Positions 1 through 51,310 of a stretch of 51,310 bases of DNA are shown in pieces (positions within the stretch are counted from its first letter, which is position 1; each line of letters starts with the position of its first letter). A program made the position numbers and the translations under genes. The stretch covers positions 1 through 51,310 of the forward strand of contig JAFASY010000011.1 in assembly GCA_019244235.1 (NCBI GenBank), given 5' to 3'. Below the pieces are notes generated by a model that did not search any database, was not told where the DNA came from, and was given only the letters and a program-made list of their open reading frames with translations. Origin of the DNA: Chroococcidiopsidaceae cyanobacterium CP_BM_ER_R8_30 (GTDB taxonomy: Bacteria; Cyanobacteriota; Cyanobacteriia; Cyanobacteriales; Chroococcidiopsidaceae).

Positions 1-213
1 AAGTATCTCACACCAGCTGGTCATGATATCAATCACAAGGGCATTACCCCGAATGTTGTGCTGCCACTCACGGATGCTCAAAAGCAGGCTTTGCTGAGCA
101 ATCGCCAAAAGATTGGGACTTCAGCAGATCCTCAATATGCTAAAGCGCTACAAGTCTTGCAACAGCAGATTGCCTCGAAACAGAGTAGCAATGCAGGAGC
201 AGTAACGAAATAG
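1..213 (+). CDS. C-terminal end of S41-family (Ctp-type) peptidase, partial
   Basis: Only the last 70 codons lie in the window, open at the left edge and ending at a TAG. The visible start reads as the TPAGxxIxxxGITPxVxL segment that ends the protease domain of carboxyl-terminal processing peptidases, followed by a Gln/Ala-rich helical tail with a predicted ALQVLQQQ helix. In cyanobacteria these Ser/Lys proteases mature the D1 protein of photosystem II (CtpA) or act in the periplasm (CtpB/C). Which paralogue this is cannot be decided because the PDZ domain and the catalytic Ser-Lys lie upstream of the window. It converges on the minus-strand 62-aa gene with only a few bases between stops. Confidence 0.75.
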   Translation, partial: KYLTPAGHDINHKGITPNVVLPLTDAQKQALLSNRQKIGTSADPQYAKALQVLQQQIASKQSSNAGAVTK

Positions 214-218
214 AGAGA

Positions 219-407
219 CTAATTTGGTTGGCACTTTCCTGCTCGGATCAATCCCACGCGACGGGAAAGTGCCTCATCTTGGGAAGTAAACGGTCCCCAG
301 CGCTCCAAAATATCTGAATCATTGCTCTCTTCTACTTGATGACGAGGAACAATTTCGCAGTGATTAGTGGAGCGCTTCACGATATACCAAGTTTGCGGGT
401 TGTTCAT
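219..407 (-). CDS. conserved cyanobacterial 62-aa protein
   Basis: Small soluble protein with no signal peptide. Residues 7-14 (WYIVKRST), CEIVPRHQVEES in the centre and the end WGPFTSQDEALSRRVGLIRAGKCQP have the look of a conserved cyanobacteria-only family; I know no function for it. Its ATG overlaps the TGA of the EF-G paralogue upstream in an ATGA arrangement, so the two are almost certainly co-transcribed and translationally coupled. That makes a role linked to the GTPase a reasonable inference. The stop lies 6 bp from the stop of the converging protease gene. Confidence 0.7.
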   Translation of the reverse strand: MNNPQTWYIVKRSTNHCEIVPRHQVEESNDSDILERWGPFTSQDEALSRRVGLIRAGKCQPN

Positions 408-2449
408 GAACGACCGTTACCATTATTGCTGGTTGCCCGGACTTGCTCAGCTAGTTTGTCAGGCACCTCCTGGAGATGGTCGTACTGCCAGTGGAAGGAA
501 CCAACACCTAAGGTGAGCGATCGCAGTTCTACGATCAGGTCTTGCATCTGGGCTTGAGGTAAGTACACTGTGACTCTATCCCAGCCTTGCCAGTCGTCCC
601 TGGGTTCATAGCCTAAAATTTGCCCACGACGACTGCTAACCAGTTGCAACACTTTTGAAGTGAACTCGCTTGGCACCGTTACTTCTACATAGGTAATTGG
701 TTCTAGCAGTGTGGGTTCGCCCAAAGGCATGCCCGCTTGCATCGCTAGCCGCGCTGCTTGCTTGAACGCTTGCTCTGAACTATCAACTGTGTGGTAGGAG
801 CCATTAGTAAGTGTCACTGCTACATCCACAATCGGGTAGCCCAGTGGTCCATGTGATAGGTATTCCCGCACACCCATTTCTACTCCAGGGATGTACTGCT
901 TTGGCACGACACCGCCCACAATGGTTTCAGAGAAGTTAAAACCCTCCCCCCGTGGCAGTGGCTTGATTTCTAAATAAACATCCCCAAACTGTCCATGGCC
1001 ACCGCTTTGGTGCTTGTAGCGCCCATGAATTGAAAATACAGATTTGCGAATAGTTTCTTTGTAAGGCACTTGTGGCAGATGTGTCGTCATTGGCAGATTG
1101 TACTTTCGCCGCAATCGGTCTAGTGCTACTTGCAGATGAATCTCCCCTTGACCCCAAAGAATGACTTCGTGTGTGTCACCATGTTGCTCCCAAGCTAGGG
1201 CTGGATCTTCCTCCATTAACTTGAAGAGAGCGCTACTGATCTTAACGTCGTCCTGACGTTTTTCTGGCGCGATTGCCAAGGCATAGACAGGTTCTAGCTG
1301 CTGAGCTTTGGGTAATTCTGCTGCTAGCTGCCGCTGGTTGAAGAGCGTATCGCCAGTCTTAACTCCCTCTAGACGACTCAAAGCCACAATTTCGCCACTA
1401 TGTGCTTCACTTAACTGTAAGCATTGCTGCCCTTGGAGGCGATAGAGACCTCCCGCCCGCACGCCATTCAACACGATCCCCTCAGTTAGTTCGCCTTGCC
1501 AAACCCTAATGAGCGAAAGTTTGCCACCTTGGGGCGTGAAGCAAGTTTTCAGCACTTGAGCCAATGGTGTCTCGCCAGGTTGTTGGGTAATTCCCCGTCG
1601 GCTTGCTGTCGTTTCTGGATCGGGGGCTTCCCGTAGTAGTGTATTTAATAGGGGTCGCACTCCATAGTCTTGTTCTGCGACTCCAAAGAAAACAGGCACT
1701 ACCAAATCTGCCCCTAATTCCAGCTTTAAATCTTGGAAGATTTCCTCTTGAGGTGGGTTAATTTCTTCTAAGAGTTCTTCCAGTAAGTGGTCATCAAAGT
1801 TTGCCAACTCTTCTAGCATTTCAGCTCTTGCTGCCTGCTCCTGTTCTTTGAGCGTTTCTGGCAGTGGGATGGGGTCTGCAGCAGCACCTGGATGGTACTG
1901 ATAAGCAGCTTCACTTACGAGGTCAATGAACCCCGTCAGCTGTTCGCCCTGACCAATAGGATACTGGTGTGGTATCAAAGGACGGCAAGAAATTGACTTG
2001 AGGGCGTGCAATATATCCATAAAGTTATTGTTTGCCCGCTCCATTTTGTTAATAAAAACTAAGTGTGGGATCTCCCAGTCGTCAAGAAATTTAAATAGGG
2101 GGGCGGCAGTAATCACGCGCTCAAGGGTAGGTTCTATGACAACAATTGCTGCATCAATTCCGATTAGGGCATTGTAGGTTTCTTGGGCAAATTCCACCGA
2201 GCCTGGACAGTCGAGAAATGTGAAGCGCATACCACTGTAATCGGTATAAGCTGGATTGACTTCCACGCTCATGTGGCGTCCCCGCGCCTCTATCGCACTA
2301 TCTCCTACTGTATTGCCATCCTGGACACTACCTTTACGGGAAATTCCCCCTGTGACAAATAACAAACTTTCAAGTAATGTAGTTTTGCCACTTCCATAAG
2401 GACCAACAATGGCGACGTTGCACAAACCCAATTTGACTTTTTCGTTCAT
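404..2449 (-). CDS. elongation factor G-like GTPase (EF-G paralogue)
   Basis: 681-aa translational GTPase. The P-loop GPYGSGKT is at residues 16-23, the G3 motif DCPG at 80-83 and the G4 motif NKME at 134-137. Domains II-V follow, with the EF-G domain IV/V features HGQFGDVYLEIKPL and YEPRDDWQGWDRVTVYLP near the C-terminus. It differs from the housekeeping factor: G2 lacks the RGITI signature (RGRHMSVEV instead) and G4 has Glu in place of the usual Asp. That puts it in the EF-G-like class found as a second copy in cyanobacteria and actinobacteria, whose role in translation is not settled. ATG start with AGGGGG upstream. No str-operon neighbours (rpsL, rpsG, tuf) are present, which also argues against it being canonical fusA. 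Confidence 0.85.
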   Translation of the reverse strand: MNEKVKLGLCNVAIVGPYGSGKTTLLESLLFVTGGISRKGSVQDGNTVGDSAIEARGRHMSVEVNPAYTDYSGMRFTFLDCPGSVEFAQETYNALIGIDAAIVVIEPTLERVITAAPLFKFLDDWEIPHLVFINKMERANNNFMDILHALKSISCRPLIPHQYPIGQGEQLTGFIDLVSEAAYQYHPGAAADPIPLPETLKEQEQAARAEMLEELANFDDHLLEELLEEINPPQEEIFQDLKLELGADLVVPVFFGVAEQDYGVRPLLNTLLREAPDPETTASRRGITQQPGETPLAQVLKTCFTPQGGKLSLIRVWQGELTEGIVLNGVRAGGLYRLQGQQCLQLSEAHSGEIVALSRLEGVKTGDTLFNQRQLAAELPKAQQLEPVYALAIAPEKRQDDVKISSALFKLMEEDPALAWEQHGDTHEVILWGQGEIHLQVALDRLRRKYNLPMTTHLPQVPYKETIRKSVFSIHGRYKHQSGGHGQFGDVYLEIKPLPRGEGFNFSETIVGGVVPKQYIPGVEMGVREYLSHGPLGYPIVDVAVTLTNGSYHTVDSSEQAFKQAARLAMQAGMPLGEPTLLEPITYVEVTVPSEFTSKVLQLVSSRRGQILGYEPRDDWQGWDRVTVYLPQAQMQDLIVELRSLTLGVGSFHWQYDHLQEVPDKLAEQVRATSNNGNGRS

Positions 2450-2455
2450 AAAACC

Positions 2456-2492
2456 CCCTTAACGGCTTTTAAGAGAAGCCGCCTTTTTCAGT
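2456..2492 (-). promoter_or_regulatory. stem-loop directly upstream of the EF-G paralogue's ribosome binding site
   Basis: Read on the minus strand, CGGCTT and AAGCCG can pair as a 6-bp stem with a 7-nt loop, just before the purine-rich AAGGGGG and the ATG. On the plus strand the same stem is followed by CCTTTTT and would look like a terminator, but no plus-strand gene ends here. A role in limiting translation of the GTPase is an inference from position only. Confidence 0.3.
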
Positions 2493-2527
2493 TTTTGAGA
2501 ATATATGGATTCACGATCTTGAGCTTG

Positions 2528-2570
2528 CTCAAGGAAGTCGCTCTTTGGTAGCAAAGAGCGAACCCTTGAG
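2528..2570. repeat. palindromic repeat, copy 1 (two-tier hairpin family)
   Basis: Outer arms CTCAAGG/CCTTGAG enclose aagt/aac and a perfect inner stem CGCTCTTTG/CAAAGAGCG with a 4-nt loop. The same layout (outer arm, aagt, inner stem starting CG, short loop, aag or aac, CCTTGAG) recurs near 6820 and 8121, but with a different, still self-complementary inner stem. It resembles a REP-like mobile palindrome rather than a terminator, because no T-run follows. Confidence 0.7.
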
Positions 2571-2810
2571 AATGTATTATCCTTTCTTTAAAGTAAACAT
2601 TACCTGTCTTTAACCACAACCATAAAAATCGTAGTTTCTTGTAAGATTTAGCTTGACAAAGATGAAGTAAGACTAAGATTAATGTGGAAGCATTACGCAT
2701 GGTAACGAACTGCAAAAGACAAGAGAGGGCGCAGAGAGAGGTCTGAGCGGAGGTTCCCTCTTCAGACCACCTTAGGGCAAAATAAGATGGAGGTCTAAAC
2801 GAAAGCCGTT

Positions 2811-3386
2811 ATGTCTAAGCGCAAGAAGCACGATCTCCAATGGCTTAAGGAAAACTTAGAGCTAAAAGAAGACCACAACTGGAAATCAAAACCGGGAACT
2901 CGAATTTTCGTAGCAGGGCGAGGAGCGTTGCGCTTTGATGTTCCCCAAAGTTGGCATTTTGAGCCGGATACGAAGTCGTTTCGGTTTTTAGATAAAAAGC
3001 CACCCAATGATGATTGTCGCTTAGAAGCTTCCTTTAATTTACTGCCCCCTGGCAACTGGGTAGATTTCCCACTGGTTCCACTATTGCGGCAGGTGGTTCG
3101 AGATGATGAACGGGATGTGGTTGAGCAAGGGGAGATTATTCAATTCAAGCGCCAAACTGCTCGGATTGTTTGGACTCAAATTAAATTTATTGATCCGCAA
3201 GAAAACCGCGAAGCCTACTCTCGAATTTGTATCGGATTAGGCTCTGGAGTTCAGTGTTTGATTACTTTTGACTACTGGGCAGATGATGGGGAGCGGTTGA
3301 TTCCAGTATGGGATACAGTTATGGAATCGTTAGTTTTGGGGTTGTATATCCGCGATCCTCAAACAGGATTTGCATTTCCTGACTAG
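2811..3386 (+). CDS. conserved cyanobacterial hypothetical protein, 191 aa
   Basis: Soluble protein with a basic start (MSKRKKHDLQW) and no signal peptide or membrane segment. It has an alternating beta-rich pattern, e.g. ALRFDVPQSWHFEPD and AYSRICIGLGSGVQCLITFDYW, ending in VWDTVMESLVLGLYIRDP. The general layout (a protein-fold core followed by a VxxSL helix) recalls small PsbP/LpqN-like beta-sandwich proteins, but I cannot assign it to a family with certainty. ATG start. It stands alone between the EF-G paralogue (divergent) and the transporter downstream, 109 bp away. Confidence 0.65.
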   Translation: MSKRKKHDLQWLKENLELKEDHNWKSKPGTRIFVAGRGALRFDVPQSWHFEPDTKSFRFLDKKPPNDDCRLEASFNLLPPGNWVDFPLVPLLRQVVRDDERDVVEQGEIIQFKRQTARIVWTQIKFIDPQENREAYSRICIGLGSGVQCLITFDYWADDGERLIPVWDTVMESLVLGLYIRDPQTGFAFPD

Positions 3387-3495
3387 ATAATGGGATGGTA
3401 TTACCTAGACGGGCGTTGCATAGGAGAAAACTGGTCTTTAGAAACATGGATAAAGAGGAAAGAGCATAATAGACGGTAATTATTTCTGACAACCA

Positions 3496-4833
3496 GTGAA
3501 TCTAGATCTATCCTTAGCTCGAATCGGTCCCTTCTGGCGTGTTGCACTGCTAGTTGGTTTAACAGCTGCGATATCAGCGCTAAGCAGTGCATTTACTAAC
3601 GAAAAGACAACTTTCCTATTCAAAGAAGAACTGCACTTGAGTGTCAGTGATGTCGGCACGCTAAACATTTTTTTAGGAATCCCTCTCTACCTGCAACCCT
3701 TTCTTGGTGCGTGGTCCGATCTGTTTCCCTTTTTGGGCTACCATCGCCGCTCTTACTTCGTTCTGGCATCTGGAGCAGGAGCTTTAGGCTTTCTGGGGCT
3801 GTCTTTGCTAACACAGTATCACTACACTACAGTTGCCTGCCTGCTCTTAGTGGCGATCGCTGGTGGAACTCTAATGGGGGTGATGGTTAACGCAGTGATG
3901 GTCGCAGTCGGTAATTTGACTGGTACGTTCGGAATTTTGCAGTCACTCGCGATCATCATCCCCCTAGCAATGTCACTAACTTACACCAGTCATCTAGGTG
4001 GCTATGTCACCCAGCACTGGTCTTACCAGCACTGTTTTCAAGTCGCTGCACTGTTGTTTTTAGTGTATGCACCGCTAGCTCTACTCATTGACGAGCCACG
4101 AGTCACAGGGGCAAAACCGACTAGTGAAATAGCAGGTTCTACACAAACAGGGCAGTCTGAGCGTAGTCGGACAGCTGCGGCTCTGCGTCAGGCAGCAACT
4201 GACCGAAGTATGTGGGCAGTTATTGGTTTCGTCTTCTACTTGATCGTTACGCCTGGTATATACACTGCCCAAATCTACTTCATGACAGATGTTCTACATT
4301 TTAGTAAGCAATTTATCGGCGATTTGGGAAGATTTGATGCTGCTGGACAGATAGTTGCTCTTGCAGGGTTTATGGCAGTATCCCGCTTTCTTCCGATACG
4401 GGTTTTGGTCTGGGGGGCATGGCTGATGGATTGCTTGAGCTATCCTGCCCAAATGCTGCTGCACGATGCGACTTCGGCAAAATTTGTTAAGTTCTTTTCC
4501 TCATTCATCGGCTTACTCTACTCTTTGTGTTTAAATGTGCTGGCAGCAAAAGCCTGTCCACCGGGAATCGAAGGCACCATATACGGACTAGTCATGGCAG
4601 TTATTCAGTTAGGTGGTGTTTTGAGCGAGAAGTTTGGTGGTGTACTGTATGACTACTTTGGTCCACTGAATCAGGCACACCACTACACAACTCAGCATGG
4701 CTGGCTTTGGGCGCTTTCTATTGGTTTGGGATTCACCCTACTCGCTGTCATTTTTATTCCCTTCTTACCTGCTTGGGCAAAAAGTCACGAAGGGATGAAT
4801 TCTACAGCAGGGAGTCTGGGAAATCGGCATTAA
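3496..4833 (+). CDS. BT1/folate-biopterin-type MFS transporter
   Basis: 445-aa integral membrane protein with about 12 hydrophobic segments and a central polar loop near residues 200-235. The N-terminal half carries a DLFPFLGYHRRSYFVLAS loop between TM2 and TM3, the usual MFS position for a DRxGRR-like motif. The C-terminal half has CPPGIEGTIYGLVMAVIQLGG, which resembles the CPxxxEGTxxxxxMS segment of the folate-biopterin transporter family. Substrate cannot be read from the sequence. The start is a GTG; no good ATG lies in frame upstream. The alpha-amylase gene follows 92 bp downstream in the same direction, but no functional link is evident. Confidence 0.7.
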   Translation: MNLDLSLARIGPFWRVALLVGLTAAISALSSAFTNEKTTFLFKEELHLSVSDVGTLNIFLGIPLYLQPFLGAWSDLFPFLGYHRRSYFVLASGAGALGFLGLSLLTQYHYTTVACLLLVAIAGGTLMGVMVNAVMVAVGNLTGTFGILQSLAIIIPLAMSLTYTSHLGGYVTQHWSYQHCFQVAALLFLVYAPLALLIDEPRVTGAKPTSEIAGSTQTGQSERSRTAAALRQAATDRSMWAVIGFVFYLIVTPGIYTAQIYFMTDVLHFSKQFIGDLGRFDAAGQIVALAGFMAVSRFLPIRVLVWGAWLMDCLSYPAQMLLHDATSAKFVKFFSSFIGLLYSLCLNVLAAKACPPGIEGTIYGLVMAVIQLGGVLSEKFGGVLYDYFGPLNQAHHYTTQHGWLWALSIGLGFTLLAVIFIPFLPAWAKSHEGMNSTAGSLGNRH

Positions 4834-4925
4834 GCTCTGGAGCTAGCTGCAAATATCTATCAGAAGTGGGAACCAGAAATTTATAGGTGTTGTACCTTAA
4901 CGGAGAAGGGCGCTAGTAGGCATCT

Positions 4926-6383
4926 ATGCAGGTTCAAACCCCAGACTGGGTCAAGCACGCTGTTTTCTATCAAATCTTTCCAGATCGCTTTGCTAGGAGC
5001 CAACAGCCCCGTAAGCGGCTTTTGCGATCTGCCTCATGGGAAGCTTGGGATGATATGCCAACGCTTCAAGGTTATAAGGGTGGAGATTTATGGGGCGTTA
5101 TGGAGCAACTGGATTATTTGCAAGATTTGGGGATTAATGCCATTTACTTCACCCCGATCTTTCAATCAGCCAGCAATCACCGCTATCACACCCACGATTA
5201 TTACCAAGTTGATCCGATGTTAGGAGGAAATCCGGCTTTCAAGGAGTTGCTAGAGGTATGCCACCAACGGAACCTTAAGGTCGTGCTAGATGGGGTATTT
5301 AACCACTCCAGTCGCGGCTTCTTCTTTTTCCATGATATTTTGGAAAATGGTCCCTATTCTCCCTGGGTAGATTGGTTCAAGATAGAAGGTTGGCCTCTAT
5401 CTCCCTATAACGGAGAGTTTCCGGCGAACTATGTTGGCTGGGCGGGAAATCGAGCCTTACCAGTGTTCAACCACGACAATCCAGAGGTGCAGGAATACAT
5501 TATGGAGGTTGCTGAATACTGGATTAAATTCGGCATTGACGGTTGGCGTCTAGATGTTCCCTTTGAGATCAAGACTCCTGGCTTTTGGCAAGAGTTTCGC
5601 TCTCGCGTTAAGGCAATTAATCCTGATGCTTACATTGTGGGTGAAGTCTGGGAGGATGCGCGAGAATGGCTAGATGGCAGTCAGTTTGACGGAGTGATGA
5701 ACTATTTGTTCGCTGCGCCGACAATTGCTTTCACTGCTGGTGATCGCGTTGACATGGAGCAAGTGCAAGACCGCTCCTACCAACCCTATCCACCTCTATT
5801 CGCTGCTGAATACGCCGCCAAAATTCAAGAACTGCTACAACTCTACCCTTGGGAAATCCAACTGACTCAGCTGAATTTGTTAGCTAGCCACGATACGGCA
5901 CGGTTAATTTCAATCGCGGGAGGTGATCGCGCTAGTGTCGAGCTAGCAACGCTGCTGTTGTTTACCTTTCCTGGGGCTCCTAGCATCTATTATGGCGATG
6001 AGGTCGGTTTACCTGGTCGTTTAGATCCAGACTCACGACGTGGCTTTCCTATGGAAGCTCATTGGGAGCGCGATGTGCTCGATTATCACCGTCAGCTAAT
6101 TGCCCTGCGTCACGCTCATCCTGCTCTACGCACGGGTAGCTATCAAGTCCTATATGCTCAGGGAGCAGCTTACGTCTTTGCACGTGTGCTGGGAACAGAG
6201 GAACTGCTTGTGGCAGTGAACGTCGGCACTGCAGCCACAGAGATTAACCTAGTAGCAGCCCAGTTGCACTCAGAGCCAAAACAATTGTTATACGGCAATG
6301 CTAACGCTGAATGGATAGGTGAAAGAGAATCACGTTGTTTGCAATTAAGTTTGCCTGCTCGGACTGGCTGCATCCTCATTTGA
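4926..6383 (+). CDS. alpha-amylase family (GH13) glycosidase, neopullulanase/cyclomaltodextrinase-like
   Basis: 485-aa single-domain TIM-barrel glycosidase without a signal peptide, so probably cytoplasmic. The four GH13 regions are visible: DGVFNHSS (about residue 121), DGWRLDVP with the nucleophile Asp near 209, VGEVWE with the acid/base Glu near 241, and ASHDTAR near 320. A short C-terminal beta domain follows (VYAVNVG-like stretch). The start, VFYQIFPDRFARS, is typical of maltogenic-amylase/neopullulanase-type enzymes, but the N-terminal CBM34 domain of classical members is missing. A role in trimming alpha-glucans from glycogen breakdown is likely. Substrate specificity is inferred, not shown. 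Confidence 0.88.
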   Translation: MQVQTPDWVKHAVFYQIFPDRFARSQQPRKRLLRSASWEAWDDMPTLQGYKGGDLWGVMEQLDYLQDLGINAIYFTPIFQSASNHRYHTHDYYQVDPMLGGNPAFKELLEVCHQRNLKVVLDGVFNHSSRGFFFFHDILENGPYSPWVDWFKIEGWPLSPYNGEFPANYVGWAGNRALPVFNHDNPEVQEYIMEVAEYWIKFGIDGWRLDVPFEIKTPGFWQEFRSRVKAINPDAYIVGEVWEDAREWLDGSQFDGVMNYLFAAPTIAFTAGDRVDMEQVQDRSYQPYPPLFAAEYAAKIQELLQLYPWEIQLTQLNLLASHDTARLISIAGGDRASVELATLLLFTFPGAPSIYYGDEVGLPGRLDPDSRRGFPMEAHWERDVLDYHRQLIALRHAHPALRTGSYQVLYAQGAAYVFARVLGTEELLVAVNVGTAATEINLVAAQLHSEPKQLLYGNANAEWIGERESRCLQLSLPARTGCILI

Positions 6384-6506
6384 TCAACGTTTTTTGAACT
6401 TACTGCGATTCAACATAAGTCAAACGTTTCTCGATCATATTTAAGTTCCGTAGAGCTTGATAAACAGAGTATTGTTGCATTGAAAACAGTTTCGAGGAGA
6501 TGGTTT

Positions 6507-6812
6507 ATGCAACTACATGAACTCGACACCGACCTATTGCATCAATTGTCTGAGCAAGAGCAAGAAGTTGTAGCAGGTGGAGTAGATGGAAACACAATAA
6601 ACTCTATTTATCAGCAGAACAAGTCAAACCTTCAAGGTTTTCTTACTGGCACGTTTACGTATCTAGGTAGTCAGTCTGGTGTTTTATACAACAATTTTGA
6701 CTATTCTGGCTTCTTCAACAATTTACAGCAAAGTGGCTATTTAGATAGTAGTTCTCCTGGTGGTAGCAATTCAACCGTTCCTCAGTCTTTTGGAGCTTTT
6801 GGAGGTTATTGA
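6507..6812 (+). CDS. double-glycine leader peptide, putative CTB-type bacteriocin/RiPP precursor
   Basis: 101 aa. I chose the ATG at 6507 because GAGGAG lies 7 bp upstream; an in-frame TTG at 6480 has no comparable site. The N-terminal 27 residues form an acidic helical leader ending LSEQEQEVVAGG, the classic double-glycine processing site used by C39-peptidase ABC exporters. The core after GG is 70-odd residues rich in Asn, Ser, Gly, Gln and Tyr with no Cys, ending GAFGGY. This architecture matches cyanobacterial peptides annotated as CTB-family bacteriocins. No modifying enzyme or exporter lies beside it, so export would rely on an unlinked transporter. The palindromic repeat begins 8 bp after the stop. 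Function as a bacteriocin is inference. Confidence 0.7.
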   Translation: MQLHELDTDLLHQLSEQEQEVVAGGVDGNTINSIYQQNKSNLQGFLTGTFTYLGSQSGVLYNNFDYSGFFNNLQQSGYLDSSSPGGSNSTVPQSFGAFGGY

Positions 6813-6819
6813 GCAAGCT

Positions 6820-6860
6820 CTCTTGGAAGTCGCCGGAGAAAGCTCCGGCGAAGCCTTGAG
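6820..6860. repeat. palindromic repeat, copy 2 (two-tier hairpin family)
   Basis: It shares the frame of copy 1: CTCTTGG, aagt, inner stem CGCCGGAG/CTCCGGCG with loop aaag, aag, CCTTGAG. The inner stem sequence is unrelated to copy 1 (CGCTCTTTG) yet fully paired, so pairing is conserved and sequence is not. It may also act as a 3' hairpin for the bacteriocin-like transcript, though no U-tract follows. Confidence 0.7.
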
Positions 6861-6960
6861 TCAATGTGGAATAGGAAGCAAACTAGTTATCTACTGATGC
6901 CTGATAACTTAGTTAACAACAAAACATTGTCTTTTTTAAATAAGAAAACGTTACTACGCT

Positions 6961-7158
6961 CTACTCTTGTTCCTGATTCACTTCTGGTCGCTGGGTAGCA
7001 GCAGAATTCTTTGGAGCCTCAGCCGCTCTCAATGCATCAGGACCTTCAGGTAACAACTCTTCAGCACTTGTGGTTGCATCTCCCTCATCAATTAGGCCAT
7101 TAGTATTGATATTGGGTTTACTCGATGTGCTTTTATGGCTTGCATGACCGCTTGGCAT
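6961..7158 (-). CDS. small acidic, probably disordered protein
   Basis: 65 aa when started at the ATG at 7158, preceded by GAGGAA at a good distance. A longer in-frame version to 7221 adds a hydrophobic stretch that includes the ribosome binding site, so I prefer the short form. Composition is Ser, Glu, Ala, Asn and Pro with no hydrophobic core: MPSGHASHKSTSSKPN at the start, then acidic (EELLPEGPDALRAAEAP). Probably disordered. I do not recognise the family. It faces away from the bacteriocin-like gene and lies upstream, on the same strand, of no obvious partner. Confidence 0.5.
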   Translation of the reverse strand: MPSGHASHKSTSSKPNINTNGLIDEGDATTSAEELLPEGPDALRAAEAPKNSAATQRPEVNQEQE

Positions 7159-7305
7159 AATTTTTTCCTCGCTATGGGTGAATATATAGATCAGCTTAAA
7201 ATCCTTAACGATGAGAAACACCCTACCTGGAGTCTCAATTTTGAGCAGATAGCAATCTATCTAAGGATAATTGCCACGAGTAAATTAGACTCGTGTTTAC
7301 AACTG

Positions 7306-7980
7306 TTATGTGTCATTTAATATCGTTCTTGACCCTAAAATCGAGGGACGGAGACATAGATACGCTAATGGACCAAATAGCGGTATCAAGCTAACCAACC
7401 AAAAAAACTGAGAATTGTTGGTCAGTCCCCGACGTGCCATGTCATCCCCCAGTAGAGTAGGAAACGGAAACAATAGACCAAACAAGCAAAACGCCAGACT
7501 CATAGCGTGAATGAAACGATTAGTTTGAAACTCGTGGACAAAATTAGTCCAGTTGCCAAAGAATAATGCGTATGTCAGCAGAACTAGCGTGCTGACTGTT
7601 AGAATCCATCCTGTTGTATGTGAATCCATCAACTCTAACCAGGCATCTTTTCGTCCAGAAAACTGCTGATTTGGCTCGCGAAGTGCTAGGTAAGGAATGA
7701 GCCCCACTGCTCCTAGTCCTACAGATGCCAGCACGAAAGCCCAAGCAGGCAGACTTTGCATCCTACCGTCAGCAAACACTAGACAGCTGTAGATTAGCAA
7801 CCAGATGCCAATCATACTGAACAACGATATAAACACTGGATTGATGCTAGGCAGGTGTCCTGTTAGCAGGGTTTGAACAGGTTGAAAGGTATTTGACTGT
7901 ACGGGAGGGGCAAACAGCAGCACATAGATGATAAATCCTAGCCATACCAACCAGAGCAAGAATTTTCTTCCCATTTGCAC
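7306..7980 (-). CDS. multi-pass membrane protein, 224 aa, function unknown
   Basis: Five to six hydrophobic segments: residues ~5-25 (LLWLVWLGFIIYVLLFAPP), ~48-70, ~78-98, ~122-142, ~155-175 and ~188-208. A polar loop with REPNQQFSGRKDAW sits near residue 105. The family looks like a conserved cyanobacterial (and possibly plastid) membrane protein, but I cannot name it. The first codon is probably the ATG two residues into the frame (MGRKFLLW, 7974). It lies divergent from the glycosyltransferase-like gene. Confidence 0.65.
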   Translation of the reverse strand: MQMGRKFLLWLVWLGFIIYVLLFAPPVQSNTFQPVQTLLTGHLPSINPVFISLFSMIGIWLLIYSCLVFADGRMQSLPAWAFVLASVGLGAVGLIPYLALREPNQQFSGRKDAWLELMDSHTTGWILTVSTLVLLTYALFFGNWTNFVHEFQTNRFIHAMSLAFCLFGLLFPFPTLLGDDMARRGLTNNSQFFWLVSLIPLFGPLAYLCLRPSILGSRTILNDT

Positions 7981-8085
7981 TCAGCTTCTCTAATGACGCC
8001 TTTATTGTTGAGGTTGGGTCTTATTGACAACACTTTCCCAAGACAGATGACTGAGTTAGACTAACGACAGAAGTTGCTGAATTGA

Positions 8086-9528
8086 GTGCTTAACTTGTTA
8101 ATGTCTGCTAATTTGAGCAGCTCTGTGGAAGTCGAGGCGGTTGGGACGAGGCTACAAAGGCGTCCCGCCGTTCTCCCGGAGGCAACCTCCGAGAGCTGCG
8201 GCGGCTTCGCCTTTATCCGCCGTGCCGGAGATGGCTCCGGCGAACCCTTGAGGCTCCTTTGCTTGAGCAATGGGCATGGGGAGGATGAGATCGCTGTCCG
8301 CATTTTGCAAGAACTGCAACAGTACCCAATACCGCCAGAATTATCTGCTCTACCTATAGTCGGTGAAGGACGAGCCTATCGCCAGTTGGGCATTCCTCTA
8401 GTCGGGAGAGTACAAGCCATGCCCTCTGGCGGCTTTGTTTACCAAGATGGGCGGCAGTTAGTACGAGATTTACGCGGTGGGTTACTGCAACTAACCTTAG
8501 ATCAACTCCAGACTGTACGCGCCTGGGCGAGACAGGGTGGGGCAATCCTAGCCGTGGGTGATATCGTACCGCTATTGTTTGCTTGGTTAAGTGGTGCTAC
8601 CTACGCATTTGTTGGCACGGCAAGATCTGAGTACTACCTGCGCGATGAAACTGGTTTACTACCGCAGCGCAAATGGTTAGGGCGTTTGGAAGGTTGGTCT
8701 GGCTCAGTTTACCACCCCTGGGAGCGTTGGCTCATGAGTCATCCCCATTGCAAAGCTGTCTTTCCTAGAGATTCGCTTACAGCAAAGATTTTACAAAAAT
8801 GGTCAATGCCAGTTTTCGATCTGGGTAATCCCATGATGGATCGTCTGGAGCCACTGCACCTGCATCAGGAATTCTATGACTCCAAGGTAGAACACCAAGA
8901 ACAAGAGCGGTCCCTCTCAATTGTTCTCCTTCCCGGCTCTAGAGTACCAGAAGCCTATGCCAACTGGCAGCAAATCTTAGTGGGGGTAGCAGCTCTGCTC
9001 GAAACCTACCAAGAGCGCAAGTTACTCTTTTTGGGAGCCATTGCACCTGGATTGAGCCTAGAACCTCTGTGTCAAATTTTGCTTGATTCAGGATTCAAAG
9101 CCTTGGAGTCAGAAAACTCGTTACCAATTCCCAATCGGGATATCTTGACTTTCAGTTATAAAAATGGGTCTTGTCTTCTGGCGCACAATGTAGGTAACGA
9201 CTTTCTGCATATGGCAGATATAGCGATCGCCATGACGGGGACTGCAACAGAACAATTTGTTGGTTTAGGTAAACCAGCAATTATTATTCCAGGAAAGGGT
9301 CCTCAATTTACCCCCGCCTTTGCCGAAGCCCAAAGCCGTCTCTTAGGTCCATCCGTCATCTTAGTTGAACAGCCACGACAAGTTGGTCGAGCTGTGCAAT
9401 CTCTACTGAACGCTCCAGATCGACTACAGCTTATTGCCGAAAATGGTTGCCGACGCATGGGAAAACCAGGAGCAGCACGTAGTATTGCAGTCTGTCTTAT
9501 GGAGCAGTTGCAGCAAAATGGAGCTTGA
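8086..9528 (+). CDS. lipid-A-disaccharide synthase-related glycosyltransferase
   Basis: The conserved part begins LRLLCLSNGHGEDEIAVRIL and continues through PGSRVPEAYANW and HMADIAIAMTGTATEQFVGLGKPAIIIPGKGPQFT, the pattern of the cyanobacterial/plant LpxB-related family (GT-B fold, UDP-sugar type). Biological substrate unknown. The frame is open from 8086, but residues 1-54 are encoded by a GC-rich palindromic repeat (8121-8252), low in complexity and not expected in the family. The repeat's right end, AACCCTTGAG, supplies a TTG at 8248-8250 exactly before the first conserved residues (RLLCLSN). The real start is therefore either that TTG (426 aa) or an upstream codon (ATG 8101) giving a repeat-encoded N-terminal tail. 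Confidence 0.8.
   Translation: MLNLLMSANLSSSVEVEAVGTRLQRRPAVLPEATSESCGGFAFIRRAGDGSGEPLRLLCLSNGHGEDEIAVRILQELQQYPIPPELSALPIVGEGRAYRQLGIPLVGRVQAMPSGGFVYQDGRQLVRDLRGGLLQLTLDQLQTVRAWARQGGAILAVGDIVPLLFAWLSGATYAFVGTARSEYYLRDETGLLPQRKWLGRLEGWSGSVYHPWERWLMSHPHCKAVFPRDSLTAKILQKWSMPVFDLGNPMMDRLEPLHLHQEFYDSKVEHQEQERSLSIVLLPGSRVPEAYANWQQILVGVAALLETYQERKLLFLGAIAPGLSLEPLCQILLDSGFKALESENSLPIPNRDILTFSYKNGSCLLAHNVGNDFLHMADIAIAMTGTATEQFVGLGKPAIIIPGKGPQFTPAFAEAQSRLLGPSVILVEQPRQVGRAVQSLLNAPDRLQLIAENGCRRMGKPGAARSIAVCLMEQLQQNGA
8121..8252. repeat. palindromic repeat, composite copy 3, overlapping the 5' end of a gene
   Basis: The left edge (CTCTGTGGAAGTCG) and right edge (CTCCGGCGAACCCTTGAG) match copies 1 and 2, but the middle is about 90 bp longer. 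It holds further nested palindromes (GCCGGAG/CTCCGGC at 8224-8241, a GGAGGcaaCCTCC element, and cgaaGGCG-type arms). It looks like one repeat inserted into another. It is read in frame with the glycosyltransferase-like protein. Confidence 0.65.
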
Positions 9529-9540
9529 CCGACTTCGTCG

Positions 9541-9645
9541 GAAGGCAGAGGGCAGAAGGCAGAAGGTGTTTTTAAGCCTTCCGACATAGGGATACAAGCC
9601 CATGGATGAATCCATAGGGTTTGCCCTTCTGCCTTCTGCCTTGCC
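9541..9645. repeat. AAGGCAGA-type inverted repeat (MITE-like), copy 1
   Basis: The left arm has AAGGCAGAGGGCAGAAGG (9542-9559) and continues with the same heptad-like unit; the right arm, around 9624-9645, is CCCTTCTGCCTTCTGCC. The arms can form a long hairpin around about 55 bp that contains smaller palindromes. Related elements lie at 13864-13930 and 35362-35561. It directly follows the glycosyltransferase-like gene. Confidence 0.65.
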
Positions 9646-9724
9646 CCGAAGGGGCTTTGACAGTGGTAGTGGGGATAGAGAGGCATGGAATATCGAAATC
9701 TGGACAGAGATGGTAAGACTGGTT

Positions 9725-10465
9725 TCAGTTATTGTTCAGGTGTACATTGCCAGGATAAATTTTTTCATACTGTAGCTTTTTATCACCACACTTAAAGTCA
9801 GCCAAGAATTGTTTTAGCATAAATCTATTCTTCTCAAATTTATATCTGCCCAATGTACCGCAATCGCCTATAGCGCCGTATTTCTGTGATACAATAAGTT
9901 CATGAGTATTTTGATTGAATTTTGTGAGCCCAGTAATAAAATTGGAGTCTTCCTGAGAAATTCGATGGTATTCTAACTCAAATTGTGTCAGGTCTAGTGG
10001 TTTAACTTTCACGATATTAAAAGATTCAGTATATAAGTAATATTCATATGCTGGTTGAGAAGCACTCAAGTAACACTCGACTTGAACAATATATTTTCCA
10101 TGCGAAGCTTTGTAAAAGCTAGAGTGCCTTAATGCTGTTGAGTCAAAGCCTTGCGGACAAGCTTCTAAGGTTTCGATAACTTTCTGTTGAAGTTGTGATT
10201 TTAATTCTTGCGCTTTTTTGTAGTACTCACTTTTTTGAGATATATGCTGCAAATTCTCTATGGCTGCTATGTAATGTTTATTCTCAGCTAGCTTGTCTAT
10301 TTTCCCAAAAGCTTTTTCTGCTGGAAGAACAACTTTTAGGGGCTTCCGACTTGAGGTTAAACCATTTGTCTCTGTAGTAGGTTTTCTATTAAAGGACACA
10401 TAACTAACTACAATTAATGGCAATCCTATGATAATTATTAACCTGCCTAAGACTTGCTTAATCAT
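9725..10465 (-). CDS. membrane-anchored or exported protein, DUF1176-like C-terminus
   Basis: 246 aa with an N-terminal hydrophobic segment (residues 5-24, LGRLIIIIGLPLIVVSYVSF) after MIKQ, i.e. a signal anchor. Residues ~50-95 form a charged helical stretch (AFGKIDKLAENKHYIAAIENL, TPR-like). The rest is a beta-rich domain with paired Cys and the segment GAIGDCGTLGRYKFEKNRFML, which resembles the C-terminal part of DUF1176 proteins (xCGxxxRYxxxxxxFxL). Base composition is more AT-rich than the neighbours. It stands alone between a repeat and the nitrate-reductase-associated gene. Family assignment is tentative. Confidence 0.55.
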   Translation of the reverse strand: MIKQVLGRLIIIIGLPLIVVSYVSFNRKPTTETNGLTSSRKPLKVVLPAEKAFGKIDKLAENKHYIAAIENLQHISQKSEYYKKAQELKSQLQQKVIETLEACPQGFDSTALRHSSFYKASHGKYIVQVECYLSASQPAYEYYLYTESFNIVKVKPLDLTQFELEYHRISQEDSNFITGLTKFNQNTHELIVSQKYGAIGDCGTLGRYKFEKNRFMLKQFLADFKCGDKKLQYEKIYPGNVHLNNN

Positions 10466-10559
10466 ACTGAATATCTTTTTACAGCGGTTGCTACTGAGAA
10501 AGCAAGACCAACTAAGGAGCGAGAGGTGATAAGTTTGGGACAGAGGCAGCAGGAGAAAT

Positions 10560-11015
10560 TTAAACCAGATGAAATTCCTTCAAAGCTGGTATAAAGTTTT
10601 CATTCTCATGGTTAGAGCGACTGAGTTTGATGAGTGCAAAGCGCTGTTCTGGAGTCAGGGTTGCCCACTGGCTAGAAGTAATTGCCACCCCAACTTTCTG
10701 TTGAGCTGATGATTGAACACTAGGAGGCACTGTTGCTATATCCATCCAGGCGGGATTTGGCTCAACAGGCAAATTAGTTGCCGTTTCCCCTGCACGTTCT
10801 AGGACGAGACGTTGCAATAATTCTCGGTAGGCTTGAACTTCGCTTGCTGTAGTACAAGGTAGCTCTACGAGTGCCTGACGATCCTCTGGACTCAACCGAT
10901 GCCACTGCGGCAATTTCAGTTTGATCCCGCAGGTATCTAGCTTAAGACGAACCTGCATAGGAATACAGCGCAGCGATTGAACGAAGTCAGCCTCAAATTG
11001 AAAAAATTGAGTCAT
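10560..11015 (-). CDS. nitrate reductase-associated protein (Nar_AP family)
   Basis: 151 aa starting MTQFFQFEADFVQSLRCIPM, followed by VRLKLDTCGIKLKLPQWHRL and ending LTPEQRFALIKLSRSNHENENF, which is the signature of the cyanobacterial nitrate-reductase-associated family. In other cyanobacteria the gene often lies near narB or nir genes, and the protein is thought to assist nitrate assimilation; its biochemical role is not established. Here no nitrate genes are adjacent. A near-NtcA motif lies about 32 bp upstream of the start. Length is normal for the family. Confidence 0.85.
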   Translation of the reverse strand: MTQFFQFEADFVQSLRCIPMQVRLKLDTCGIKLKLPQWHRLSPEDRQALVELPCTTASEVQAYRELLQRLVLERAGETATNLPVEPNPAWMDIATVPPSVQSSAQQKVGVAITSSQWATLTPEQRFALIKLSRSNHENENFIPALKEFHLV

Positions 11016-11046
11016 GAAAGCATGCAGCAGGTTTACCTAGATCATG

Positions 11047-11060
11047 GTAGCAGTTTGTAG
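11047..11060 (-). promoter_or_regulatory. possible NtcA-like site upstream of the nitrate-reductase-associated gene
   Basis: The plus strand reads GTA, eight bases, TAG, one mismatch from the NtcA consensus GTA-N8-TAC. It sits 32-45 bp before the start codon of a gene whose family is tied to nitrate assimilation. A 14-bp motif with one mismatch can easily occur by chance, so this is a suggestion only. Confidence 0.22.
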
Positions 11061-11246
11061 GATAGGAATCTTTCTTCAGCTTTTGCAGAGTGAAATCACT
11101 ATATGCCATACATGCCTCAAGTTGCCTGTACCCTCTCCATCATTTTCTCGTCTATCGTCTCGTGCGGTTGGCTGTGAGGCAGTCGTTATAATTTCAAATG
11201 AAGGACAATTTTAATCATCCTTCAGACTGCTCTCATCCCAACTATC

Positions 11247-11471
11247 ATGCTTGATGGATTACCACGAATTATTCCAGCGTCTCAGCCTGAAATTGAGGAA
11301 AATCTTGCTGCTTACCAGGCAACAAGCCAGTTTTACCAAGAGGTTCGATCGCGGACAGAGTTCAAGCGTTACTGTGATTGGTATTACGCCGAAGCAGCAA
11401 CCCACCGCCGAGAGCTACAGCAAATGCGAGGGGAATTCAATCTTCTTGGTTGGTTTCGCCAAAGGCGCTGA
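11247..11471 (+). CDS. conserved small protein, 74 aa
   Basis: Starts MLDGLPRIIPASQPEIEEN and continues as a charged, mostly helical protein with aromatic residues (RYCDWYYAEAATHRREL) ending GWFRQRR. No signal peptide or motif of known function. An overlapping frame (11251-11508) gives a less regular composition and is rejected. I think it is a conserved cyanobacterial small protein but cannot name it. It converges on ftrV with about 20 bp between the two stop codons. Confidence 0.55.
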   Translation: MLDGLPRIIPASQPEIEENLAAYQATSQFYQEVRSRTEFKRYCDWYYAEAATHRRELQQMRGEFNLLGWFRQRR

Positions 11472-11490
11472 GCAAGACTACATAAAGCAG

Positions 11491-11715
11491 CTATGTTATA
11501 ACTTCTAACTCATTCTCGCGCAGGTGGGCTTTAAATTTTTTACTAAAACTGACTTGGATCGGCAAGTTGGCACTTATTGGTTTACCTCGCCACTCATTGA
11601 CAAATGCTGCAACTTCCCCTTCTGAACCTTTGAGATCGAATGGTTCATTGCGATGTTCAGGATGATGATATACGATGACTGACTCTTTAACACGGACGTG
11701 ATCGCCAACTTTCAT
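11491..11715 (-). CDS. ftrV: ferredoxin-thioredoxin reductase, variable (alpha) chain
   Basis: The non-catalytic subunit of ferredoxin:thioredoxin reductase, which passes photosynthetic electrons from ferredoxin to thioredoxins. From the ATG at 11715 it is 74 aa: MKVGDHVRVKESVIVYHHP, then EPFDLKGSEGEVAAFV, with the end FKAHLRENELEVI typical of the family's SH3-like barrel. A longer form from 11754 adds 13 residues that are not expected in cyanobacterial FtrV, so I chose the internal ATG. The catalytic chain FtrC is not in the window, as is usual in cyanobacteria. Confidence 0.9.
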   Translation of the reverse strand: MKVGDHVRVKESVIVYHHPEHRNEPFDLKGSEGEVAAFVNEWRGKPISANLPIQVSFSKKFKAHLRENELEVIT

Positions 11716-11882
11716 ATAATTTAAACCTAAGATCTTTGCTCCACTAACTTTCACAACCGCCCGTTATTGGTGTATTGCGCTTGCTTGACAATCTTTTTAT
11801 CTTCACATAGAAAGAGACCTAAAACTCACGTTGGATCGAGAAAACGCTAGGATATCATCTGTGGCATTCAGCAGAAGAATAA

Positions 11883-12161
11883 GTGTTGCGGAAGTATCAG
11901 GCTCGCATCTATGTAACTCTCCGACCTTCGGTACTCGACCCTGCCGGGACGGCAGTACAGTCAGGGCTACAGCACATGGGCTACGAAACAGTGGAACAGG
12001 TGCGTATTGGTAAGTACGTTGAACTCGTGCTCAGCGCTGCTGATGAAGACAAAGCAAGGGAACAAGTTGATCGGATCTGTGATCGCCTATTGGCGAATCC
12101 AGTTATTGAGAATTATCGATTTGACCTTACAGAATCTGTAGACACAGGAGTAGCAAGATGA
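11883..12161 (+). CDS. purS: phosphoribosylformylglycinamidine synthase subunit PurS
   Basis: 92 aa. PurS bridges PurL and PurQ in the three-part FGAM synthase of purine synthesis. The fold is visible as [43 protein letters not shown] and [17 protein letters not shown]. It begins with GTG at 11883 (TTG three bases on is the alternative); no ATG lies in reach. The stop overlaps the purQ start as ATGA, showing a tightly coupled operon. purL is not adjacent. Confidence 0.9.
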
Positions 12162-12832
12162 AGTTCGGTGTCGTGGTATTTCCAGGTTCTAACTGCGATC
12201 GTGATGTTGCCTATGTAACCCGTGACTTGCTGCAACAGCCAACTCGCATGGTTTGGCATGAATCAACAGATATTTCTGATTTGGATGTGGTCGTTATCCC
12301 TGGTGGTTTCAGCTACGGGGATTACCTGCGCTGTGGTGCGATCGCACGTTTCTCGCCAATAATGCGATCCGTTGTTGAACACGCTCGACAAGGCAAATTT
12401 GTCTTAGGTATTTGCAACGGCTTCCAGATATTGACAGAGGTAGGATTATTGCCCGGAACGCTCGTGCGGAATCGAGATTTACACTTTATTTGCGCTCGCG
12501 TCCCAGTTAAAGTCGAGCGCACAGATCTTCCTTGGACACAAGCCTACGTAACTGGGCAGATTATTACCCTGCCGATTGCCCATGGAGAAGGAAGATATTA
12601 CGCTAGCTTAGATATTTTGAAACAGCTAGAAGACCATAACCAAGTCTTGTTTCGCTACGAAGCTCCTAACCTGAACGGCTCTACCAATAGTATTGCTGGG
12701 ATCTGTAATCAGCAGGGGAATGTCTTTGGTATGATGCCCCATCCAGAACGAGCGTCAGATCCGATGCTGGGCAGTACGGATGGGATGGGGTTGTTTAAGG
12801 GGTTGTTAGAGGGAGTAGGTGCGATCGCCTAG
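12158..12832 (+). CDS. purQ: phosphoribosylformylglycinamidine synthase subunit PurQ (glutaminase)
   Basis: 224-aa class I glutamine amidotransferase that supplies ammonia to PurL. It starts [16 protein letters not shown] and has [15 protein letters not shown], the nucleophile Cys in [12 protein letters not shown] (about residue 87) and the His-Glu pair in [14 protein letters not shown], so the Cys-His-Glu triad is intact. Length is normal. It overlaps purS by 4 bp. A weak imperfect hairpin follows about 45 bp after the stop. Confidence 0.95.
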
Positions 12833-13224
12833 AGCTACCAATAGAACACTGAGCAAGCTCGATCTTCTTTAAAGACTTCATGAGATTTCTCAGTAGTCTT
12901 AAATAACTAAAGATAAACTGTAGTCTCGAACAGTAAGTTACGTACCTGTTATCTCTAAAATTTAGAATTATTACTTAGGTAATAAGGAAGAATTAGCAGA
13001 AAAGCAGTTTATTTAGTGTCGTAGATCTACTATAAGAAATTTAATAGAGATAGCAAACATCTTAATTTTTCAGTGAAAATACTCTTTATAGCAAAAGAGA
13101 AAAAATACTAAGTTTGTTTATAGCTTGGTTGTATAAAGCTAATTTAAATTGTCTATCTATCAGACATTTATTACCTTTATGCAATCTTAGCTATCAATGC
13201 TATGCGGAAAATTGAGGTTAAAGA
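12833..13224. other. AT-rich intergenic region, 392 bp
   Basis: There is no open frame of note on either strand. The composition is much more AT-rich than its surroundings. An imperfect inverted repeat (AAGACT ... AGTCTT) near 12870-12903 could end the purSQ transcript. The element TTGAGGTTAAA occurs twice 16 bp apart, flanking the ATG of the next gene, and its first copy serves as that gene's ribosome binding site. Otherwise I see nothing. Confidence 0.4.
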
Positions 13225-13800
13225 ATGGTTGAGGTTAAAACCTTATCTGAGTCTGTGACAGTTAGATTGAATACTACTGAAAATGAGGTGCAACAAGAGA
13301 TGAAGCTAGATCAACTTCAGCTTACTATGAAGGGTTGTGGAATTGCTACAAAGGAAATAAGACAAGAGAATAATTGTCAAACAAAGCTCCGTCCATTTCA
13401 TCTCTCAATCTGTGTAAATGATCTAGAATCAACTCGCAATTTCTATAAAACTCTGCTTAATATTGAAGAACGCAGAGCGTCAAAGTCATCAGTTCATTTT
13501 GACTTTTATGGTTCTCAAATCACCTTTCATGAAGTACCAGGATATTCTGCGAAGAATGTACAAAGGGAAGTAGATGCTGAAGATGTACCTGTTCCTCACT
13601 TTGGAGCAGCTCTGTCTTTTGAAGAATTTGAAAGGGTAAAAGAGCGCTTAATTTCTCACGGAGCTAATTTTATTAAAAAACCACGTCTACGGTTCATTGG
13701 TAAAGGACATGAGCAACATGTCATGTTTATAGAAGACCCTTCTGGTCATGGAATCGAGATCAAGTCTTTTACTCGGGCTGCTGTAGGAGATTGGGCATAA
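13225..13800 (+). CDS. VOC (glyoxalase/bleomycin-resistance) family protein with N-terminal extension
   Basis: 191 aa. A single vicinal-oxygen-chelate domain starts at about residue 56 (RPFHLSICVNDLESTRNFYKT) and ends FIEDPSGHGIEIKSF, with the usual metal-ligand positions occupied: His in FHLSI, His in PHFGAAL and Glu in IEIKSF. The first 55 residues are polar, Gln/Glu/Lys/Thr-rich and look disordered, unusual for stand-alone VOC proteins of about 130 aa. A methionine at residue 26 or 35 could shorten this, but the ATG at 13225 has a GAGG site 8 bp upstream. Substrate unknown. Confidence 0.75.
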   Translation: MVEVKTLSESVTVRLNTTENEVQQEMKLDQLQLTMKGCGIATKEIRQENNCQTKLRPFHLSICVNDLESTRNFYKTLLNIEERRASKSSVHFDFYGSQITFHEVPGYSAKNVQREVDAEDVPVPHFGAALSFEEFERVKERLISHGANFIKKPRLRFIGKGHEQHVMFIEDPSGHGIEIKSFTRAAVGDWA

Positions 13801-13863
13801 CTGTTACCTCGTCTACATTAATGCTGTAATTAGACTGTCTTCGGATTTTCCGTTTTCAATAGG

Positions 13864-13930
13864 GAAGGTAGAAGGAAGCTTTGCAGAGTGTCCGAACCCT
13901 CACACTTCAATGCCCCTTCTGCCTTCTTTT
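13864..13930. repeat. AAGGCAGA-type inverted repeat (MITE-like), short copy 2
   Basis: Left arm GAAGGTAGAAGGAAG, right arm CCCCTTCTGCCTTCTTTT, with about 34 bp between. It is the shortest of the three related elements in the window and lies between the VOC gene and the TauE-type gene. Confidence 0.5.
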
Positions 13931-13983
13931 GAAACTTATTCACTAACTTTATCCAAGTTAATCTTGCTGAGGATGTCCTATTT

Positions 13984-14754
13984 ATGATTACGCTTGACTG
14001 GTTGATTTTGGCTAGTGGAGGTTTGGTTTCTGGGATTTTGGCTGGATTGTTAGGAATTGGCGGCGGTATTATCTTAGTTCCTCTGTTAGTTACATTAGGG
14101 TATGTACCCGTTCAAGCTGTTGCTACTAGTAGTTTGGCGATTTTAATTACTTCAGTTTCTGGCAGTTTGCAAAATTGGCGAATGGGCTATTTCGACTTTA
14201 AGCGAGTCATCTATTTAGGACTTCCAGCTGCAGTAACTGCTCAAATAGGTGTATATTTTGCAAGCCGAATTACGCCATATCTACTACTGGTTGCGTTTGG
14301 AATATTGCTTCTCTGTAATATTTATTTATTAGAGTTTCGGAAGCATATAAACGTTGAAGATAGGGAAACTGAATTATTTAATCCAATACTTTCCAGACTG
14401 GGAACCGGAGGTGCTGCAGGAATTTTAGCTGGCTTATTTGGTGTAGGTGGTGGTGTGATTATGGTGCCGCTACAAATGCTGTTACTAGGAGAACAAATCA
14501 AAGTAGCAATACAGACTAGTCTTGGCGTCATTGTAAGTACTGCTGTATCTGCCTGTATAGGACATGCAGCAGAAGGAAATGTCTTGCTTGTCCAAGGCAT
14601 TCTTTTAGGAGTCGGTGGTCTTTTAGGAGCTCAGATAAGCACTCGTGCTTTGCCAAAGTTACCAAATTCTATTATGAATTTTGTCTTTCGTTTCTTCCTA
14701 GGGATATTATCGATTTACGTTTTTTGGCAGGCTTGGAAAGTTTATCAAGGTTGA
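13984..14754 (+). CDS. TauE/SafE-family (sulfite exporter-type) permease
   Basis: 256-aa membrane protein with about eight hydrophobic segments arranged as two repeats. Each repeat begins with the family's glycine signature: GILAGLLGIGGGIILVPLL near residue 18 and GILAGLFGVGGGVIMVPLQ near 145. Family members move sulfite, sulfoacetate or other organosulfonates across the membrane; the substrate here is unknown. No sulfur genes lie beside it. ATG start; the upstream region holds a short MITE-like repeat. Confidence 0.88.
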   Translation: MITLDWLILASGGLVSGILAGLLGIGGGIILVPLLVTLGYVPVQAVATSSLAILITSVSGSLQNWRMGYFDFKRVIYLGLPAAVTAQIGVYFASRITPYLLLVAFGILLLCNIYLLEFRKHINVEDRETELFNPILSRLGTGGAAGILAGLFGVGGGVIMVPLQMLLLGEQIKVAIQTSLGVIVSTAVSACIGHAAEGNVLLVQGILLGVGGLLGAQISTRALPKLPNSIMNFVFRFFLGILSIYVFWQAWKVYQG

Positions 14755-14775
14755 TAGAACTTTTGTGGAAGTTAC

Positions 14776-14931
14776 CTATGTCCTTTCACTCTCTTTAAAA
14801 TACTTCTGCCGCATCATCTTAGCCCATTCGTCGTTCATTCGTTCCCTCTCCTCTAGGGGTAAATAGGTACGATGCCTAATGTATATAAGCTCTAACAAAT
14901 CTTCGGAGGAAATGCGATCGGGAAACAACAT
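14776..14931 (-). CDS. 51-aa conserved-looking small protein
   Basis: A complete short gene that is easy to miss: ATG at 14931 and TAG at 14776. It encodes MLFPDRISSEDLLELIYIRH, then RTYLPLEERERMNDEWAKMM and RQKYFKESERT. The first half is an amphipathic helix with a leucine/isoleucine face, the second a charged helix. Composition and codon use are protein-like and an in-frame HIP1-type GCGATCG core lies within it, as in other coding DNA here. The ribosome binding site is weak. It fills what would otherwise be an unexplained 250-bp gap between the permease and the antiporter remnant. Function unknown. Confidence 0.55.
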   Translation of the reverse strand: MLFPDRISSEDLLELIYIRHRTYLPLEERERMNDEWAKMMRQKYFKESERT

Positions 14932-15044
14932 ATTTTTTATCTGCTATCTACTGTATTTAATTTGCCCGCTTCTATGACCTTATCTCGCACTATTAACTCA
15001 ACTTCTTGGAATCTTTCAATTCTCATGAAGTATTAGTAAAAGAA

Positions 15045-15251
15045 CAGCGGTACATTACCTTGCTCGTTCCGATTGGCAGTCTCCTGAAAGCGAAAACTGG
15101 TAGCTGGGTAACTATTTTTGAGCTAGCGATCACCTTTAACATCACGGCAGCGATTCTGGCATTGTTTGTCCTGAAGCCGCTACACGTACAATGGTTTTCT
15201 AAGGCTCAAGCAGCCGCAGGATATTCATCACCTGAGAAGCTGGGACTCTAG
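15045..15251 (+). pseudogene. oxalate/formate antiporter-type (OFA) MFS transporter, C-terminal remnant
   Basis: The frame encodes only the last 65-70 residues of an MFS transporter: a loop LLVPIGSLLKAKTGSWVTIF followed by one transmembrane helix (ITAAILALFVLKPL), the typical end of OxlT-like antiporters. A full protein has about 400-430 residues. Upstream of 15045 the sequence no longer resembles a transporter, and the only start in the frame is a TTG at 15006, so the 5' five-sixths has been lost. It sits 3 bp before the oxalyl-CoA-synthetase-like gene, suggesting that the cassette once had its own oxalate importer. Confidence 0.65.
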
Positions 15252-15254
15252 AAA

Positions 15255-16769
15255 ATGCTGACAAATATCATGGATTTGCTTGCCGAGGCTCAGGAGGAGG
15301 CGATCGCGATCGCGGCTCCAGGGCGATCGCCCATTACCTACGCTAGGTTACGGCAGCACCTAAACGAAACGGTGCATACCCTCAACACCCTAGGCATTGG
15401 GCGTAGGGACCGTGTAGCTATGGTCTTGCCCAATGGACCAGAGATGGCGACTGCCTTTCTAGCGGTTACAGCAACGGCAACAGCAGCCCCGCTCAACCCA
15501 GCCTATCGCGCCGAAGAATTTGACTTCTACATGTCAGACCTGAATGTCAAGGCCATCATTGTCGAAGCTGGTCGTGATACGCCAGCAATAGCCGTGGCAC
15601 GCGCTCGCGGGATTGCTGTTCTTGAACTAACACCTCGGTCTGAAGAACAGGCTGGTTTGTTTAGCCTACAAGGGGCTGCCACTGAACCTACCCTAAGTGA
15701 GCCAACTCAAAGAACCGACATTGCCCTGATACTACATACCTCAGGAACCACATCACGACCCAAGATTGTACCGCTCTCTCAGCATAACCTCTGCGCCTCA
15801 GCTGGCAACATTGTCAAGGCCCTGGCACTCAGTGCAGCTGACTGCTGTCTAAGTGTCATGCCCCTATTCCACATCCACGGTTTAATGGCTGGATTGCTTG
15901 CCCCTCTAGCGGCAGGTGGTAGCGTCTTCTGTACTCCAGGATTCAACGCTCTCAAGTTTTTTAGCTGGCTGGAGGAGGCTCATCCCACTTGGTACACAGC
16001 CGTACCAACCATGCATCAGGCAATTCTGGCTCGGGCTAGCCGCAACCAAGAGACAATTGCCCGAACTCAGTTGCGCTTCATCCGCTCCTCCTCTGCAACC
16101 TTGCCTCCCCAAGTGTTTGCCAAACTAGAGCAAGTCTTTGCTGCACCAGTCATAGAGGCATACAGTATGACAGAGGCAGCCCACCAAATGACAAGTAACC
16201 CACTGCCGCCCCAAGTCCGCTCATCTGGCAGTGTAGGATTGCCTGCTGGTCCTGAAGTCGCAATCCTCGATTCAGAGGGTAATCAGCTGCCGCATGAAAT
16301 GGTGGGCGAAGTGGGCATTCGTGGCGATAACGTGATGGGCGGTTACGAGAACAACCCTCAAGCAAACGCTGCCGCCTTCAGCAATGGCTGGTTTCGCACT
16401 GGAGACCAGGGAGTGATTGATACAGACGGTTATCTACGCCTCACGGGTCGCCTCAAGGAGTTGATCAACCGAGGAGGCGAAAAAGTTTCTCCGCGCGAAG
16501 TTGATGAAGTGCTAATGGAACACCCGGGTGTGGCGATCGCAGTCACTTTTGCCCTGCCTCATGACAAGCTTGGTGAAGATGTGGCAGTGGCTGTGGTGTT
16601 GCGTGAAGGAGGAGTGGTGAGCGAACAGGAACTGCGCACCTTCGCTTCGGCGCGTTTGGCAGATTTCAAGGTCCCGCGTCGCGTCGTGTTCGTCGAACAA
16701 ATACCTACTGGTCCTACAGGTAAGTTACAGCGTATTGGTCTGGCACAGCGATTGGAGTTGTCCTTGTGA
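15255..16769 (+). CDS. oxalyl-CoA synthetase-like (AAE3-type) acyl-CoA ligase
   Basis: 504-aa ANL-superfamily adenylate-forming enzyme. The P-loop LHTSGTTSRPKIVPLSQ is at about residues 158-174, the adenine motif EAYSMTEAAHQM near 292, GWFRTGDQG near 378, the hinge GRLKELINRGGEKVSPREVD near 396 and the catalytic Lys in GPTGKLQR near the end. The PLFHIHGLMAGLLAPLAAGGS stretch and overall length match plant/yeast AAE3/Pcs60 oxalyl-CoA synthetases, which convert oxalate, CoA and ATP to oxalyl-CoA. It is preceded by an oxalate-antiporter remnant, which supports that substrate. It overlaps the reductase gene by 4 bp (GTGA). Oxalyl-CoA decarboxylase is not in the window. Confidence 0.75.
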   Translation: MLTNIMDLLAEAQEEAIAIAAPGRSPITYARLRQHLNETVHTLNTLGIGRRDRVAMVLPNGPEMATAFLAVTATATAAPLNPAYRAEEFDFYMSDLNVKAIIVEAGRDTPAIAVARARGIAVLELTPRSEEQAGLFSLQGAATEPTLSEPTQRTDIALILHTSGTTSRPKIVPLSQHNLCASAGNIVKALALSAADCCLSVMPLFHIHGLMAGLLAPLAAGGSVFCTPGFNALKFFSWLEEAHPTWYTAVPTMHQAILARASRNQETIARTQLRFIRSSSATLPPQVFAKLEQVFAAPVIEAYSMTEAAHQMTSNPLPPQVRSSGSVGLPAGPEVAILDSEGNQLPHEMVGEVGIRGDNVMGGYENNPQANAAAFSNGWFRTGDQGVIDTDGYLRLTGRLKELINRGGEKVSPREVDEVLMEHPGVAIAVTFALPHDKLGEDVAVAVVLREGGVVSEQELRTFASARLADFKVPRRVVFVEQIPTGPTGKLQRIGLAQRLELSL

Positions 16770-17749
16770 AGATCTGTATTTATGGAGCAGGAGCTATTGG
16801 AGGATTCTTAGGTGCACAACTAGCCCGGAGCGGCGAGGAGGTGACTCTCATCGCTCGTGGTCAGCATCTAGCTGCTATGCGGGAGCAGGGATTGCGCTTG
16901 CACATAGATGGTGAGACGCATATAGTACACCCACGCTGCACAGACGACGCTAGCGAAGTCGGACCGCAGGACTTCATAATTCTTACCCTCAAGGCTCATT
17001 CCCTGCCGTCCATTGTTGATGAACTTAAACTGCTGCTCGGTCCTCAAACAGCAGTCGTGACAGCAGTAAATGGCATTCCTTGGTGGTACTTCTATAAACT
17101 ACCTGGTCCTTGGGAGGATAGGCAGATTGAGTGTGTGGACCCTGGAAGCAGACTCTGGCAGGGGATTGGTCCAGAGCGTGCTATCGGCTGTGTTGTCTAT
17201 CCAGCTTGCACGATGACAGCCCCAGGCGAAATCACCCACGAGTATGGCGACCGTTTCTCACTTGGAGAGCCGGATGGCTCACGCTCCGAGCGCTGCCTTA
17301 GCCTCAGTGCGGCTTTAGGGCAAGCTGGACTGAAGGCTCCAGTTCGTTCCCAGCTCCGCAATGAGATTTGGGTGAAATTGTGGGGCAACCTCTGTTTCAA
17401 CCCAATCAGCGCCCTCACTCACGCGACGCTCGATGTCATTATTGCTGATACGGGAACGCTGACAGTGGCACGTCAAATGATGCTGGAGGCACAAGCTATT
17501 GGTGAACGATTAGATGTTAACTTCGGTATCAGCATAGAAAAGCGCATCGAGGGGGCGAAGAGTGTTGGTGCCCACAAAATGTCAATGCTGCAAGACCTAG
17601 AGCTGGGTAGGGGGATGGAGATTGACGCACTTGTCACTGTTGTTCAGGAATTGGGTCTTCTAGTAGGTATCCCTACACCATACATAGATACAGTCCTAGC
17701 ACTGGTACGACAGCGGGCAGTCGTGGCTGGCTGTTACCCTAGCTCCTAG
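16766..17749 (+). CDS. 2-dehydropantoate 2-reductase family (PanE/ApbA) oxidoreductase
   Basis: 327 aa with an N-terminal Rossmann motif GAGAIGGFLGAQLA at residues 7-20 and an ApbA C-terminal helical domain containing NEIWVKLWGNLCFNPISALT and the Lys of the catalytic region. Annotated family members reduce ketopantoate to pantoate for CoA synthesis, but many paralogues act on other 2-oxo acids. GTG start overlapping the ligase stop, so it is translated with the oxalyl-CoA-synthetase-like gene. That coupling suggests a substrate linked to C2 acids or CoA rather than plain pantothenate synthesis. Its true substrate cannot be told from sequence. Confidence 0.8.
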   Translation: MKICIYGAGAIGGFLGAQLARSGEEVTLIARGQHLAAMREQGLRLHIDGETHIVHPRCTDDASEVGPQDFIILTLKAHSLPSIVDELKLLLGPQTAVVTAVNGIPWWYFYKLPGPWEDRQIECVDPGSRLWQGIGPERAIGCVVYPACTMTAPGEITHEYGDRFSLGEPDGSRSERCLSLSAALGQAGLKAPVRSQLRNEIWVKLWGNLCFNPISALTHATLDVIIADTGTLTVARQMMLEAQAIGERLDVNFGISIEKRIEGAKSVGAHKMSMLQDLELGRGMEIDALVTVVQELGLLVGIPTPYIDTVLALVRQRAVVAGCYPSS

Positions 17750-17777
17750 CTAGCTGTTCTCGTCACTGGAATCTTGA

Positions 17778-19238
17778 TCAAACTAAGGCTTTAAGAATGG
17801 CTTGGAATTTCAATTGAATTTCTGTAAGTTCTTTGTCTGGGTCGGAGCCAGCTACTATTCCTGCTCCAGCATAGAGCCTTGCGCGATCCCCATCTATTAA
17901 AGCTGAGCGAATTCCAACGATAAACTCACTGTTATTGCGGTAGTCTATCCATCCTAAAGGCGCGGCATAAAGCCCACGTTCAAAGCTTTCGTAGCGTCGA
18001 ATCTCTGCACAGGCAATTTCTCTAGAATCACCAGCAACTGCTGGAGTAGGATGCAGTTCAGCTACGATTTCTAATGGCTGTACATTGATGGGAACTTTTG
18101 CCCGAATAGGTGTCCATAAATGCTGGATATTCGAGAGTTGCCGTAACTGTGGAGGTGAGAGATGGGGGACTAAACTCAGCTTCTCTAGGTGTTGAGTAAT
18201 AAAATCAATCACGACTTGATGTTCGCGCCTTTCCTTGGCGCTATTCAATAAATAGTTTGCTAGATTAGCATCCTCAACAGCTGTTTTACCTCGTGATGCT
18301 GAACCAGCTAAAGCATCAACCATCAATTCTTGTTTATGAATACTTATGAGTCGTTCTGGGCTGGCACCGATAAAGTTTTGACCCTTACCGTTGCTGATAG
18401 AAAATATATGACAGTTGGAATGAAGTATCCGTAGATTATTTAAGGATTGTAATAATCTAAAAGGCATGATTGATTCGACATCTATTGCTTGAGCAATCAC
18501 AATTTTGTTTAGTTTTTTAGAGTTAATCAATTTTAGAGAGGATAAAACAGCTCGTTTAAAGTCCCCTAATTCCATGCCTGATTGGTCGACGAATCCCCTT
18601 TGGTAACTATCGACCTGATTCAGATTGTAATTTGTGGCACATTTCAAGACAATATTCTCTTGAAAACGACCTTTATAGAATGAGGTTACTTCATTAATCT
18701 TTTCCCGTAATTTCTGCAAACTTGTTTCAACATTAGATTGAGAATCGATGACTAAATTAGCGACAAATATACAGCGATCTTGTCGTGTTGCTATCTGCCA
18801 TTGGGGAAGAAATATTGTCGTTCCTGGAAATGGATAATTTACTTGAGAATGCTCGCCAAAAAAGCTGAAGCTACAGAAGAAGTGGGGACCAGTGAATAAG
18901 CCATCTACAATATTAAGAGCTGTCGTATTAGCAAGACATGAATTAATAAATTGTTGAGCTTGATTGAAGCGATCAATGGAGTTGGATAGCTGAAATTTGG
19001 CTACCGCTCCAATGGCTGCGATCGCTTCTCCTTTTCCTCTATTTTCAAAATAGAAACTTAACTCATCTGGTTTCGTAAGCTGAAGTAGGATTAAAGGATC
19101 AGTCGACTCAATTTCTAGGGATAAGCTAACGATTTGCGTACAGTCCCTGTTACGGCAACTTCGCTGGCAGTTTAGAAGGAATTGAGCAATTGCACTATCT
19201 TCTACAAAGAGATTAGCATGACATGGTAAAACTAGCAT
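17778..19238 (-). CDS. menF: isochorismate synthase
   Basis: 486-aa chorismate-binding enzyme; the first step of phylloquinone synthesis in cyanobacteria (chorismate to isochorismate). The C-terminal catalytic half is intact: ASPERLISIHKQELMVDALAGSASRGK, then RREHQVVIDFI, VAELHPTPAVAG, ERGLYAAPLGWIDY and LYAGAGIVAGSDPDKELTE. The N-terminal half is variable, as usual. It diverges from menA across a 213-bp gap, so both probably share a regulatory region. Salicylate-type isochorismate synthases look similar, but the men neighbours fix the role. Confidence 0.9.
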   Translation of the reverse strand: MLVLPCHANLFVEDSAIAQFLLNCQRSCRNRDCTQIVSLSLEIESTDPLILLQLTKPDELSFYFENRGKGEAIAAIGAVAKFQLSNSIDRFNQAQQFINSCLANTTALNIVDGLFTGPHFFCSFSFFGEHSQVNYPFPGTTIFLPQWQIATRQDRCIFVANLVIDSQSNVETSLQKLREKINEVTSFYKGRFQENIVLKCATNYNLNQVDSYQRGFVDQSGMELGDFKRAVLSSLKLINSKKLNKIVIAQAIDVESIMPFRLLQSLNNLRILHSNCHIFSISNGKGQNFIGASPERLISIHKQELMVDALAGSASRGKTAVEDANLANYLLNSAKERREHQVVIDFITQHLEKLSLVPHLSPPQLRQLSNIQHLWTPIRAKVPINVQPLEIVAELHPTPAVAGDSREIACAEIRRYESFERGLYAAPLGWIDYRNNSEFIVGIRSALIDGDRARLYAGAGIVAGSDPDKELTEIQLKFQAILKALV

Positions 19239-19308
19239 GTATGTAAATTCGGTAAATTTTTCTTAAGTTTTGTTCCTAAAATGTGATAAAACCTAGTGTT
19301 CTTTCTAG

Positions 19309-19340
19309 AGGTAGCACACTCACGCTAGAATTAGCTACCT
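19309..19340. promoter_or_regulatory. inverted repeat in the menF/menA divergent region
   Basis: AGGTAGC and GCTACCT face each other across 18 bp in the middle of the 213-bp gap between the divergent menF and menA genes. The position suits a shared operator, but no known cyanobacterial regulator is recognised by this sequence. Chance is possible. Confidence 0.25.
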
Positions 19341-19451
19341 AGATGCCTGTTCTCAAGCAGTTGGCTTTAAATCTTCCACAGATTGCCTGGGCTCAGGCGC
19401 TTACCTCTTAAAACCTAGATTCACACATAATCATTCAATAAACCACATCTA

Positions 19452-20357
19452 ATGACAACAAAGCTTGTAGAGTATCCGAACACTAAGTTGTGGCTGGCGG
19501 CAATCAAGCCACCAATGTACAGCGTTGCCATTATGCCTATTTGGGTGGGAACTGCTGTGGCTTTGGCTGAAACCAAGACTTTTCATAGCGGGATATTTTC
19601 AACTTTTTTAATCACTGCTATCTTTATTTTGGCCTGGATGAATCTCAGTAATGATGTCTTTGATGCTGATACTGGCGTCGATCGAAATAAAGCGCATTCT
19701 ATCGTTAACCTGACTGGAAACAAATCTTTAATCTTCTGGTTGGGAAACCTATTTTTGGGATTGGGACTACTGGGGACAGTACTAATTTCTTGGTGGCAAC
19801 AAGACCTGACTATACTCTGGCTAGTCACCTTGTGCTGTGCTTTAGGCTATAGTTACCAAGGACCCCCCTTCCGTTTAGGTTACCAGGGTTTGGGCGAGAT
19901 TATTTGCTTTGTTTGCTTTGGTCCCCTAGCTGTAGCAGCAGCCTACTATAGTCAAACCCAAACCTGGTCAGTCGCTAATTTTGCAGCTTCGATTGTTGTG
20001 GGAATTGCGACAAGTTTAATTCTGTTCTGCTCCCACTTTCACCAAGGTGAAGATGACTTAGCATTCGGCAAGCGCTCTCCCATTGTCCGTCTTGGTACTA
20101 AGAAAGCCTCTCGGCTACTAACTTGGTTTATTGCTAGCATCTTTGCCCTAATTAGTTTGTTTGTCTGTTTTGGAATTTTCCCTGTTTGGACTTTGCTATC
20201 CTGGCTTAGTTTACCATTTGCCGTAAAGCTTTTCAGCCACGTTCAGCAGTATCACGATCAACCTGAAAAGGTGAGTAACTGTAAATTCATCGCTGTGGCG
20301 CTGCATTTTTGCTCCTGCCTGTTGTTAGGATTAGGATTTTTACTCTCAGGCAGCTAG
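19452..20357 (+). CDS. menA: 1,4-dihydroxy-2-naphthoate phytyltransferase (UbiA family)
   Basis: 301-aa membrane prenyltransferase that attaches the phytyl chain to 1,4-dihydroxy-2-naphthoate. Nine hydrophobic segments are visible. The first aspartate motif NDVFDADTGVDRNK is near residue 65 and the second, QGEDDLAFGKRSP, near 200. In cyanobacteria MenA makes phylloquinone for photosystem I. ATG start after an AT-rich leader. menC follows 3 bp after the stop, so menA-menC-menE form an operon. Confidence 0.93.
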   Translation: MTTKLVEYPNTKLWLAAIKPPMYSVAIMPIWVGTAVALAETKTFHSGIFSTFLITAIFILAWMNLSNDVFDADTGVDRNKAHSIVNLTGNKSLIFWLGNLFLGLGLLGTVLISWWQQDLTILWLVTLCCALGYSYQGPPFRLGYQGLGEIICFVCFGPLAVAAAYYSQTQTWSVANFAASIVVGIATSLILFCSHFHQGEDDLAFGKRSPIVRLGTKKASRLLTWFIASIFALISLFVCFGIFPVWTLLSWLSLPFAVKLFSHVQQYHDQPEKVSNCKFIAVALHFCSCLLLGLGFLLSGS

Positions 20358-20360
20358 CTG

Positions 20361-21341
20361 ATGAGGTATCAATTCGAATTTCGTCCCTACCGACGTCAAT
20401 TTAAGCATCCCCTACAAACGAGCCACGGTACTTGGACAGTCCGGGAGGGTATAATCCTCCGCCTGAGTGATGAAGGTCGAGTTGGTTGGGGGGAAATTGC
20501 GCCTATTAGTTGGTTTGGCTCTGAAACCTTGGAGCAAGCTTTAAATTTTTGCCACCAGCTACCAACTGAAATTACACGCGAGACTATTTTCTCGATTCCA
20601 TCTACCCTCCCTGCCTGTCAGTTCGGTTTTGAGTCAGCCTGGGAGGAGATGGAGAAGAGAGCAGGGGAGGCAGGGGAAGCAGGGGGGGAGAAGAGGAGGA
20701 TAAGAAGTTGTGGTTTGCTGTCGGCTGGGGAGGCGGCTTTAGAGCAATGGGAAAGTTTGTGGAATCGTGGGTATCGCACTCTTAAGTGGAAGATCGGTGT
20801 TGCTCCTTTGCGAGTTGAACTTGAGATTTTTCATCGATTGGTTCAATCGCTGCCAGCATCAGCTCAACTGAGATTAGATGCCAATGGGGGACTGAGTTTG
20901 GAGGAAGCACATAAGTGGCTTGGGGTTTGTGATCGCCTCGCTCAGGCAGAGTCGTTAACTCTGCTTGAGTTTCTCGAACAACCTTTGCCAGTGACTCAGT
21001 TCGATGCCATGTTGGAATTAAATGAGTGCTATTTGACTCAACTAGCCTTAGATGAATCTGTAGCTACGCTTGAGCAGTTGGAATCGTCGTACTACCAGGG
21101 CTGGCGAGGTATTTTTGTGATTAAGCCTTGCATTGCAGGTTCCCCACTCCGATTACGCCAATTCTGCCACAAACACAAAATTGATGCTGTTTTCTCCTCT
21201 GGGTTTGAAACCGCTATTGGTAGAGAGGCAGCACTACAGCTAGCAACTGAATTGTCTATCTACGGCAGAGCTGTTGGGTTTGGTACAGATTGCTGGTTTG
21301 ATGAGTATGAAACTCCAGAGCTATTATGGAACAACCTTTAG
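20361..21341 (+). CDS. menC: o-succinylbenzoate synthase
   Basis: 326-aa enolase-superfamily enzyme that dehydrates SHCHC to o-succinylbenzoate. The catalytic framework is intact: TLKWKIG with the active Lys pair near residue 140, metal-binding Asp in LRLDANGG, Glu in FLEQPLP, Asp in ALDESV, and Lys in VIKPCIAGSP. Residues about 94-113 are an unusual Glu/Gly/Arg-rich stretch (EKRAGEAGEAGGEKRRIR) from a purine-only run at 20649-20700 that matches the GGGGAGGCAGGGGAAGCAGG repeats of many cyanobacteria; it probably entered in frame in a surface loop. The end overlaps menE by 16 bp. Confidence 0.9.
   Translation: MRYQFEFRPYRRQFKHPLQTSHGTWTVREGIILRLSDEGRVGWGEIAPISWFGSETLEQALNFCHQLPTEITRETIFSIPSTLPACQFGFESAWEEMEKRAGEAGEAGGEKRRIRSCGLLSAGEAALEQWESLWNRGYRTLKWKIGVAPLRVELEIFHRLVQSLPASAQLRLDANGGLSLEEAHKWLGVCDRLAQAESLTLLEFLEQPLPVTQFDAMLELNECYLTQLALDESVATLEQLESSYYQGWRGIFVIKPCIAGSPLRLRQFCHKHKIDAVFSSGFETAIGREAALQLATELSIYGRAVGFGTDCWFDEYETPELLWNNL
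20649..20700 (+). repeat. purine-rich (GGGGAGGCAGGGGAAGCAGG-type) repeat inside menC
   Basis: Almost pure A/G run built from short GCAGGGGAG/GCAGGGGAA units, read in frame in menC as EKRAGEAGEAGGEKRR. Similar runs occur as intergenic repeats in cyanobacterial genomes. The position lies between the capping domain and the conserved LLSAGEAALEQW segment. Confidence 0.5.
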
Positions 21342-22720
21342 CTTATCTAGAAAAACGTGCCAATGATGATTGGCTCATTGGTCACAATAGCCGTCAATTT
21401 ACTCAGATGGCTAAACAACTATACTCAGAATTAATTGAGCGATCGCAACAGGGAATACCGCCCAAGGTTCTCTTGGCGGAGCGAGAACCCGTGCGGTTTC
21501 TAGCTGGATTCATTGCTGCTTGTGCTGCTGGTTGTCCCGTTTTTCTCAGTAATCCCAGTTGGGTGAAACAGGAATGGCAGCAAGTTTTTAAACTAGTACA
21601 ACCAGATTTAATTTTGGGGTATGGGGATTGGGGAGTTAGAGATTATTATCCTAATCCAGAACCTAAGATGCTCAATCAATTGATTATGATTCCTACTGGT
21701 GGTTCATCAGGTCAGATACGCTTTGCCATCCATACTTGGAAGACTTTAATGTCATCCGTAAGAGGTTTTCAGCAATATTTCCAGCTAAAGCAAATAAATT
21801 CATTTTGCATATTGCCACTCTATCATGTTAGCGGTCTGATGCAATTCCTGCGCTCCTTTACTAGCAATGGTCATATGGCAGTTGTACCGTTTAAAGAGTT
21901 TGCAGCTAGTAAGAGGTGTGATATCAACCCAGAACAATTTTTCATATCTTTAGTGCCGACTCAGTTGCACCGTCTCTTACAAAACCCTGCGTTAGTTAGC
22001 TGGTTATCTCGCTGTCAGACAGTGTTACTTGGCGGTGCTCCAGCCTGGGACGAACTGCTACAACAAGCAAGGCGCGAGCGCATCCGGTTAGCGCCCACCT
22101 ATGGAATGACAGAAACTGCCTCTGGGATCGCTACCCTTAAACCACAAGATTTTCTAGAATTTAATAATAGTTGTGGTCGGGTTTTATCCCACGCTAAAGT
22201 GACTATTCACAGTTCTACTGGTCAGTTGTTAGGCATAAATCAAATTGGCAATATTTCTATTCAATCTGAATCGTTAGCATTAGGCTACTACCCAGAATGC
22301 TTTACTCGTCAGGAAATTCAACTAGACGATCTAGGTTTTTTTGATGAACAAGGTTTCTTAAACATTGTAGGTCGTAATAGCAACAAAATTATTACTGGTG
22401 GCGAAAATGTATTTCCATTCGAGGTAGAAGCAGCAATTAGAGCAACGCAGCTTGTTAATGATGTTTGTGTAATCGGCATCCCTGACTTACATTGGGGACA
22501 AGTCGTCACAGCTATTTATGTTCCTAGCGATTCATCCGTATCTAATGTGTTGCTGCAAGCAGCGCTTGAAGATAGACTAAGCAAGTTTAAACGGCCCAAG
22601 TACTGGATAGCTTTGACAAGTTTACCTCGAAACTCACAAGGTAAGGTCAACTATGAACAATTGCAGCAAATAGTTAATGAATATCTGACGGAATCAATCA
22701 CCCCAGCGCCGCAACCATGA
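21326..22720 (+). CDS. menE: o-succinylbenzoate-CoA ligase
   Basis: 464-aa ANL-family ligase activating o-succinylbenzoate with ATP and CoA. It has the P-loop MIPTGGSSGQIRFAIHTW near residue 127, the motif APTYGMTETASGI near 255, the hinge GFFDEQGFLNIVGRNSNKIITG near 339 and the final SQGKVNYEQL with the catalytic Lys. The start lies inside the end of menC (16-bp overlap). The last 27 bp overlap the convergent thioesterase gene, an unusual 3' overlap of two coding sequences from the same pathway. Confidence 0.92.
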   Translation: MEQPLAYLEKRANDDWLIGHNSRQFTQMAKQLYSELIERSQQGIPPKVLLAEREPVRFLAGFIAACAAGCPVFLSNPSWVKQEWQQVFKLVQPDLILGYGDWGVRDYYPNPEPKMLNQLIMIPTGGSSGQIRFAIHTWKTLMSSVRGFQQYFQLKQINSFCILPLYHVSGLMQFLRSFTSNGHMAVVPFKEFAASKRCDINPEQFFISLVPTQLHRLLQNPALVSWLSRCQTVLLGGAPAWDELLQQARRERIRLAPTYGMTETASGIATLKPQDFLEFNNSCGRVLSHAKVTIHSSTGQLLGINQIGNISIQSESLALGYYPECFTRQEIQLDDLGFFDEQGFLNIVGRNSNKIITGGENVFPFEVEAAIRATQLVNDVCVIGIPDLHWGQVVTAIYVPSDSSVSNVLLQAALEDRLSKFKRPKYWIALTSLPRNSQGKVNYEQLQQIVNEYLTESITPAPQP

Positions 22721-23128
22721 AATTACGTTATCTGGTAATTCTTTTCTGGTTCTGCTATTGGGATCGATACAGATATGTCTAGTCACTACCTTTGCAATTG
22801 GCTGTTCTGTCACTGCAACTACTTGATAGATAATCTCAAACTTGCTGTTATCTAGATGTTTAGTATTTAGTTGAACCAATATCCGATCTCCACAAAACAT
22901 AGGATGGAGAAAGTTCACGCTAGCGTGAATAATAGGAATTGCTACAGATAGGTTATTGAAAAAAGACCTTAGATCAATGCCTGACGTAGCCAGCGATTCT
23001 TCATAAGCTTCATGACATATTGCCAAAACATTAGCAAAGTAAACAACGCCAGCAGCATCAGTATCTCGAAATCGAATAGTCCGGCTATAAGTGAACGGCG
23101 TTACCATATGAGCATAAGATAAATCCAA
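22694..23128 (-). CDS. 1,4-dihydroxy-2-naphthoyl-CoA thioesterase
   Basis: 144-aa hotdog-fold thioesterase of the 4-hydroxybenzoyl-CoA thioesterase type. The N-terminal active-site segment IRFRDTDAAGVVYFANVL carries the catalytic Asp. It matches cyanobacterial DHNA-CoA hydrolases (Synechocystis Slr0204 type), the step between MenB and MenA. The start may be the second Met (MVTPFTYSRTIRF, 23107), which gives the usual length of about 137 aa. It converges on menE with a 27-bp coding overlap, so it completes the men cluster although on the other strand. Confidence 0.88.
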   Translation of the reverse strand: MDLSYAHMVTPFTYSRTIRFRDTDAAGVVYFANVLAICHEAYEESLATSGIDLRSFFNNLSVAIPIIHASVNFLHPMFCGDRILVQLNTKHLDNSKFEIIYQVVAVTEQPIAKVVTRHICIDPNSRTRKELPDNVISWLRRWGD

Positions 23129-23270
23129 AGTGTCACAGTTAAATAGAGATTTTGGGAAACCTACCCTACGAGTGAGGATAGGATAGTTTTTTCTTCAGTC
23201 TAAAGAAGGAGCATCGAGTGTTGTATTCTTTGGTACAATCTGCTTGAAATATTAACAGAGGGTTTGTGTA

Positions 23271-23723
23271 ATGACTAATATAGTAGGCGGTGTTATTCCC
23301 CCTCAGCCACCAATTGATCCCCAGTCTAACGTTCACGAACTCAAATCTCGTCTTGAATGGGGTGAACCAGCTTTTACTATTCTTGATGTGCGTGATCGCA
23401 ATGCTTATAATGATGGCCACATTATGGGAGCATTGCCAATGCCCATAGATGAACTGGTAGATCGGGCAAAATCTAGTCTTGAATCAAGCCGAGACATCTA
23501 CGTTCACGGTGAAACTGATGAGGAAACCTCTGAAGCTGCTCAGAGACTTCGTGGTGCCGGATTTGTGCATGTATCTGAGCTGAAAGGTGGGCTCCCTGCC
23601 TGGAAGGCAATCGGTGGTCCTACAGAAGGTATTGTTGAATCAAGAACTCCGGCAGGCGCTGATGACTATAACGTTGCAGCCCGCCTGCAGAACTTCTCTG
23701 AGACTCAGAAAAAACAGCCATAG
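23271..23723 (+). CDS. rhodanese-like domain protein, catalytic Cys replaced by His
   Basis: 150-aa single rhodanese domain: LEWGEPAFTILDVRDRNAYNDGHIMGALPMP, then a loop DIYVHGETDEETSEAAQRL where an active sulfurtransferase would have a Cys (YCxxGxRS). His takes that place, so sulfur transfer is not expected; a binding or regulatory role is more likely. The C-terminal 35 residues are polar and free. ATG start with AGAGGG 10 bp upstream. A paralogue follows 146 bp downstream beyond a strong terminator. Confidence 0.85.
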   Translation: MTNIVGGVIPPQPPIDPQSNVHELKSRLEWGEPAFTILDVRDRNAYNDGHIMGALPMPIDELVDRAKSSLESSRDIYVHGETDEETSEAAQRLRGAGFVHVSELKGGLPAWKAIGGPTEGIVESRTPAGADDYNVAARLQNFSETQKKQP

Positions 23724-23756
23724 CCCCTCAGACTTGTACACGACTTAATTAAACAA

Positions 23757-23785
23757 AAGGCGACCCGCGGAGGTTGCCTTTTTTG
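23757..23785 (+). terminator. Rho-independent terminator after the first rhodanese-like gene
   Basis: A 9-bp stem AAGGCGACC/GGTTGCCTT (one G-T pair) with loop CGCGGA is followed by a run of six T. It starts 35 bp after the stop codon. This is the clearest intrinsic terminator in the window. Confidence 0.8.
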
Positions 23786-23869
23786 TCTATCTAGAAGATA
23801 GTCGAATCTATACAAAAATTTGCAAATCGTAAAATAGTTTGTTACTTTTTAATAAAGGAATAAATAATA

Positions 23870-24256
23870 TTGCAACTCATGTATAAATTTTTAGGTATTA
23901 TCCCAACTCCACCACCTCTAAAGGCAAATTCATTAGTCTATGACCTAAAAGCGCGTCTTGACTGGGGAGATCCAGCCTTGACGATTGTTGACGTACGAGA
24001 TCGCAGTGAGTTTGAATTCAGCCATATTCTAGGTGCGATTCCCTTATCAATGGACGAGTTGGTTCCACGAGCCTTGTGTAACCTTGAGGTGACTCGTGAC
24101 ATTTATGTTTATGGTGAAACTGACGAAGAGACAGCAGAGGCGGCAGCTAAGCTACGAACCGCTGGATATCAAAATGTCTCAGAACTGAGAGGCGGCGTTG
24201 CTGCATGGCAAGCCGTTGGTTACCCAGTTGAGTCAAGAGTAGGGTGTAGGGTGTAG
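23870..24256 (+). CDS. rhodanese-like domain protein, tandem paralogue, Cys replaced by Tyr
   Basis: 128 aa, closely related to the gene before it (LDWGDPALTIVDVRDRSEFEFSHILGAIPLSMDEL). The catalytic-loop position is Tyr in IYVYGETDEETAEA, so again no catalytic Cys. Start is uncertain: a TTG at 23870 has AAAGGA at a good 10-bp distance, while the ATG at 23879 is farther. The last residues (RVGCRV) come from a TAGGGTGTAGGGTGTAGGGG tandem run at 24240-24258, so the original C-terminus seems to have been replaced when repeat DNA moved in. Tandem gene duplication is evident. Confidence 0.8.
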   Translation: MQLMYKFLGIIPTPPPLKANSLVYDLKARLDWGDPALTIVDVRDRSEFEFSHILGAIPLSMDELVPRALCNLEVTRDIYVYGETDEETAEAAAKLRTAGYQNVSELRGGVAAWQAVGYPVESRVGCRV

Positions 24257-24258
24257 GG
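24239..24258 (+). repeat. short tandem repeat (TAGGGTG) at the 3' end of the second rhodanese-like gene
   Basis: Two and a half units of GTAGGGT. They contribute the final codons and the stop of the gene. Similar STRR runs are widespread in cyanobacterial intergenic DNA. Confidence 0.6.
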
Positions 24259-24460
24259 GAGCCAGTCGCGTGCGGAGGTTCCGACGGACAGTTCGCTCAA
24301 GTCGGGAGACCCGCCCATGCGACTGTCCTCCTCCGTTGAGAAGGGAGCGCGTTGCGGAGCCAGTCGCGCCTTGCGGGGTCCCCCGGCGTTAAGCGTTCTG
24401 GCGTTGGGGTCCCCCCCGTTGTAGCGACTCCCGTCGAACTGGCGTTGTGGGGCGTAGTTC
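24259..24460. repeat. GC-rich palindromic repeat cluster (family also present inside coaT)
   Basis: A 200-bp GC-rich block without a credible gene, full of short palindromes (GTCGGGAGACCCGCC, GGGGTCCCCC). Read on the minus strand, CGCCAGAACGCTTAACGCC is nearly identical to TGCCAGAACGCTTAATGCC at 31104 inside coaT, and GGCGGGTCTCCCG is shared too, so the two loci carry copies of one family in opposite orientation. It fills the gap between the rhodanese-like gene and RNase D. Confidence 0.7.
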
Positions 24461-24480
24461 CCTCACTCGCATTTTTCATC

Positions 24481-25107
24481 TTAGTGTTCGAATAGATCCT
24501 TGAAATGTAATAGATCTAAGGAAACTATAGTTGGTAGACAGTCAAAGCTAGCTTGAGCTAATTCCCACCGTTCCTCTCGTTTCAGCATCTCTACAAGTTT
24601 CTTTCTTGCATCTAACAGGTAGCGGACATCATTAGCAGCGTAGCGAAGTTGTTCTTCCGACAAATTGGCAGCATTGCCCCAATCAGAACTCTGAGCGCTT
24701 TTATCTAACTCCACCTGCTCTAGCTCTTGCACCAAATCTTTGAGTCCGTGACGGTTGGTATAGGTGCGGGCTAACTTACTAGCGATTTTTGTGCAGAAGA
24801 TCGGTGCTACTTGAATGCCGAGATTGTGACGCAGGGTGGCAAGGTCAAAACGAGCAAAATGAAATACCTTAAGGACCTTGGGTGCTACCATCACTTCCTT
24901 TAAGTTGGGAGCCTCTGTTTGCCCTTTGGCAATACGAATGACTGCAATACCACCTGGGTAATATAGCTGGACAAGGCACAGGCGATCACGCTGCGGCATT
25001 AAGCCCATTGTTTCTGTATCTACCGCAACTGCCTCCGTGTTGAGATATTGAGATAAAACAGCATCTGGAAGGTCGCGATCGTAAACTTGAAAATCTTCGA
25101 ATTCCAT
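24481..25107 (-). CDS. ribonuclease D-type 3'-5' exonuclease
   Basis: 208-aa DEDDy exonuclease. The Exo I motif VAVDTETMGL is at residues 28-37, Exo II in HFARFDLATLRHNLG near 83, and Exo III YAANDVRYLL near 157 with its Tyr. The HRDC domain of full-length RNase D is missing, as is normal for the short cyanobacterial form. A role in trimming the 3' ends of tRNA or other small RNA is likely. ATG start. Its end abuts the GC-rich repeat block. Confidence 0.85.
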   Translation of the reverse strand: MEFEDFQVYDRDLPDAVLSQYLNTEAVAVDTETMGLMPQRDRLCLVQLYYPGGIAVIRIAKGQTEAPNLKEVMVAPKVLKVFHFARFDLATLRHNLGIQVAPIFCTKIASKLARTYTNRHGLKDLVQELEQVELDKSAQSSDWGNAANLSEEQLRYAANDVRYLLDARKKLVEMLKREERWELAQASFDCLPTIVSLDLLHFKDLFEH

Positions 25108-25228
25108 AGACTTAAGAGCGGCGGATGAAGAATAGCTACAAATTTAAGATTAGCTGCAAATAGACTAGCTCCTCAGCTAACTATATCTAAGCTAGCGCTC
25201 TAGACAGGGACCGCGCTCAACATTCTGT

Positions 25229-25435
25229 TCAAGATTTCCGTAACCTAGTATTCTTTTTTTGTAGTGCAGCTTTACGATAAGCTGATAGCTCGTTCAACAT
25301 AGACTCTTTTGATTCACTGTCCATAACAGCAATAGCTATGATTCGCTGCTCTTCCAAGTCGATCTCTTCAACGCTTGAAGTACTATCTATCATGAGATAA
25401 GGATAGGTCTTCCAACCTTGGTTATCAGTCTCCAT
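25229..25435 (-). CDS. small hypothetical protein, 68 aa
   Basis: From the ATG at 25435: METDNQGWKTYPYLMIDST, an acidic middle (SSVEEIDLEEQRIIAIAVMDSESK) and a basic helical tail ending KKNTRLRKS. A longer in-frame version to 25462 adds nine residues. No motif or relative recognised. Placed alone between RNase D and feoB. Whether it is expressed is uncertain. Confidence 0.4.
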   Translation of the reverse strand: METDNQGWKTYPYLMIDSTSSVEEIDLEEQRIIAIAVMDSESKESMLNELSAYRKAALQKKNTRLRKS

Positions 25436-25564
25436 AGTCTTGTGAATGTAAACTAGCAACAAATAGAGCGTATACTCTCTATTTGCTATATAGCTATTGG
25501 GATGTCACGGAAAAATTCTCCTGACTTGTACTCACCATGAAATAAATCAGTGAATTCACGGTTT

Positions 25565-27376
25565 TTAAAACCCAAGGGCTCTGGCACCCTGGTAGAAGAT
25601 AAAACTTGCCACCCATGCCAAACCAACTGACCAAGCTACAGAAAGCAAAGCAAATTTCCAACTCTTAGATTCACTTTTTAAGACAGCGACCGTTGACAGG
25701 CAAGGCACATAAAGCAGGGTGAACAGCATGAAACTATAGGCTTGGACCCAATCAATCTGATGGGCGATCGCACCCATTAAATCACTACCTTCAGCCTTAC
25801 CGTAAATGACAGCTAGACCTCCTAAGACAATTTCTTTGGCGACAAAGCCAAAAATCAGAGCAACTGCCAGTTGGGGATTAATGCCAAGCGGTGCTAAGAC
25901 AGGTTGCGTTAACTGACCAATCATCCCCGATAAAGTTTGGGGACTCGCTGGTGGTACATTAGGCGGCAAATTGTTGAGTGCCCAGATTGCTACCACCCCC
26001 AAAATAATAAACCGCCTTGACCACAGCAAAAACTTTTTTGCTTGACACCAAGAGCTAACAATCATGTGCTTAATTGTAGGAAAGCGGTAAGGCGGTAGTT
26101 CTAGAACGAATGGCTCTTTATTTGGAAACCGACCCTTAAATAGAGCTGCTGTCAGGATAGCAGCCACAAAACTGAATAAATACAAACTGAATAAGACTAC
26201 GGGCGCAGTGCGGGGAGTAAACAAAGCCGTAATCATAAACAGAAACACGTTCAGTCGCGCTGAACACAGGGAAAAAGGAATGACTAGCATCGTTAGCATC
26301 CGCAAGCCAGGCGAACGCATCACTCTAGTTCCCATAATTGCTGGCACATTACAGCCAAAACCCATCAATGACATCACAAAAGAGCGACCATCCAACCCCA
26401 ACCTTGCCATTAGAGCATCCATTAAAAAGGCCGAGCGAGATAGATAGCCGCTGTCTTCCACTATTGCCATAAATAGGAAGAACAAAAAAATTACAGGGAC
26501 AAAAGATGCTACCGTGCCGACGCCATTGTAAATGCCATCCAACAGGAAACCCTTGAGAAAACTAGGTAGACCTCCTAAAAGCGGTTCTAAGGCAACACTT
26601 CTAAACCAATCAAGTAGATTTCCCAACTTGTCCTGCAAGGGAGTTCCTAAAGCATAGACTCCCTGGAACAGGAGGAACATGATCCCAAAAAAGATGGGTA
26701 ATCCAAACACTGGATGCAGCAAGATTCGGTCTAAGCGAGTTGTCCAGTTTTCCTTAACTCTTGCTTTGATGTGAACCGCATCCCGCACCAAACTGCTCAT
26801 CGCATCTGCCAACTGCTGTTCAGGGACAAGGCACTTTTCTATAGCGTTAACTAAGCGTGGCTCTTCCTGCTGCTTAAGGGCATTGCTAATCGTCCGATAA
26901 GCTGTCTCAAAACCTTGACCATACTTAGCGCTGATTGGTATCACGGGCATTCCTAGATGCTCTGCAATTACCTTGACATCAACATCTACCCCGAATTTCG
27001 CTGCTTCGTCTGCCATATTTAGCAATAACACGCCTGGCAGGTGCAGATTTTTGACCTGCAGCGCCAAACTGAGCTGGCGGTCAATCTGAGTCATGTTGAG
27101 AATGATTAGCACTAGATGCAGCGGTGTATGTTCAAGAAACCGCCGCACCACTGATTCATCCTCAGAGAAGCCGCGCAGATCGTAAATTCCAGGTAAGTCT
27201 ACCAATTCGGCTCGTTCCTCACCAAGTTGGAGATGAGCCATCATCAGTTCAACCGTGATTCCAGGCCAATTCCCGATTTTGGCATTAGCACCAGTCAGGC
27301 GGTTAAATCCAGTCAGGCGGTTAAATAAGGTGGATTTGCCTGTGTTCGGCATCCCCAAAACAGCAATTTGCTTCAT
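25565..27376 (-). CDS. feoB: ferrous iron transporter FeoB
   Basis: 603-aa Fe(II) transporter with an N-terminal G-protein domain (G1 GMPNTGKS at residues 8-15, G3 DLPG near 60, G4 NMADE near 120) and a membrane domain with the Gate motifs (LMGFGCNVPAIMGTR near 350; a second Cys-containing Gate near the end, LLYVPCLSTVAVLK). Just after the P-loop the sequence reads FNRLTGFNRLTGANAKIGN: an exact 18-bp tandem duplication (27291-27326) repeats six residues normally present once. The frame is kept. It overlaps feoA by 4 bp. Iron/Fur control is expected but no clear Fur box was found. Confidence 0.92.
   Translation of the reverse strand: MKQIAVLGMPNTGKSTLFNRLTGFNRLTGANAKIGNWPGITVELMMAHLQLGEERAELVDLPGIYDLRGFSEDESVVRRFLEHTPLHLVLIILNMTQIDRQLSLALQVKNLHLPGVLLLNMADEAAKFGVDVDVKVIAEHLGMPVIPISAKYGQGFETAYRTISNALKQQEEPRLVNAIEKCLVPEQQLADAMSSLVRDAVHIKARVKENWTTRLDRILLHPVFGLPIFFGIMFLLFQGVYALGTPLQDKLGNLLDWFRSVALEPLLGGLPSFLKGFLLDGIYNGVGTVASFVPVIFLFFLFMAIVEDSGYLSRSAFLMDALMARLGLDGRSFVMSLMGFGCNVPAIMGTRVMRSPGLRMLTMLVIPFSLCSARLNVFLFMITALFTPRTAPVVLFSLYLFSFVAAILTAALFKGRFPNKEPFVLELPPYRFPTIKHMIVSSWCQAKKFLLWSRRFIILGVVAIWALNNLPPNVPPASPQTLSGMIGQLTQPVLAPLGINPQLAVALIFGFVAKEIVLGGLAVIYGKAEGSDLMGAIAHQIDWVQAYSFMLFTLLYVPCLSTVAVLKSESKSWKFALLSVAWSVGLAWVASFIFYQGARALGF
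27291..27326 (-). repeat. exact 18-bp tandem duplication inside feoB
   Basis: CCAGTCAGGCGGTTAAAT occurs twice head to tail. It adds six codons to feoB between the P-loop helix and switch I. Confidence 0.95.
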
Positions 27377-27612
27377 TGCTCCGCCTTAGCGGTATAGACT
27401 CCCTTAGCCTCCTGACAACGCAACATAACTTCAGTTGTGCCAAGGCGGACGTGGAGTGGACCATTAAGCCAAGCTCGTCGAAGCATTAGCACTTGCTGTC
27501 CAGGGCGAAAACCAAGTGCATGTAAGCGTTGATGTAACCCAACCTCTGCTCGTAGTTTTACGATAGTGGCAGTTTGACCGGGTTCTAATGAGGTGAGATC
27601 AGTCGTTGACAT
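27373..27612 (-). CDS. feoA: ferrous iron transport protein FeoA
   Basis: 79-aa SH3-like FeoA domain: LEPGQTATIVKLRAEVGLHQRLHALGFRPGQQVLMLRRAWLNGPLHVRLGTTEVMLRCQEAKGV. FeoA assists FeoB at the inner membrane. The stop overlaps the feoB ATG by 4 bp, so the two are translated as a pair. ATG start at 27612. The upstream gap is shared with a divergent cation efflux gene. Confidence 0.92.
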   Translation of the reverse strand: MSTTDLTSLEPGQTATIVKLRAEVGLHQRLHALGFRPGQQVLMLRRAWLNGPLHVRLGTTEVMLRCQEAKGVYTAKAEQ

Positions 27613-27780
27613 TTGGAAGTTTATTGCAAATCATTCTAAGTATTATTGGAAGATATTATCAACTAATTTGTCAAGAGACAAACTTAGCTTTTTAACTAAC
27701 AGAAGGTACGTTCGGCTAGAATTAATATTTCAGGTTGTTGAGGAGGCAAGATAGCTCCGTAGGTACCGCCTGTGTAAGAG

Positions 27781-28695
27781 ATGAATCGTAAATCGGCACG
27801 CTCCTATGCACCCCTCTCGATTGCAGCAGCGCTTTTTGCTATGGCGCTCAAGTTTGGCGCTTATTTCCTAACTCGCTCAGTTGGGTTATTCTCCGATGCT
27901 GCCGAATCACCTGTGAATTTGATTACAGCCCTAGTAGCTCTTTGGGCACTAACGTTTGCTGCCCGACCTCCCGACGCCGAACACCAGTTTGGGCATTTTA
28001 AAGCTGAATACTTTGCCAGTGGATTAGAAGGAGCACTGATCGTGGTAGCTGCCATCGCTATTGGCTTTGAAGCAGCGCCTCGCCTACTTCACCCTCAACC
28101 GTTAGAGCAATTGGGGTTGGGGCTTGGGCTTTCACTTGTGGCTACCATCATTAATGGTGGCGTTGGCCTCATTCTCTTACAGGCAGGACGACGCCTGCGG
28201 TCAATTACGTTACGGGCTGATGCGCAGCACCTGTTTACTGATGTCTGGGTTTCCCTGGGAATTTTGTTGGGCGTCTTATTGGTGAAATTAACAGGCTTGC
28301 TTATCCTTGACCCCGCAATCGCGCTGATTGTTGCTGCCTACATTTTATGGTCAGGCGGAAGGCTACTACAAGAAACATTCTTTGGGTTGCTGGATACAGC
28401 ACTACCTATAGAGCAGCAGCGAATCATCACTAATATCCTAAACTCCTACGAACGCAATGGTATTCAGTTTCATGCCCTGCTCACACGAGTAGCAGGCTCA
28501 CGCCAATTCGTATCCTTCCACGTACTAGTACCTGGGAAGTGGACAGTACTTAGAGGGCACGAACTGTGTGAGGAAATTGAGTTAGCGATTATTAAAGCAC
28601 TGCCAGGGACTCATGTCATTACCCATCTAGAACCATTGGAAGAGCAAGTCTCGTGGGCAGATCGGCATTTAGAGCGGACAATTGATGAAGAATAA
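27781..28695 (+). CDS. cation diffusion facilitator (CDF) family transporter
   Basis: 304 aa with six membrane segments and a C-terminal cytoplasmic ferredoxin-like domain. The metal site residues are SDAAESPVN in TM2 (residue ~39) and HLFTDVWVS in TM5 (~142), i.e. the D-x3-S/N and H-x3-D arrangement of zinc/cobalt/iron CDF exporters. The domain after 210 ends VITHLEPLEEQ. It is divergent from feoAB and ends 3 bp before the end of the convergent coaR, so it belongs to a metal-homeostasis block. Metal specificity is not proven; the context favours iron or cobalt/zinc. Confidence 0.87.
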   Translation: MNRKSARSYAPLSIAAALFAMALKFGAYFLTRSVGLFSDAAESPVNLITALVALWALTFAARPPDAEHQFGHFKAEYFASGLEGALIVVAAIAIGFEAAPRLLHPQPLEQLGLGLGLSLVATIINGGVGLILLQAGRRLRSITLRADAQHLFTDVWVSLGILLGVLLVKLTGLLILDPAIALIVAAYILWSGGRLLQETFFGLLDTALPIEQQRIITNILNSYERNGIQFHALLTRVAGSRQFVSFHVLVPGKWTVLRGHELCEEIELAIIKALPGTHVITHLEPLEEQVSWADRHLERTIDEE

Positions 28696-28698
28696 TTC

Positions 28699-29832
28699 TT
28701 AATTCGTGAATCTATCTGACGCAAAATTAAGATAACAGTGACAATCTGGCTTTTCCAACAATGACGCAACTAGGGCATTGAGAGCGACTGCTGCTAACAG
28801 GCCACCTCCTAAAGTCCCCTCAATTGTGATGTAGGGAATACCTGATCGCATCAATTGCCGCTTAGCGGCAGGAGCATGGCTAAATCCTATGGGCATCCCG
28901 ATAACAAGAGCAGGTTGAATCTGTCCCTGTTCAATTGCTACACAAGCTGACATCAGTACTGATGGAGAATAGCCGATAACGAGTATTGATTGATCTGCAA
29001 CTTGCTGGAGACGCTCCGAAAACGAGTGATGCTGCCAAAATGCCTGTTCAGCTTCGTCTGCATTGGTAATATGGGGATCGTTAATCAGGGTTTCCACCTG
29101 ACAACCTGGCAAATGGGCTAGTCGAGTTTGGTCTAGGGCTGCAACGACCACAGAGATATCTCCCACAATCTGGCACCCGGCGCTGAGGCTCTGACGAGCT
29201 AGCGCGATCGCTTCCGGGCTCATTCGCAAAAAATGACACAGACTCACATCTCCACAAGCCAGTACTAATTTGGCAATTAAGTCCACTTCAATTTCAGAGC
29301 GGTTAGAAAGATCGGGCAAGAGTTGCTGCAACGATTCCTGAAATTTTTCCGGATGGTTAGAGACTGAAGCGTCTAAACCATGCCAAAGTTGTTCGAGTTC
29401 TCCCAATCCACTCTGGGTTTCCACTTCAAATAATCTTAGCTGAGCCAGTGCTTCAGCCTGAAGCAGTTGGCAGTGGCGATCACGCCCCAGCAAACTTTCT
29501 AAAGCCGATGCTGTTTGTCGTAGATGGGCGAGCTGTTGAACTAAAGACCGATATTGTTGCTGTAGCTGAGCTGTTAGAGTTTGAGCTGCATCTTCTTGTG
29601 GGTTGACTTCCAGGATTTTTTGCACATGAGCTAACTGAAATCCCTGCTGCTTAAGAGCCACAATCCGCTTTAATCGTTGGACATCACTCTCGCTATATAG
29701 TCGGTAGTTGCTAGATGAGCGCTGTGCCGGGGGCATTAAGCCTAACTGATGGTAATGCCGCACCATTCTTGGGGTGATACCACCGCCAACTGCCTCGGTC
29801 AGTTCTTTAATCGTTAAGTGTTGTTCGCTCAT
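28699..29832 (-). CDS. coaR: CoaR-type cobalt-sensing MerR regulator fused to a precorrin isomerase domain
   Basis: 377 aa from the ATG at 29832 (a GTG at 29853 is the alternative). Residues 1-70 are a MerR winged helix (TIKELTEAVGGGITPRMVRHYHQLGLMPP). A coiled-coil stretch follows. From about residue 175 comes a CbiC/CobH precorrin-8X methylmutase domain (VGDISVVVAALD, VIGMPIGFSHAPAAKRQLM). The C-terminus has the Cys-His-Cys motif (DCHCYLNF) shown in Synechocystis CoaR to be needed for Co response. It diverges from the P-type ATPase coaT, its known target, and a MerR-type operator lies between them. Confidence 0.93.
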   Translation of the reverse strand: MSEQHLTIKELTEAVGGGITPRMVRHYHQLGLMPPAQRSSSNYRLYSESDVQRLKRIVALKQQGFQLAHVQKILEVNPQEDAAQTLTAQLQQQYRSLVQQLAHLRQTASALESLLGRDRHCQLLQAEALAQLRLFEVETQSGLGELEQLWHGLDASVSNHPEKFQESLQQLLPDLSNRSEIEVDLIAKLVLACGDVSLCHFLRMSPEAIALARQSLSAGCQIVGDISVVVAALDQTRLAHLPGCQVETLINDPHITNADEAEQAFWQHHSFSERLQQVADQSILVIGYSPSVLMSACVAIEQGQIQPALVIGMPIGFSHAPAAKRQLMRSGIPYITIEGTLGGGLLAAVALNALVASLLEKPDCHCYLNFASDRFTN

Positions 29833-29854
29833 TTGCTGATTGTGAGTTATCACC

Positions 29855-29886
29855 TTGACATTAACACTGATGTCAATGTTTAGAGT
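29855..29886 (+). promoter_or_regulatory. MerR-type promoter/operator of coaT
   Basis: A perfect 7-bp inverted repeat TTGACAT ... ATGTCAA with an 8-bp spacer starts with a consensus -35 (TTGACA, 29855-29860). The -10-like TAGAGT (29881-29886) follows after exactly 20 bp. That over-long 19-20-bp spacing, with the dyad between -35 and -10, is the hallmark of promoters that MerR-family activators untwist. It drives coaT, 38 bp downstream. Confidence 0.88.
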
Positions 29887-29923
29887 AAGGAGGTCTTCCT
29901 AAAGTTAAGGTTGATTTCCCTTC

Positions 29924-31987
29924 ATGACTAACCGTTCGCTCTTAACTCCCCACTTGACGCAACTGCTCAAGGACAATCCTGAACTCACTGCAGCACTCAC
30001 CTGCGGGTTACTGGTGTTGCTGGGTTGGTCAGTCCTGCATACAGGCTGGATTGGCTTAAGTTTACTCATCCTTTGTGCCGCCTACGTTATTGGGGGATAT
30101 GAAAGCGCTCGTGAAGGTTTAACAACCTTGTTTCGAGAAAAACAACTGGATGTAGACCTGTTAATGATTGTGGCTGCTCTGGGTTCAGCTAGTTTAGGGC
30201 TGTGGCGACGGGAATACTATCTGATTGTAGATGGAGCCTTACTGATTCTCATCTTTGCCTTTAGTGGAGCGCTAGAAAGCTACGCTATGCAACGTACTGA
30301 ACGAGGCATTCGCAGTTTGATGAGTCTGACTTCAGATACGGCGCGGGTATTCCAGCATGGACAGGAGCAATTTATTCCAATTGCTCAGTTGCAAATCGGT
30401 ACTCAAGTCATCGTCAAGCCAGGAGAACTGATACCTACAGATGGATTGATTACTGAAGGTTACAGTACCCTGAATGAAGCTCCGATTACAGGGGAATCGA
30501 TGCCAGTTGAGAAAACGGTAGGTAGTGAAGTCTTTGCTGGCACAATTAATGGCAATGGGGCGTTGAGGCTAAAGGTTCACAAATCACCAGAAAGTAGCCT
30601 GATTCAGCGGGTAATTCAGCTCGTGGAGCAGGCACAGAATGAAGCCCCTCCCTCTCAACAGTTTATTGAACGATTTGAGCGGAGCTATGCTTGGGTTGTT
30701 GTAGGAGTTGGGCTCTTGATAGCCTTCCTGCCTCCTTTTATCTGGGGTTGGAGTTGGGAAACTACGATTTATCGAGCGCTGATATTTTTAGTGGTGGCTT
30801 CTCCCTGTGCCTTAATGGCATCGATTATGCCTACACTGCTCTCAGGCATTACCAACGGCACTCGCCAGGGCATTTTGTTTAAGAATGGTGCTCAGTTAGA
30901 GACAATTGGTCGAGTGCGAGCGATCGCTTTTGACAAAACAGGTACCCTAACCACAGGACAGCCTCAAGTTGTGAAAACTTTTGCTGCAACCGGACAATCA
31001 GAAAGTCTTGTTCTTCAAATGGCTGCTGCTTTGGAAGTCTTCTCAGAACATCCAATTGGAAGAGCGATCGCCCAAGCAGCACAACAACAATTGCAATGGG
31101 ATGCCAGAACGCTTAATGCCGGGAAACCCGGAACGCCAGTTGACTCGCGAGCCAGCACTGCAGGCGGGTCTCCCGCCGTAGGTGACTGGCGTCCGAGGGA
31201 TCCGGCTCTGGTCAGTGGCTCCTCTGGCAACTGGTTCGCAGAGGCGATAGAAGTTCATGCCCAGCCAGGGCAAGGAATTGCCGGGACTATTGATGGTCAG
31301 CAGGTTTTAGTCGGTAAAGCCGCATTTGTCTCCCAACAAATTTCTAGCCTTCCTGCTAACTTAATGAACTTGAGCAATGCTCTAGAAGATGAGGGGAAGA
31401 CAGTTGTGTGGGTGGCTCAAGCTGGTCAAGTTTTAGGAATCATTGCTGTTGCCGATACTGTGCGACCAGCAGCAGCTTCAATGGTAGCTCAGCTGAAACG
31501 ATTGGGACTAGAGCAGATTGTGATGTTAACAGGAGATAACGAGAGAGCAGCAAATAGCGTTGCCAGAGAAATTGGTGTAGACAAAGTTTATGCCGAGCTG
31601 CTACCGGAAGATAAGTTAAAGGTGATTCGCCAACTCCAGCAGCAGTACTGCACAGTGGCGATGGTAGGAGATGGGATTAACGATGCTCCTGCCCTAGTCC
31701 AGGCATCAGTAGGGATTGCGATGGGAGCAGCGGGTAGTGATGTGGCATTGGAGACAGCAGATATCGTTTTGATGGCAGACCGTTTAGAAAAACTGGTCTA
31801 TGCCATTCGCTTAGGTCGCCGTTCTCAGGTGATTGTGAAACAAAATATTGCGTTTGCTCTCAGCTTTATTATTCTGTTATTGATTGCCAATTTTACTGGC
31901 TACATTAACATTCCCTTGGGTGTCATTGGGCATGAAGGGTCTACAGTACTCGTGACGCTCAGTGGTTTACGACTACTGAGAAGTTGA
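29924..31987 (+). CDS. coaT: CoaT-type P1B-4 cobalt (heavy-metal) exporting ATPase
   Basis: 687 aa with no N-terminal metal-binding HMA domain. Present are TGES (residue ~191), the ion site SPC in VVASPCALMAS (~291), the phosphorylated Asp in DKTGTLTTG (~337), the hinge GDGINDAP (~582) and HEGSTVLV in the last helix; SPC plus HEGxT define the P1B-4 class. Residues about 394-440, in the nucleotide-binding domain, are an insert rich in Gly, Pro, Arg and Ser, encoded by GC-rich palindromic repeat DNA in frame. Family proteins are about 640 aa, so the excess length fits. Divergent from coaR. Confidence 0.92.
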   Translation: MTNRSLLTPHLTQLLKDNPELTAALTCGLLVLLGWSVLHTGWIGLSLLILCAAYVIGGYESAREGLTTLFREKQLDVDLLMIVAALGSASLGLWRREYYLIVDGALLILIFAFSGALESYAMQRTERGIRSLMSLTSDTARVFQHGQEQFIPIAQLQIGTQVIVKPGELIPTDGLITEGYSTLNEAPITGESMPVEKTVGSEVFAGTINGNGALRLKVHKSPESSLIQRVIQLVEQAQNEAPPSQQFIERFERSYAWVVVGVGLLIAFLPPFIWGWSWETTIYRALIFLVVASPCALMASIMPTLLSGITNGTRQGILFKNGAQLETIGRVRAIAFDKTGTLTTGQPQVVKTFAATGQSESLVLQMAAALEVFSEHPIGRAIAQAAQQQLQWDARTLNAGKPGTPVDSRASTAGGSPAVGDWRPRDPALVSGSSGNWFAEAIEVHAQPGQGIAGTIDGQQVLVGKAAFVSQQISSLPANLMNLSNALEDEGKTVVWVAQAGQVLGIIAVADTVRPAAASMVAQLKRLGLEQIVMLTGDNERAANSVAREIGVDKVYAELLPEDKLKVIRQLQQQYCTVAMVGDGINDAPALVQASVGIAMGAAGSDVALETADIVLMADRLEKLVYAIRLGRRSQVIVKQNIAFALSFIILLLIANFTGYINIPLGVIGHEGSTVLVTLSGLRLLRS
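31103..31240 (+). repeat. palindromic repeat inserted in frame inside coaT
   Basis: Nested inverted repeats: GCCGGGAAACCCGGAACG, GCGGGTCTCCCGCC, and GCCAGT / ACTGGC arms. It is translated without a stop as about 46 residues between the conserved IAQAAQQQLQW and IEVHAQPGQGI segments. The unit matches the minus strand of the block at 24259-24460. It behaves like Rickettsia-type palindromic elements that insert into genes while preserving frame. Confidence 0.75.
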
Positions 31988-31992
31988 AACTA

Positions 31993-32259
31993 CTAGGGTT
32001 CTTCCCTGAACCACATCGCAATTTGTGTTTTGAAATGGGACTGCTTCTTTAGCCTGGGTGGAAAAGAGTCCATGTACAGATAAAAAACAGGAGTGATATA
32101 CAGGGTTAATAACAGAGAAAATAGTAGTCCGCCAACTACTGCTATACCCAGGGGACGGCGGACTTCAGAACTAGCACCCATCACAATCGCGATTGGCAAG
32201 GTCGCCATTATGGCAGCTATCGTCATCATCATAATTGGACGGAACCGAACCAAGCAGGC
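31993..32259 (-). pseudogene. RND (AcrB/MdtC-type) efflux pump, C-terminal remnant
   Basis: The frame reads ACLVRFRPIMMMTIAAIMATLP, then RRPLGIAVVGGLLFSLLLTLY and PVFYLYMDSF: the last 85-90 residues of a HAE-1 RND pump of about 1,040 residues. A TAA lies directly before the Ala codon, where normal proteins have Glu, and nothing upstream resembles the pump. It is thus a deletion remnant. It lies just after coaT and converges on it. Confidence 0.8.
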
Positions 32260-32339
32260 TTAATAAATAGCGTCGAAAGGTTTTTTCCCTTCATTTCTCT
32301 CCGCTTCGAGCGCAAAGTCAACTATCATAATTCAAAATA

Positions 32340-33533
32340 ATGAATTTTTTTGCAGAAAACATACGACGACATCGACTTTTCCGACTGATTTGTCTACTGC
32401 TATTCGTTCTGCTCGTCATTGTTACTGTCACTAACAGTGAACCTGCTGATTTCCAATACCGAGTATATGTTGGAACCTACACTGGGAAAGGAAGCGAGGG
32501 CATCTACACCTATCGATTCAACCCGACTACTGGTGAATCAAGTTCGGTTAGTCTAGCAGCATCAACGGACAATCCGTCTTTTCTCGCGGTCGATCCGAAA
32601 GGTCGATTTCTGTATGCCGTAAATGAGCTTGAAATGTACCATAATGAGCCAACTGGCGCGATCAGTGCGTTTGCAATCGACCGAGAGTCAGGCAAGCTAA
32701 AACTGCTGCAACAGGTTTCTTCGCTTGGCAGCAGTCCGACACACTTGTCTTTGGATAAGTCAGCCCGACACCTGATAGTCGCGAACTATAACAGTGGGAG
32801 CGTAGCAGTATTCTCGCTTGGCAATGATGGTCGACTTGGTTCTCACACAGCGTTTGTGCAAGATGTTGGGTCAAGCATCAACCCGGAGCGCCAAGCCGGA
32901 CCTCATACTCATTTCGTACAAGTAACTCCAGACAACCGATTTGTACTAGTGGCAGATCTTGGAATCGATAAGTTACTGGTATATCGCTTTGACTCTAACA
33001 GTGGATCTCTGACACCAGCCACTCCCCCATTTGTCAATATAGATCCTGGTTCGGGACCAAGGCACTTCGCCTTCGCTCCCTCCGGCAAGTTTTTGTATTT
33101 GCTGAGTGAAATGGGTTCGACGGTAACCGTCTACGCCTACGACTCAGATCGAGGAACGCTGCAGCAGAAACAGACAGTCTCGACTCTTCCCAAGAATTTT
33201 ATCGGCAATAACAGCGCGGCAGAGATAGCAGTGGATGAGAAAGGTAGATTCTTGTATGTGTCGAACCGAGGGGACAACAGCATCGTGGAGTTCAGCATCA
33301 ATCCTAACGATGGAAGTTTGACACCTCTTCATTGGGTCGCAAGTGGAGGGAAAACGCCCCGCTACTTCACTATTGATCCAAGTGGTAAATGGTTGTTGGC
33401 TGCCAATCAAGACTCAAACAATATCAGACTTTTCCAGATTGCTCCTAAGAATGGCAGTTTGATACAGACGGCTCATTCGTTAAACTTACTCTCTCCCGTT
33501 TGTATACGCTTCGTCCCTCTGAAATTAGGCTAG
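32340..33533 (+). CDS. lactonase-family beta-propeller protein (6-phosphogluconolactonase-like), membrane-anchored
   Basis: 397 aa. Residues 14-32 (LFRLICLLLFVLLVIVTVT) form a signal anchor after a basic start, so the propeller is outside the cytoplasm. Repeating blades of the PF10282 type are seen: YRVYVGTYTGKGSEGIYTYRFN, LAVDPKGRFLYAVNE, LSLDKSARHLIVANYNSGSVAVFSL, HFVQVTPDNRFVLVADLG, IAVDEKGRFLYVSNRGDNSIVEF and FTIDPSGKWLLAANQDSNNIRLF. Cytoplasmic relatives act as 6-phosphogluconolactonases (Pgl); exported ones have unknown substrates. No sugar-phosphate genes adjoin. ATG start. Confidence 0.82.
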   Translation: MNFFAENIRRHRLFRLICLLLFVLLVIVTVTNSEPADFQYRVYVGTYTGKGSEGIYTYRFNPTTGESSSVSLAASTDNPSFLAVDPKGRFLYAVNELEMYHNEPTGAISAFAIDRESGKLKLLQQVSSLGSSPTHLSLDKSARHLIVANYNSGSVAVFSLGNDGRLGSHTAFVQDVGSSINPERQAGPHTHFVQVTPDNRFVLVADLGIDKLLVYRFDSNSGSLTPATPPFVNIDPGSGPRHFAFAPSGKFLYLLSEMGSTVTVYAYDSDRGTLQQKQTVSTLPKNFIGNNSAAEIAVDEKGRFLYVSNRGDNSIVEFSINPNDGSLTPLHWVASGGKTPRYFTIDPSGKWLLAANQDSNNIRLFQIAPKNGSLIQTAHSLNLLSPVCIRFVPLKLG

Positions 33534-33688
33534 GCAGCGATATGGAAGAATTAGCGAGGAGCGAGTCCTTGCCAATTCTGGGCATGGTTCAATCGGCAAT
33601 TTTGAGTAACAAAGCAGGCAAAAGGTAGCTACCAAAAAGCGTTTTGTTTGCAAGCCTCAAAAAATAGACATTAACAGGCTTATTGTTC

Positions 33689-34063
33689 TTACTTGGCTAC
33701 TTTTTCAACCAACTTCCGCGCCTTATCTCCCAACCTCGACTGGCGATCTGCTTCTTCAGCAGATTTTACATTCTTTATATTTGCCTTGCCTTTAGGATTA
33801 GTGAGTCTAGATGCCTTGCCTGATTCCTGCTTTGCCTCCTCCAGCAAACCTGCCCCTTCACCGAACTCATAGGCACGTTCTATCTTTTCTTCTGATGTTG
33901 GTATTTGGTCTGGAGGTGTCAGCTTCAGTTCTTCAACAGTTGTCGCATGAGCTGGTGTAGCAATGAAAATAAAAATACTTGACAGGCAGATTAAACATAC
34001 CAGACCTAAATTGAAAATACTTTTCCGTAATCTTTGCCCTAAAGTCGATATGGCTTGTTGCAT
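33689..34063 (-). CDS. exported small charged protein, 124 aa
   Basis: A signal peptide covers residues 1-40 (basic MQQAISTLGQRLRKS, hydrophobic FNLGLVCLICLSSIFIFI, cleavage after ATPAHA). The mature part of about 84 residues is highly charged: TTVEELKLTPPDQIPTSEEK, AYEFGEGAGLLEEAKQESGK and a Lys/Arg-rich C-terminus ending KLVEKVAK. No cysteines or known domain. It resembles small periplasmic or thylakoid-lumen stress proteins of cyanobacteria but I cannot name the family. Between the lactonase (convergent) and the saccharopine-dehydrogenase-like gene. Confidence 0.6.
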   Translation of the reverse strand: MQQAISTLGQRLRKSIFNLGLVCLICLSSIFIFIATPAHATTVEELKLTPPDQIPTSEEKIERAYEFGEGAGLLEEAKQESGKASRLTNPKGKANIKNVKSAEEADRQSRLGDKARKLVEKVAK

Positions 34064-34148
34064 TGATGTTTTCTCCTGGTTTTCTTATTTAAGAGGCATC
34101 TTACGTGCCTAGTTACAATTAGAACTTCTATCGCAAGATATATTAAGG

Positions 34149-35258
34149 CTACATAAGTAGCCATTCTTGCTGTAACCTAATCCCTCGCTCTTCCAGAGTT
34201 TGCTCAAATAAATCTGTAGGCAAAGCTTGTTCAACAGGCCAAACACCAGGTTTTTTGAGTTTTCCATCTAGCAGCAGTTGAGCAATACTGCCAGTGCCAT
34301 AACCAGAAGCGATCGCTGTATTTTCATGTACTAATGTCGAGCAATAACTAGCATCTCGACCAGATTTTTTTCCACTAACTTCAGAGCGAATTGCTACCCC
34401 AATACCGCTGAATTGATTGGTAACATCAGTCATAAAATGGCTGACATGAGCTAAAAATTCGATGCTGCTGCGCTGCTGCATCAATTGCTTAGGGAACCAG
34501 TGGGCTGCTATCCAGGTGAGGTGATTGTAAAAATCGGGGACTGAGCCAAACTTGGTAATCACAGTCTTAACAGGAAAGGTGTCAGGGAGGGTAAAAGCCT
34601 CTGGCATATCAAACCAATAGACATGAGATGGACCGTAAGGAGCTGGAAACGTAACGGTTTCGCGATTGCTATATGGTTTCACAGATTGCCATTGACCATC
34701 AATCAAGGCTTGAAACGGTTGTTGCAGCCCCAGAAATGTTGTGCGCATGACCGTAACTCCAGCGCCTCCCGATCCTGATACCAAATAGCTGAGGTGAATC
34801 CGTTCCGGTTGATCTATTTGTTCAACACCTTGCCGCACCATGCTGTTAGAAATGCCAGGAAAGATACCTGTATTCACAATTGCTGTAACTCCGGCTGCCT
34901 TGGCTGCAGAACTACAGTCTAGAGCTTTACGAGTAAATGAACGATGATCGCTGACATCAAGGTAGTTAACGCCATGTTCAATGCAGATTCTCAGGACGCT
35001 CGTATCGCGATAGTGAAAGGGACCAGCACAGTGGATAACCAGATTAGCAGCCGCGATCGCAGCTTTCAGCCCTGCCACGTCTGCTAAATCTAGCGTCAAA
35101 AACTCCACTTGTGGTCCCAGTTGTTTGCTGAGCGCTAACCCAGCACTTGGTTTTCTGCTAGTAATCGTAATCTGCGCTTGTGTATGAGTGGCAATGTCTT
35201 GGGCAACGCTACTGCCAATTCGTCCCCGACCTCCAAGAATTAAAACCTGGTCTGTCAT
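34149..35258 (-). CDS. saccharopine dehydrogenase-family NAD(P)-binding protein
   Basis: 369 aa. N-terminal Rossmann fold VLILGGRGRIGSSVAQDIA at residues 5-23, followed by VIHCAGPFHYRDTSVLRICIEHGVNYLDVSD and the saccharopine-dehydrogenase-like C-terminal domain with FPGISNSMVRQGVEQ. These proteins reduce or oxidise unknown carbonyl/imine substrates; true saccharopine (lysine) metabolism is not expected in cyanobacteria. It precedes crtO on the same strand with a 306-bp gap that holds a MITE-like repeat, so the two are probably independent transcripts. Confidence 0.8.
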   Translation of the reverse strand: MTDQVLILGGRGRIGSSVAQDIATHTQAQITITSRKPSAGLALSKQLGPQVEFLTLDLADVAGLKAAIAAANLVIHCAGPFHYRDTSVLRICIEHGVNYLDVSDHRSFTRKALDCSSAAKAAGVTAIVNTGIFPGISNSMVRQGVEQIDQPERIHLSYLVSGSGGAGVTVMRTTFLGLQQPFQALIDGQWQSVKPYSNRETVTFPAPYGPSHVYWFDMPEAFTLPDTFPVKTVITKFGSVPDFYNHLTWIAAHWFPKQLMQQRSSIEFLAHVSHFMTDVTNQFSGIGVAIRSEVSGKKSGRDASYCSTLVHENTAIASGYGTGSIAQLLLDGKLKKPGVWPVEQALPTDLFEQTLEERGIRLQQEWLLM

Positions 35259-35361
35259 GGCTACAGCACTGGTAATACTCTACTCTAGTGCAACAGTTTT
35301 CACTCTTGCTTAGCTTCCCTAGTAAGGATGACATTGTTTCAGTACAAAGGCAGAATTTAGT

Positions 35362-35561
35362 GAAGGTAGAAGGCAGCTCTGTTGAGGGCAGAAGGAGCCC
35401 AAATTGTGGGAATTCAAACCCTACCTGACTCGTGAGCCACTGAAAGTATTTCAGTGGGTGCCTGTAACCGCAAGGCTACCCGTTGGTCCCCCAGTGAGCT
35501 GCATTGGGCATTTTGGGGATAAGGGGCAGGGATTTCCTTCTGCCTTCTGCCCTCTGCCTTT
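35362..35561. repeat. AAGGCAGA-type inverted repeat (MITE-like), long copy 3
   Basis: Arms GAAGGTAGAAGGCAG and GAGGGCAGAAGGAG on the left face TCCTTCTGCCTTCTGCCC on the right; about 130 bp between them includes a further stem (CACTGAAAGTATTTCAGTG). No coding capacity is evident. It is the longest of three related copies (see 9541 and 13864) and fills the gap between the saccharopine-dehydrogenase-like gene and crtO. Confidence 0.6.
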
Positions 35562-35564
35562 CCT

Positions 35565-37259
35565 TTAGTTAATTCTGAGTACAGATTCTAAGGTCTCTCT
35601 AACAGAATTCCCTGCTTCCCTCAGCTTTTGGGAAAATGGTTGGTGTGTCTGCAAAAATACCCGCGCGCAATTACGTCCTGGCATTCCTGAAATTGAGCCA
35701 CCTGGATGCGTTCCTGCACCAGTTAGATATAGCCCCTCAATCGGGGTTTTGTAGTTAGCTATTTCAGGCAAGGGACGGAAGAATACCATCTGATCGAGTG
35801 TCATATCGATATGGTAGTAGTTCCCCTTGTAAGCTCCCAACCTTTCTCCCAGTTCTGCCGGACTTTCTACCCGTCGAGCAATTATTGAGTTTTTCACGTT
35901 AGGGGCATAATCTGCCAGTTTATCAATGACCCGATCGGCAACTTTATTTTTCAGCTCATCAGTCCAACCCGTTCCCCTTAATCCGGTTCCTTCCTTGCCA
36001 GCAATCTGATAGGGAGCGAAAAATTCAATCCAAAGTGTATGCTTACCTGGCGGAGCCATCGAAGGATCGAGCATCGTAGGCATCACTATATACATGGACG
36101 GGTCGGCATCGGGAATATCACCAACCGTACAGGCACTATGAGCAATTTCTACATGTCTCACCGAATCAGCAATCAAAACAGAGCCAATTAAGTACTCATC
36201 TCGGTGGTTGTGATGTTCAAAACGTAGCGGTTCTTCTAATGCCAAGTCAATCTTGAGAATAGTTTCATTGTTATTCACAATGCGACGCTCTAAACGCTCG
36301 TGCAGCTCAGGAGCGAGTCCATTGACATCACCGGGTTCCAGCAGTTGTAAAAATACTCGCTTGGCATCAATGTTTGAGATCACACCTTTAGTAGCGCGAT
36401 ACTCTGTGCCTCCGGCAACTCGAACTCCGACAGCACGTCCATCATCAACCAAAATTCTTTCTACTTGCTGATCGGTAAGGACCACGCCGCCTTGACTCTT
36501 AACTAAGTTTAGCAACGCTTGCACAAGGGCTCCAGTTCCACCACGGGGTCGAGCCATACCAGGGTTATGGCGCATTGCCATCATGATAGAGCCAATTCCC
36601 AGGCTTTTTTGGGAGGGAGGGGCACCAAGTTCAGCAGAGAGACGTGCCAGAGGAGCTTTGAGAAACTCGGAATCAAACCACTCGTTAATGATATCTTCAG
36701 CGCTAGTCAGCATATTGCGCACGAAGTCCAGTGTCTTGCTAGGAGATCCAATAACGGAAAATAAATCCTTCAGCTTTTGAACATCATAGTTGCCAACTAT
36801 ATCCAAAACTGACTTCGGTGGTGCATTGAACATGGGAATCATTGCACCAATAGCCCGCTGCCAGTATTCTGTATATTCAGCGTACTTCTTTGCATCCCGT
36901 TCGCTATATCGGGCAATCTCTGTACAGGTTTTCTCAAGAGATTTGTGACCTAAGAAGTACTTCCCATCAGGATGGGGACAAAAGACAACAGGATCGCAGT
37001 AAAGATACTTCAAGCCATACTTTTCTAGCTCTAATTCTTCGACCACTGGTCCTAAGTGAATAAACTCATGGTCGATTGCGCAGAGGTTGAACTTAAATCC
37101 AGGGGCTTCTTCTGGCAAAGATTCCTCGGTCGTCGCGGCACCACCAGGAACTGAACGCTTCTCCAGCAGCAGAACGCTATACCCAGCCTTGAGCAGATAG
37201 GCTGCACATACTAGCCCATTGTGTCCTGCTCCAATTATGACAACATCATACGCTTGCAT
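35565..37259 (-). CDS. crtO: CrtO-type beta-carotene ketolase
   Basis: 564-aa FAD-dependent enzyme of the phytoene-desaturase superfamily. The dinucleotide motif VVIIGAGHNGLVCAAYLL is at residues 6-23, with the run LLEKRSVPGGAATTEESLPE after it. The middle carries GAPPSQKSLGIGSIMMAMRH and ARPRGGTGALVQAL, and the C-terminus YLTGAGTHPGGSISGMPGRNCAR. It corresponds closely to Synechocystis CrtO (Slr0088), which converts beta-carotene to echinenone/canthaxanthin. Echinenone binds orange carotenoid protein. CrtW-type ketolases are unrelated in sequence. ATG start. A 247-aa DUF2993 gene lies upstream on the same strand. Confidence 0.92.
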   Translation of the reverse strand: MQAYDVVIIGAGHNGLVCAAYLLKAGYSVLLLEKRSVPGGAATTEESLPEEAPGFKFNLCAIDHEFIHLGPVVEELELEKYGLKYLYCDPVVFCPHPDGKYFLGHKSLEKTCTEIARYSERDAKKYAEYTEYWQRAIGAMIPMFNAPPKSVLDIVGNYDVQKLKDLFSVIGSPSKTLDFVRNMLTSAEDIINEWFDSEFLKAPLARLSAELGAPPSQKSLGIGSIMMAMRHNPGMARPRGGTGALVQALLNLVKSQGGVVLTDQQVERILVDDGRAVGVRVAGGTEYRATKGVISNIDAKRVFLQLLEPGDVNGLAPELHERLERRIVNNNETILKIDLALEEPLRFEHHNHRDEYLIGSVLIADSVRHVEIAHSACTVGDIPDADPSMYIVMPTMLDPSMAPPGKHTLWIEFFAPYQIAGKEGTGLRGTGWTDELKNKVADRVIDKLADYAPNVKNSIIARRVESPAELGERLGAYKGNYYHIDMTLDQMVFFRPLPEIANYKTPIEGLYLTGAGTHPGGSISGMPGRNCARVFLQTHQPFSQKLREAGNSVRETLESVLRIN

Positions 37260-37345
37260 GTCTGCAGCTCCAAGAACATCGTATCCTTAATCTTAGAAAC
37301 AAGCTAAAAAGTCTATTATCCGTCGCCAGCTAGAGAAAGGGGCAA

Positions 37346-38092
37346 CTACACAGAGGGGAGTTGCCTAATACGAGCTGCGGCATGAATTATTAGACTACCT
37401 TGATGAACCTCTAGATCCTTGATTTGCAGTATCATCGTCTCTAGGTCAAAGTAAGGTAAATTCACCAATTCCCTGATCTTGGTCAGCATGGCAAGCGTGA
37501 TTTCTAGTGAAGTTCCCCCGCCCTCAAGGCATTGAAAGTTCTCTAGTATGACGGGTTGTGAGAGAGTACGGGGGAGAAAAGCAGAAGTGAAACTGACTTG
37601 CTGCGATTCGTTCTGTTGGTGCATCAACATCTTGCCATTAAATATCATCCTGCCCTCACCGGGTAGGTGCAATTCCATCTGTTGCATTTCCAAGAGTACA
37701 GCAGGCTGGTCCTTTACTTCCAACTCTAGGGGTTTGATTTTGCTATGGATGTAATCTGAGTTGAGCGCCCGGTTGATATCTTCTTCTGTCAACAGAAGAC
37801 GAGCATCAGCATCTAGTGGCTCATTCAATTCAATTTTGCCAAGCAGAGCACTTAAAGGAGCAATTGCAACCCGATCGACTTGCAGTTCTATCTCCTGCAC
37901 CCGGATGTCTTTCTGTATAACTAAACCCTGACCGACAAGCGAGATTGAATCAGCTTGTCCCTGAACTATCTTTAGCAGATCGGTGCGGACATCTACATCT
38001 ATGCTTTCTACTCCATCTAATTGACTAGATAGACCGATTGCAGCTGCTTGCGAGAGTACCTGCTCCTCCAGCCGGAGATCATCTGACATCAT
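37346..38092 (-). CDS. DUF2993 (LmeA-like phospholipid-binding) protein
   Basis: 248 aa, soluble, with no signal peptide. The pattern EQVLSQAAAIGLSSQLDGVESIDVDVRTDLLKIVQGQADSISLVGQGLVIQ and DRVAIAPLSALLGKIELNEPLDADARLLLTEEDINRALNSDYI is typical of the DUF2993 family, widespread in cyanobacteria and actinobacteria; an actinobacterial member (LmeA) binds phospholipids. Function in cyanobacteria is unknown. Co-oriented with crtO, 86 bp apart, so an operon is possible. Confidence 0.78.
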   Translation of the reverse strand: MMSDDLRLEEQVLSQAAAIGLSSQLDGVESIDVDVRTDLLKIVQGQADSISLVGQGLVIQKDIRVQEIELQVDRVAIAPLSALLGKIELNEPLDADARLLLTEEDINRALNSDYIHSKIKPLELEVKDQPAVLLEMQQMELHLPGEGRMIFNGKMLMHQQNESQQVSFTSAFLPRTLSQPVILENFQCLEGGGTSLEITLAMLTKIRELVNLPYFDLETMILQIKDLEVHQGSLIIHAAARIRQLPSV

Positions 38093-38334
38093 AATGCTTT
38101 CCTATACCCTGTCACTGCTTACTGTAGATGGTTAACTCTCTGTGGCGTATCCGCATTATGGTCTAATTCCCACTGGTATATCTACGGTGGCGATAATCGA
38201 CCAGTATGGATATCCTAAACAAAGTGAAAGATTTCCCTAGAGATATTGATACATAGTAGGCTGGACTTTGCTATTTGAGACATTACCCTGACTGGAAACG
38301 TCGTACTTTGTTATCTCGTGCTCTTAGTGAGAAC

Positions 38335-39555
38335 ATGCAGCTGGAACAGAAAGTAAATATTCTCTTAGTTGACGATCGCCCAGAGAATCTACTGGCTTTA
38401 GAGGCGATTTTGGAAAGTCTTGGACAGAATCTAGTCAAGGCAAGTTCTGGAGAGGAAGCACTGCGATGTCTGCTCAAGCAGGATTTTGCTGTGATTTTGC
38501 TCGATGTTCAAATGCCAGGAATAGATGGGTTTGAAACAGCAAGGTTAGTTCGAGAGCGAGAACGTTCGCGGCATACCCCAATTATTTTCCTAACTGCCTT
38601 CAGTACAATCAATACTCATGTGTTCAGAGGTTATTCCCTAGGAGCAGTGGATTACCTGTTCAAGCCAATTGAGTCAGAAATCTTGTCATCTAAGGTTGCG
38701 GTATTTGTTGATCTGTGGAGAAAGACAGCAGAGGTGGAACAACAAGCGGTACAACTTGCCGCAGTCAACGCCAAACTTAGGGAAAGTGAAAAAAGGCTGA
38801 GTCAGGTTAATGATGAACTAGAAGTTAGGGTGCAGAAGCGGACTGCTGAGTTGACAAAAATCAATGAATCGCTGCAATCTGAAATTGCCGAACGTCATCG
38901 AGTTGAAGGAGCGCTGCGGGTTAGTACAGAGCAGCTAAGAGCATCACTCATTGAGAAAGAAGTGCTGCTAAAAGAAATTCATCACCGGGTTAAAAACAAT
39001 CTACAGATTATCTCCAGCCTGCTTAATCTTCAAACAGACTATATTCACGATCAACGAGACTTAGAGATTTTTAAAGTCAGTCAGAACCGGATTGAATCAA
39101 TGGCTCTCATCCATGAGAAGCTTTATCAATCCAAAGATTTGGCGCGAATTGAGTTTTGTGAGTATATCCAAGACTTAGTATCTAGTTTAGTGTGTTCATA
39201 TGAAGTCAATTCGTCTAAAGTTGATCTCAAAGTAAATATTGAGCAAGTTCTCCTTGGTTTAGATTTGGCAATTCCTTGTGGTTTAATTATCAACGAACTT
39301 GTTTTGAATTCTTTGAAACATGCCTTTCCGGAGGGTAGATCTGGTGAGATTTGTATTGAATTCTATGTAGAAAGTGACGATAGAATTGCGCTCATTATCA
39401 GTGATAATGGCATAGGTTTTCCTCAAGGTATTGACTTTAGAAATACGGAATCACTAGGATTGCAACTAGTTAACAGCTTAATGAATCAGATTGGAGGTAC
39501 TATTGAACTGAACGCTACTCAAGGCACAGAATTTAAGATGAAACTCCCTATGTAA
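38335..39555 (+). CDS. response regulator receiver / HisKA_2-type histidine kinase hybrid
   Basis: 406 aa from the ATG at 38335; an upstream TTG (38275) adds 20 unconserved residues. The N-terminal receiver NILLVDDRPENLLALEAIL has the phospho-acceptor Asp in ILLDVQMPG near residue 58 and Lys in LFKP near 108. A coiled-coil linker (residues ~130-220) follows, then the dimerisation block HRVKNNLQIISSLLNLQ of HisKA_2 kinases with its His near 230, and an HATPase domain with NELVLNSLKHAFP and SDNGIGFP. With a receiver before the kinase it probably relays an upstream signal; its output partner is not beside it. Confidence 0.88.
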   Translation: MQLEQKVNILLVDDRPENLLALEAILESLGQNLVKASSGEEALRCLLKQDFAVILLDVQMPGIDGFETARLVRERERSRHTPIIFLTAFSTINTHVFRGYSLGAVDYLFKPIESEILSSKVAVFVDLWRKTAEVEQQAVQLAAVNAKLRESEKRLSQVNDELEVRVQKRTAELTKINESLQSEIAERHRVEGALRVSTEQLRASLIEKEVLLKEIHHRVKNNLQIISSLLNLQTDYIHDQRDLEIFKVSQNRIESMALIHEKLYQSKDLARIEFCEYIQDLVSSLVCSYEVNSSKVDLKVNIEQVLLGLDLAIPCGLIINELVLNSLKHAFPEGRSGEICIEFYVESDDRIALIISDNGIGFPQGIDFRNTESLGLQLVNSLMNQIGGTIELNATQGTEFKMKLPM

Positions 39556-39560
39556 AGGAA

Positions 39561-40895
39561 TTAGCAGAGTTTAACTAAATAACTGGCTTTGGAAGGAACA
39601 ATGGTAATGCCGCGACGCACAGGTTGAACATGGCTTTTGCTAGCTAATGACAGCTTAAAGCGCGATAAAATTGTGGCTAGCACAAGTTTCATCTCATACA
39701 TCGAGAATGCCATACCAATACAACCGCGACTACCACCACCAAAGGGTAAATACTCGTATGGTGAAAACTTGCATTTTAAAAATCGCTCTGGCTTAAACTG
39801 CTCTGGCTCTGGATACACTGCTTTTCGTCGATGAGCTAGATAGATGCACGGCACTAGGAGTGTACCAGTATCAAAATTATGGCCTATCACCTGCAAGGGC
39901 TCTTGCACCATCCGAGGCACGCAGATTAAACCAATGGGATAAATTCGCAGCGTTTCTTGACAGACTGCAGTAAGGTAGGGGAGGTGGGCAACTAACTCAG
40001 GATTGACCTCGTCTAAGGGTTCTAGTTCCTGCCTCAGCTTCTCAAGGACGGGAGCTGTTGAGTGAATTAAGTAAAATGCCCATGCTAAGGCAGCAGCTGT
40101 TGTCTCGTAACCCAGCAGTAACAGCGAGACTAATTGATCGCGTAACTCAACATCTGTCATCTGCTGTCCGTCCTCGTCGTATGCTGAGATTAGCATAGTG
40201 AGAATATCAGTACGCTTATCAGTTTCCAACCGCCGTTGCGCAATCTCTTCATAGATTAGGTTGTCAATCTGCTTTCGGCGTCGTAAAAAGTGTCCCCAAG
40301 GACTCCACGCCCCTAAATCTTGTTGTAGAGGTGGAAAGAAAAATAGGCTGGAGTATAGAGGAGTTGTAACATCTTCTAGCAGCGAACTCAGCAATTTTTG
40401 CAACTGTTGGTATCGCAAACCAGGGTTGATACCAAAAACAACCTGCAAGATGATTTGCAGGGTGATATCTGACATAAACTGCTGAATCGAGATTGATGCA
40501 CCCACCTGCCACTCGGCTGTGACTTTTTCAGTGATTTGGCAAATTAATTGCCCATATGTTTTCAGGCGATCACCATGAAAGGGAGGCAGCAATAACTGGC
40601 GCTGTCGCTGATGTGATCGCCCCTGCTGCAAAATCACACTCTTTGCTCCCATTAATGGTTGAAAAACATGGGTAGCTTTACTGAAATCTAATTGCTTTGC
40701 AGGCAGGGCAAAGATTTCTTGAATTGCCTGTGGATGGCTAAAAAATACCACTGGTGGAGAATTTAAACCAAGTGCACGCAAGGTAAATGTATCTCCATAG
40801 CGTTCGGCACAATTATCTAGAAATCTAGTAGGCTGAGCAATCAAGTGAAGTGTTTGCAGCAAAAATGGTGTTTGGGGACCAGCAGGTAACTTCAT
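39561..40895 (-). CDS. cytochrome P450 (CYP110-like)
   Basis: 444 aa. Oxygen-binding I-helix LLLLGYETTAAALAW near residue 235, ExxR in ETLRIYP near 300, and the heme loop FGGGSRGCIGMAF with the ligand Cys near 385 are all intact. Start KLPAGPQTPFLLQTLHLIAQP is typical of cyanobacterial CYP110 enzymes, some of which hydroxylate fatty acids or terpenes. No redox partner is adjacent; cyanobacterial ferredoxin could serve. It converges on the kinase gene (5-bp gap) and has a long MITE-like element in its upstream region. Confidence 0.9.
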   Translation of the reverse strand: MKLPAGPQTPFLLQTLHLIAQPTRFLDNCAERYGDTFTLRALGLNSPPVVFFSHPQAIQEIFALPAKQLDFSKATHVFQPLMGAKSVILQQGRSHQRQRQLLLPPFHGDRLKTYGQLICQITEKVTAEWQVGASISIQQFMSDITLQIILQVVFGINPGLRYQQLQKLLSSLLEDVTTPLYSSLFFFPPLQQDLGAWSPWGHFLRRRKQIDNLIYEEIAQRRLETDKRTDILTMLISAYDEDGQQMTDVELRDQLVSLLLLGYETTAAALAWAFYLIHSTAPVLEKLRQELEPLDEVNPELVAHLPYLTAVCQETLRIYPIGLICVPRMVQEPLQVIGHNFDTGTLLVPCIYLAHRRKAVYPEPEQFKPERFLKCKFSPYEYLPFGGGSRGCIGMAFSMYEMKLVLATILSRFKLSLASKSHVQPVRRGITIVPSKASYLVKLC

Positions 40896-41381
40896 TCGGC
40901 TTGTAAACTGTTTCTTGGCTAAATCTTCTTCTCATGATTTTATCTCACTTTTTTTAACGAACCGCTGAGACGCAGAGGACACAGAGGAAAACTTAAACTC
41001 CTACACGACCTGCTATGGATTTTTGCTATTGAGACTTGTTGTTAGTCCTAATCTTAATTAGAATACGGACTACTCGATTAGTTGGTCATTAATTACAAAC
41101 ACTATCTGCTTGATTTTCTTCATTAATAGAGCATCCTAGATTAGTCGGAAACCCTACTCCGTGTCCTCTGTGTCTCTGCAGTTCGTTAAAAACGATACTA
41201 TCCACAAATCAAATAGGACTGCTATATGTTCTAGTAAATTTAGAAAATATTAAAAGTGTCTATTCAATTACCTAATCTACTTAGAAAGTAGAAATAATAC
41301 ATTTTGCTACCATACGCTTGTAAAATAATTGTTAAATTACTCCAGGCAGTATATTTACTCTGACTAGAAAGGAAACTCAGC
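40896..41381. other. intergenic region between P450 and the phosphoketolase-family gene
   Basis: This 486-bp divergent gap contains the MITE-like element at 40951-41193, which probably separates the P450 promoter from its gene, and about 190 bp of AT-rich DNA before the downstream gene with AAAGGA as its ribosome binding site. No open frame of interest. Confidence 0.5.
40951..41193. mobile_element. MITE-like element with 35-39-bp imperfect terminal inverted repeats
   Basis: TTTTTAACGAACCGCTGAGA plus CGCAGAGGACACAGAGG at the left end is mirrored at the right end as CTCTGTGTCTCTGCAGTTCG plus TTAAAAA, with a few mismatches. About 165 bp of AT-rich, non-coding DNA lies between. Size and structure fit a non-autonomous transposon. 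The GAGACGCAGAGGACACAGAGG type of end is common in cyanobacterial genomes. No target-site duplication could be fixed by eye. Confidence 0.7.
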
Positions 41382-43595
41382 ATGACTGCATCGACCCAAG
41401 AGGCAAAATTAGCAACTCCAGATTTTAGCGAAGGAATTCAGTATTTTGGCGAAACTCTACCTGGATTTGAGGCTTATGGCAAAACACCAGTAGTTGCTGA
41501 AAATAGTGTTGCAATTAGCGATCAGGCAGATCCGGCTGCTGTTTTCCAAACTCTACTTGCTGCTGATGCCTTACGCTACCTTACCCTGCAAATTACTGCT
41601 ACTAAAGCCTCTGGACACCCTGGTGGATTTGCGAGCGTTGCCGAAGCCTATGCTGCCTTAGTCATGCTGGGTTATAAGAACATTATCACCGAAGTTGGGC
41701 ATCATGCTCCTGGGTTTTACAGCGCTATGTTCCTCGATCGCTCCCTAGAAGATATGGGGATTGCGACAGTGCAACAACTACGCGATCACTACCGAGAAAA
41801 ACACGGGCTACTAGGACACCTCTCTGGCTATATTCCCGGCATTCTCGCACCAGCTGGTCCTCTGGGGCAAGGACAGCACTTTGCTATGGCAGCAGCCCGA
41901 CTCCATCCTGATAAGCTCTTTCCCTTTACTGTCGGTGATGGGGGCTTGGGTGAACCTTATGTGATGAGTAGTATGGCTCACTTCCATACTGCCTATCCTG
42001 GCGTGACTAACTTTTTGCCTGTGCTGGTGTGGAACGGCTTCAGTCAGGAACACCATAGCATGGTTTCCACTAAGACCAATCCAGAGATGCTGGAATATTG
42101 GCGCGGTAACGGGTTTGAGGAAGTTGTTCTTGTGGATGCTAAAGACTTCGACGACAAAAATCAACCTGGTGACTACGCTGACAGTACTGCTTTTTCCCTA
42201 GAAAAGCGGCTGGAATTTACTAAGGCAGTTCTTGCAGCAGCAAACCAAGCCGCTCAGTCAGCTCTCAATGGCAAGCTCACAGCATTCATAGTGAAACAGT
42301 TGAAGGGAGCAGGAGTTCACGCTCTAGGTGCCAAATCTCATAACCTTTATGCCAAAGACACCTTAGAGAGCCCTCAAATTGTGGAGGCTCTGAAGTCCCG
42401 TGCCTTAGCTCCTGCTGCCTGGAAGCTGGTGCGCACTAACTTTGAACGGGCTGGAGGTGGTCCTGCAAGTCGCGTTGCCGTGACAGAATCAATATTATCG
42501 CTACCAGACTTGGGAAAATTGCCTCTAGAAGAATATCCTGTAGGTGGTGATCCAAAGGTAGCAACAACAGCTATGGGACGGCTGGTAGCCAAGGTGGGAG
42601 AGAGCGATCACACCTTCCTCGTCACCAATGCTGATGGTAACGAAGCTTCTGGGATCGCTAATATCAATCAGGCGCTTAAAATCATTCACCCCACAGCCGA
42701 TCCTCTCTACAATCAAAACCCAGCTGGACAAGTTTACGAGCCGCTTAGCGAAGATGCCTGTGCTGGACTAGCAGCAGGCTCAGCGTTGATGGGTAGTCGT
42801 ACCCTTTGGTGTTCCTATGAATCCTTTGCGGTTAATGGTTTACCCATCTGGCAGACGGTGACACAAGCCATGGCAGAGTTGCGTCGCCCCACTCCATCGA
42901 CTGTTACCCTATTCACAGCCGGGGCATTAGAGCAAGGACGTAACGGCTGGACTCACCAGCGCCCTGAAATTGAAGCTTATTTTGCCGCTATGATGCGGAA
43001 TGGTAATGTCTTTCCTCTATTCCCACCCGATGCTAATAGTATTCAAGTGGCATATGAGTGGGCGTCAACGACTAAAAACAAGGGGATAGTGATAACTGCT
43101 AGTAAGTCACCACTACCGATTCGGACAACGTTTGAGCAGACTCGCAAAGCAATTGAGGCAGGCGCGATCACACTACAGGAGGTGTCTGGCAGTAAGACAG
43201 TTGTCTTTGCTGTAGTGGGGGACATGGTGCTGATGCCAGTGTTTGAGGCTGCCGCTTATTTAGAAGCCCAGGAAGTGGGTGTACGGATTGTGTCAGTTGT
43301 CAATCCCCGCCGCCTCTACCGTCCCAGTGATGTGGCATGGGATAGTTGTGCTGAACCTGATGGCAATTTCTTAGATGATTCTGGGTTTGAAGAACTGTTT
43401 GGTGGTGATGCCCTGATTGGGGTGACAGCTGGGGCGAGCGGGATGCTGGAACCTATTATGCTGCGGAGTACCGCTAAAAGGGATACCTTTGCCTGGAAGC
43501 GTGGGGAGACGACAGCAAGCCCAGCTGAATTGATGGCGTTGAATGGATTGACGGCTGATAACCTTACGAAACGTGCTTTGGAATTGGTTGGGTAA
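41382..43595 (+). CDS. phosphoketolase-family (XFP-like) thiamine diphosphate enzyme
   Basis: 737 aa. It has the phosphoketolase-like run HHAPGFYSAMFLDRSLEDMG, LLGHLSGYIPGILAPAGPLGQG, GDGGLGEPYVMSS (a variant of the TPP GDGE motif), EPLSEDACAGLAAGSALMG, and the C-terminal part VNPRRLYRPSDVAW. Phosphoketolases split xylulose-5-P or fructose-6-P into acetyl-P and a shorter sugar phosphate. The protein belongs to the second cyanobacterial group (Synechocystis Sll0529 type), shorter than classical enzymes and with a changed TPP motif, so activity must be shown. ATG at 41382 with AAAGGA upstream; it is followed by a strong hairpin. Confidence 0.82.
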   Translation: MTASTQEAKLATPDFSEGIQYFGETLPGFEAYGKTPVVAENSVAISDQADPAAVFQTLLAADALRYLTLQITATKASGHPGGFASVAEAYAALVMLGYKNIITEVGHHAPGFYSAMFLDRSLEDMGIATVQQLRDHYREKHGLLGHLSGYIPGILAPAGPLGQGQHFAMAAARLHPDKLFPFTVGDGGLGEPYVMSSMAHFHTAYPGVTNFLPVLVWNGFSQEHHSMVSTKTNPEMLEYWRGNGFEEVVLVDAKDFDDKNQPGDYADSTAFSLEKRLEFTKAVLAAANQAAQSALNGKLTAFIVKQLKGAGVHALGAKSHNLYAKDTLESPQIVEALKSRALAPAAWKLVRTNFERAGGGPASRVAVTESILSLPDLGKLPLEEYPVGGDPKVATTAMGRLVAKVGESDHTFLVTNADGNEASGIANINQALKIIHPTADPLYNQNPAGQVYEPLSEDACAGLAAGSALMGSRTLWCSYESFAVNGLPIWQTVTQAMAELRRPTPSTVTLFTAGALEQGRNGWTHQRPEIEAYFAAMMRNGNVFPLFPPDANSIQVAYEWASTTKNKGIVITASKSPLPIRTTFEQTRKAIEAGAITLQEVSGSKTVVFAVVGDMVLMPVFEAAAYLEAQEVGVRIVSVVNPRRLYRPSDVAWDSCAEPDGNFLDDSGFEELFGGDALIGVTAGASGMLEPIMLRSTAKRDTFAWKRGETTASPAELMALNGLTADNLTKRALELVG

Positions 43596-43604
43596 GTGGG
43601 GATT

Positions 43605-43680
43605 GCAAACGCAGATGAACGCGGATAAACGCAGATAAATCTGCGTTTATCCGCGTTCATCTGTGTGTATCTGCGTTTGC
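43605..43680. repeat. long heptad-type hairpin (AACGCAGAT... repeat) after the phosphoketolase-family gene
   Basis: AACGCAGATGAACGCGGATA runs into its near-perfect reverse complement, with an outer arm GCAAACGCAGAT at the far left and ATCTGCGTTTGC at the far right. A hairpin of over 30 bp can form 9 bp after the stop codon, so it may stabilise or end the transcript. It is a known kind of short tandem repeat in cyanobacteria. Confidence 0.7.
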
Positions 43681-43804
43681 AGCTTCTTAGTTTAATCGAA
43701 AACCTAAATTGTCCTACGAAATTCTGCGATTCCTTCAATCTCGTTCGTTTCTGCAAGCAACACACAACGGCTTAGTAGGGATATATCTAGTGCCTCTAAG
43801 CCTT

Positions 43805-44290
43805 TTAACTGACTTCATTGAATTCGCTTGTAACTACTGCCGTATAGATGATAGAGCGTGAAGCCCCCATCTTCCCAAAACCATACTTCAGGCACCCTAT
43901 CGCTTGGTACTTGGCTAATTTAGCTTCCCCACTACTGGTAAAGATAACTTCAATTGATAAATCGGGCGATGGCTTAGAGCTACCGATGCAATAGGATTCG
44001 TCTACTTGGACTGAGCTAACCCCTTCTTTCTCTTGCGTCATAGATCCTGTAGGGACGCAGCGAATGCCCTTGTCGAAACAGAATGTCATCACTAAATAGC
44101 CAATAATGCGCGAAAAAAATTCGTGTTCACGTCCTGGCATGAGGATTTCAATTGTTCCAGCGTAAAACGACAAACGCACTCCAGAAGCGCCTTCAAAGCC
44201 TTTTTGAATGAGCTTGAACTGCTCCCACGATCGCTCATGATAGGTAATACGTTGATCGCTTGGTTGTTTAAGTAAGGGCGTTTGGTTCAT
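43805..44290 (-). pseudogene. Uma2-family (DUF820) nuclease-fold protein, frameshifted
   Basis: The first 130 residues match the family: YHERSWEQFKLIQKGFEG, VRLSFYAGTIEILMPGREHEFFSRIIGYLV, and the PD-(D/E)xK-type SKPSPDLSIEVIFTSSGEAKLAKYQAIG. After that the frame reads CLKYGFGKMG, but one base over it continues as the expected VPEVWFWEDGGFTLYHLYGS. A base is missing in the CCC at 43895-43897. The restored frame then stops early after KRIQ (43815). Two lesions make it a decayed gene. Uma2 genes are numerous in cyanobacteria. Confidence 0.8.
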
Positions 44291-44426
44291 GCCAATAAAG
44301 TCGCAGGGATTTGCCAGGATTGTAATCTGAACTTTTTGTGCAAATCATCTGGGGTAAGTGGGATGCAGAAATTCGCCTGACTATCCGCATTGGATTGTTA
44401 GCCCTGCCCTCTCACTGCTAGCTCTG

Positions 44427-44705
44427 CTACATTACCTCTAACTCCGATGCTGAAAGCCGCCCTTCAATCGGTTCATATTCATCCTCTAGCAACCATGTTT
44501 GAGCTTCATCATAGGTGGCGCTACTAAACACAACTTTATAACCCTTAGCCGGATCACGCACATGGCAACTTCCGGATGGATCACCCAACAATAACAAGAT
44601 GTAGGGAGGAGACAGCATTGGGTCAATCCAGACTTCAACAAAATTCCAGTCACTCTTGGCTGGGTCGAGTGCGGGGGATGACGTTGTATCGATTCTCTGC
44701 ATCAA
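44427..44705 (-). CDS. small conserved-looking protein, 92 aa
   Basis: Reads SDWNFVEVWIDPMLSPPYILLLLGD, then GYKVVFSSATYDEAQTWLLEDEYEPIEGRLS. The DEAQxWLxEDEYEPIEGR end looks like a conserved cyanobacterial accessory protein. The first about 18 residues overlap another open frame (44650-44829) and may not be translated; the true start could be inside (no good ATG is seen there). Function unknown. Lies in the decayed zone, so it may be intact or a remnant. Confidence 0.5.
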   Translation of the reverse strand: MMQRIDTTSSPALDPAKSDWNFVEVWIDPMLSPPYILLLLGDPSGSCHVRDPAKGYKVVFSSATYDEAQTWLLEDEYEPIEGRLSASELEVM

Positions 44706-44829
44706 TTTTTATCTCTCCATAGAATAACGGAGTGCTTGAACCATCTTCAGGGTTGATTCGATAGCCGATTGCTTCAGCAAAGAACAAGCCATAACGCTCA
44801 TATCCTCGAATGCTCCCTATAAACTCTCC
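44650..44829 (-). pseudogene. protein remnant lacking a start codon (YGLFFAEAIGYRINPEDG type)
   Basis: This 59-codon minus-strand frame encodes GYERYGLFFAEAIGYRINPE, DGSSTPLFYGEIKIDAENRY and NVIPRTRPSQE before a TGA. It looks strongly like protein (balanced composition, typical end RTRPSQE) but has a stop 5' of it and no ATG or GTG before the conserved part. It overlaps the start of the 92-aa gene by 56 bp. I read it as the C-terminal part of a small accessory protein whose 5' end has been lost. Confidence 0.45.
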
Positions 44830-44883
44830 TCAGATAAGGTAACTTGGTGAGCAGAAGCTTCTCTAAAAGGTTAATGTGTTGCC

Positions 44884-47403
44884 GTGGTTGGAATTGTTAT
44901 TGTTTCTCACAGTAAACAGCTTGCTGAAGGAGTGCGGGAACTGGCCGCGCAAATGGCTCAGGGCAAAGTCCCCATTGCTGTTGCTGGAGGAATTGAAGAT
45001 CCAGAGAACCCGCTTGGCACAGACGCAATCCAGGTTCACCAGGCGATCACATCAGTTTACAGCGGTGAAGGCGTCGTTGTCTTGATGGATTTGGGCAGTG
45101 CCTTGATGAGTGCTGAAATGGCTCTGGAGTTTTTACCAGAAGAGCAGCGGGCTAAGGTGTATCTGTGTGAAGCCCCCCTGGTAGAAGGTGCGATCGCGGC
45201 GGCAGTTCAGGCGGCAAGTGGTAGTGACATTGAACAAGTCATCACCGAAGCACGCAGTGCCCTGGCAGCCAAAGCAGCTCAATTGGGTATAGACAGTCGT
45301 CCATCATCAGGAGTCAGTGGCAATGAACAACAGACTACGGGTGAGAAACAAAAAACTAAAGAGATCCGCCTGACTATCCGCAATCGGTTAGGACTACATG
45401 CCCGTCCAGCCGCACGGTTCGTTGCGACAGCAGCCGATTTTCAGTCCCAAATCCGGGTGCGAAACTTGACTAAAAACACTGAATATGTTGATGCTTTGAG
45501 CATTAACCAGGTAGCAACGTTAGGTGCGCGACAAGGACACGAGGTTAAGATCGTAGCTCAAGGCTCTGATGCGGATGAAGCACTAGCTGCATTGCAAGCG
45601 TTAATTGAAGCCAACTTTGGTGAAGACGATACGGCGAAGAAGTCCCAACCAGCAGCTCAAATTAAAGAGGATGTACAGACAGGTTCGCCCTTACATGGTG
45701 AACTCTCTGGAATTCCAGCCTCTCCAGGTGTGGTGATCGCACCCATCGTCCTATATCACCCAACTCCCTCAAAACAGAAACGCTCTGTAGAGGATGTCCA
45801 GACTGAATGGAGGCGTTTGCAGGTAGCGCTTCGAACTGCCCAACAGGAAATTCAGACATTGCAAAAGCAAACTGCTGCCCGAATTGGTGAACATGAAGCT
45901 GCCATTTTCAATGCACAATTGCTTGCTTTGAAAGATCCACTTCTCGTCGAGCCAGCTCGTAAAGCCATTGTTGAGGAGCGATTGAGTGCTGATGATGCGT
46001 GGCAAGCTGTAATTAACAAGGTCGTTACTACCTACCGCACTCTTGAAGACCCTTATATGCAGGAGCGGGCTGTTGACATGATAGATTTAGGGCAGTGGGT
46101 GTTACGACAGCTAGCGGGTATTGACCCCACTCCCCTAAATCTGCCCCAACCAGCTATTTTGGTGGCAACGGATCTGACTCCCTCTGAGACAGCGCAGCTA
46201 GACCCTACAAAGGTGTTAGGTATCTGTACCTCGCTCGGCAGTGCAACGTCCCACAGTGCAATTTTGGCACGCACGCTAGGGATTCCATCTGTTGTCGGTG
46301 TAGGGTTGGAGGTATTAAACTTGCCTAATGATACCCTACTGGCACTAGATGGTGAGAATGGAAAGGTATGGGTGAAACCAGAGCCAGATACCTTAGCGGC
46401 ACTTCAGACTAAGCGTGATGCCTGGGAAGCTACCCAACAGCAAGCGCGAGACATAGCTCACCATCCAGCTGTAACCCGTGATGGTAGGAGAGTTACTGTA
46501 CTTGCCAATATTGGTGGGCTAGCTGATGCCGATGTGGCTCTGAATCTGGGTGCAGAAGGAGTTGGGCTGTTCCGCACTGAATTCCTCTATCTAGATCGAA
46601 CAACCGCTCCTAGTGAAGACGAGCAACTAGCAGTCTATCAGGCAATCGCTCAGATGATGGGGACTCGTCCGTTAATCATTCGCACATTGGATGTTGGGGG
46701 TGACAAGCCACTTCCCTATCTGGGTTTGCAGCAGGAAGCTAACTCCTTTCTAGGTTGGCGCGGCATCCGTTTCTGTCTAGATCAAGCGGATATCTTCAAA
46801 ACTCAGTTGCGAGCGATCTTGAGAGCCAGTCCTGGACACCAAATCAAGGTGATGTTTCCCATGATTGCAACTGTGGCAGAGGTACAGGCAGCTAAGGCAA
46901 TTTGGGCACAAGCGCAGGCTGAACTACGTCAGGCTAGTATTTCCTTTGATGAAGCGATGGAAGTAGGGATTATGGTGGAGGTTCCGTCGGCTGTCGTGAT
47001 TGCCGATCAGTTGGCAGCTCTTGTGGACTTTTTCAGTATTGGTACCAATGATTTAAGCCAATACATTATGGCGGCAGACCGCACTAATCCACAAGTGGCT
47101 GGTTTGGCTGATGCTTTGCACCCAGCAGTATTGCGGATGGTGCATCAAACTGTCCAAGCTGGACATGAAGCTGGGATCTGGGTGGGACTGTGTGGAGAAC
47201 TAGCTTCTGACCCCCTAGCAGTGCCGATTTTGCTAGGGTTGGGACTGGATGAGTTGAGTCTCAATCCCCAGGCTATCCCTGCACTTAAGCAAGCAATAAC
47301 TCAATTGACAGTAACTGAAGCTGAGGCGATCGCCCTTGCAGGATTGCAACTGGATTCCGCAGCTAGCGTCAGAGCCCAGGTTAAGATTGCTGATGTTGGT
47401 TAA
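44884..47403 (+). CDS. DhaM-HPr-EI fusion, PTS-type phosphoryl donor for dihydroxyacetone kinase
   Basis: 839-aa three-part fusion. Residues 1-135 are DhaM (EIIA-Man-like; VGIVIVSHSKQLAEGV with active His near residue 9, and VLMDLGSALMSAEMAL). Residues ~160-245 are HPr (RNRLGLHARPAARFVA with the phospho-His). From about 270 to the end is enzyme I (SATSHSAILARTLGIPSVVG with the phospho-His; GLFRTEFLYLDR; SIGTNDLSQYIMAADR; GLCGELASDP with the catalytic Cys). PEP phosphate passes through EI and HPr to DhaM and on to DhaL-ADP. GTG start with no ATG nearby. DhaK and DhaL are not in the window; neither are sugar-PTS permeases. Confidence 0.9.
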   Translation: MVGIVIVSHSKQLAEGVRELAAQMAQGKVPIAVAGGIEDPENPLGTDAIQVHQAITSVYSGEGVVVLMDLGSALMSAEMALEFLPEEQRAKVYLCEAPLVEGAIAAAVQAASGSDIEQVITEARSALAAKAAQLGIDSRPSSGVSGNEQQTTGEKQKTKEIRLTIRNRLGLHARPAARFVATAADFQSQIRVRNLTKNTEYVDALSINQVATLGARQGHEVKIVAQGSDADEALAALQALIEANFGEDDTAKKSQPAAQIKEDVQTGSPLHGELSGIPASPGVVIAPIVLYHPTPSKQKRSVEDVQTEWRRLQVALRTAQQEIQTLQKQTAARIGEHEAAIFNAQLLALKDPLLVEPARKAIVEERLSADDAWQAVINKVVTTYRTLEDPYMQERAVDMIDLGQWVLRQLAGIDPTPLNLPQPAILVATDLTPSETAQLDPTKVLGICTSLGSATSHSAILARTLGIPSVVGVGLEVLNLPNDTLLALDGENGKVWVKPEPDTLAALQTKRDAWEATQQQARDIAHHPAVTRDGRRVTVLANIGGLADADVALNLGAEGVGLFRTEFLYLDRTTAPSEDEQLAVYQAIAQMMGTRPLIIRTLDVGGDKPLPYLGLQQEANSFLGWRGIRFCLDQADIFKTQLRAILRASPGHQIKVMFPMIATVAEVQAAKAIWAQAQAELRQASISFDEAMEVGIMVEVPSAVVIADQLAALVDFFSIGTNDLSQYIMAADRTNPQVAGLADALHPAVLRMVHQTVQAGHEAGIWVGLCGELASDPLAVPILLGLGLDELSLNPQAIPALKQAITQLTVTEAEAIALAGLQLDSAASVRAQVKIADVG

Positions 47404-47408
47404 TTACT

Positions 47409-47705
47409 TCAACTGTTAGACTGAACTTCACTATAACCCTCATCCGTCCGCAGCACTGCTAGACCTTCCAATTGCTGCCAAAGTGAGCCGCTTTTGGGCA
47501 ATTGCTCTCGGTACGTTTCAATTGGTAGGTAACTAAATGCTCTTTCTGCAATGCATACAGATGCTGACAAACTGCCGTTGCCGAGATAGTCAGGCGAGAG
47601 AGAGGTAAGAGCACTGGGGTCCATCGGTCCCTCCTGCTTAAGCAATTTGACTATAGCGCGTCGGGTACGGATAGATGCTGATTTGTTTGGTAGTTCAGTC
47701 CCCAT
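47409..47705 (-). pseudogene. winged-helix (ArsR/DeoR-like) transcription regulator, frameshifted
   Basis: The first 33 codons from the ATG at 47705 read as a wHTH start (SIRTRRAIVKLLKQEGPMDPSALTS). The frame then turns to LSPDYLGNG. One frame over, DNA continues as TISATAVCQHLYALQKEHLVTYQ, a normal recognition helix and wing. The break is a GAGAGAGA run at 47596-47605 (CT dinucleotide expansion on the coding strand). The rest of the gene shows further frame disturbance, with an LWQQL-type fragment visible in the first frame. It is therefore a decayed regulator. Confidence 0.6.
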
Positions 47706-47813
47706 AATCACAAAGTAATACAAAAACTACAATGCTTTCTGTCTTTTGAGTGGGGCAAGATTCTTCCATATCTTGCTAGGCTCGGAGTAGAAAGCGTTGA
47801 TTTGGCGGCACGT

Positions 47814-47996
47814 ATGAATAAGGCAGTGGTGACGATTCTGTTGTTTGTAGGGTTACTCCTGTTCTTTACTTCACCCTTTTCTGCACTTGCTAGTCTCTTA
47901 GTGCTATTCCTCTTAGGAGCAGCATTCTTGTGGACCTTTTGGACAGTTGTACAAGCACTTCTTGGCGGTAGCAACACCAAGAGGGACTCGACCTAA
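47814..47996 (+). CDS. small membrane protein, 60 aa
   Basis: From the ATG at 47814: MNKAVVTILLFVGLLLFFTSPFSALASLLV followed by a second hydrophobic run (LFLLGAAFLWTFWTVVQALL) and a short polar tail GGSNTKRDST. Two transmembrane helices, no cleavable signal. A TTG 12 bp upstream would add four residues. Function unknown; plausible but its expression is unproven. Confidence 0.5.
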   Translation: MNKAVVTILLFVGLLLFFTSPFSALASLLVLFLLGAAFLWTFWTVVQALLGGSNTKRDST

Positions 47997-48339
47997 TTAC
48001 TTGGCTTCTTACTGTCAGGTTTATCGATAGGTGGTCATTAAGCAGTGTTAGTGCCCTTCTGCACTATTAATACACAAGAGCAATGTCAAGTGCAAGCATG
48101 CAGCTATCTATAGTCGAAATTAGTCTATTATTTGCTGACGGGGTGATAAGAGCAGCAAAAGGCTAAATACCAAATTTTGTTGATAGTCATTGCCCATACA
48201 GCTGCCATTCTCCAGGTGGAGAAATCAAACAAAAGGGCGTGCAGAAATATGTCTGCTGTGTCAAAGAACCGAGACGGGTTGAGCGGCGGCATAGCACTTT
48301 TTATGTGGGTCTATCTGGTCAAAGACCGACTGCGTATTA
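47997..48339. other. non-coding stretch before the VapC remnant
   Basis: I see no gene, hairpin or repeat here that I can support. The 5' end of the open frame that later contains the VapC fragment runs through 48177-48339 but shows no family resemblance. Confidence 0.4.
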
Positions 48340-48460
48340 TCCCCAAGCTACAAAAAATAGGACGAGCCGATTTGCCGATTGCCAGTATTGCTTTGGCGAA
48401 TCAAGCCATATTAGTTACACGAAACCTCCGCCATTTTAAACAGATCCCTGGTGTCAAATT
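48340..48460 (+). pseudogene. VapC-type PIN-domain toxin, C-terminal fragment
   Basis: Inside a longer frame the stretch KLQKIGRADLPIASIALANQAILVTRNLRHFKQIPGVKL matches the end of VapC toxins (the D-x-IA-xIAL-ANxA-xLVTRNxRDFxxxPGLxxExW pattern). The N-terminal two-thirds with the first catalytic Asp is absent, and after PGVKL the expected ExW is replaced by unrelated residues. No VapB-like antitoxin is evident next to it. A toxin-antitoxin remnant. Confidence 0.65.
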
Positions 48461-48637
48461 GCTCTTGCATTATAATGAAAGCTTTCTAAGATTGCTATCA
48501 GATTTCTCTGCTTATTGGGTAGCGACGTCCGCTATATATCCCCTCCACGGTCATTTTGTTTTAGTACCGCTTGCCCATTGGTACTTATTGATAGTATTTC
48601 TTGCTTCTCAATAACTTGAGCTACGGCTACATTGAAG

Positions 48638-48683
48638 AAGTTAACGTTCTCCCAAAGGTTCCCTCGTTTGAGAACGTTGACTC
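48638..48683. repeat. imperfect palindrome with GGTTCCCTC loop
   Basis: GTTAACGTTCTC and GAGAACGTTGAC pair with one mismatch around a loop containing AAGGTTCCCTC. The same GGTTCCCTC core lies inside the inverted repeat near 2738-2767 and (as GGAGGTTCC) in the block at 24270, so it may be a further palindrome family. No T-run follows. Confidence 0.5.
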
Positions 48684-48691
48684 AATGCTTT

Positions 48692-48826
48692 AAACATCTA
48701 ACTTGAAAAATGCCAAAACAAGATTGTTAGAAACATAAGAATCTGACGAAACGTTGCAAGAATCTGAAAGAAGTCAAGGATTGGAACTCAATACACTTTA
48801 GACGGAACCAGGAGAATCCAATACGG
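48692..48826 (+). promoter_or_regulatory. duplicated promoter/leader, copy A
   Basis: About 135 bp that aligns with copy B (49122-49256) along almost its full length. It contains two AAGAATCTGA boxes (48737-48746 and 48758-48767, 21 bp start to start), AAAG, then TTGGAACT, a -10-like TACACT at 48792-48797 exactly 24 bp after the second box, and ACCAGGAGAATCCAAT at the end. The boxes at two helical turns fit binding by a dimeric activator in place of a -35 element. It lies 5' of the 59-aa gene. Function is inference from layout. Confidence 0.55.
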
Positions 48827-48882
48827 ATTTATCTTCGTAATGACTCTATTTATCCCAAGCACCTTAAGCATATAAAAACGTC

Positions 48883-49062
48883 ATGACTCGACATCAAAAG
48901 TCACAAATCTATATCTTTGCTAAACGGATTGGCATTGCTTTAGCACTGACTGCCATTCTCTACTTCGTTCAGTGCAACAATTCTTTCTCACTCCATTCCA
49001 TTCCTAGCTCCGGCTTTACCAAAGAAGGAGTTACTCACCTGTTTAGTAGCAAGAAATGGTGA
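48883..49062 (+). CDS. 59-aa membrane-anchored small protein
   Basis: ATG at 48883, TGA ending 49062. The protein starts MTRHQKSQIYIFAKR, then has one hydrophobic segment (IGIALALTAILYFVQC, residues 16-31) and a polar Ser-rich tail ending SSKKW. The Cys after the hydrophobic run is placed as in a lipoprotein-like or simple anchor. It is just shorter than common gene-length cut-offs. It lies behind promoter/leader copy A. No strong ribosome binding site is seen. Function unknown. Confidence 0.5.
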   Translation: MTRHQKSQIYIFAKRIGIALALTAILYFVQCNNSFSLHSIPSSGFTKEGVTHLFSSKKW

Positions 49063-49366
49063 ACATCCAAGCCCTGCTCATTCAGAGACTTCTAGTCAAA
49101 GCTATCTGACATAAAGCTTCAAACGCCTAACTAACTTGACACCAGAGCGGGTTTGCTAGAACCATAAGAATCTGATAAATTGTCGTAAGAATCTGAAAGT
49201 AGTCAAGCATTGGAACTTAGTATACTTCAGATAGCTAGAACCAGGAGAATCTAATGCATACAGTATAGGATATGGAGCAGTCTAAGACTGCTCAGCCAAG
49301 GCAATACACTATGAGGAGATTTTAAAGAACGGCAAGTATTACTTTCAATTTTTAGGAGCAACAATC
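49063..49366. other. intergenic region between the 59-aa and 115-aa genes
   Basis: Its 304 bp consist mainly of promoter/leader copy B and about 110 bp of downstream leader. Nothing else is recognised. Confidence 0.4.
49122..49256 (+). promoter_or_regulatory. duplicated promoter/leader, copy B
   Basis: Copy of the element at 48692. Two AAGAATCTGA boxes at 49166-49175 and 49187-49196 keep the 21-bp spacing, and the -10-like TATACT (49221-49226) again starts 24 bp after the second box. The end ACCAGGAGAATCTAATG forms a ribosome binding site plus ATG opening a four-codon frame (MHTV), perhaps the relic of an ancestral start. Lies 5' of the 115-aa gene. Confidence 0.55.
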
Positions 49367-49714
49367 ATGAAAAGTTTAGTTCCTCGCTTAGAGACTTCAC
49401 CTTTTGGTCTTGTATCTCTTGCTTATCAAGGTGGCTTATCCCGACAAGGTATTCCGAGTCATGGAGATCTAATTACAGCTCATCGTCACCAACAACTTGG
49501 TGCTTTAGATCTTATCTTGAGTGCAGTGAAAGTTAATCGGCTCTCATCTGATTTCCTGACTAACCAAGAGTATCTGCAAGCAGTTGAAAACGGTTTTTTG
49601 TTCTATTACCTATCACACCCCAAAGTTAAATCGGCTTTCTCAATCAAAAAAATATTATGTAGGCTTGGGTGCCTAGGAACACAAGCTATTTCTTTACTCC
49701 TACTTTCCAACTAG
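49367..49714 (+). CDS. conserved-looking cyanobacterial small protein, 115 aa
   Basis: ATG at 49367 with AGGAG 9 bp upstream. Residues 1-75 (MKSLVPRLETSPFGLVSLAYQG, IPSHGDLITAHRHQQLGALDLILSA, NRLSSDFLTNQEYLQAVENG) look like a compact helical domain of a cyanobacterial family of unknown role. The remaining 40 residues (FLFYYLSHPKVKSAFSIKKI and LGCLGTQAISLLLLSN) are hydrophobic/basic and could be a changed tail. Behind promoter/leader copy B and 120 bp before the acetolactate decarboxylase, so it may be co-transcribed with it. Confidence 0.55.
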   Translation: MKSLVPRLETSPFGLVSLAYQGGLSRQGIPSHGDLITAHRHQQLGALDLILSAVKVNRLSSDFLTNQEYLQAVENGFLFYYLSHPKVKSAFSIKKILCRLGCLGTQAISLLLLSN

Positions 49715-49834
49715 TTATAGCCTCCTCCAATAATAGCTATTCAGTCCTAGTTTCTTTGTCAGCATTTTCGATCTTTAAAGTTGGTTGTCTTGTAGAAACA
49801 GTATCAGCAGAAAGTTCTGTACCAGGAGAAGCTA

Positions 49835-50593
49835 ATGAACCTAAAATGGTATTTATGGATTGCGGTGTGTCTGATTGCCCTTCTAGTAAGTGTCTTACCT
49901 GTCTACTCTCAACAATTTCTCCAGTCTCATACAGGATTCCAGATTTCTACCTTGGGAGCCTTAAACGTTGGAGTGTATCAGGGAGCCACAACGATAGCAG
50001 AGCTTAAACCTCATGGAGACTTTGGACTGGGAACTCTTGAGAAATTAGATGGAGAGATGGTGATTCTTGATGGCAAGTTTTATCAGATCAAAACCGATGG
50101 TGTTGCCTATCCCGTCACAGATAATTCTAAAACACCATTTTCTGCTGTCACATTTTTTCGCAGAGAGCGATCGCTGCATTTGACTGGAAAAATGACTTAT
50201 CAGGAATTGGAACAGCAAATCGACAAACAGTTGCCAACATCAAACTTACCCTATGCAATTCGCTTACGAGGGACTTTTCCCTCCTTGAAAGTGAGGAGTG
50301 TTCCCAAACAAATACCGCCTTATAGCCCGTTAAACGATGTAGTGAGTCAGCAGGAGGTTGTTTTTGACTTGCAAAACGTGTCAGGTACATTAGTGGGATT
50401 TCGCCTGCCACAATATCTCAAGGAGGTGAACGTAGCAGGCTATCACCTTCATTTCCTGACAAGCAATCGCAAAGCAGGAGGGCACCTGCTTGATGGAGCA
50501 TTTCTTAACCCTGTAGTTGATGTGCAAACCTTGCAAGACTGGCAGATCATGTTGCCCAATAATACGGCTTTTGACCAAGCATCGCTGGAATAG
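49835..50593 (+). CDS. acetolactate decarboxylase with N-terminal signal peptide
   Basis: 252 aa. The family is clear: STLGALNVGVYQGATTIAELKPHGDFGLGTLEKLDGEMVILDG, PFSAVTFF, YAIRLRGTFPSLKVRSVPKQ, LVGFRLPQYL and the zinc site GYHLHFLTSNRKAGGH with three His. It splits off CO2 from 2-acetolactate to give acetoin. Residues 1-25 (MNLKWYLWIAVCLIALLVSVLPVYSQ) form a signal peptide ending VYSQ, so the enzyme should be exported, as in Brevibacillus; many others are cytoplasmic. ATG with AGGAG upstream. No acetolactate synthase or butanediol dehydrogenase adjoins. Followed by transposase remnants. Confidence 0.9.
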   Translation: MNLKWYLWIAVCLIALLVSVLPVYSQQFLQSHTGFQISTLGALNVGVYQGATTIAELKPHGDFGLGTLEKLDGEMVILDGKFYQIKTDGVAYPVTDNSKTPFSAVTFFRRERSLHLTGKMTYQELEQQIDKQLPTSNLPYAIRLRGTFPSLKVRSVPKQIPPYSPLNDVVSQQEVVFDLQNVSGTLVGFRLPQYLKEVNVAGYHLHFLTSNRKAGGHLLDGAFLNPVVDVQTLQDWQIMLPNNTAFDQASLE

Positions 50594-50614
50594 ACCTCTT
50601 TCAAATTAAACTCA

Positions 50615-51059
50615 TCAAACTGAGTGAGCACATTCATAGTTGTAGAGTGCAGCAATCAGATTACAACGCAAGCCAAAGCGACGACGACGGTTGCGGTAAC
50701 GTTCGCCGAGAATGCGGAAGATTTTTAAGCAACGGTTGACTTGCTCAATCACCACACGGCGACGAGCTAAAGCGCGATTGTCTGCCTTTTGCACCGACGT
50801 CAGTTGCCCGCCTCTTGGCTTTTTGTACGGTAAACGACTGTTGGCATGCAACTTCTGGATGCCTTGATACCCTTTATCCTGCAAACTTTCGGTAAAAGGT
50901 GCAAAACGCACTCCAGAAGCTTGATAGAGCTTGAAGTCATGTCGTCGCCCTTTGCCAAAAAAGGTGCAAATAATCAGGCCACTGTCCCACTCCAGCACAA
51001 TCTGACACTCTTTGGGTGTGCCGTTTCTTTTTACCCGAATATCCCTCTTCTGTCACTTT
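50615..51059 (-). pseudogene. IS5-family transposase, 5'-truncated and frameshifted
   Basis: The minus strand encodes the DDE_Tnp_4-like C-terminus: VLEWDSGLIICTFFGKGRRHDFKLYQ, DKGYQGIQKLHANSRLPYKKPRGG, then ARRRVVIEQVNRCLKIFRIL with the catalytic Glu, ending NLIAALYNYE. Upstream the sequence EEGYSGKKKRH is in a different frame: one extra C in the CCC at 51014-51016 breaks it. The N-terminal half of the enzyme is missing. Remnant of an IS; terminal repeats were not found by eye. Confidence 0.75.
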
Positions 51060-51089
51060 CCGGGTTATGCTAGTAGTAGATCAACTAGA

Positions 51090-51310
51090 TTATCCAGAAG
51101 AATAAAAGAATTTGAATTGATTCATCGTGCTAATTAGTTGATTGAACCCAAGCAATAAATGGAAATTAGGAAAAATATCTAGCCAAGGATAAACCAGCCA
51201 AAACATTAAGAGTGGCTGGAGAATTAAACGCAGATTATTTAAAGTATTTTTCCATCCCCCCTCATGATTCCATTGTTGATGCTTCGCAAAATCAACCACA
51301 CCATCTTCTT
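51090..51310 (-). CDS. C-terminal end of a probable transposase, open at the window edge
   Basis: The frame is open at the right edge and encodes EDGVVDFAKHQQWNHEGGWK, NTLNNLRLILQPLLMFWLVY and PWLDIFPNFHLLLGFNQLIS. The W-N-xEGGWK-NxLxNLRxxLQP arrangement looks like the end of IS4/IS701-type transposases of cyanobacteria, but I am not certain. It ends before the IS5 remnant, so two different mobile elements probably meet here. Confidence 0.4.
   Translation of the reverse strand, partial: EDGVVDFAKHQQWNHEGGWKNTLNNLRLILQPLLMFWLVYPWLDIFPNFHLLLGFNQLISTMNQFKFFYSSG

Follow-up and report, generated by a model that had tools for sequence, protein, structure and literature searches.

How does a gene for a cobalt-type metal pump come to be read through 138 nt of GC-rich, palindromic DNA, and what is that DNA? 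The question is raised by a stretch of 51,310 nt (the window) on contig JAFASY010000011.1 of Chroococcidiopsidaceae cyanobacterium CP_BM_ER_R8_30, the source genome of this study, in which an initial annotation had placed a stop-free, in-frame repeat of about 138 bp, adding about 46 residues, at 31103-31240 within coaT. Our boundaries lie 3 nt from these coordinates, and the in-frame reading holds:

29924..31987, plus strand: coaT, P1B-type (cobalt-type) ATPase, 687 residues
31100..31237, plus strand: coaT insert, 138 nt (46 codons, residues 393-438)

The open reading frame at 29924-31987 contains no stop across the insert, whose GC content is 64.5% as compared to 47.4% for the remainder of coaT. 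In an alignment with 35 CoaT relatives, 29 of which came from a whole-genome search (same family or order) and 6 from named genomes, the 46 extra residues (DARTLNAG...SGNWF) fall between LQW and AEAIEVH; none of the 35 shares them, and the earlier reading of the segment as an insertion thus withstood the check for orthologues bearing the same residues. They are likewise absent from solved ATPases, and comparison with one of these (7qbz) leaves a gap between residues 388 and 439. The site lies in the nucleotide-binding domain, between the SEHPIG and GQGI motifs, in agreement with its previous assignment to the ATP-binding domain. In the AlphaFold model, residues 401-435 have pLDDT values of ~30-42, with a confident helix (377-399) before them and a confident strand (441-447) after. 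The 46 residues are therein predicted to form a disordered loop, as had been proposed for the product of the repeat.

The SPC, HEGST, DKTGTLT and GDGINDAP motifs of CoaT are all intact, outside the insert the protein is 56-76% identical to its relatives, and the pump probably still works with the additional 46 residues, which are presumably translated. Misassembly is an unlikely source of the insert because both flanks belong to one gene and to one frame. We regard it as very improbable that coaT is a decaying pseudogene read in frame by chance: shuffling a GC-rich 46-mer still leaves a given frame open ~71% of the time, but the net length of the insert is a multiple of three, the invariant motifs and the level of identity to relatives are those given above, and the in-frame pattern is seen again in genes whose roles are normally essential or central. 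Flanking coaT, and divergent from it, is a minus-strand gene (28699-29853) in which a MerR-type regulator is fused to a precorrin-8X methylmutase-like domain, which we take to be the known CoaR arrangement. Directly 3' of coaT, an 88-residue stop-bounded stretch on the minus strand (31993-32259; MMMTIAAIMATLPIAIVMGASSEVRRPLGIAVVGGLL...) resembles, by eye, what remains of the C-terminus of an RND efflux pump.

The insert had been described as one repeat. Instead, it resolves without remainder into three hairpin units, nested within one another, of 48, 46 and 44 nt, lengths that sum to a multiple of three, with the innermost unit reversed:

31100..31131, plus strand: outer unit, left part, 32 nt, from comparison of the 48-nt unit with locus L098
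31132..31148, plus strand: middle unit, left part, 17 nt, from comparison of the 46-nt unit with locus L099 (covariance model match at 31133-31222)
31149..31192, minus strand: inner unit, 44 nt, identical to a copy on contig C246
31193..31221, plus strand: middle unit, right part, 29 nt, from the split of the insert into units
31222..31237, plus strand: outer unit, right part, 16 nt, from the split of the insert into units

The outer unit is identical to L098 at 43 of 48 positions and the inner unit to L105 at all 44, and the middle unit has diverged (36/46 identical to L099); all three matches are far above shuffled controls. We consider it quite probable that the extra DNA in coaT represents three nested copies of a mobile 45-nt hairpin, members of a frame-preserving family that is kept in tolerant protein loops.

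The canonical unit of this family is a 45-nt hairpin (15 codons) that begins with ACGCCAG and ends with CTGGCTC. Aligned units from genome copies contain four hairpin pairs with changes on both sides, and the predicted folds of single consensus units are much more stable than those of shuffles (DNA z = -3.9 and -3.1); the whole nested coaT insert folds less distinctly (RNA z = -1.9). The insert DNA has matches elsewhere in the genome at E = 4.6e-27 and 2.8e-18, the latter identical over 48 of 48 nt on another contig. A search for further genomic copies, whose absence would have counted against the initial annotation, used a covariance model (R1) trained on copies from the source genome and returned at least 51 matches there at E values of 0.01 or below; the count is a minimum, the genome being a draft and 150 of 1702 candidates having been scored. 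The annotation thus withstood this check as well. Since units of 44, 46, 47 and 48 nt are also common in the source genome, the 45-nt length holds most clearly in relatives. The existence of these copies refutes the suggestion that the extra residues are an ordinary lineage-specific loop encoded by normal GC-rich sequence, to which we assign next to no probability. Loop length does vary among CoaT relatives, as such a loop might, but this variation itself consists in part of repeats, the same DNA recurs at many unrelated places, the 48-nt match among them, and the insert resolves into three units of a family.

Copies also occur between genes in the window, within a larger mosaic of units at ~24259-24460:

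24284..24331, plus strand: intergenic unit of the hairpin family
24356..24404, minus strand: intergenic unit of the hairpin family

This mosaic had been annotated as non-coding DNA in the opposite orientation to the coaT repeat; it does lie between open reading frames, and both orientations are present. Two adjacent rhodanese-like open reading frames (23271-23723 and 23870-24256) resemble a tandem duplication, the second of which ends at this repeat cluster.

Beyond the source genome, the family has a wide distribution among related and heterocystous cyanobacteria: a survey of 60 relatives gave matches in 14 of the 44 genera represented, and six further genomes, including those of Nostoc parmelioides, Trichormus and Anabaena, have 15 to 110 matches each. 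Matches on plasmids are all cyanobacterial and several lie under annotated coding sequences, as do copies on a plasmid of Gloeocapsa PCC 7428. No match to Rfam was found around the coaT insert. Carriage by phages was considered and dropped, there being no match to the unit in phages.

Residence within proteins is a recurrent property of the family. Open reading frames over GC-rich repeats may be spurious, and therefore only those with recognised domains were counted as genes; by this measure, about one third of 50 examined units in the source genome lie in frame in long open reading frames encoding a recognised protein. In CoaT, PEP carboxylase, CobN and RecJ of the source genome, homology extends on both sides of the insert, and in a CBS-CCA protein the unit sits between domains. 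In-frame copies in relatives are found in EgtB, a GH57/DUF3536 protein, Lnt, a SelD fusion, TrpE/PabB, ModBC, an NRPS, a PKS and an AMP-ligase/acyl-CoA dehydrogenase; TilS is included as an in-frame host on the basis of an empty site, described below. A non-exhaustive search revealed no clear case of a gene disrupted by a copy. One candidate frame-broken gene (L154) resolved into a pair of neighbouring genes that share their domains and are separated by the repeat. Together with the 35 orthologues that lack the residues and the predicted disorder of the loop, these many copies in conserved genes bear out the earlier proposal that the family tolerates insertion into proteins. An IS6-type transposase (L153:897-1658) and a TnpB-type protein (L016:654-1757) also carry the repeat in frame.

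The initial annotation suggested that this tolerance might reflect a repeat open in one frame, a view that did not survive: the unit consensus is free of stops in five of six frames. Genic copies use all six frames (7, 5 and 9 on the unit's own strand and 5, 1 and 6 on the other), and the stop-containing frame is used once, at a C-terminus. With 45 nt amounting to 15 codons and stops confined to one of the six frames, a unit inserted into a gene would in most cases merely add a short peptide, rich in Gly, Pro, Arg and Ser. Units with at least five open frames make up 98% of those from relatives versus 45% of shuffles, and 64% versus 46% in the source genome, an excess that does not prove that open frames were selected, because the units share ancestry and those from relatives are the top of a ranked list. 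That selection shaped both the 45-nt length and the openness of five frames, making the hairpin a gene-adapted element, is a doubtful proposition; were it true, the element would be a mobile peptide inserter, spreading through coding DNA at almost no cost.

Evidence of recent insertion comes from two empty sites in three genomes of one genus, which are 94-95% identical over the tilS region. In G012 tilS has no insert, whereas in G001 and G007 it is longer by exactly 45 nt; the added unit lies within a heptamer repeat, (GGGAGTC)n, that is itself translated, and preserves the frame, yielding proteins of 398 versus 383 residues (15 codons). In lnt, exactly 90 extra nt, a unit nested within a unit, are present in frame (30 codons) in G001 and absent from G007 and G012. 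Neither site, both of which are repetitive, has a clear target duplication of the kind associated with MITEs. At several other sites in relatives, joining the flanks after removal of one unit produces a 7-nt period, with scores of 0.53-0.67 that are distinctive at no period other than 7; no site passed a strict test (period-7 identity of at least 0.7), and none stood out as a heptamer site in the source genome.

A model in which new hairpin copies are spliced cleanly into DNA, presumably by a dedicated machinery and often into heptamer tandem repeats or older copies, would account for such sites. Selection would then retain the insertions that land in tolerant loops or linkers, and in CoaT the 46 residues would constitute a disordered loop of the nucleotide-binding domain that survives because the loop tolerates it. 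Alternatively, the repeat may owe its spread to gene conversion or recombination among repeats already present, whether heptamers or older copies. Consistent with such exchange, copies lie within heptamer repeats and within one another, no transposase was found near copies, and target duplications are not evident. However, the outer unit of CoaT and several genic copies are located outside recognisable repeats, and the fixed ends, together with an insert of exactly 45 nt at tilS, point to a defined unit; we judge this route unlikely, if the most plausible of the alternatives. A Y1/RAYT transposase was considered as the mover of the hairpin and rejected, since none of the 11 such genes (PF01797) of the source genome has a unit in the examined loci around it.

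The loop of CoaT has been occupied in other lineages. Other repeat-like residues are found at or near it in relatives: in G013, a different unit of the hairpin family, 34/35 identical to a genomic unit (shuffles score much lower), is read in the same loop in a different frame; CACAGAG-type sequence is visible by eye at the loop in G003, G009 and G014; and two Chroococcidiopsis copies of CoaT contain, also by eye, translated tandem repeats one loop downstream. The independent unit in G013 might be taken to indicate that inserted peptides are kept because they are useful, for instance in regulating CoaT. Different frames give rise to unrelated peptides in different proteins, however, the CoaT loop is predicted to be disordered, and repeats of other kinds occupy it in other relatives, all of which leaves usefulness a slender prospect.

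In the literature covered, from which subscription papers were largely absent, we found no description of the hairpin family, and it was compared with known repeats. The STRRs of cyanobacteria are heptamer tandem repeats into which the unit inserts, and tilS and some CoaT proteins contain such heptamers in translated form; as tandem 7-nt units without a hairpin, they are not the element itself. The SDR1-8 repeats of Nostoc punctiforme, which Elhai et al. are said to have described in 2008, are reportedly very small hairpins of 21-27 nt, recently mobile, that sit in heptamer tandem repeats, in minitransposons and in copies of themselves. By description, the unit is likewise tiny, found in heptamer repeats (tilS, several relatives) and nested in itself (coaT, lnt), but its 45-nt canonical length lies outside the SDR definition and the comparison is by description alone, and it is therefore not filed as an SDR. 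We know of no frequent in-frame residence in proteins for SDRs.

Such residence characterizes the Rickettsia palindromic elements (Ogata et al.), which are known from Rickettsia, measure ~100-150 bp and lie in frame in unrelated genes, where they are translated as extra segments (PMC10969869, PMC3733652). The hairpin unit is similarly in frame in many unrelated genes; it differs in being a 45-nt unit that grows by nesting in free-living cyanobacteria, and the resemblance is best regarded as an analogy in behaviour, not as demonstrated kinship. REP elements, short palindromes with GTAG or CGTC tags of which cyanobacterial families are known (Di Nocera et al. 2013, PMC3733652), sometimes lie within open reading frames and encode 20-82 residues (PMC3733652). 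In contrast, the hairpin consensus, which ends in ACGCCAG and CTGGCTC, has no GTAG or CGTC foot tag, and no RAYT gene is linked to it in the source genome. In its behaviour the unit joins the features of Nostoc SDRs to the in-frame tolerance of the Rickettsia elements.

If this interpretation is correct, palindromic repeats invade proteins in frame in free-living cyanobacteria as well, and not in Rickettsia alone. Recent events could be placed on a tree, related strains differing by 15 codons in tilS and by 30 in lnt, and both the fate of newly inserted peptides and the movement of the smallest mobile DNAs would become open to direct experiment. It also follows, as a caution, that many annotated cyanobacterial proteins would contain repeat-derived segments.

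Some copies share sequence beyond the unit itself. Three genic copies in the source genome (L089, L097 and L108, ~1501) have common flanks, in the order AAAGGGGACC, unit, CGAGTTCCC, as if the unit had travelled as part of a larger composite or had entered a second small repeat. In G001, near-identical units (L181, L182 and L183, ~2000-2150) lie inside a longer, minitransposon-like repeated element with CCCCCCTTTTTAAGGGG-type sequence.

Follow-up and report, generated by a model that had tools for sequence, protein, structure and literature searches.

What are the two related segments near the end of the window, the 51,310-nt stretch of DNA analysed here (contig C57 of a 5.54-Mb draft genome), and where did they come from? 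The earlier note had described them as a duplicated promoter/leader with paired boxes. Our comparisons suggested that each segment is probably an operator-promoter activated by an AraC-family protein, duplicated in the window, with the araC gene itself lost save for its last codons. The elements of the two copies were as follows (the nhmmer E values come from a profile built from 124 sites, both window sites among them):

48734 to 48806, forward strand: copy 1 of the putative operator-promoter module of about 70 bp (nhmmer E 3e-19)
48737 to 48746, forward strand: copy 1 distal half-site (box 1), from the pattern search
48758 to 48767, forward strand: copy 1 proximal half-site (box 2), from the pattern search
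48777 to 48790: AGCATTGGAACTCA block of copy 1, +40 to +53 from the start of box 1
48792 to 48797, forward strand: -10-like TACACT of copy 1, 24 nt 3' of box 2
48807 to 48816, forward strand: ribosome-binding-site-like ACCAGGAGAA 3' of copy 1, start codon broken (AATACGG)
49162 to 49238, forward strand: copy 2 of the putative operator-promoter module (nhmmer E 4.3e-22)
49166 to 49175, forward strand: copy 2 distal half-site (box 1), from the pattern search
49187 to 49196, forward strand: copy 2 proximal half-site (box 2), from the pattern search
49206 to 49219: AGCATTGGAACTCA block of copy 2, at the same distance from box 1
49221 to 49226, forward strand: -10-like TATACT of copy 2, 24 nt 3' of box 2
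49240 to 49249, forward strand: ribosome-binding-site-like ACCAGGAGAA 3' of copy 2, then a 4-codon ORF (ATG CAT ACA GTA TAG)

Both copies carried the box AAGAATCTGA twice, 21 bp start to start, and the box pairs, their spacing, the -10-like hexamers and the 24-nt distance were all found exactly where the earlier note had placed them. The ACCAGGAGAA that was said to end each segment was present after both copies, but its distance from the -10 varied (9 nt and 13 nt). At the corresponding place other module copies had AGGAGAATCCAA(C)ATG. A third ACCAGGAGAA (49821-49830) belonged to the acetolactate decarboxylase gene and resembled an ordinary ribosome-binding site. A repeat search of the window returned one direct repeat of 90 nt (48713-48802 and 49142-49231, identity 79%, offset 429). 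When up to 3 mismatches were allowed, the window held the paired pattern at these two copies and nowhere else, and shuffled sequences gave an expectation of 0.02. The single box was as common as chance: 5.8 matches were expected at up to 1 mismatch, and 7 were seen. Thus, the pair with its 21-bp period, and not the word itself, was the signal. No Rfam match to E 0.1 was found in 48600-49900, and a riboswitch or other Rfam leader was rejected.

The same module was found elsewhere in the genome. At up to 3 mismatches there were 14 pattern matches (none in the reversed control), 13 of which were alike in spacer and downstream sequence and were taken as full module copies; the remaining match, on contig C203, was unlike the others in both and was considered a chance match. 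All 13 full copies were outside predicted ORFs of at least 80 aa, and a same-strand ORF started within 400 nt of 11 of them, the exceptions being window copy 1 and the copy on C217. A 70-nt query revealed three further degenerate copies (C44:17785, C44:18127, and C96:9673), and in two of them the first half-site was largely or wholly gone. Modules with a single half-site, where the first box was gone and the rest was intact, were seen in L099 after 4258, in L136 after 3808, and at G000:C44:18127-18171.

Among the 388 genomes searched across the order, the bare box pair matched in 176, and many of these matches looked like coding repeats (e.g., in G023 and G185). Therefore, a stricter pattern was used order-wide, and it matched in 29 of the 388; a 31-nt pattern had been tried on the window's own genome before this search (reversed control 0 in that genome). 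From the order-wide genomes, the loci of AraC relatives and the own genome we gathered 146 distinct cyanobacterial sites, of which 124 were kept at up to 2 mismatches (13 from the own genome, 34 and 77 from other genomes) and 22 with 3-4 mismatches were left out. Conservation in the 124 sites spanned about 70 bp and dropped off on both flanks, with the consensus TAAGAATCTGAcAAAtcrtygTAAGAATCTGAAAGAAgtcgAGcATTGGAACTCAtTACACTtaaGATAG (lower case weak). The view that spacing was kept while the sequence between the boxes drifted was correct for the window copies, which differ there, but not across genomes, where this sequence was conserved (cAAAtcrtygT). The best TATAAT-like hexamer lay 24 nt 3' of box 2 in 87 of the 124 sites, and it was TACACT at that place in 69. 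Between the proximal half-site and the -10, AGCATTGGAACTCA was strongly conserved in the 124 sites for no evident reason.

The position of the sites relative to genes was that of a promoter. Namely, 107 of the 124 sites were outside ORFs of at least 80 aa and had an ORF on the same strand beginning no more than 400 nt away, in comparison to 9% of random positions. A distribution of the paired box inside genes, which the earlier note had named as the outcome that would speak against it, was absent: only 4 of the 124 sites were within such ORFs.

The neighbours of the module pointed to its origin. Using the 114-aa AraC protein of contig C44 as a query, we found 69 loci in genome contigs, and 62 of them (from Nostoc, Brasilonema, Calothrix, Nodosilinea, Leptolyngbyaceae, Phormidium, and others) were used for the analysis of adjacency, seven non-cyanobacterial matches (L147-L153) being left out; the loci from close strains were non-independent. 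The box adjoined the end of araC in 43 of the 62 loci with up to 3 mismatches, and in 1 of 62 in the reversed control. Of the 44 loci found with up to 5 mismatches, 43 had the module start 7-11 nt past the final HTH codon, and in one the distance was 23 nt. The araC stop codon was mostly a TAA just 5' of the box and at times a TAA within ATAAGAATC. No adjoining paired box was found at up to 5 mismatches in 18 of the 62 AraC relatives, at least 5 of which ran nearly straight into another gene. A SigJ promoter with the J-box of hormogonia had also been considered; the parts of the literature available to the search held nothing that matched it, and the araC adjacency made this reading needless.

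The geometry of the module was consistent with this neighbourhood. When the 62 loci were scanned over gaps of 0-40 with no preset spacing, gap 11 (equal to a period of 21 bp) stood out with 83 pairs. Gap 21 gave 25 pairs and gap 0 gave 21, no other gap exceeded 3, and the reversed control had none. We read gaps 0 and 21 as stemming from a putative third, weaker copy of the box, AAGAAgtcgA, directly 3' of box 2. This pattern implied half-sites of about 17-20 bp each (consensus AAGAATCTGAcAAAtca and AAGAATCTGAAAGAAgt, 21 bp apart), a length that one would expect if a monomer carrying two HTHs were bound. Since the -10 hexamer lay 24 nt 3' of box 2, the proximal half-site would be set against the -35 region.

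Some of the sites lacking an araC gene still carried its traces. An intact AraC HTH lay directly 5' of 53 of the 124 sites. Among the other 71 sites, 33 were preceded by sequence similar to the araC 3' end (DNA profile, empirical p <=0.01), where about 0.7 were expected, and 38 had no such sequence by the same measure. Both window copies belonged to the 33:

48677 to 48730, forward strand: decayed araC 3' end LTQCFKHLT*KMPKQDC*, ending 6 nt 5' of box 1 (DNA profile empirical p 0.00025)
49091 to 49159, forward strand: decayed araC 3' end SSQSYLT*SFKRLTNLTPERVC*, ending 6 nt 5' of box 1 (tblastn, query residues 93-113, 57% identity, E 6e-4)

Each window tail was read in a single frame with no indels, where the intact protein reads FSSQSHLNQQFKRFTGMTPKQVR, and the copy 1 fossil was translated in the frame of its intact relatives (QQFKRFTGMTPKQVR). 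In both tails the final stop was TAG, placed 6 nt 5' of the box. The common derived states of the two copies (the TAG stop and a TGY last codon) indicated that they were duplicates of each other. Thus, the upstream part of what had been called a leader was a pair of araC fossils: the duplicated promoter module was there, but the likeness 5' of the boxes was that of decayed coding sequence and not of a promoter. An inverted repeat (AGTTAACGTTCTC and GAGAACGTTGACT, window 48639-48682, 13-nt arms 18 nt apart) overlapped the start of the copy 1 fossil. In another genome, G065, a broken araC remnant was right 5' of the box. Such stubs may have been copied together with the operator, or whole araC modules may have decayed in place.

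Such decay raised the question of whether the window copies were themselves non-functional duplication relics of a lost araC module. Both upstream tails had decayed, copy 1 had lost its start codon, and copy 2 led to a 4-codon ORF, all of which would fit a relic; however, the four boxes were perfect and the -10 hexamers intact while the araC tail had decayed. This difference looks like selection on the module, and we regarded the copies as unlikely to be relics.

We also considered that the module was an att-like recombination or insertion site at the araC 3' end that gathers gene cassettes, with expression being secondary. Its location at a gene end, the mostly single orientation of arrayed copies and the persistence of araC tails were in keeping with this idea. 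Nevertheless, a -10 hexamer stood at a fixed distance with gene starts just downstream, the fossil tails started raggedly (at query residues 75 to 107) with no common boundary, and the ORF lists inspected showed no recombinase that regularly accompanied the module. Moreover, a flanking inverted repeat was seen around copy 2 alone (49084-49109 and 49227-49252, 73%) and was missing at copy 1. A recombination site was thus very improbable. A mobile promoter or MITE-like element with fixed ends was not supported either, given the ragged upstream ends and the lack of shared terminal inverted repeats.

The preferred reading, an AraC-activated operator-promoter, calls for an activator. The own genome kept two intact AraC members, both HTH-only: the C44 protein of 114 aa and a C96 protein within a 137-aa open frame, and the N-terminal ligand-binding/dimerisation domain was absent from both. 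The candidate activator matched HTH_AraC (PF00165, E 2.7e-27) and HTH_18 (PF12833, E 5.3e-25), which correspond to a C-terminal double HTH, as well as the solved structures of E. coli AraC, SoxS, Rob, and MarA. Many AraC relatives elsewhere were about 300 aa long; one of them (L103, 300 aa) likewise matched HTH_AraC/HTH_18, and two of about this length gave only sub-threshold matches to Cupin_6 (E 0.04-0.07). The protein was not a SoxS/MarA/Rob equivalog according to NCBIfam, since it scored 46 bits for SoxS against a cut-off of 174 and was also far below for Rob and RamA. A DsbA/thioredoxin_4-like gene adjoined the HTH-only araC (C44 and C96; L017:2498-3055, reverse strand; L021:8633-9190, forward strand) and recurred in many other cyanobacterial loci, mostly with short araC forms; its product is a possible redox partner of AraC.

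The box and the candidate activator occurred together: the box was present in 18 of the 19 genomes that had a close AraC (E <=1e-45), in comparison to 11 of 369 others (Fisher p 1.5e-22, a value that ignores phylogeny and is inflated by linkage). The 1e-45 cut was picked after the list was seen, and at 1e-36 the count was 20 of 24 genomes by hand. Because the operator adjoins araC, this association was partly physical linkage. Among the 11 box genomes with no close AraC, the match in G023 looked like a coding repeat, that in G018 was doubtful, and G107 and G073 had weaker or partial AraC relatives. In the other seven of the 388 genomes (G045, G161, G226, G065, G301, G353, and G369) the box was present and no close AraC relative was found. 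Their boxes may be either relics or sites bound by another protein. It is these orphan modules that weaken the AraC reading most, and because of them the identity of the activator is one that we infer.

The same seven genomes were an argument that the module was a promoter for another regulator or a special sigma factor, its nearness to araC being only a mark of the source from which it was copied; the conserved AGCATTGGAACTCA, which exceeds the needs of an AraC site, pointed in the same direction. On the other hand, two direct repeats of about 17 bp with a 21-bp period, ending about 18 nt before the -10, form the geometry of AraC, the box was present in nearly all close-AraC genomes, and the adjacency was position-exact. 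We therefore judged another regulator to be quite unlikely. The shared activator postulated by the earlier note gained indirect support, with an AraC-family protein as the candidate.

The ORFs that might be controlled in the window were the following:

48883 to 49062, forward strand: 59-aa ORF after copy 1, a doubtful gene
49367 to 49714, forward strand: 115-aa ORF, the likeliest copy 2 target, no Pfam or NCBIfam match
49835 to 50593, forward strand: alpha-acetolactate decarboxylase (PF03306, E 9.6e-79), probably outside the regulon

It had been proposed that the 59-aa and the 115-aa ORFs were co-regulated. The 115-aa ORF started 201 nt past the start of the copy 2 boxes, had a good ribosome-binding site (TAGGAGCAACAATCATG), and shared 51% identity over 65 residues with an ORF in L017; from the sequence, it was most likely the target in the window. 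The 59-aa ORF had no Pfam or NCBIfam match, no relative among the collected loci and no clear ribosome-binding site, and it may not be a gene. The suggested control of acetolactate decarboxylase was abandoned. A search of 30 genomes found the gene in 4; in G360, G174, and G197 the orthologues had no module in about 1.5 kb upstream, and in the window the gene had its own ribosome-binding site, with the 115-aa ORF in between. Just 3' of it there was a 127-aa DDE transposase ORF (PF13359, window 50615-50998, reverse strand).

Elsewhere, several families recurred among the first downstream ORFs. Pfam was run on 99 of 123 such ORFs (those shorter than 100 aa, with duplicate ends, from the window or from sites with more than 3 mismatches were left out), giving SnoaL_2 (16), SDR (9), alpha/beta hydrolase (8), cupin (7), Rce1-like (7), RidA (6), TetR (4), and GMC oxidoreductase (3). 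From these family names only, our guess is that the regulon handles reactive or foreign small molecules.

Taken together, we propose that an AraC-family activator would bind two direct-repeat half-sites 21 bp apart, with the second set against the -35 region of a promoter that has the -10 TACACT and no good -35, and would bring RNA polymerase to the downstream gene. In many cyanobacteria one AraC-family gene ends right at the operator, and its product is most likely the activator; the inducer, judged from the target enzymes alone, may be a small molecule of a reactive or foreign kind. A simple class II model leaves the conserved AGCATTGGAACTCA between box 2 and the -10 unexplained. The window copies would derive from an araC-operator arrangement by the loss of araC down to its last codons and by tandem duplication of the operator-promoter; since the window's araC tails are pseudogenes, any activation there must act in trans.

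A broader scenario, to which we give somewhat less than an even chance, is that a cyanobacterial AraC regulon has been growing by copying its own operator, with a stub of the regulator gene, ahead of unrelated enzyme genes. In the usual view, new members join a regulon when point mutations bring a sequence closer to a binding site or when regulator and target are transferred jointly. Sites labelled with their origin, the end of the activator gene, would offer a way to test regulon expansion, and if the scenario is true, the araC stubs record the origin of each new member. A further outcome is a 70-bp module that can be used in searches, along with a candidate activator for clusters of SnoaL-like, SDR, hydrolase, cupin, and RidA enzymes in many filamentous cyanobacteria; in the parts of the literature available to our search, we found no regulator for these clusters. 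Searches of the accessible part of the open-licence literature for the box word, for cyanobacterial AraC operators and for SnoaL/SDR with AraC returned no description of such a system.

The general kind of system is known, and what is unusual is the site at the regulator's stop codon together with the fossil stubs. At E. coli araBAD, I1-I2 consists of two direct-repeat half-sites of about 17 bp with a 21-bp period, the proximal one against a weak -35. The module resembled such AraC class II promoters in its direct repeats of about 17 bp on a 21-bp period, in a proximal half-site abutting the -35 at a fixed distance from the predicted -10, in its weak -35 and in the family of its proposed activator. 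It differed in half-site sequence, in the extra conserved block between the half-site and the -10, in an operator placed directly at the 3' end of the regulator gene and followed by a target of the same orientation, and in its many dispersed copies that carry fossils of the regulator gene. The SoxS/MarA/Rob regulons were similar in that the candidate activator of the own genome was HTH-only (114 aa) and the scattered targets looked like stress or detoxification enzymes. However, many relatives of the candidate were about 300 aa, the curated cut-offs were far from reached, and the site was double, whereas SoxS, MarA, and Rob use a single marbox. Finally, putative mobile promoters have reportedly propagated in prokaryotes as near-identical promoter stretches before unrelated genes of one genome. 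The module likewise formed near-identical stretches ahead of unrelated genes, but its ends were ragged and had no inverted repeats, and its source gene was still legible from the fossil tails.
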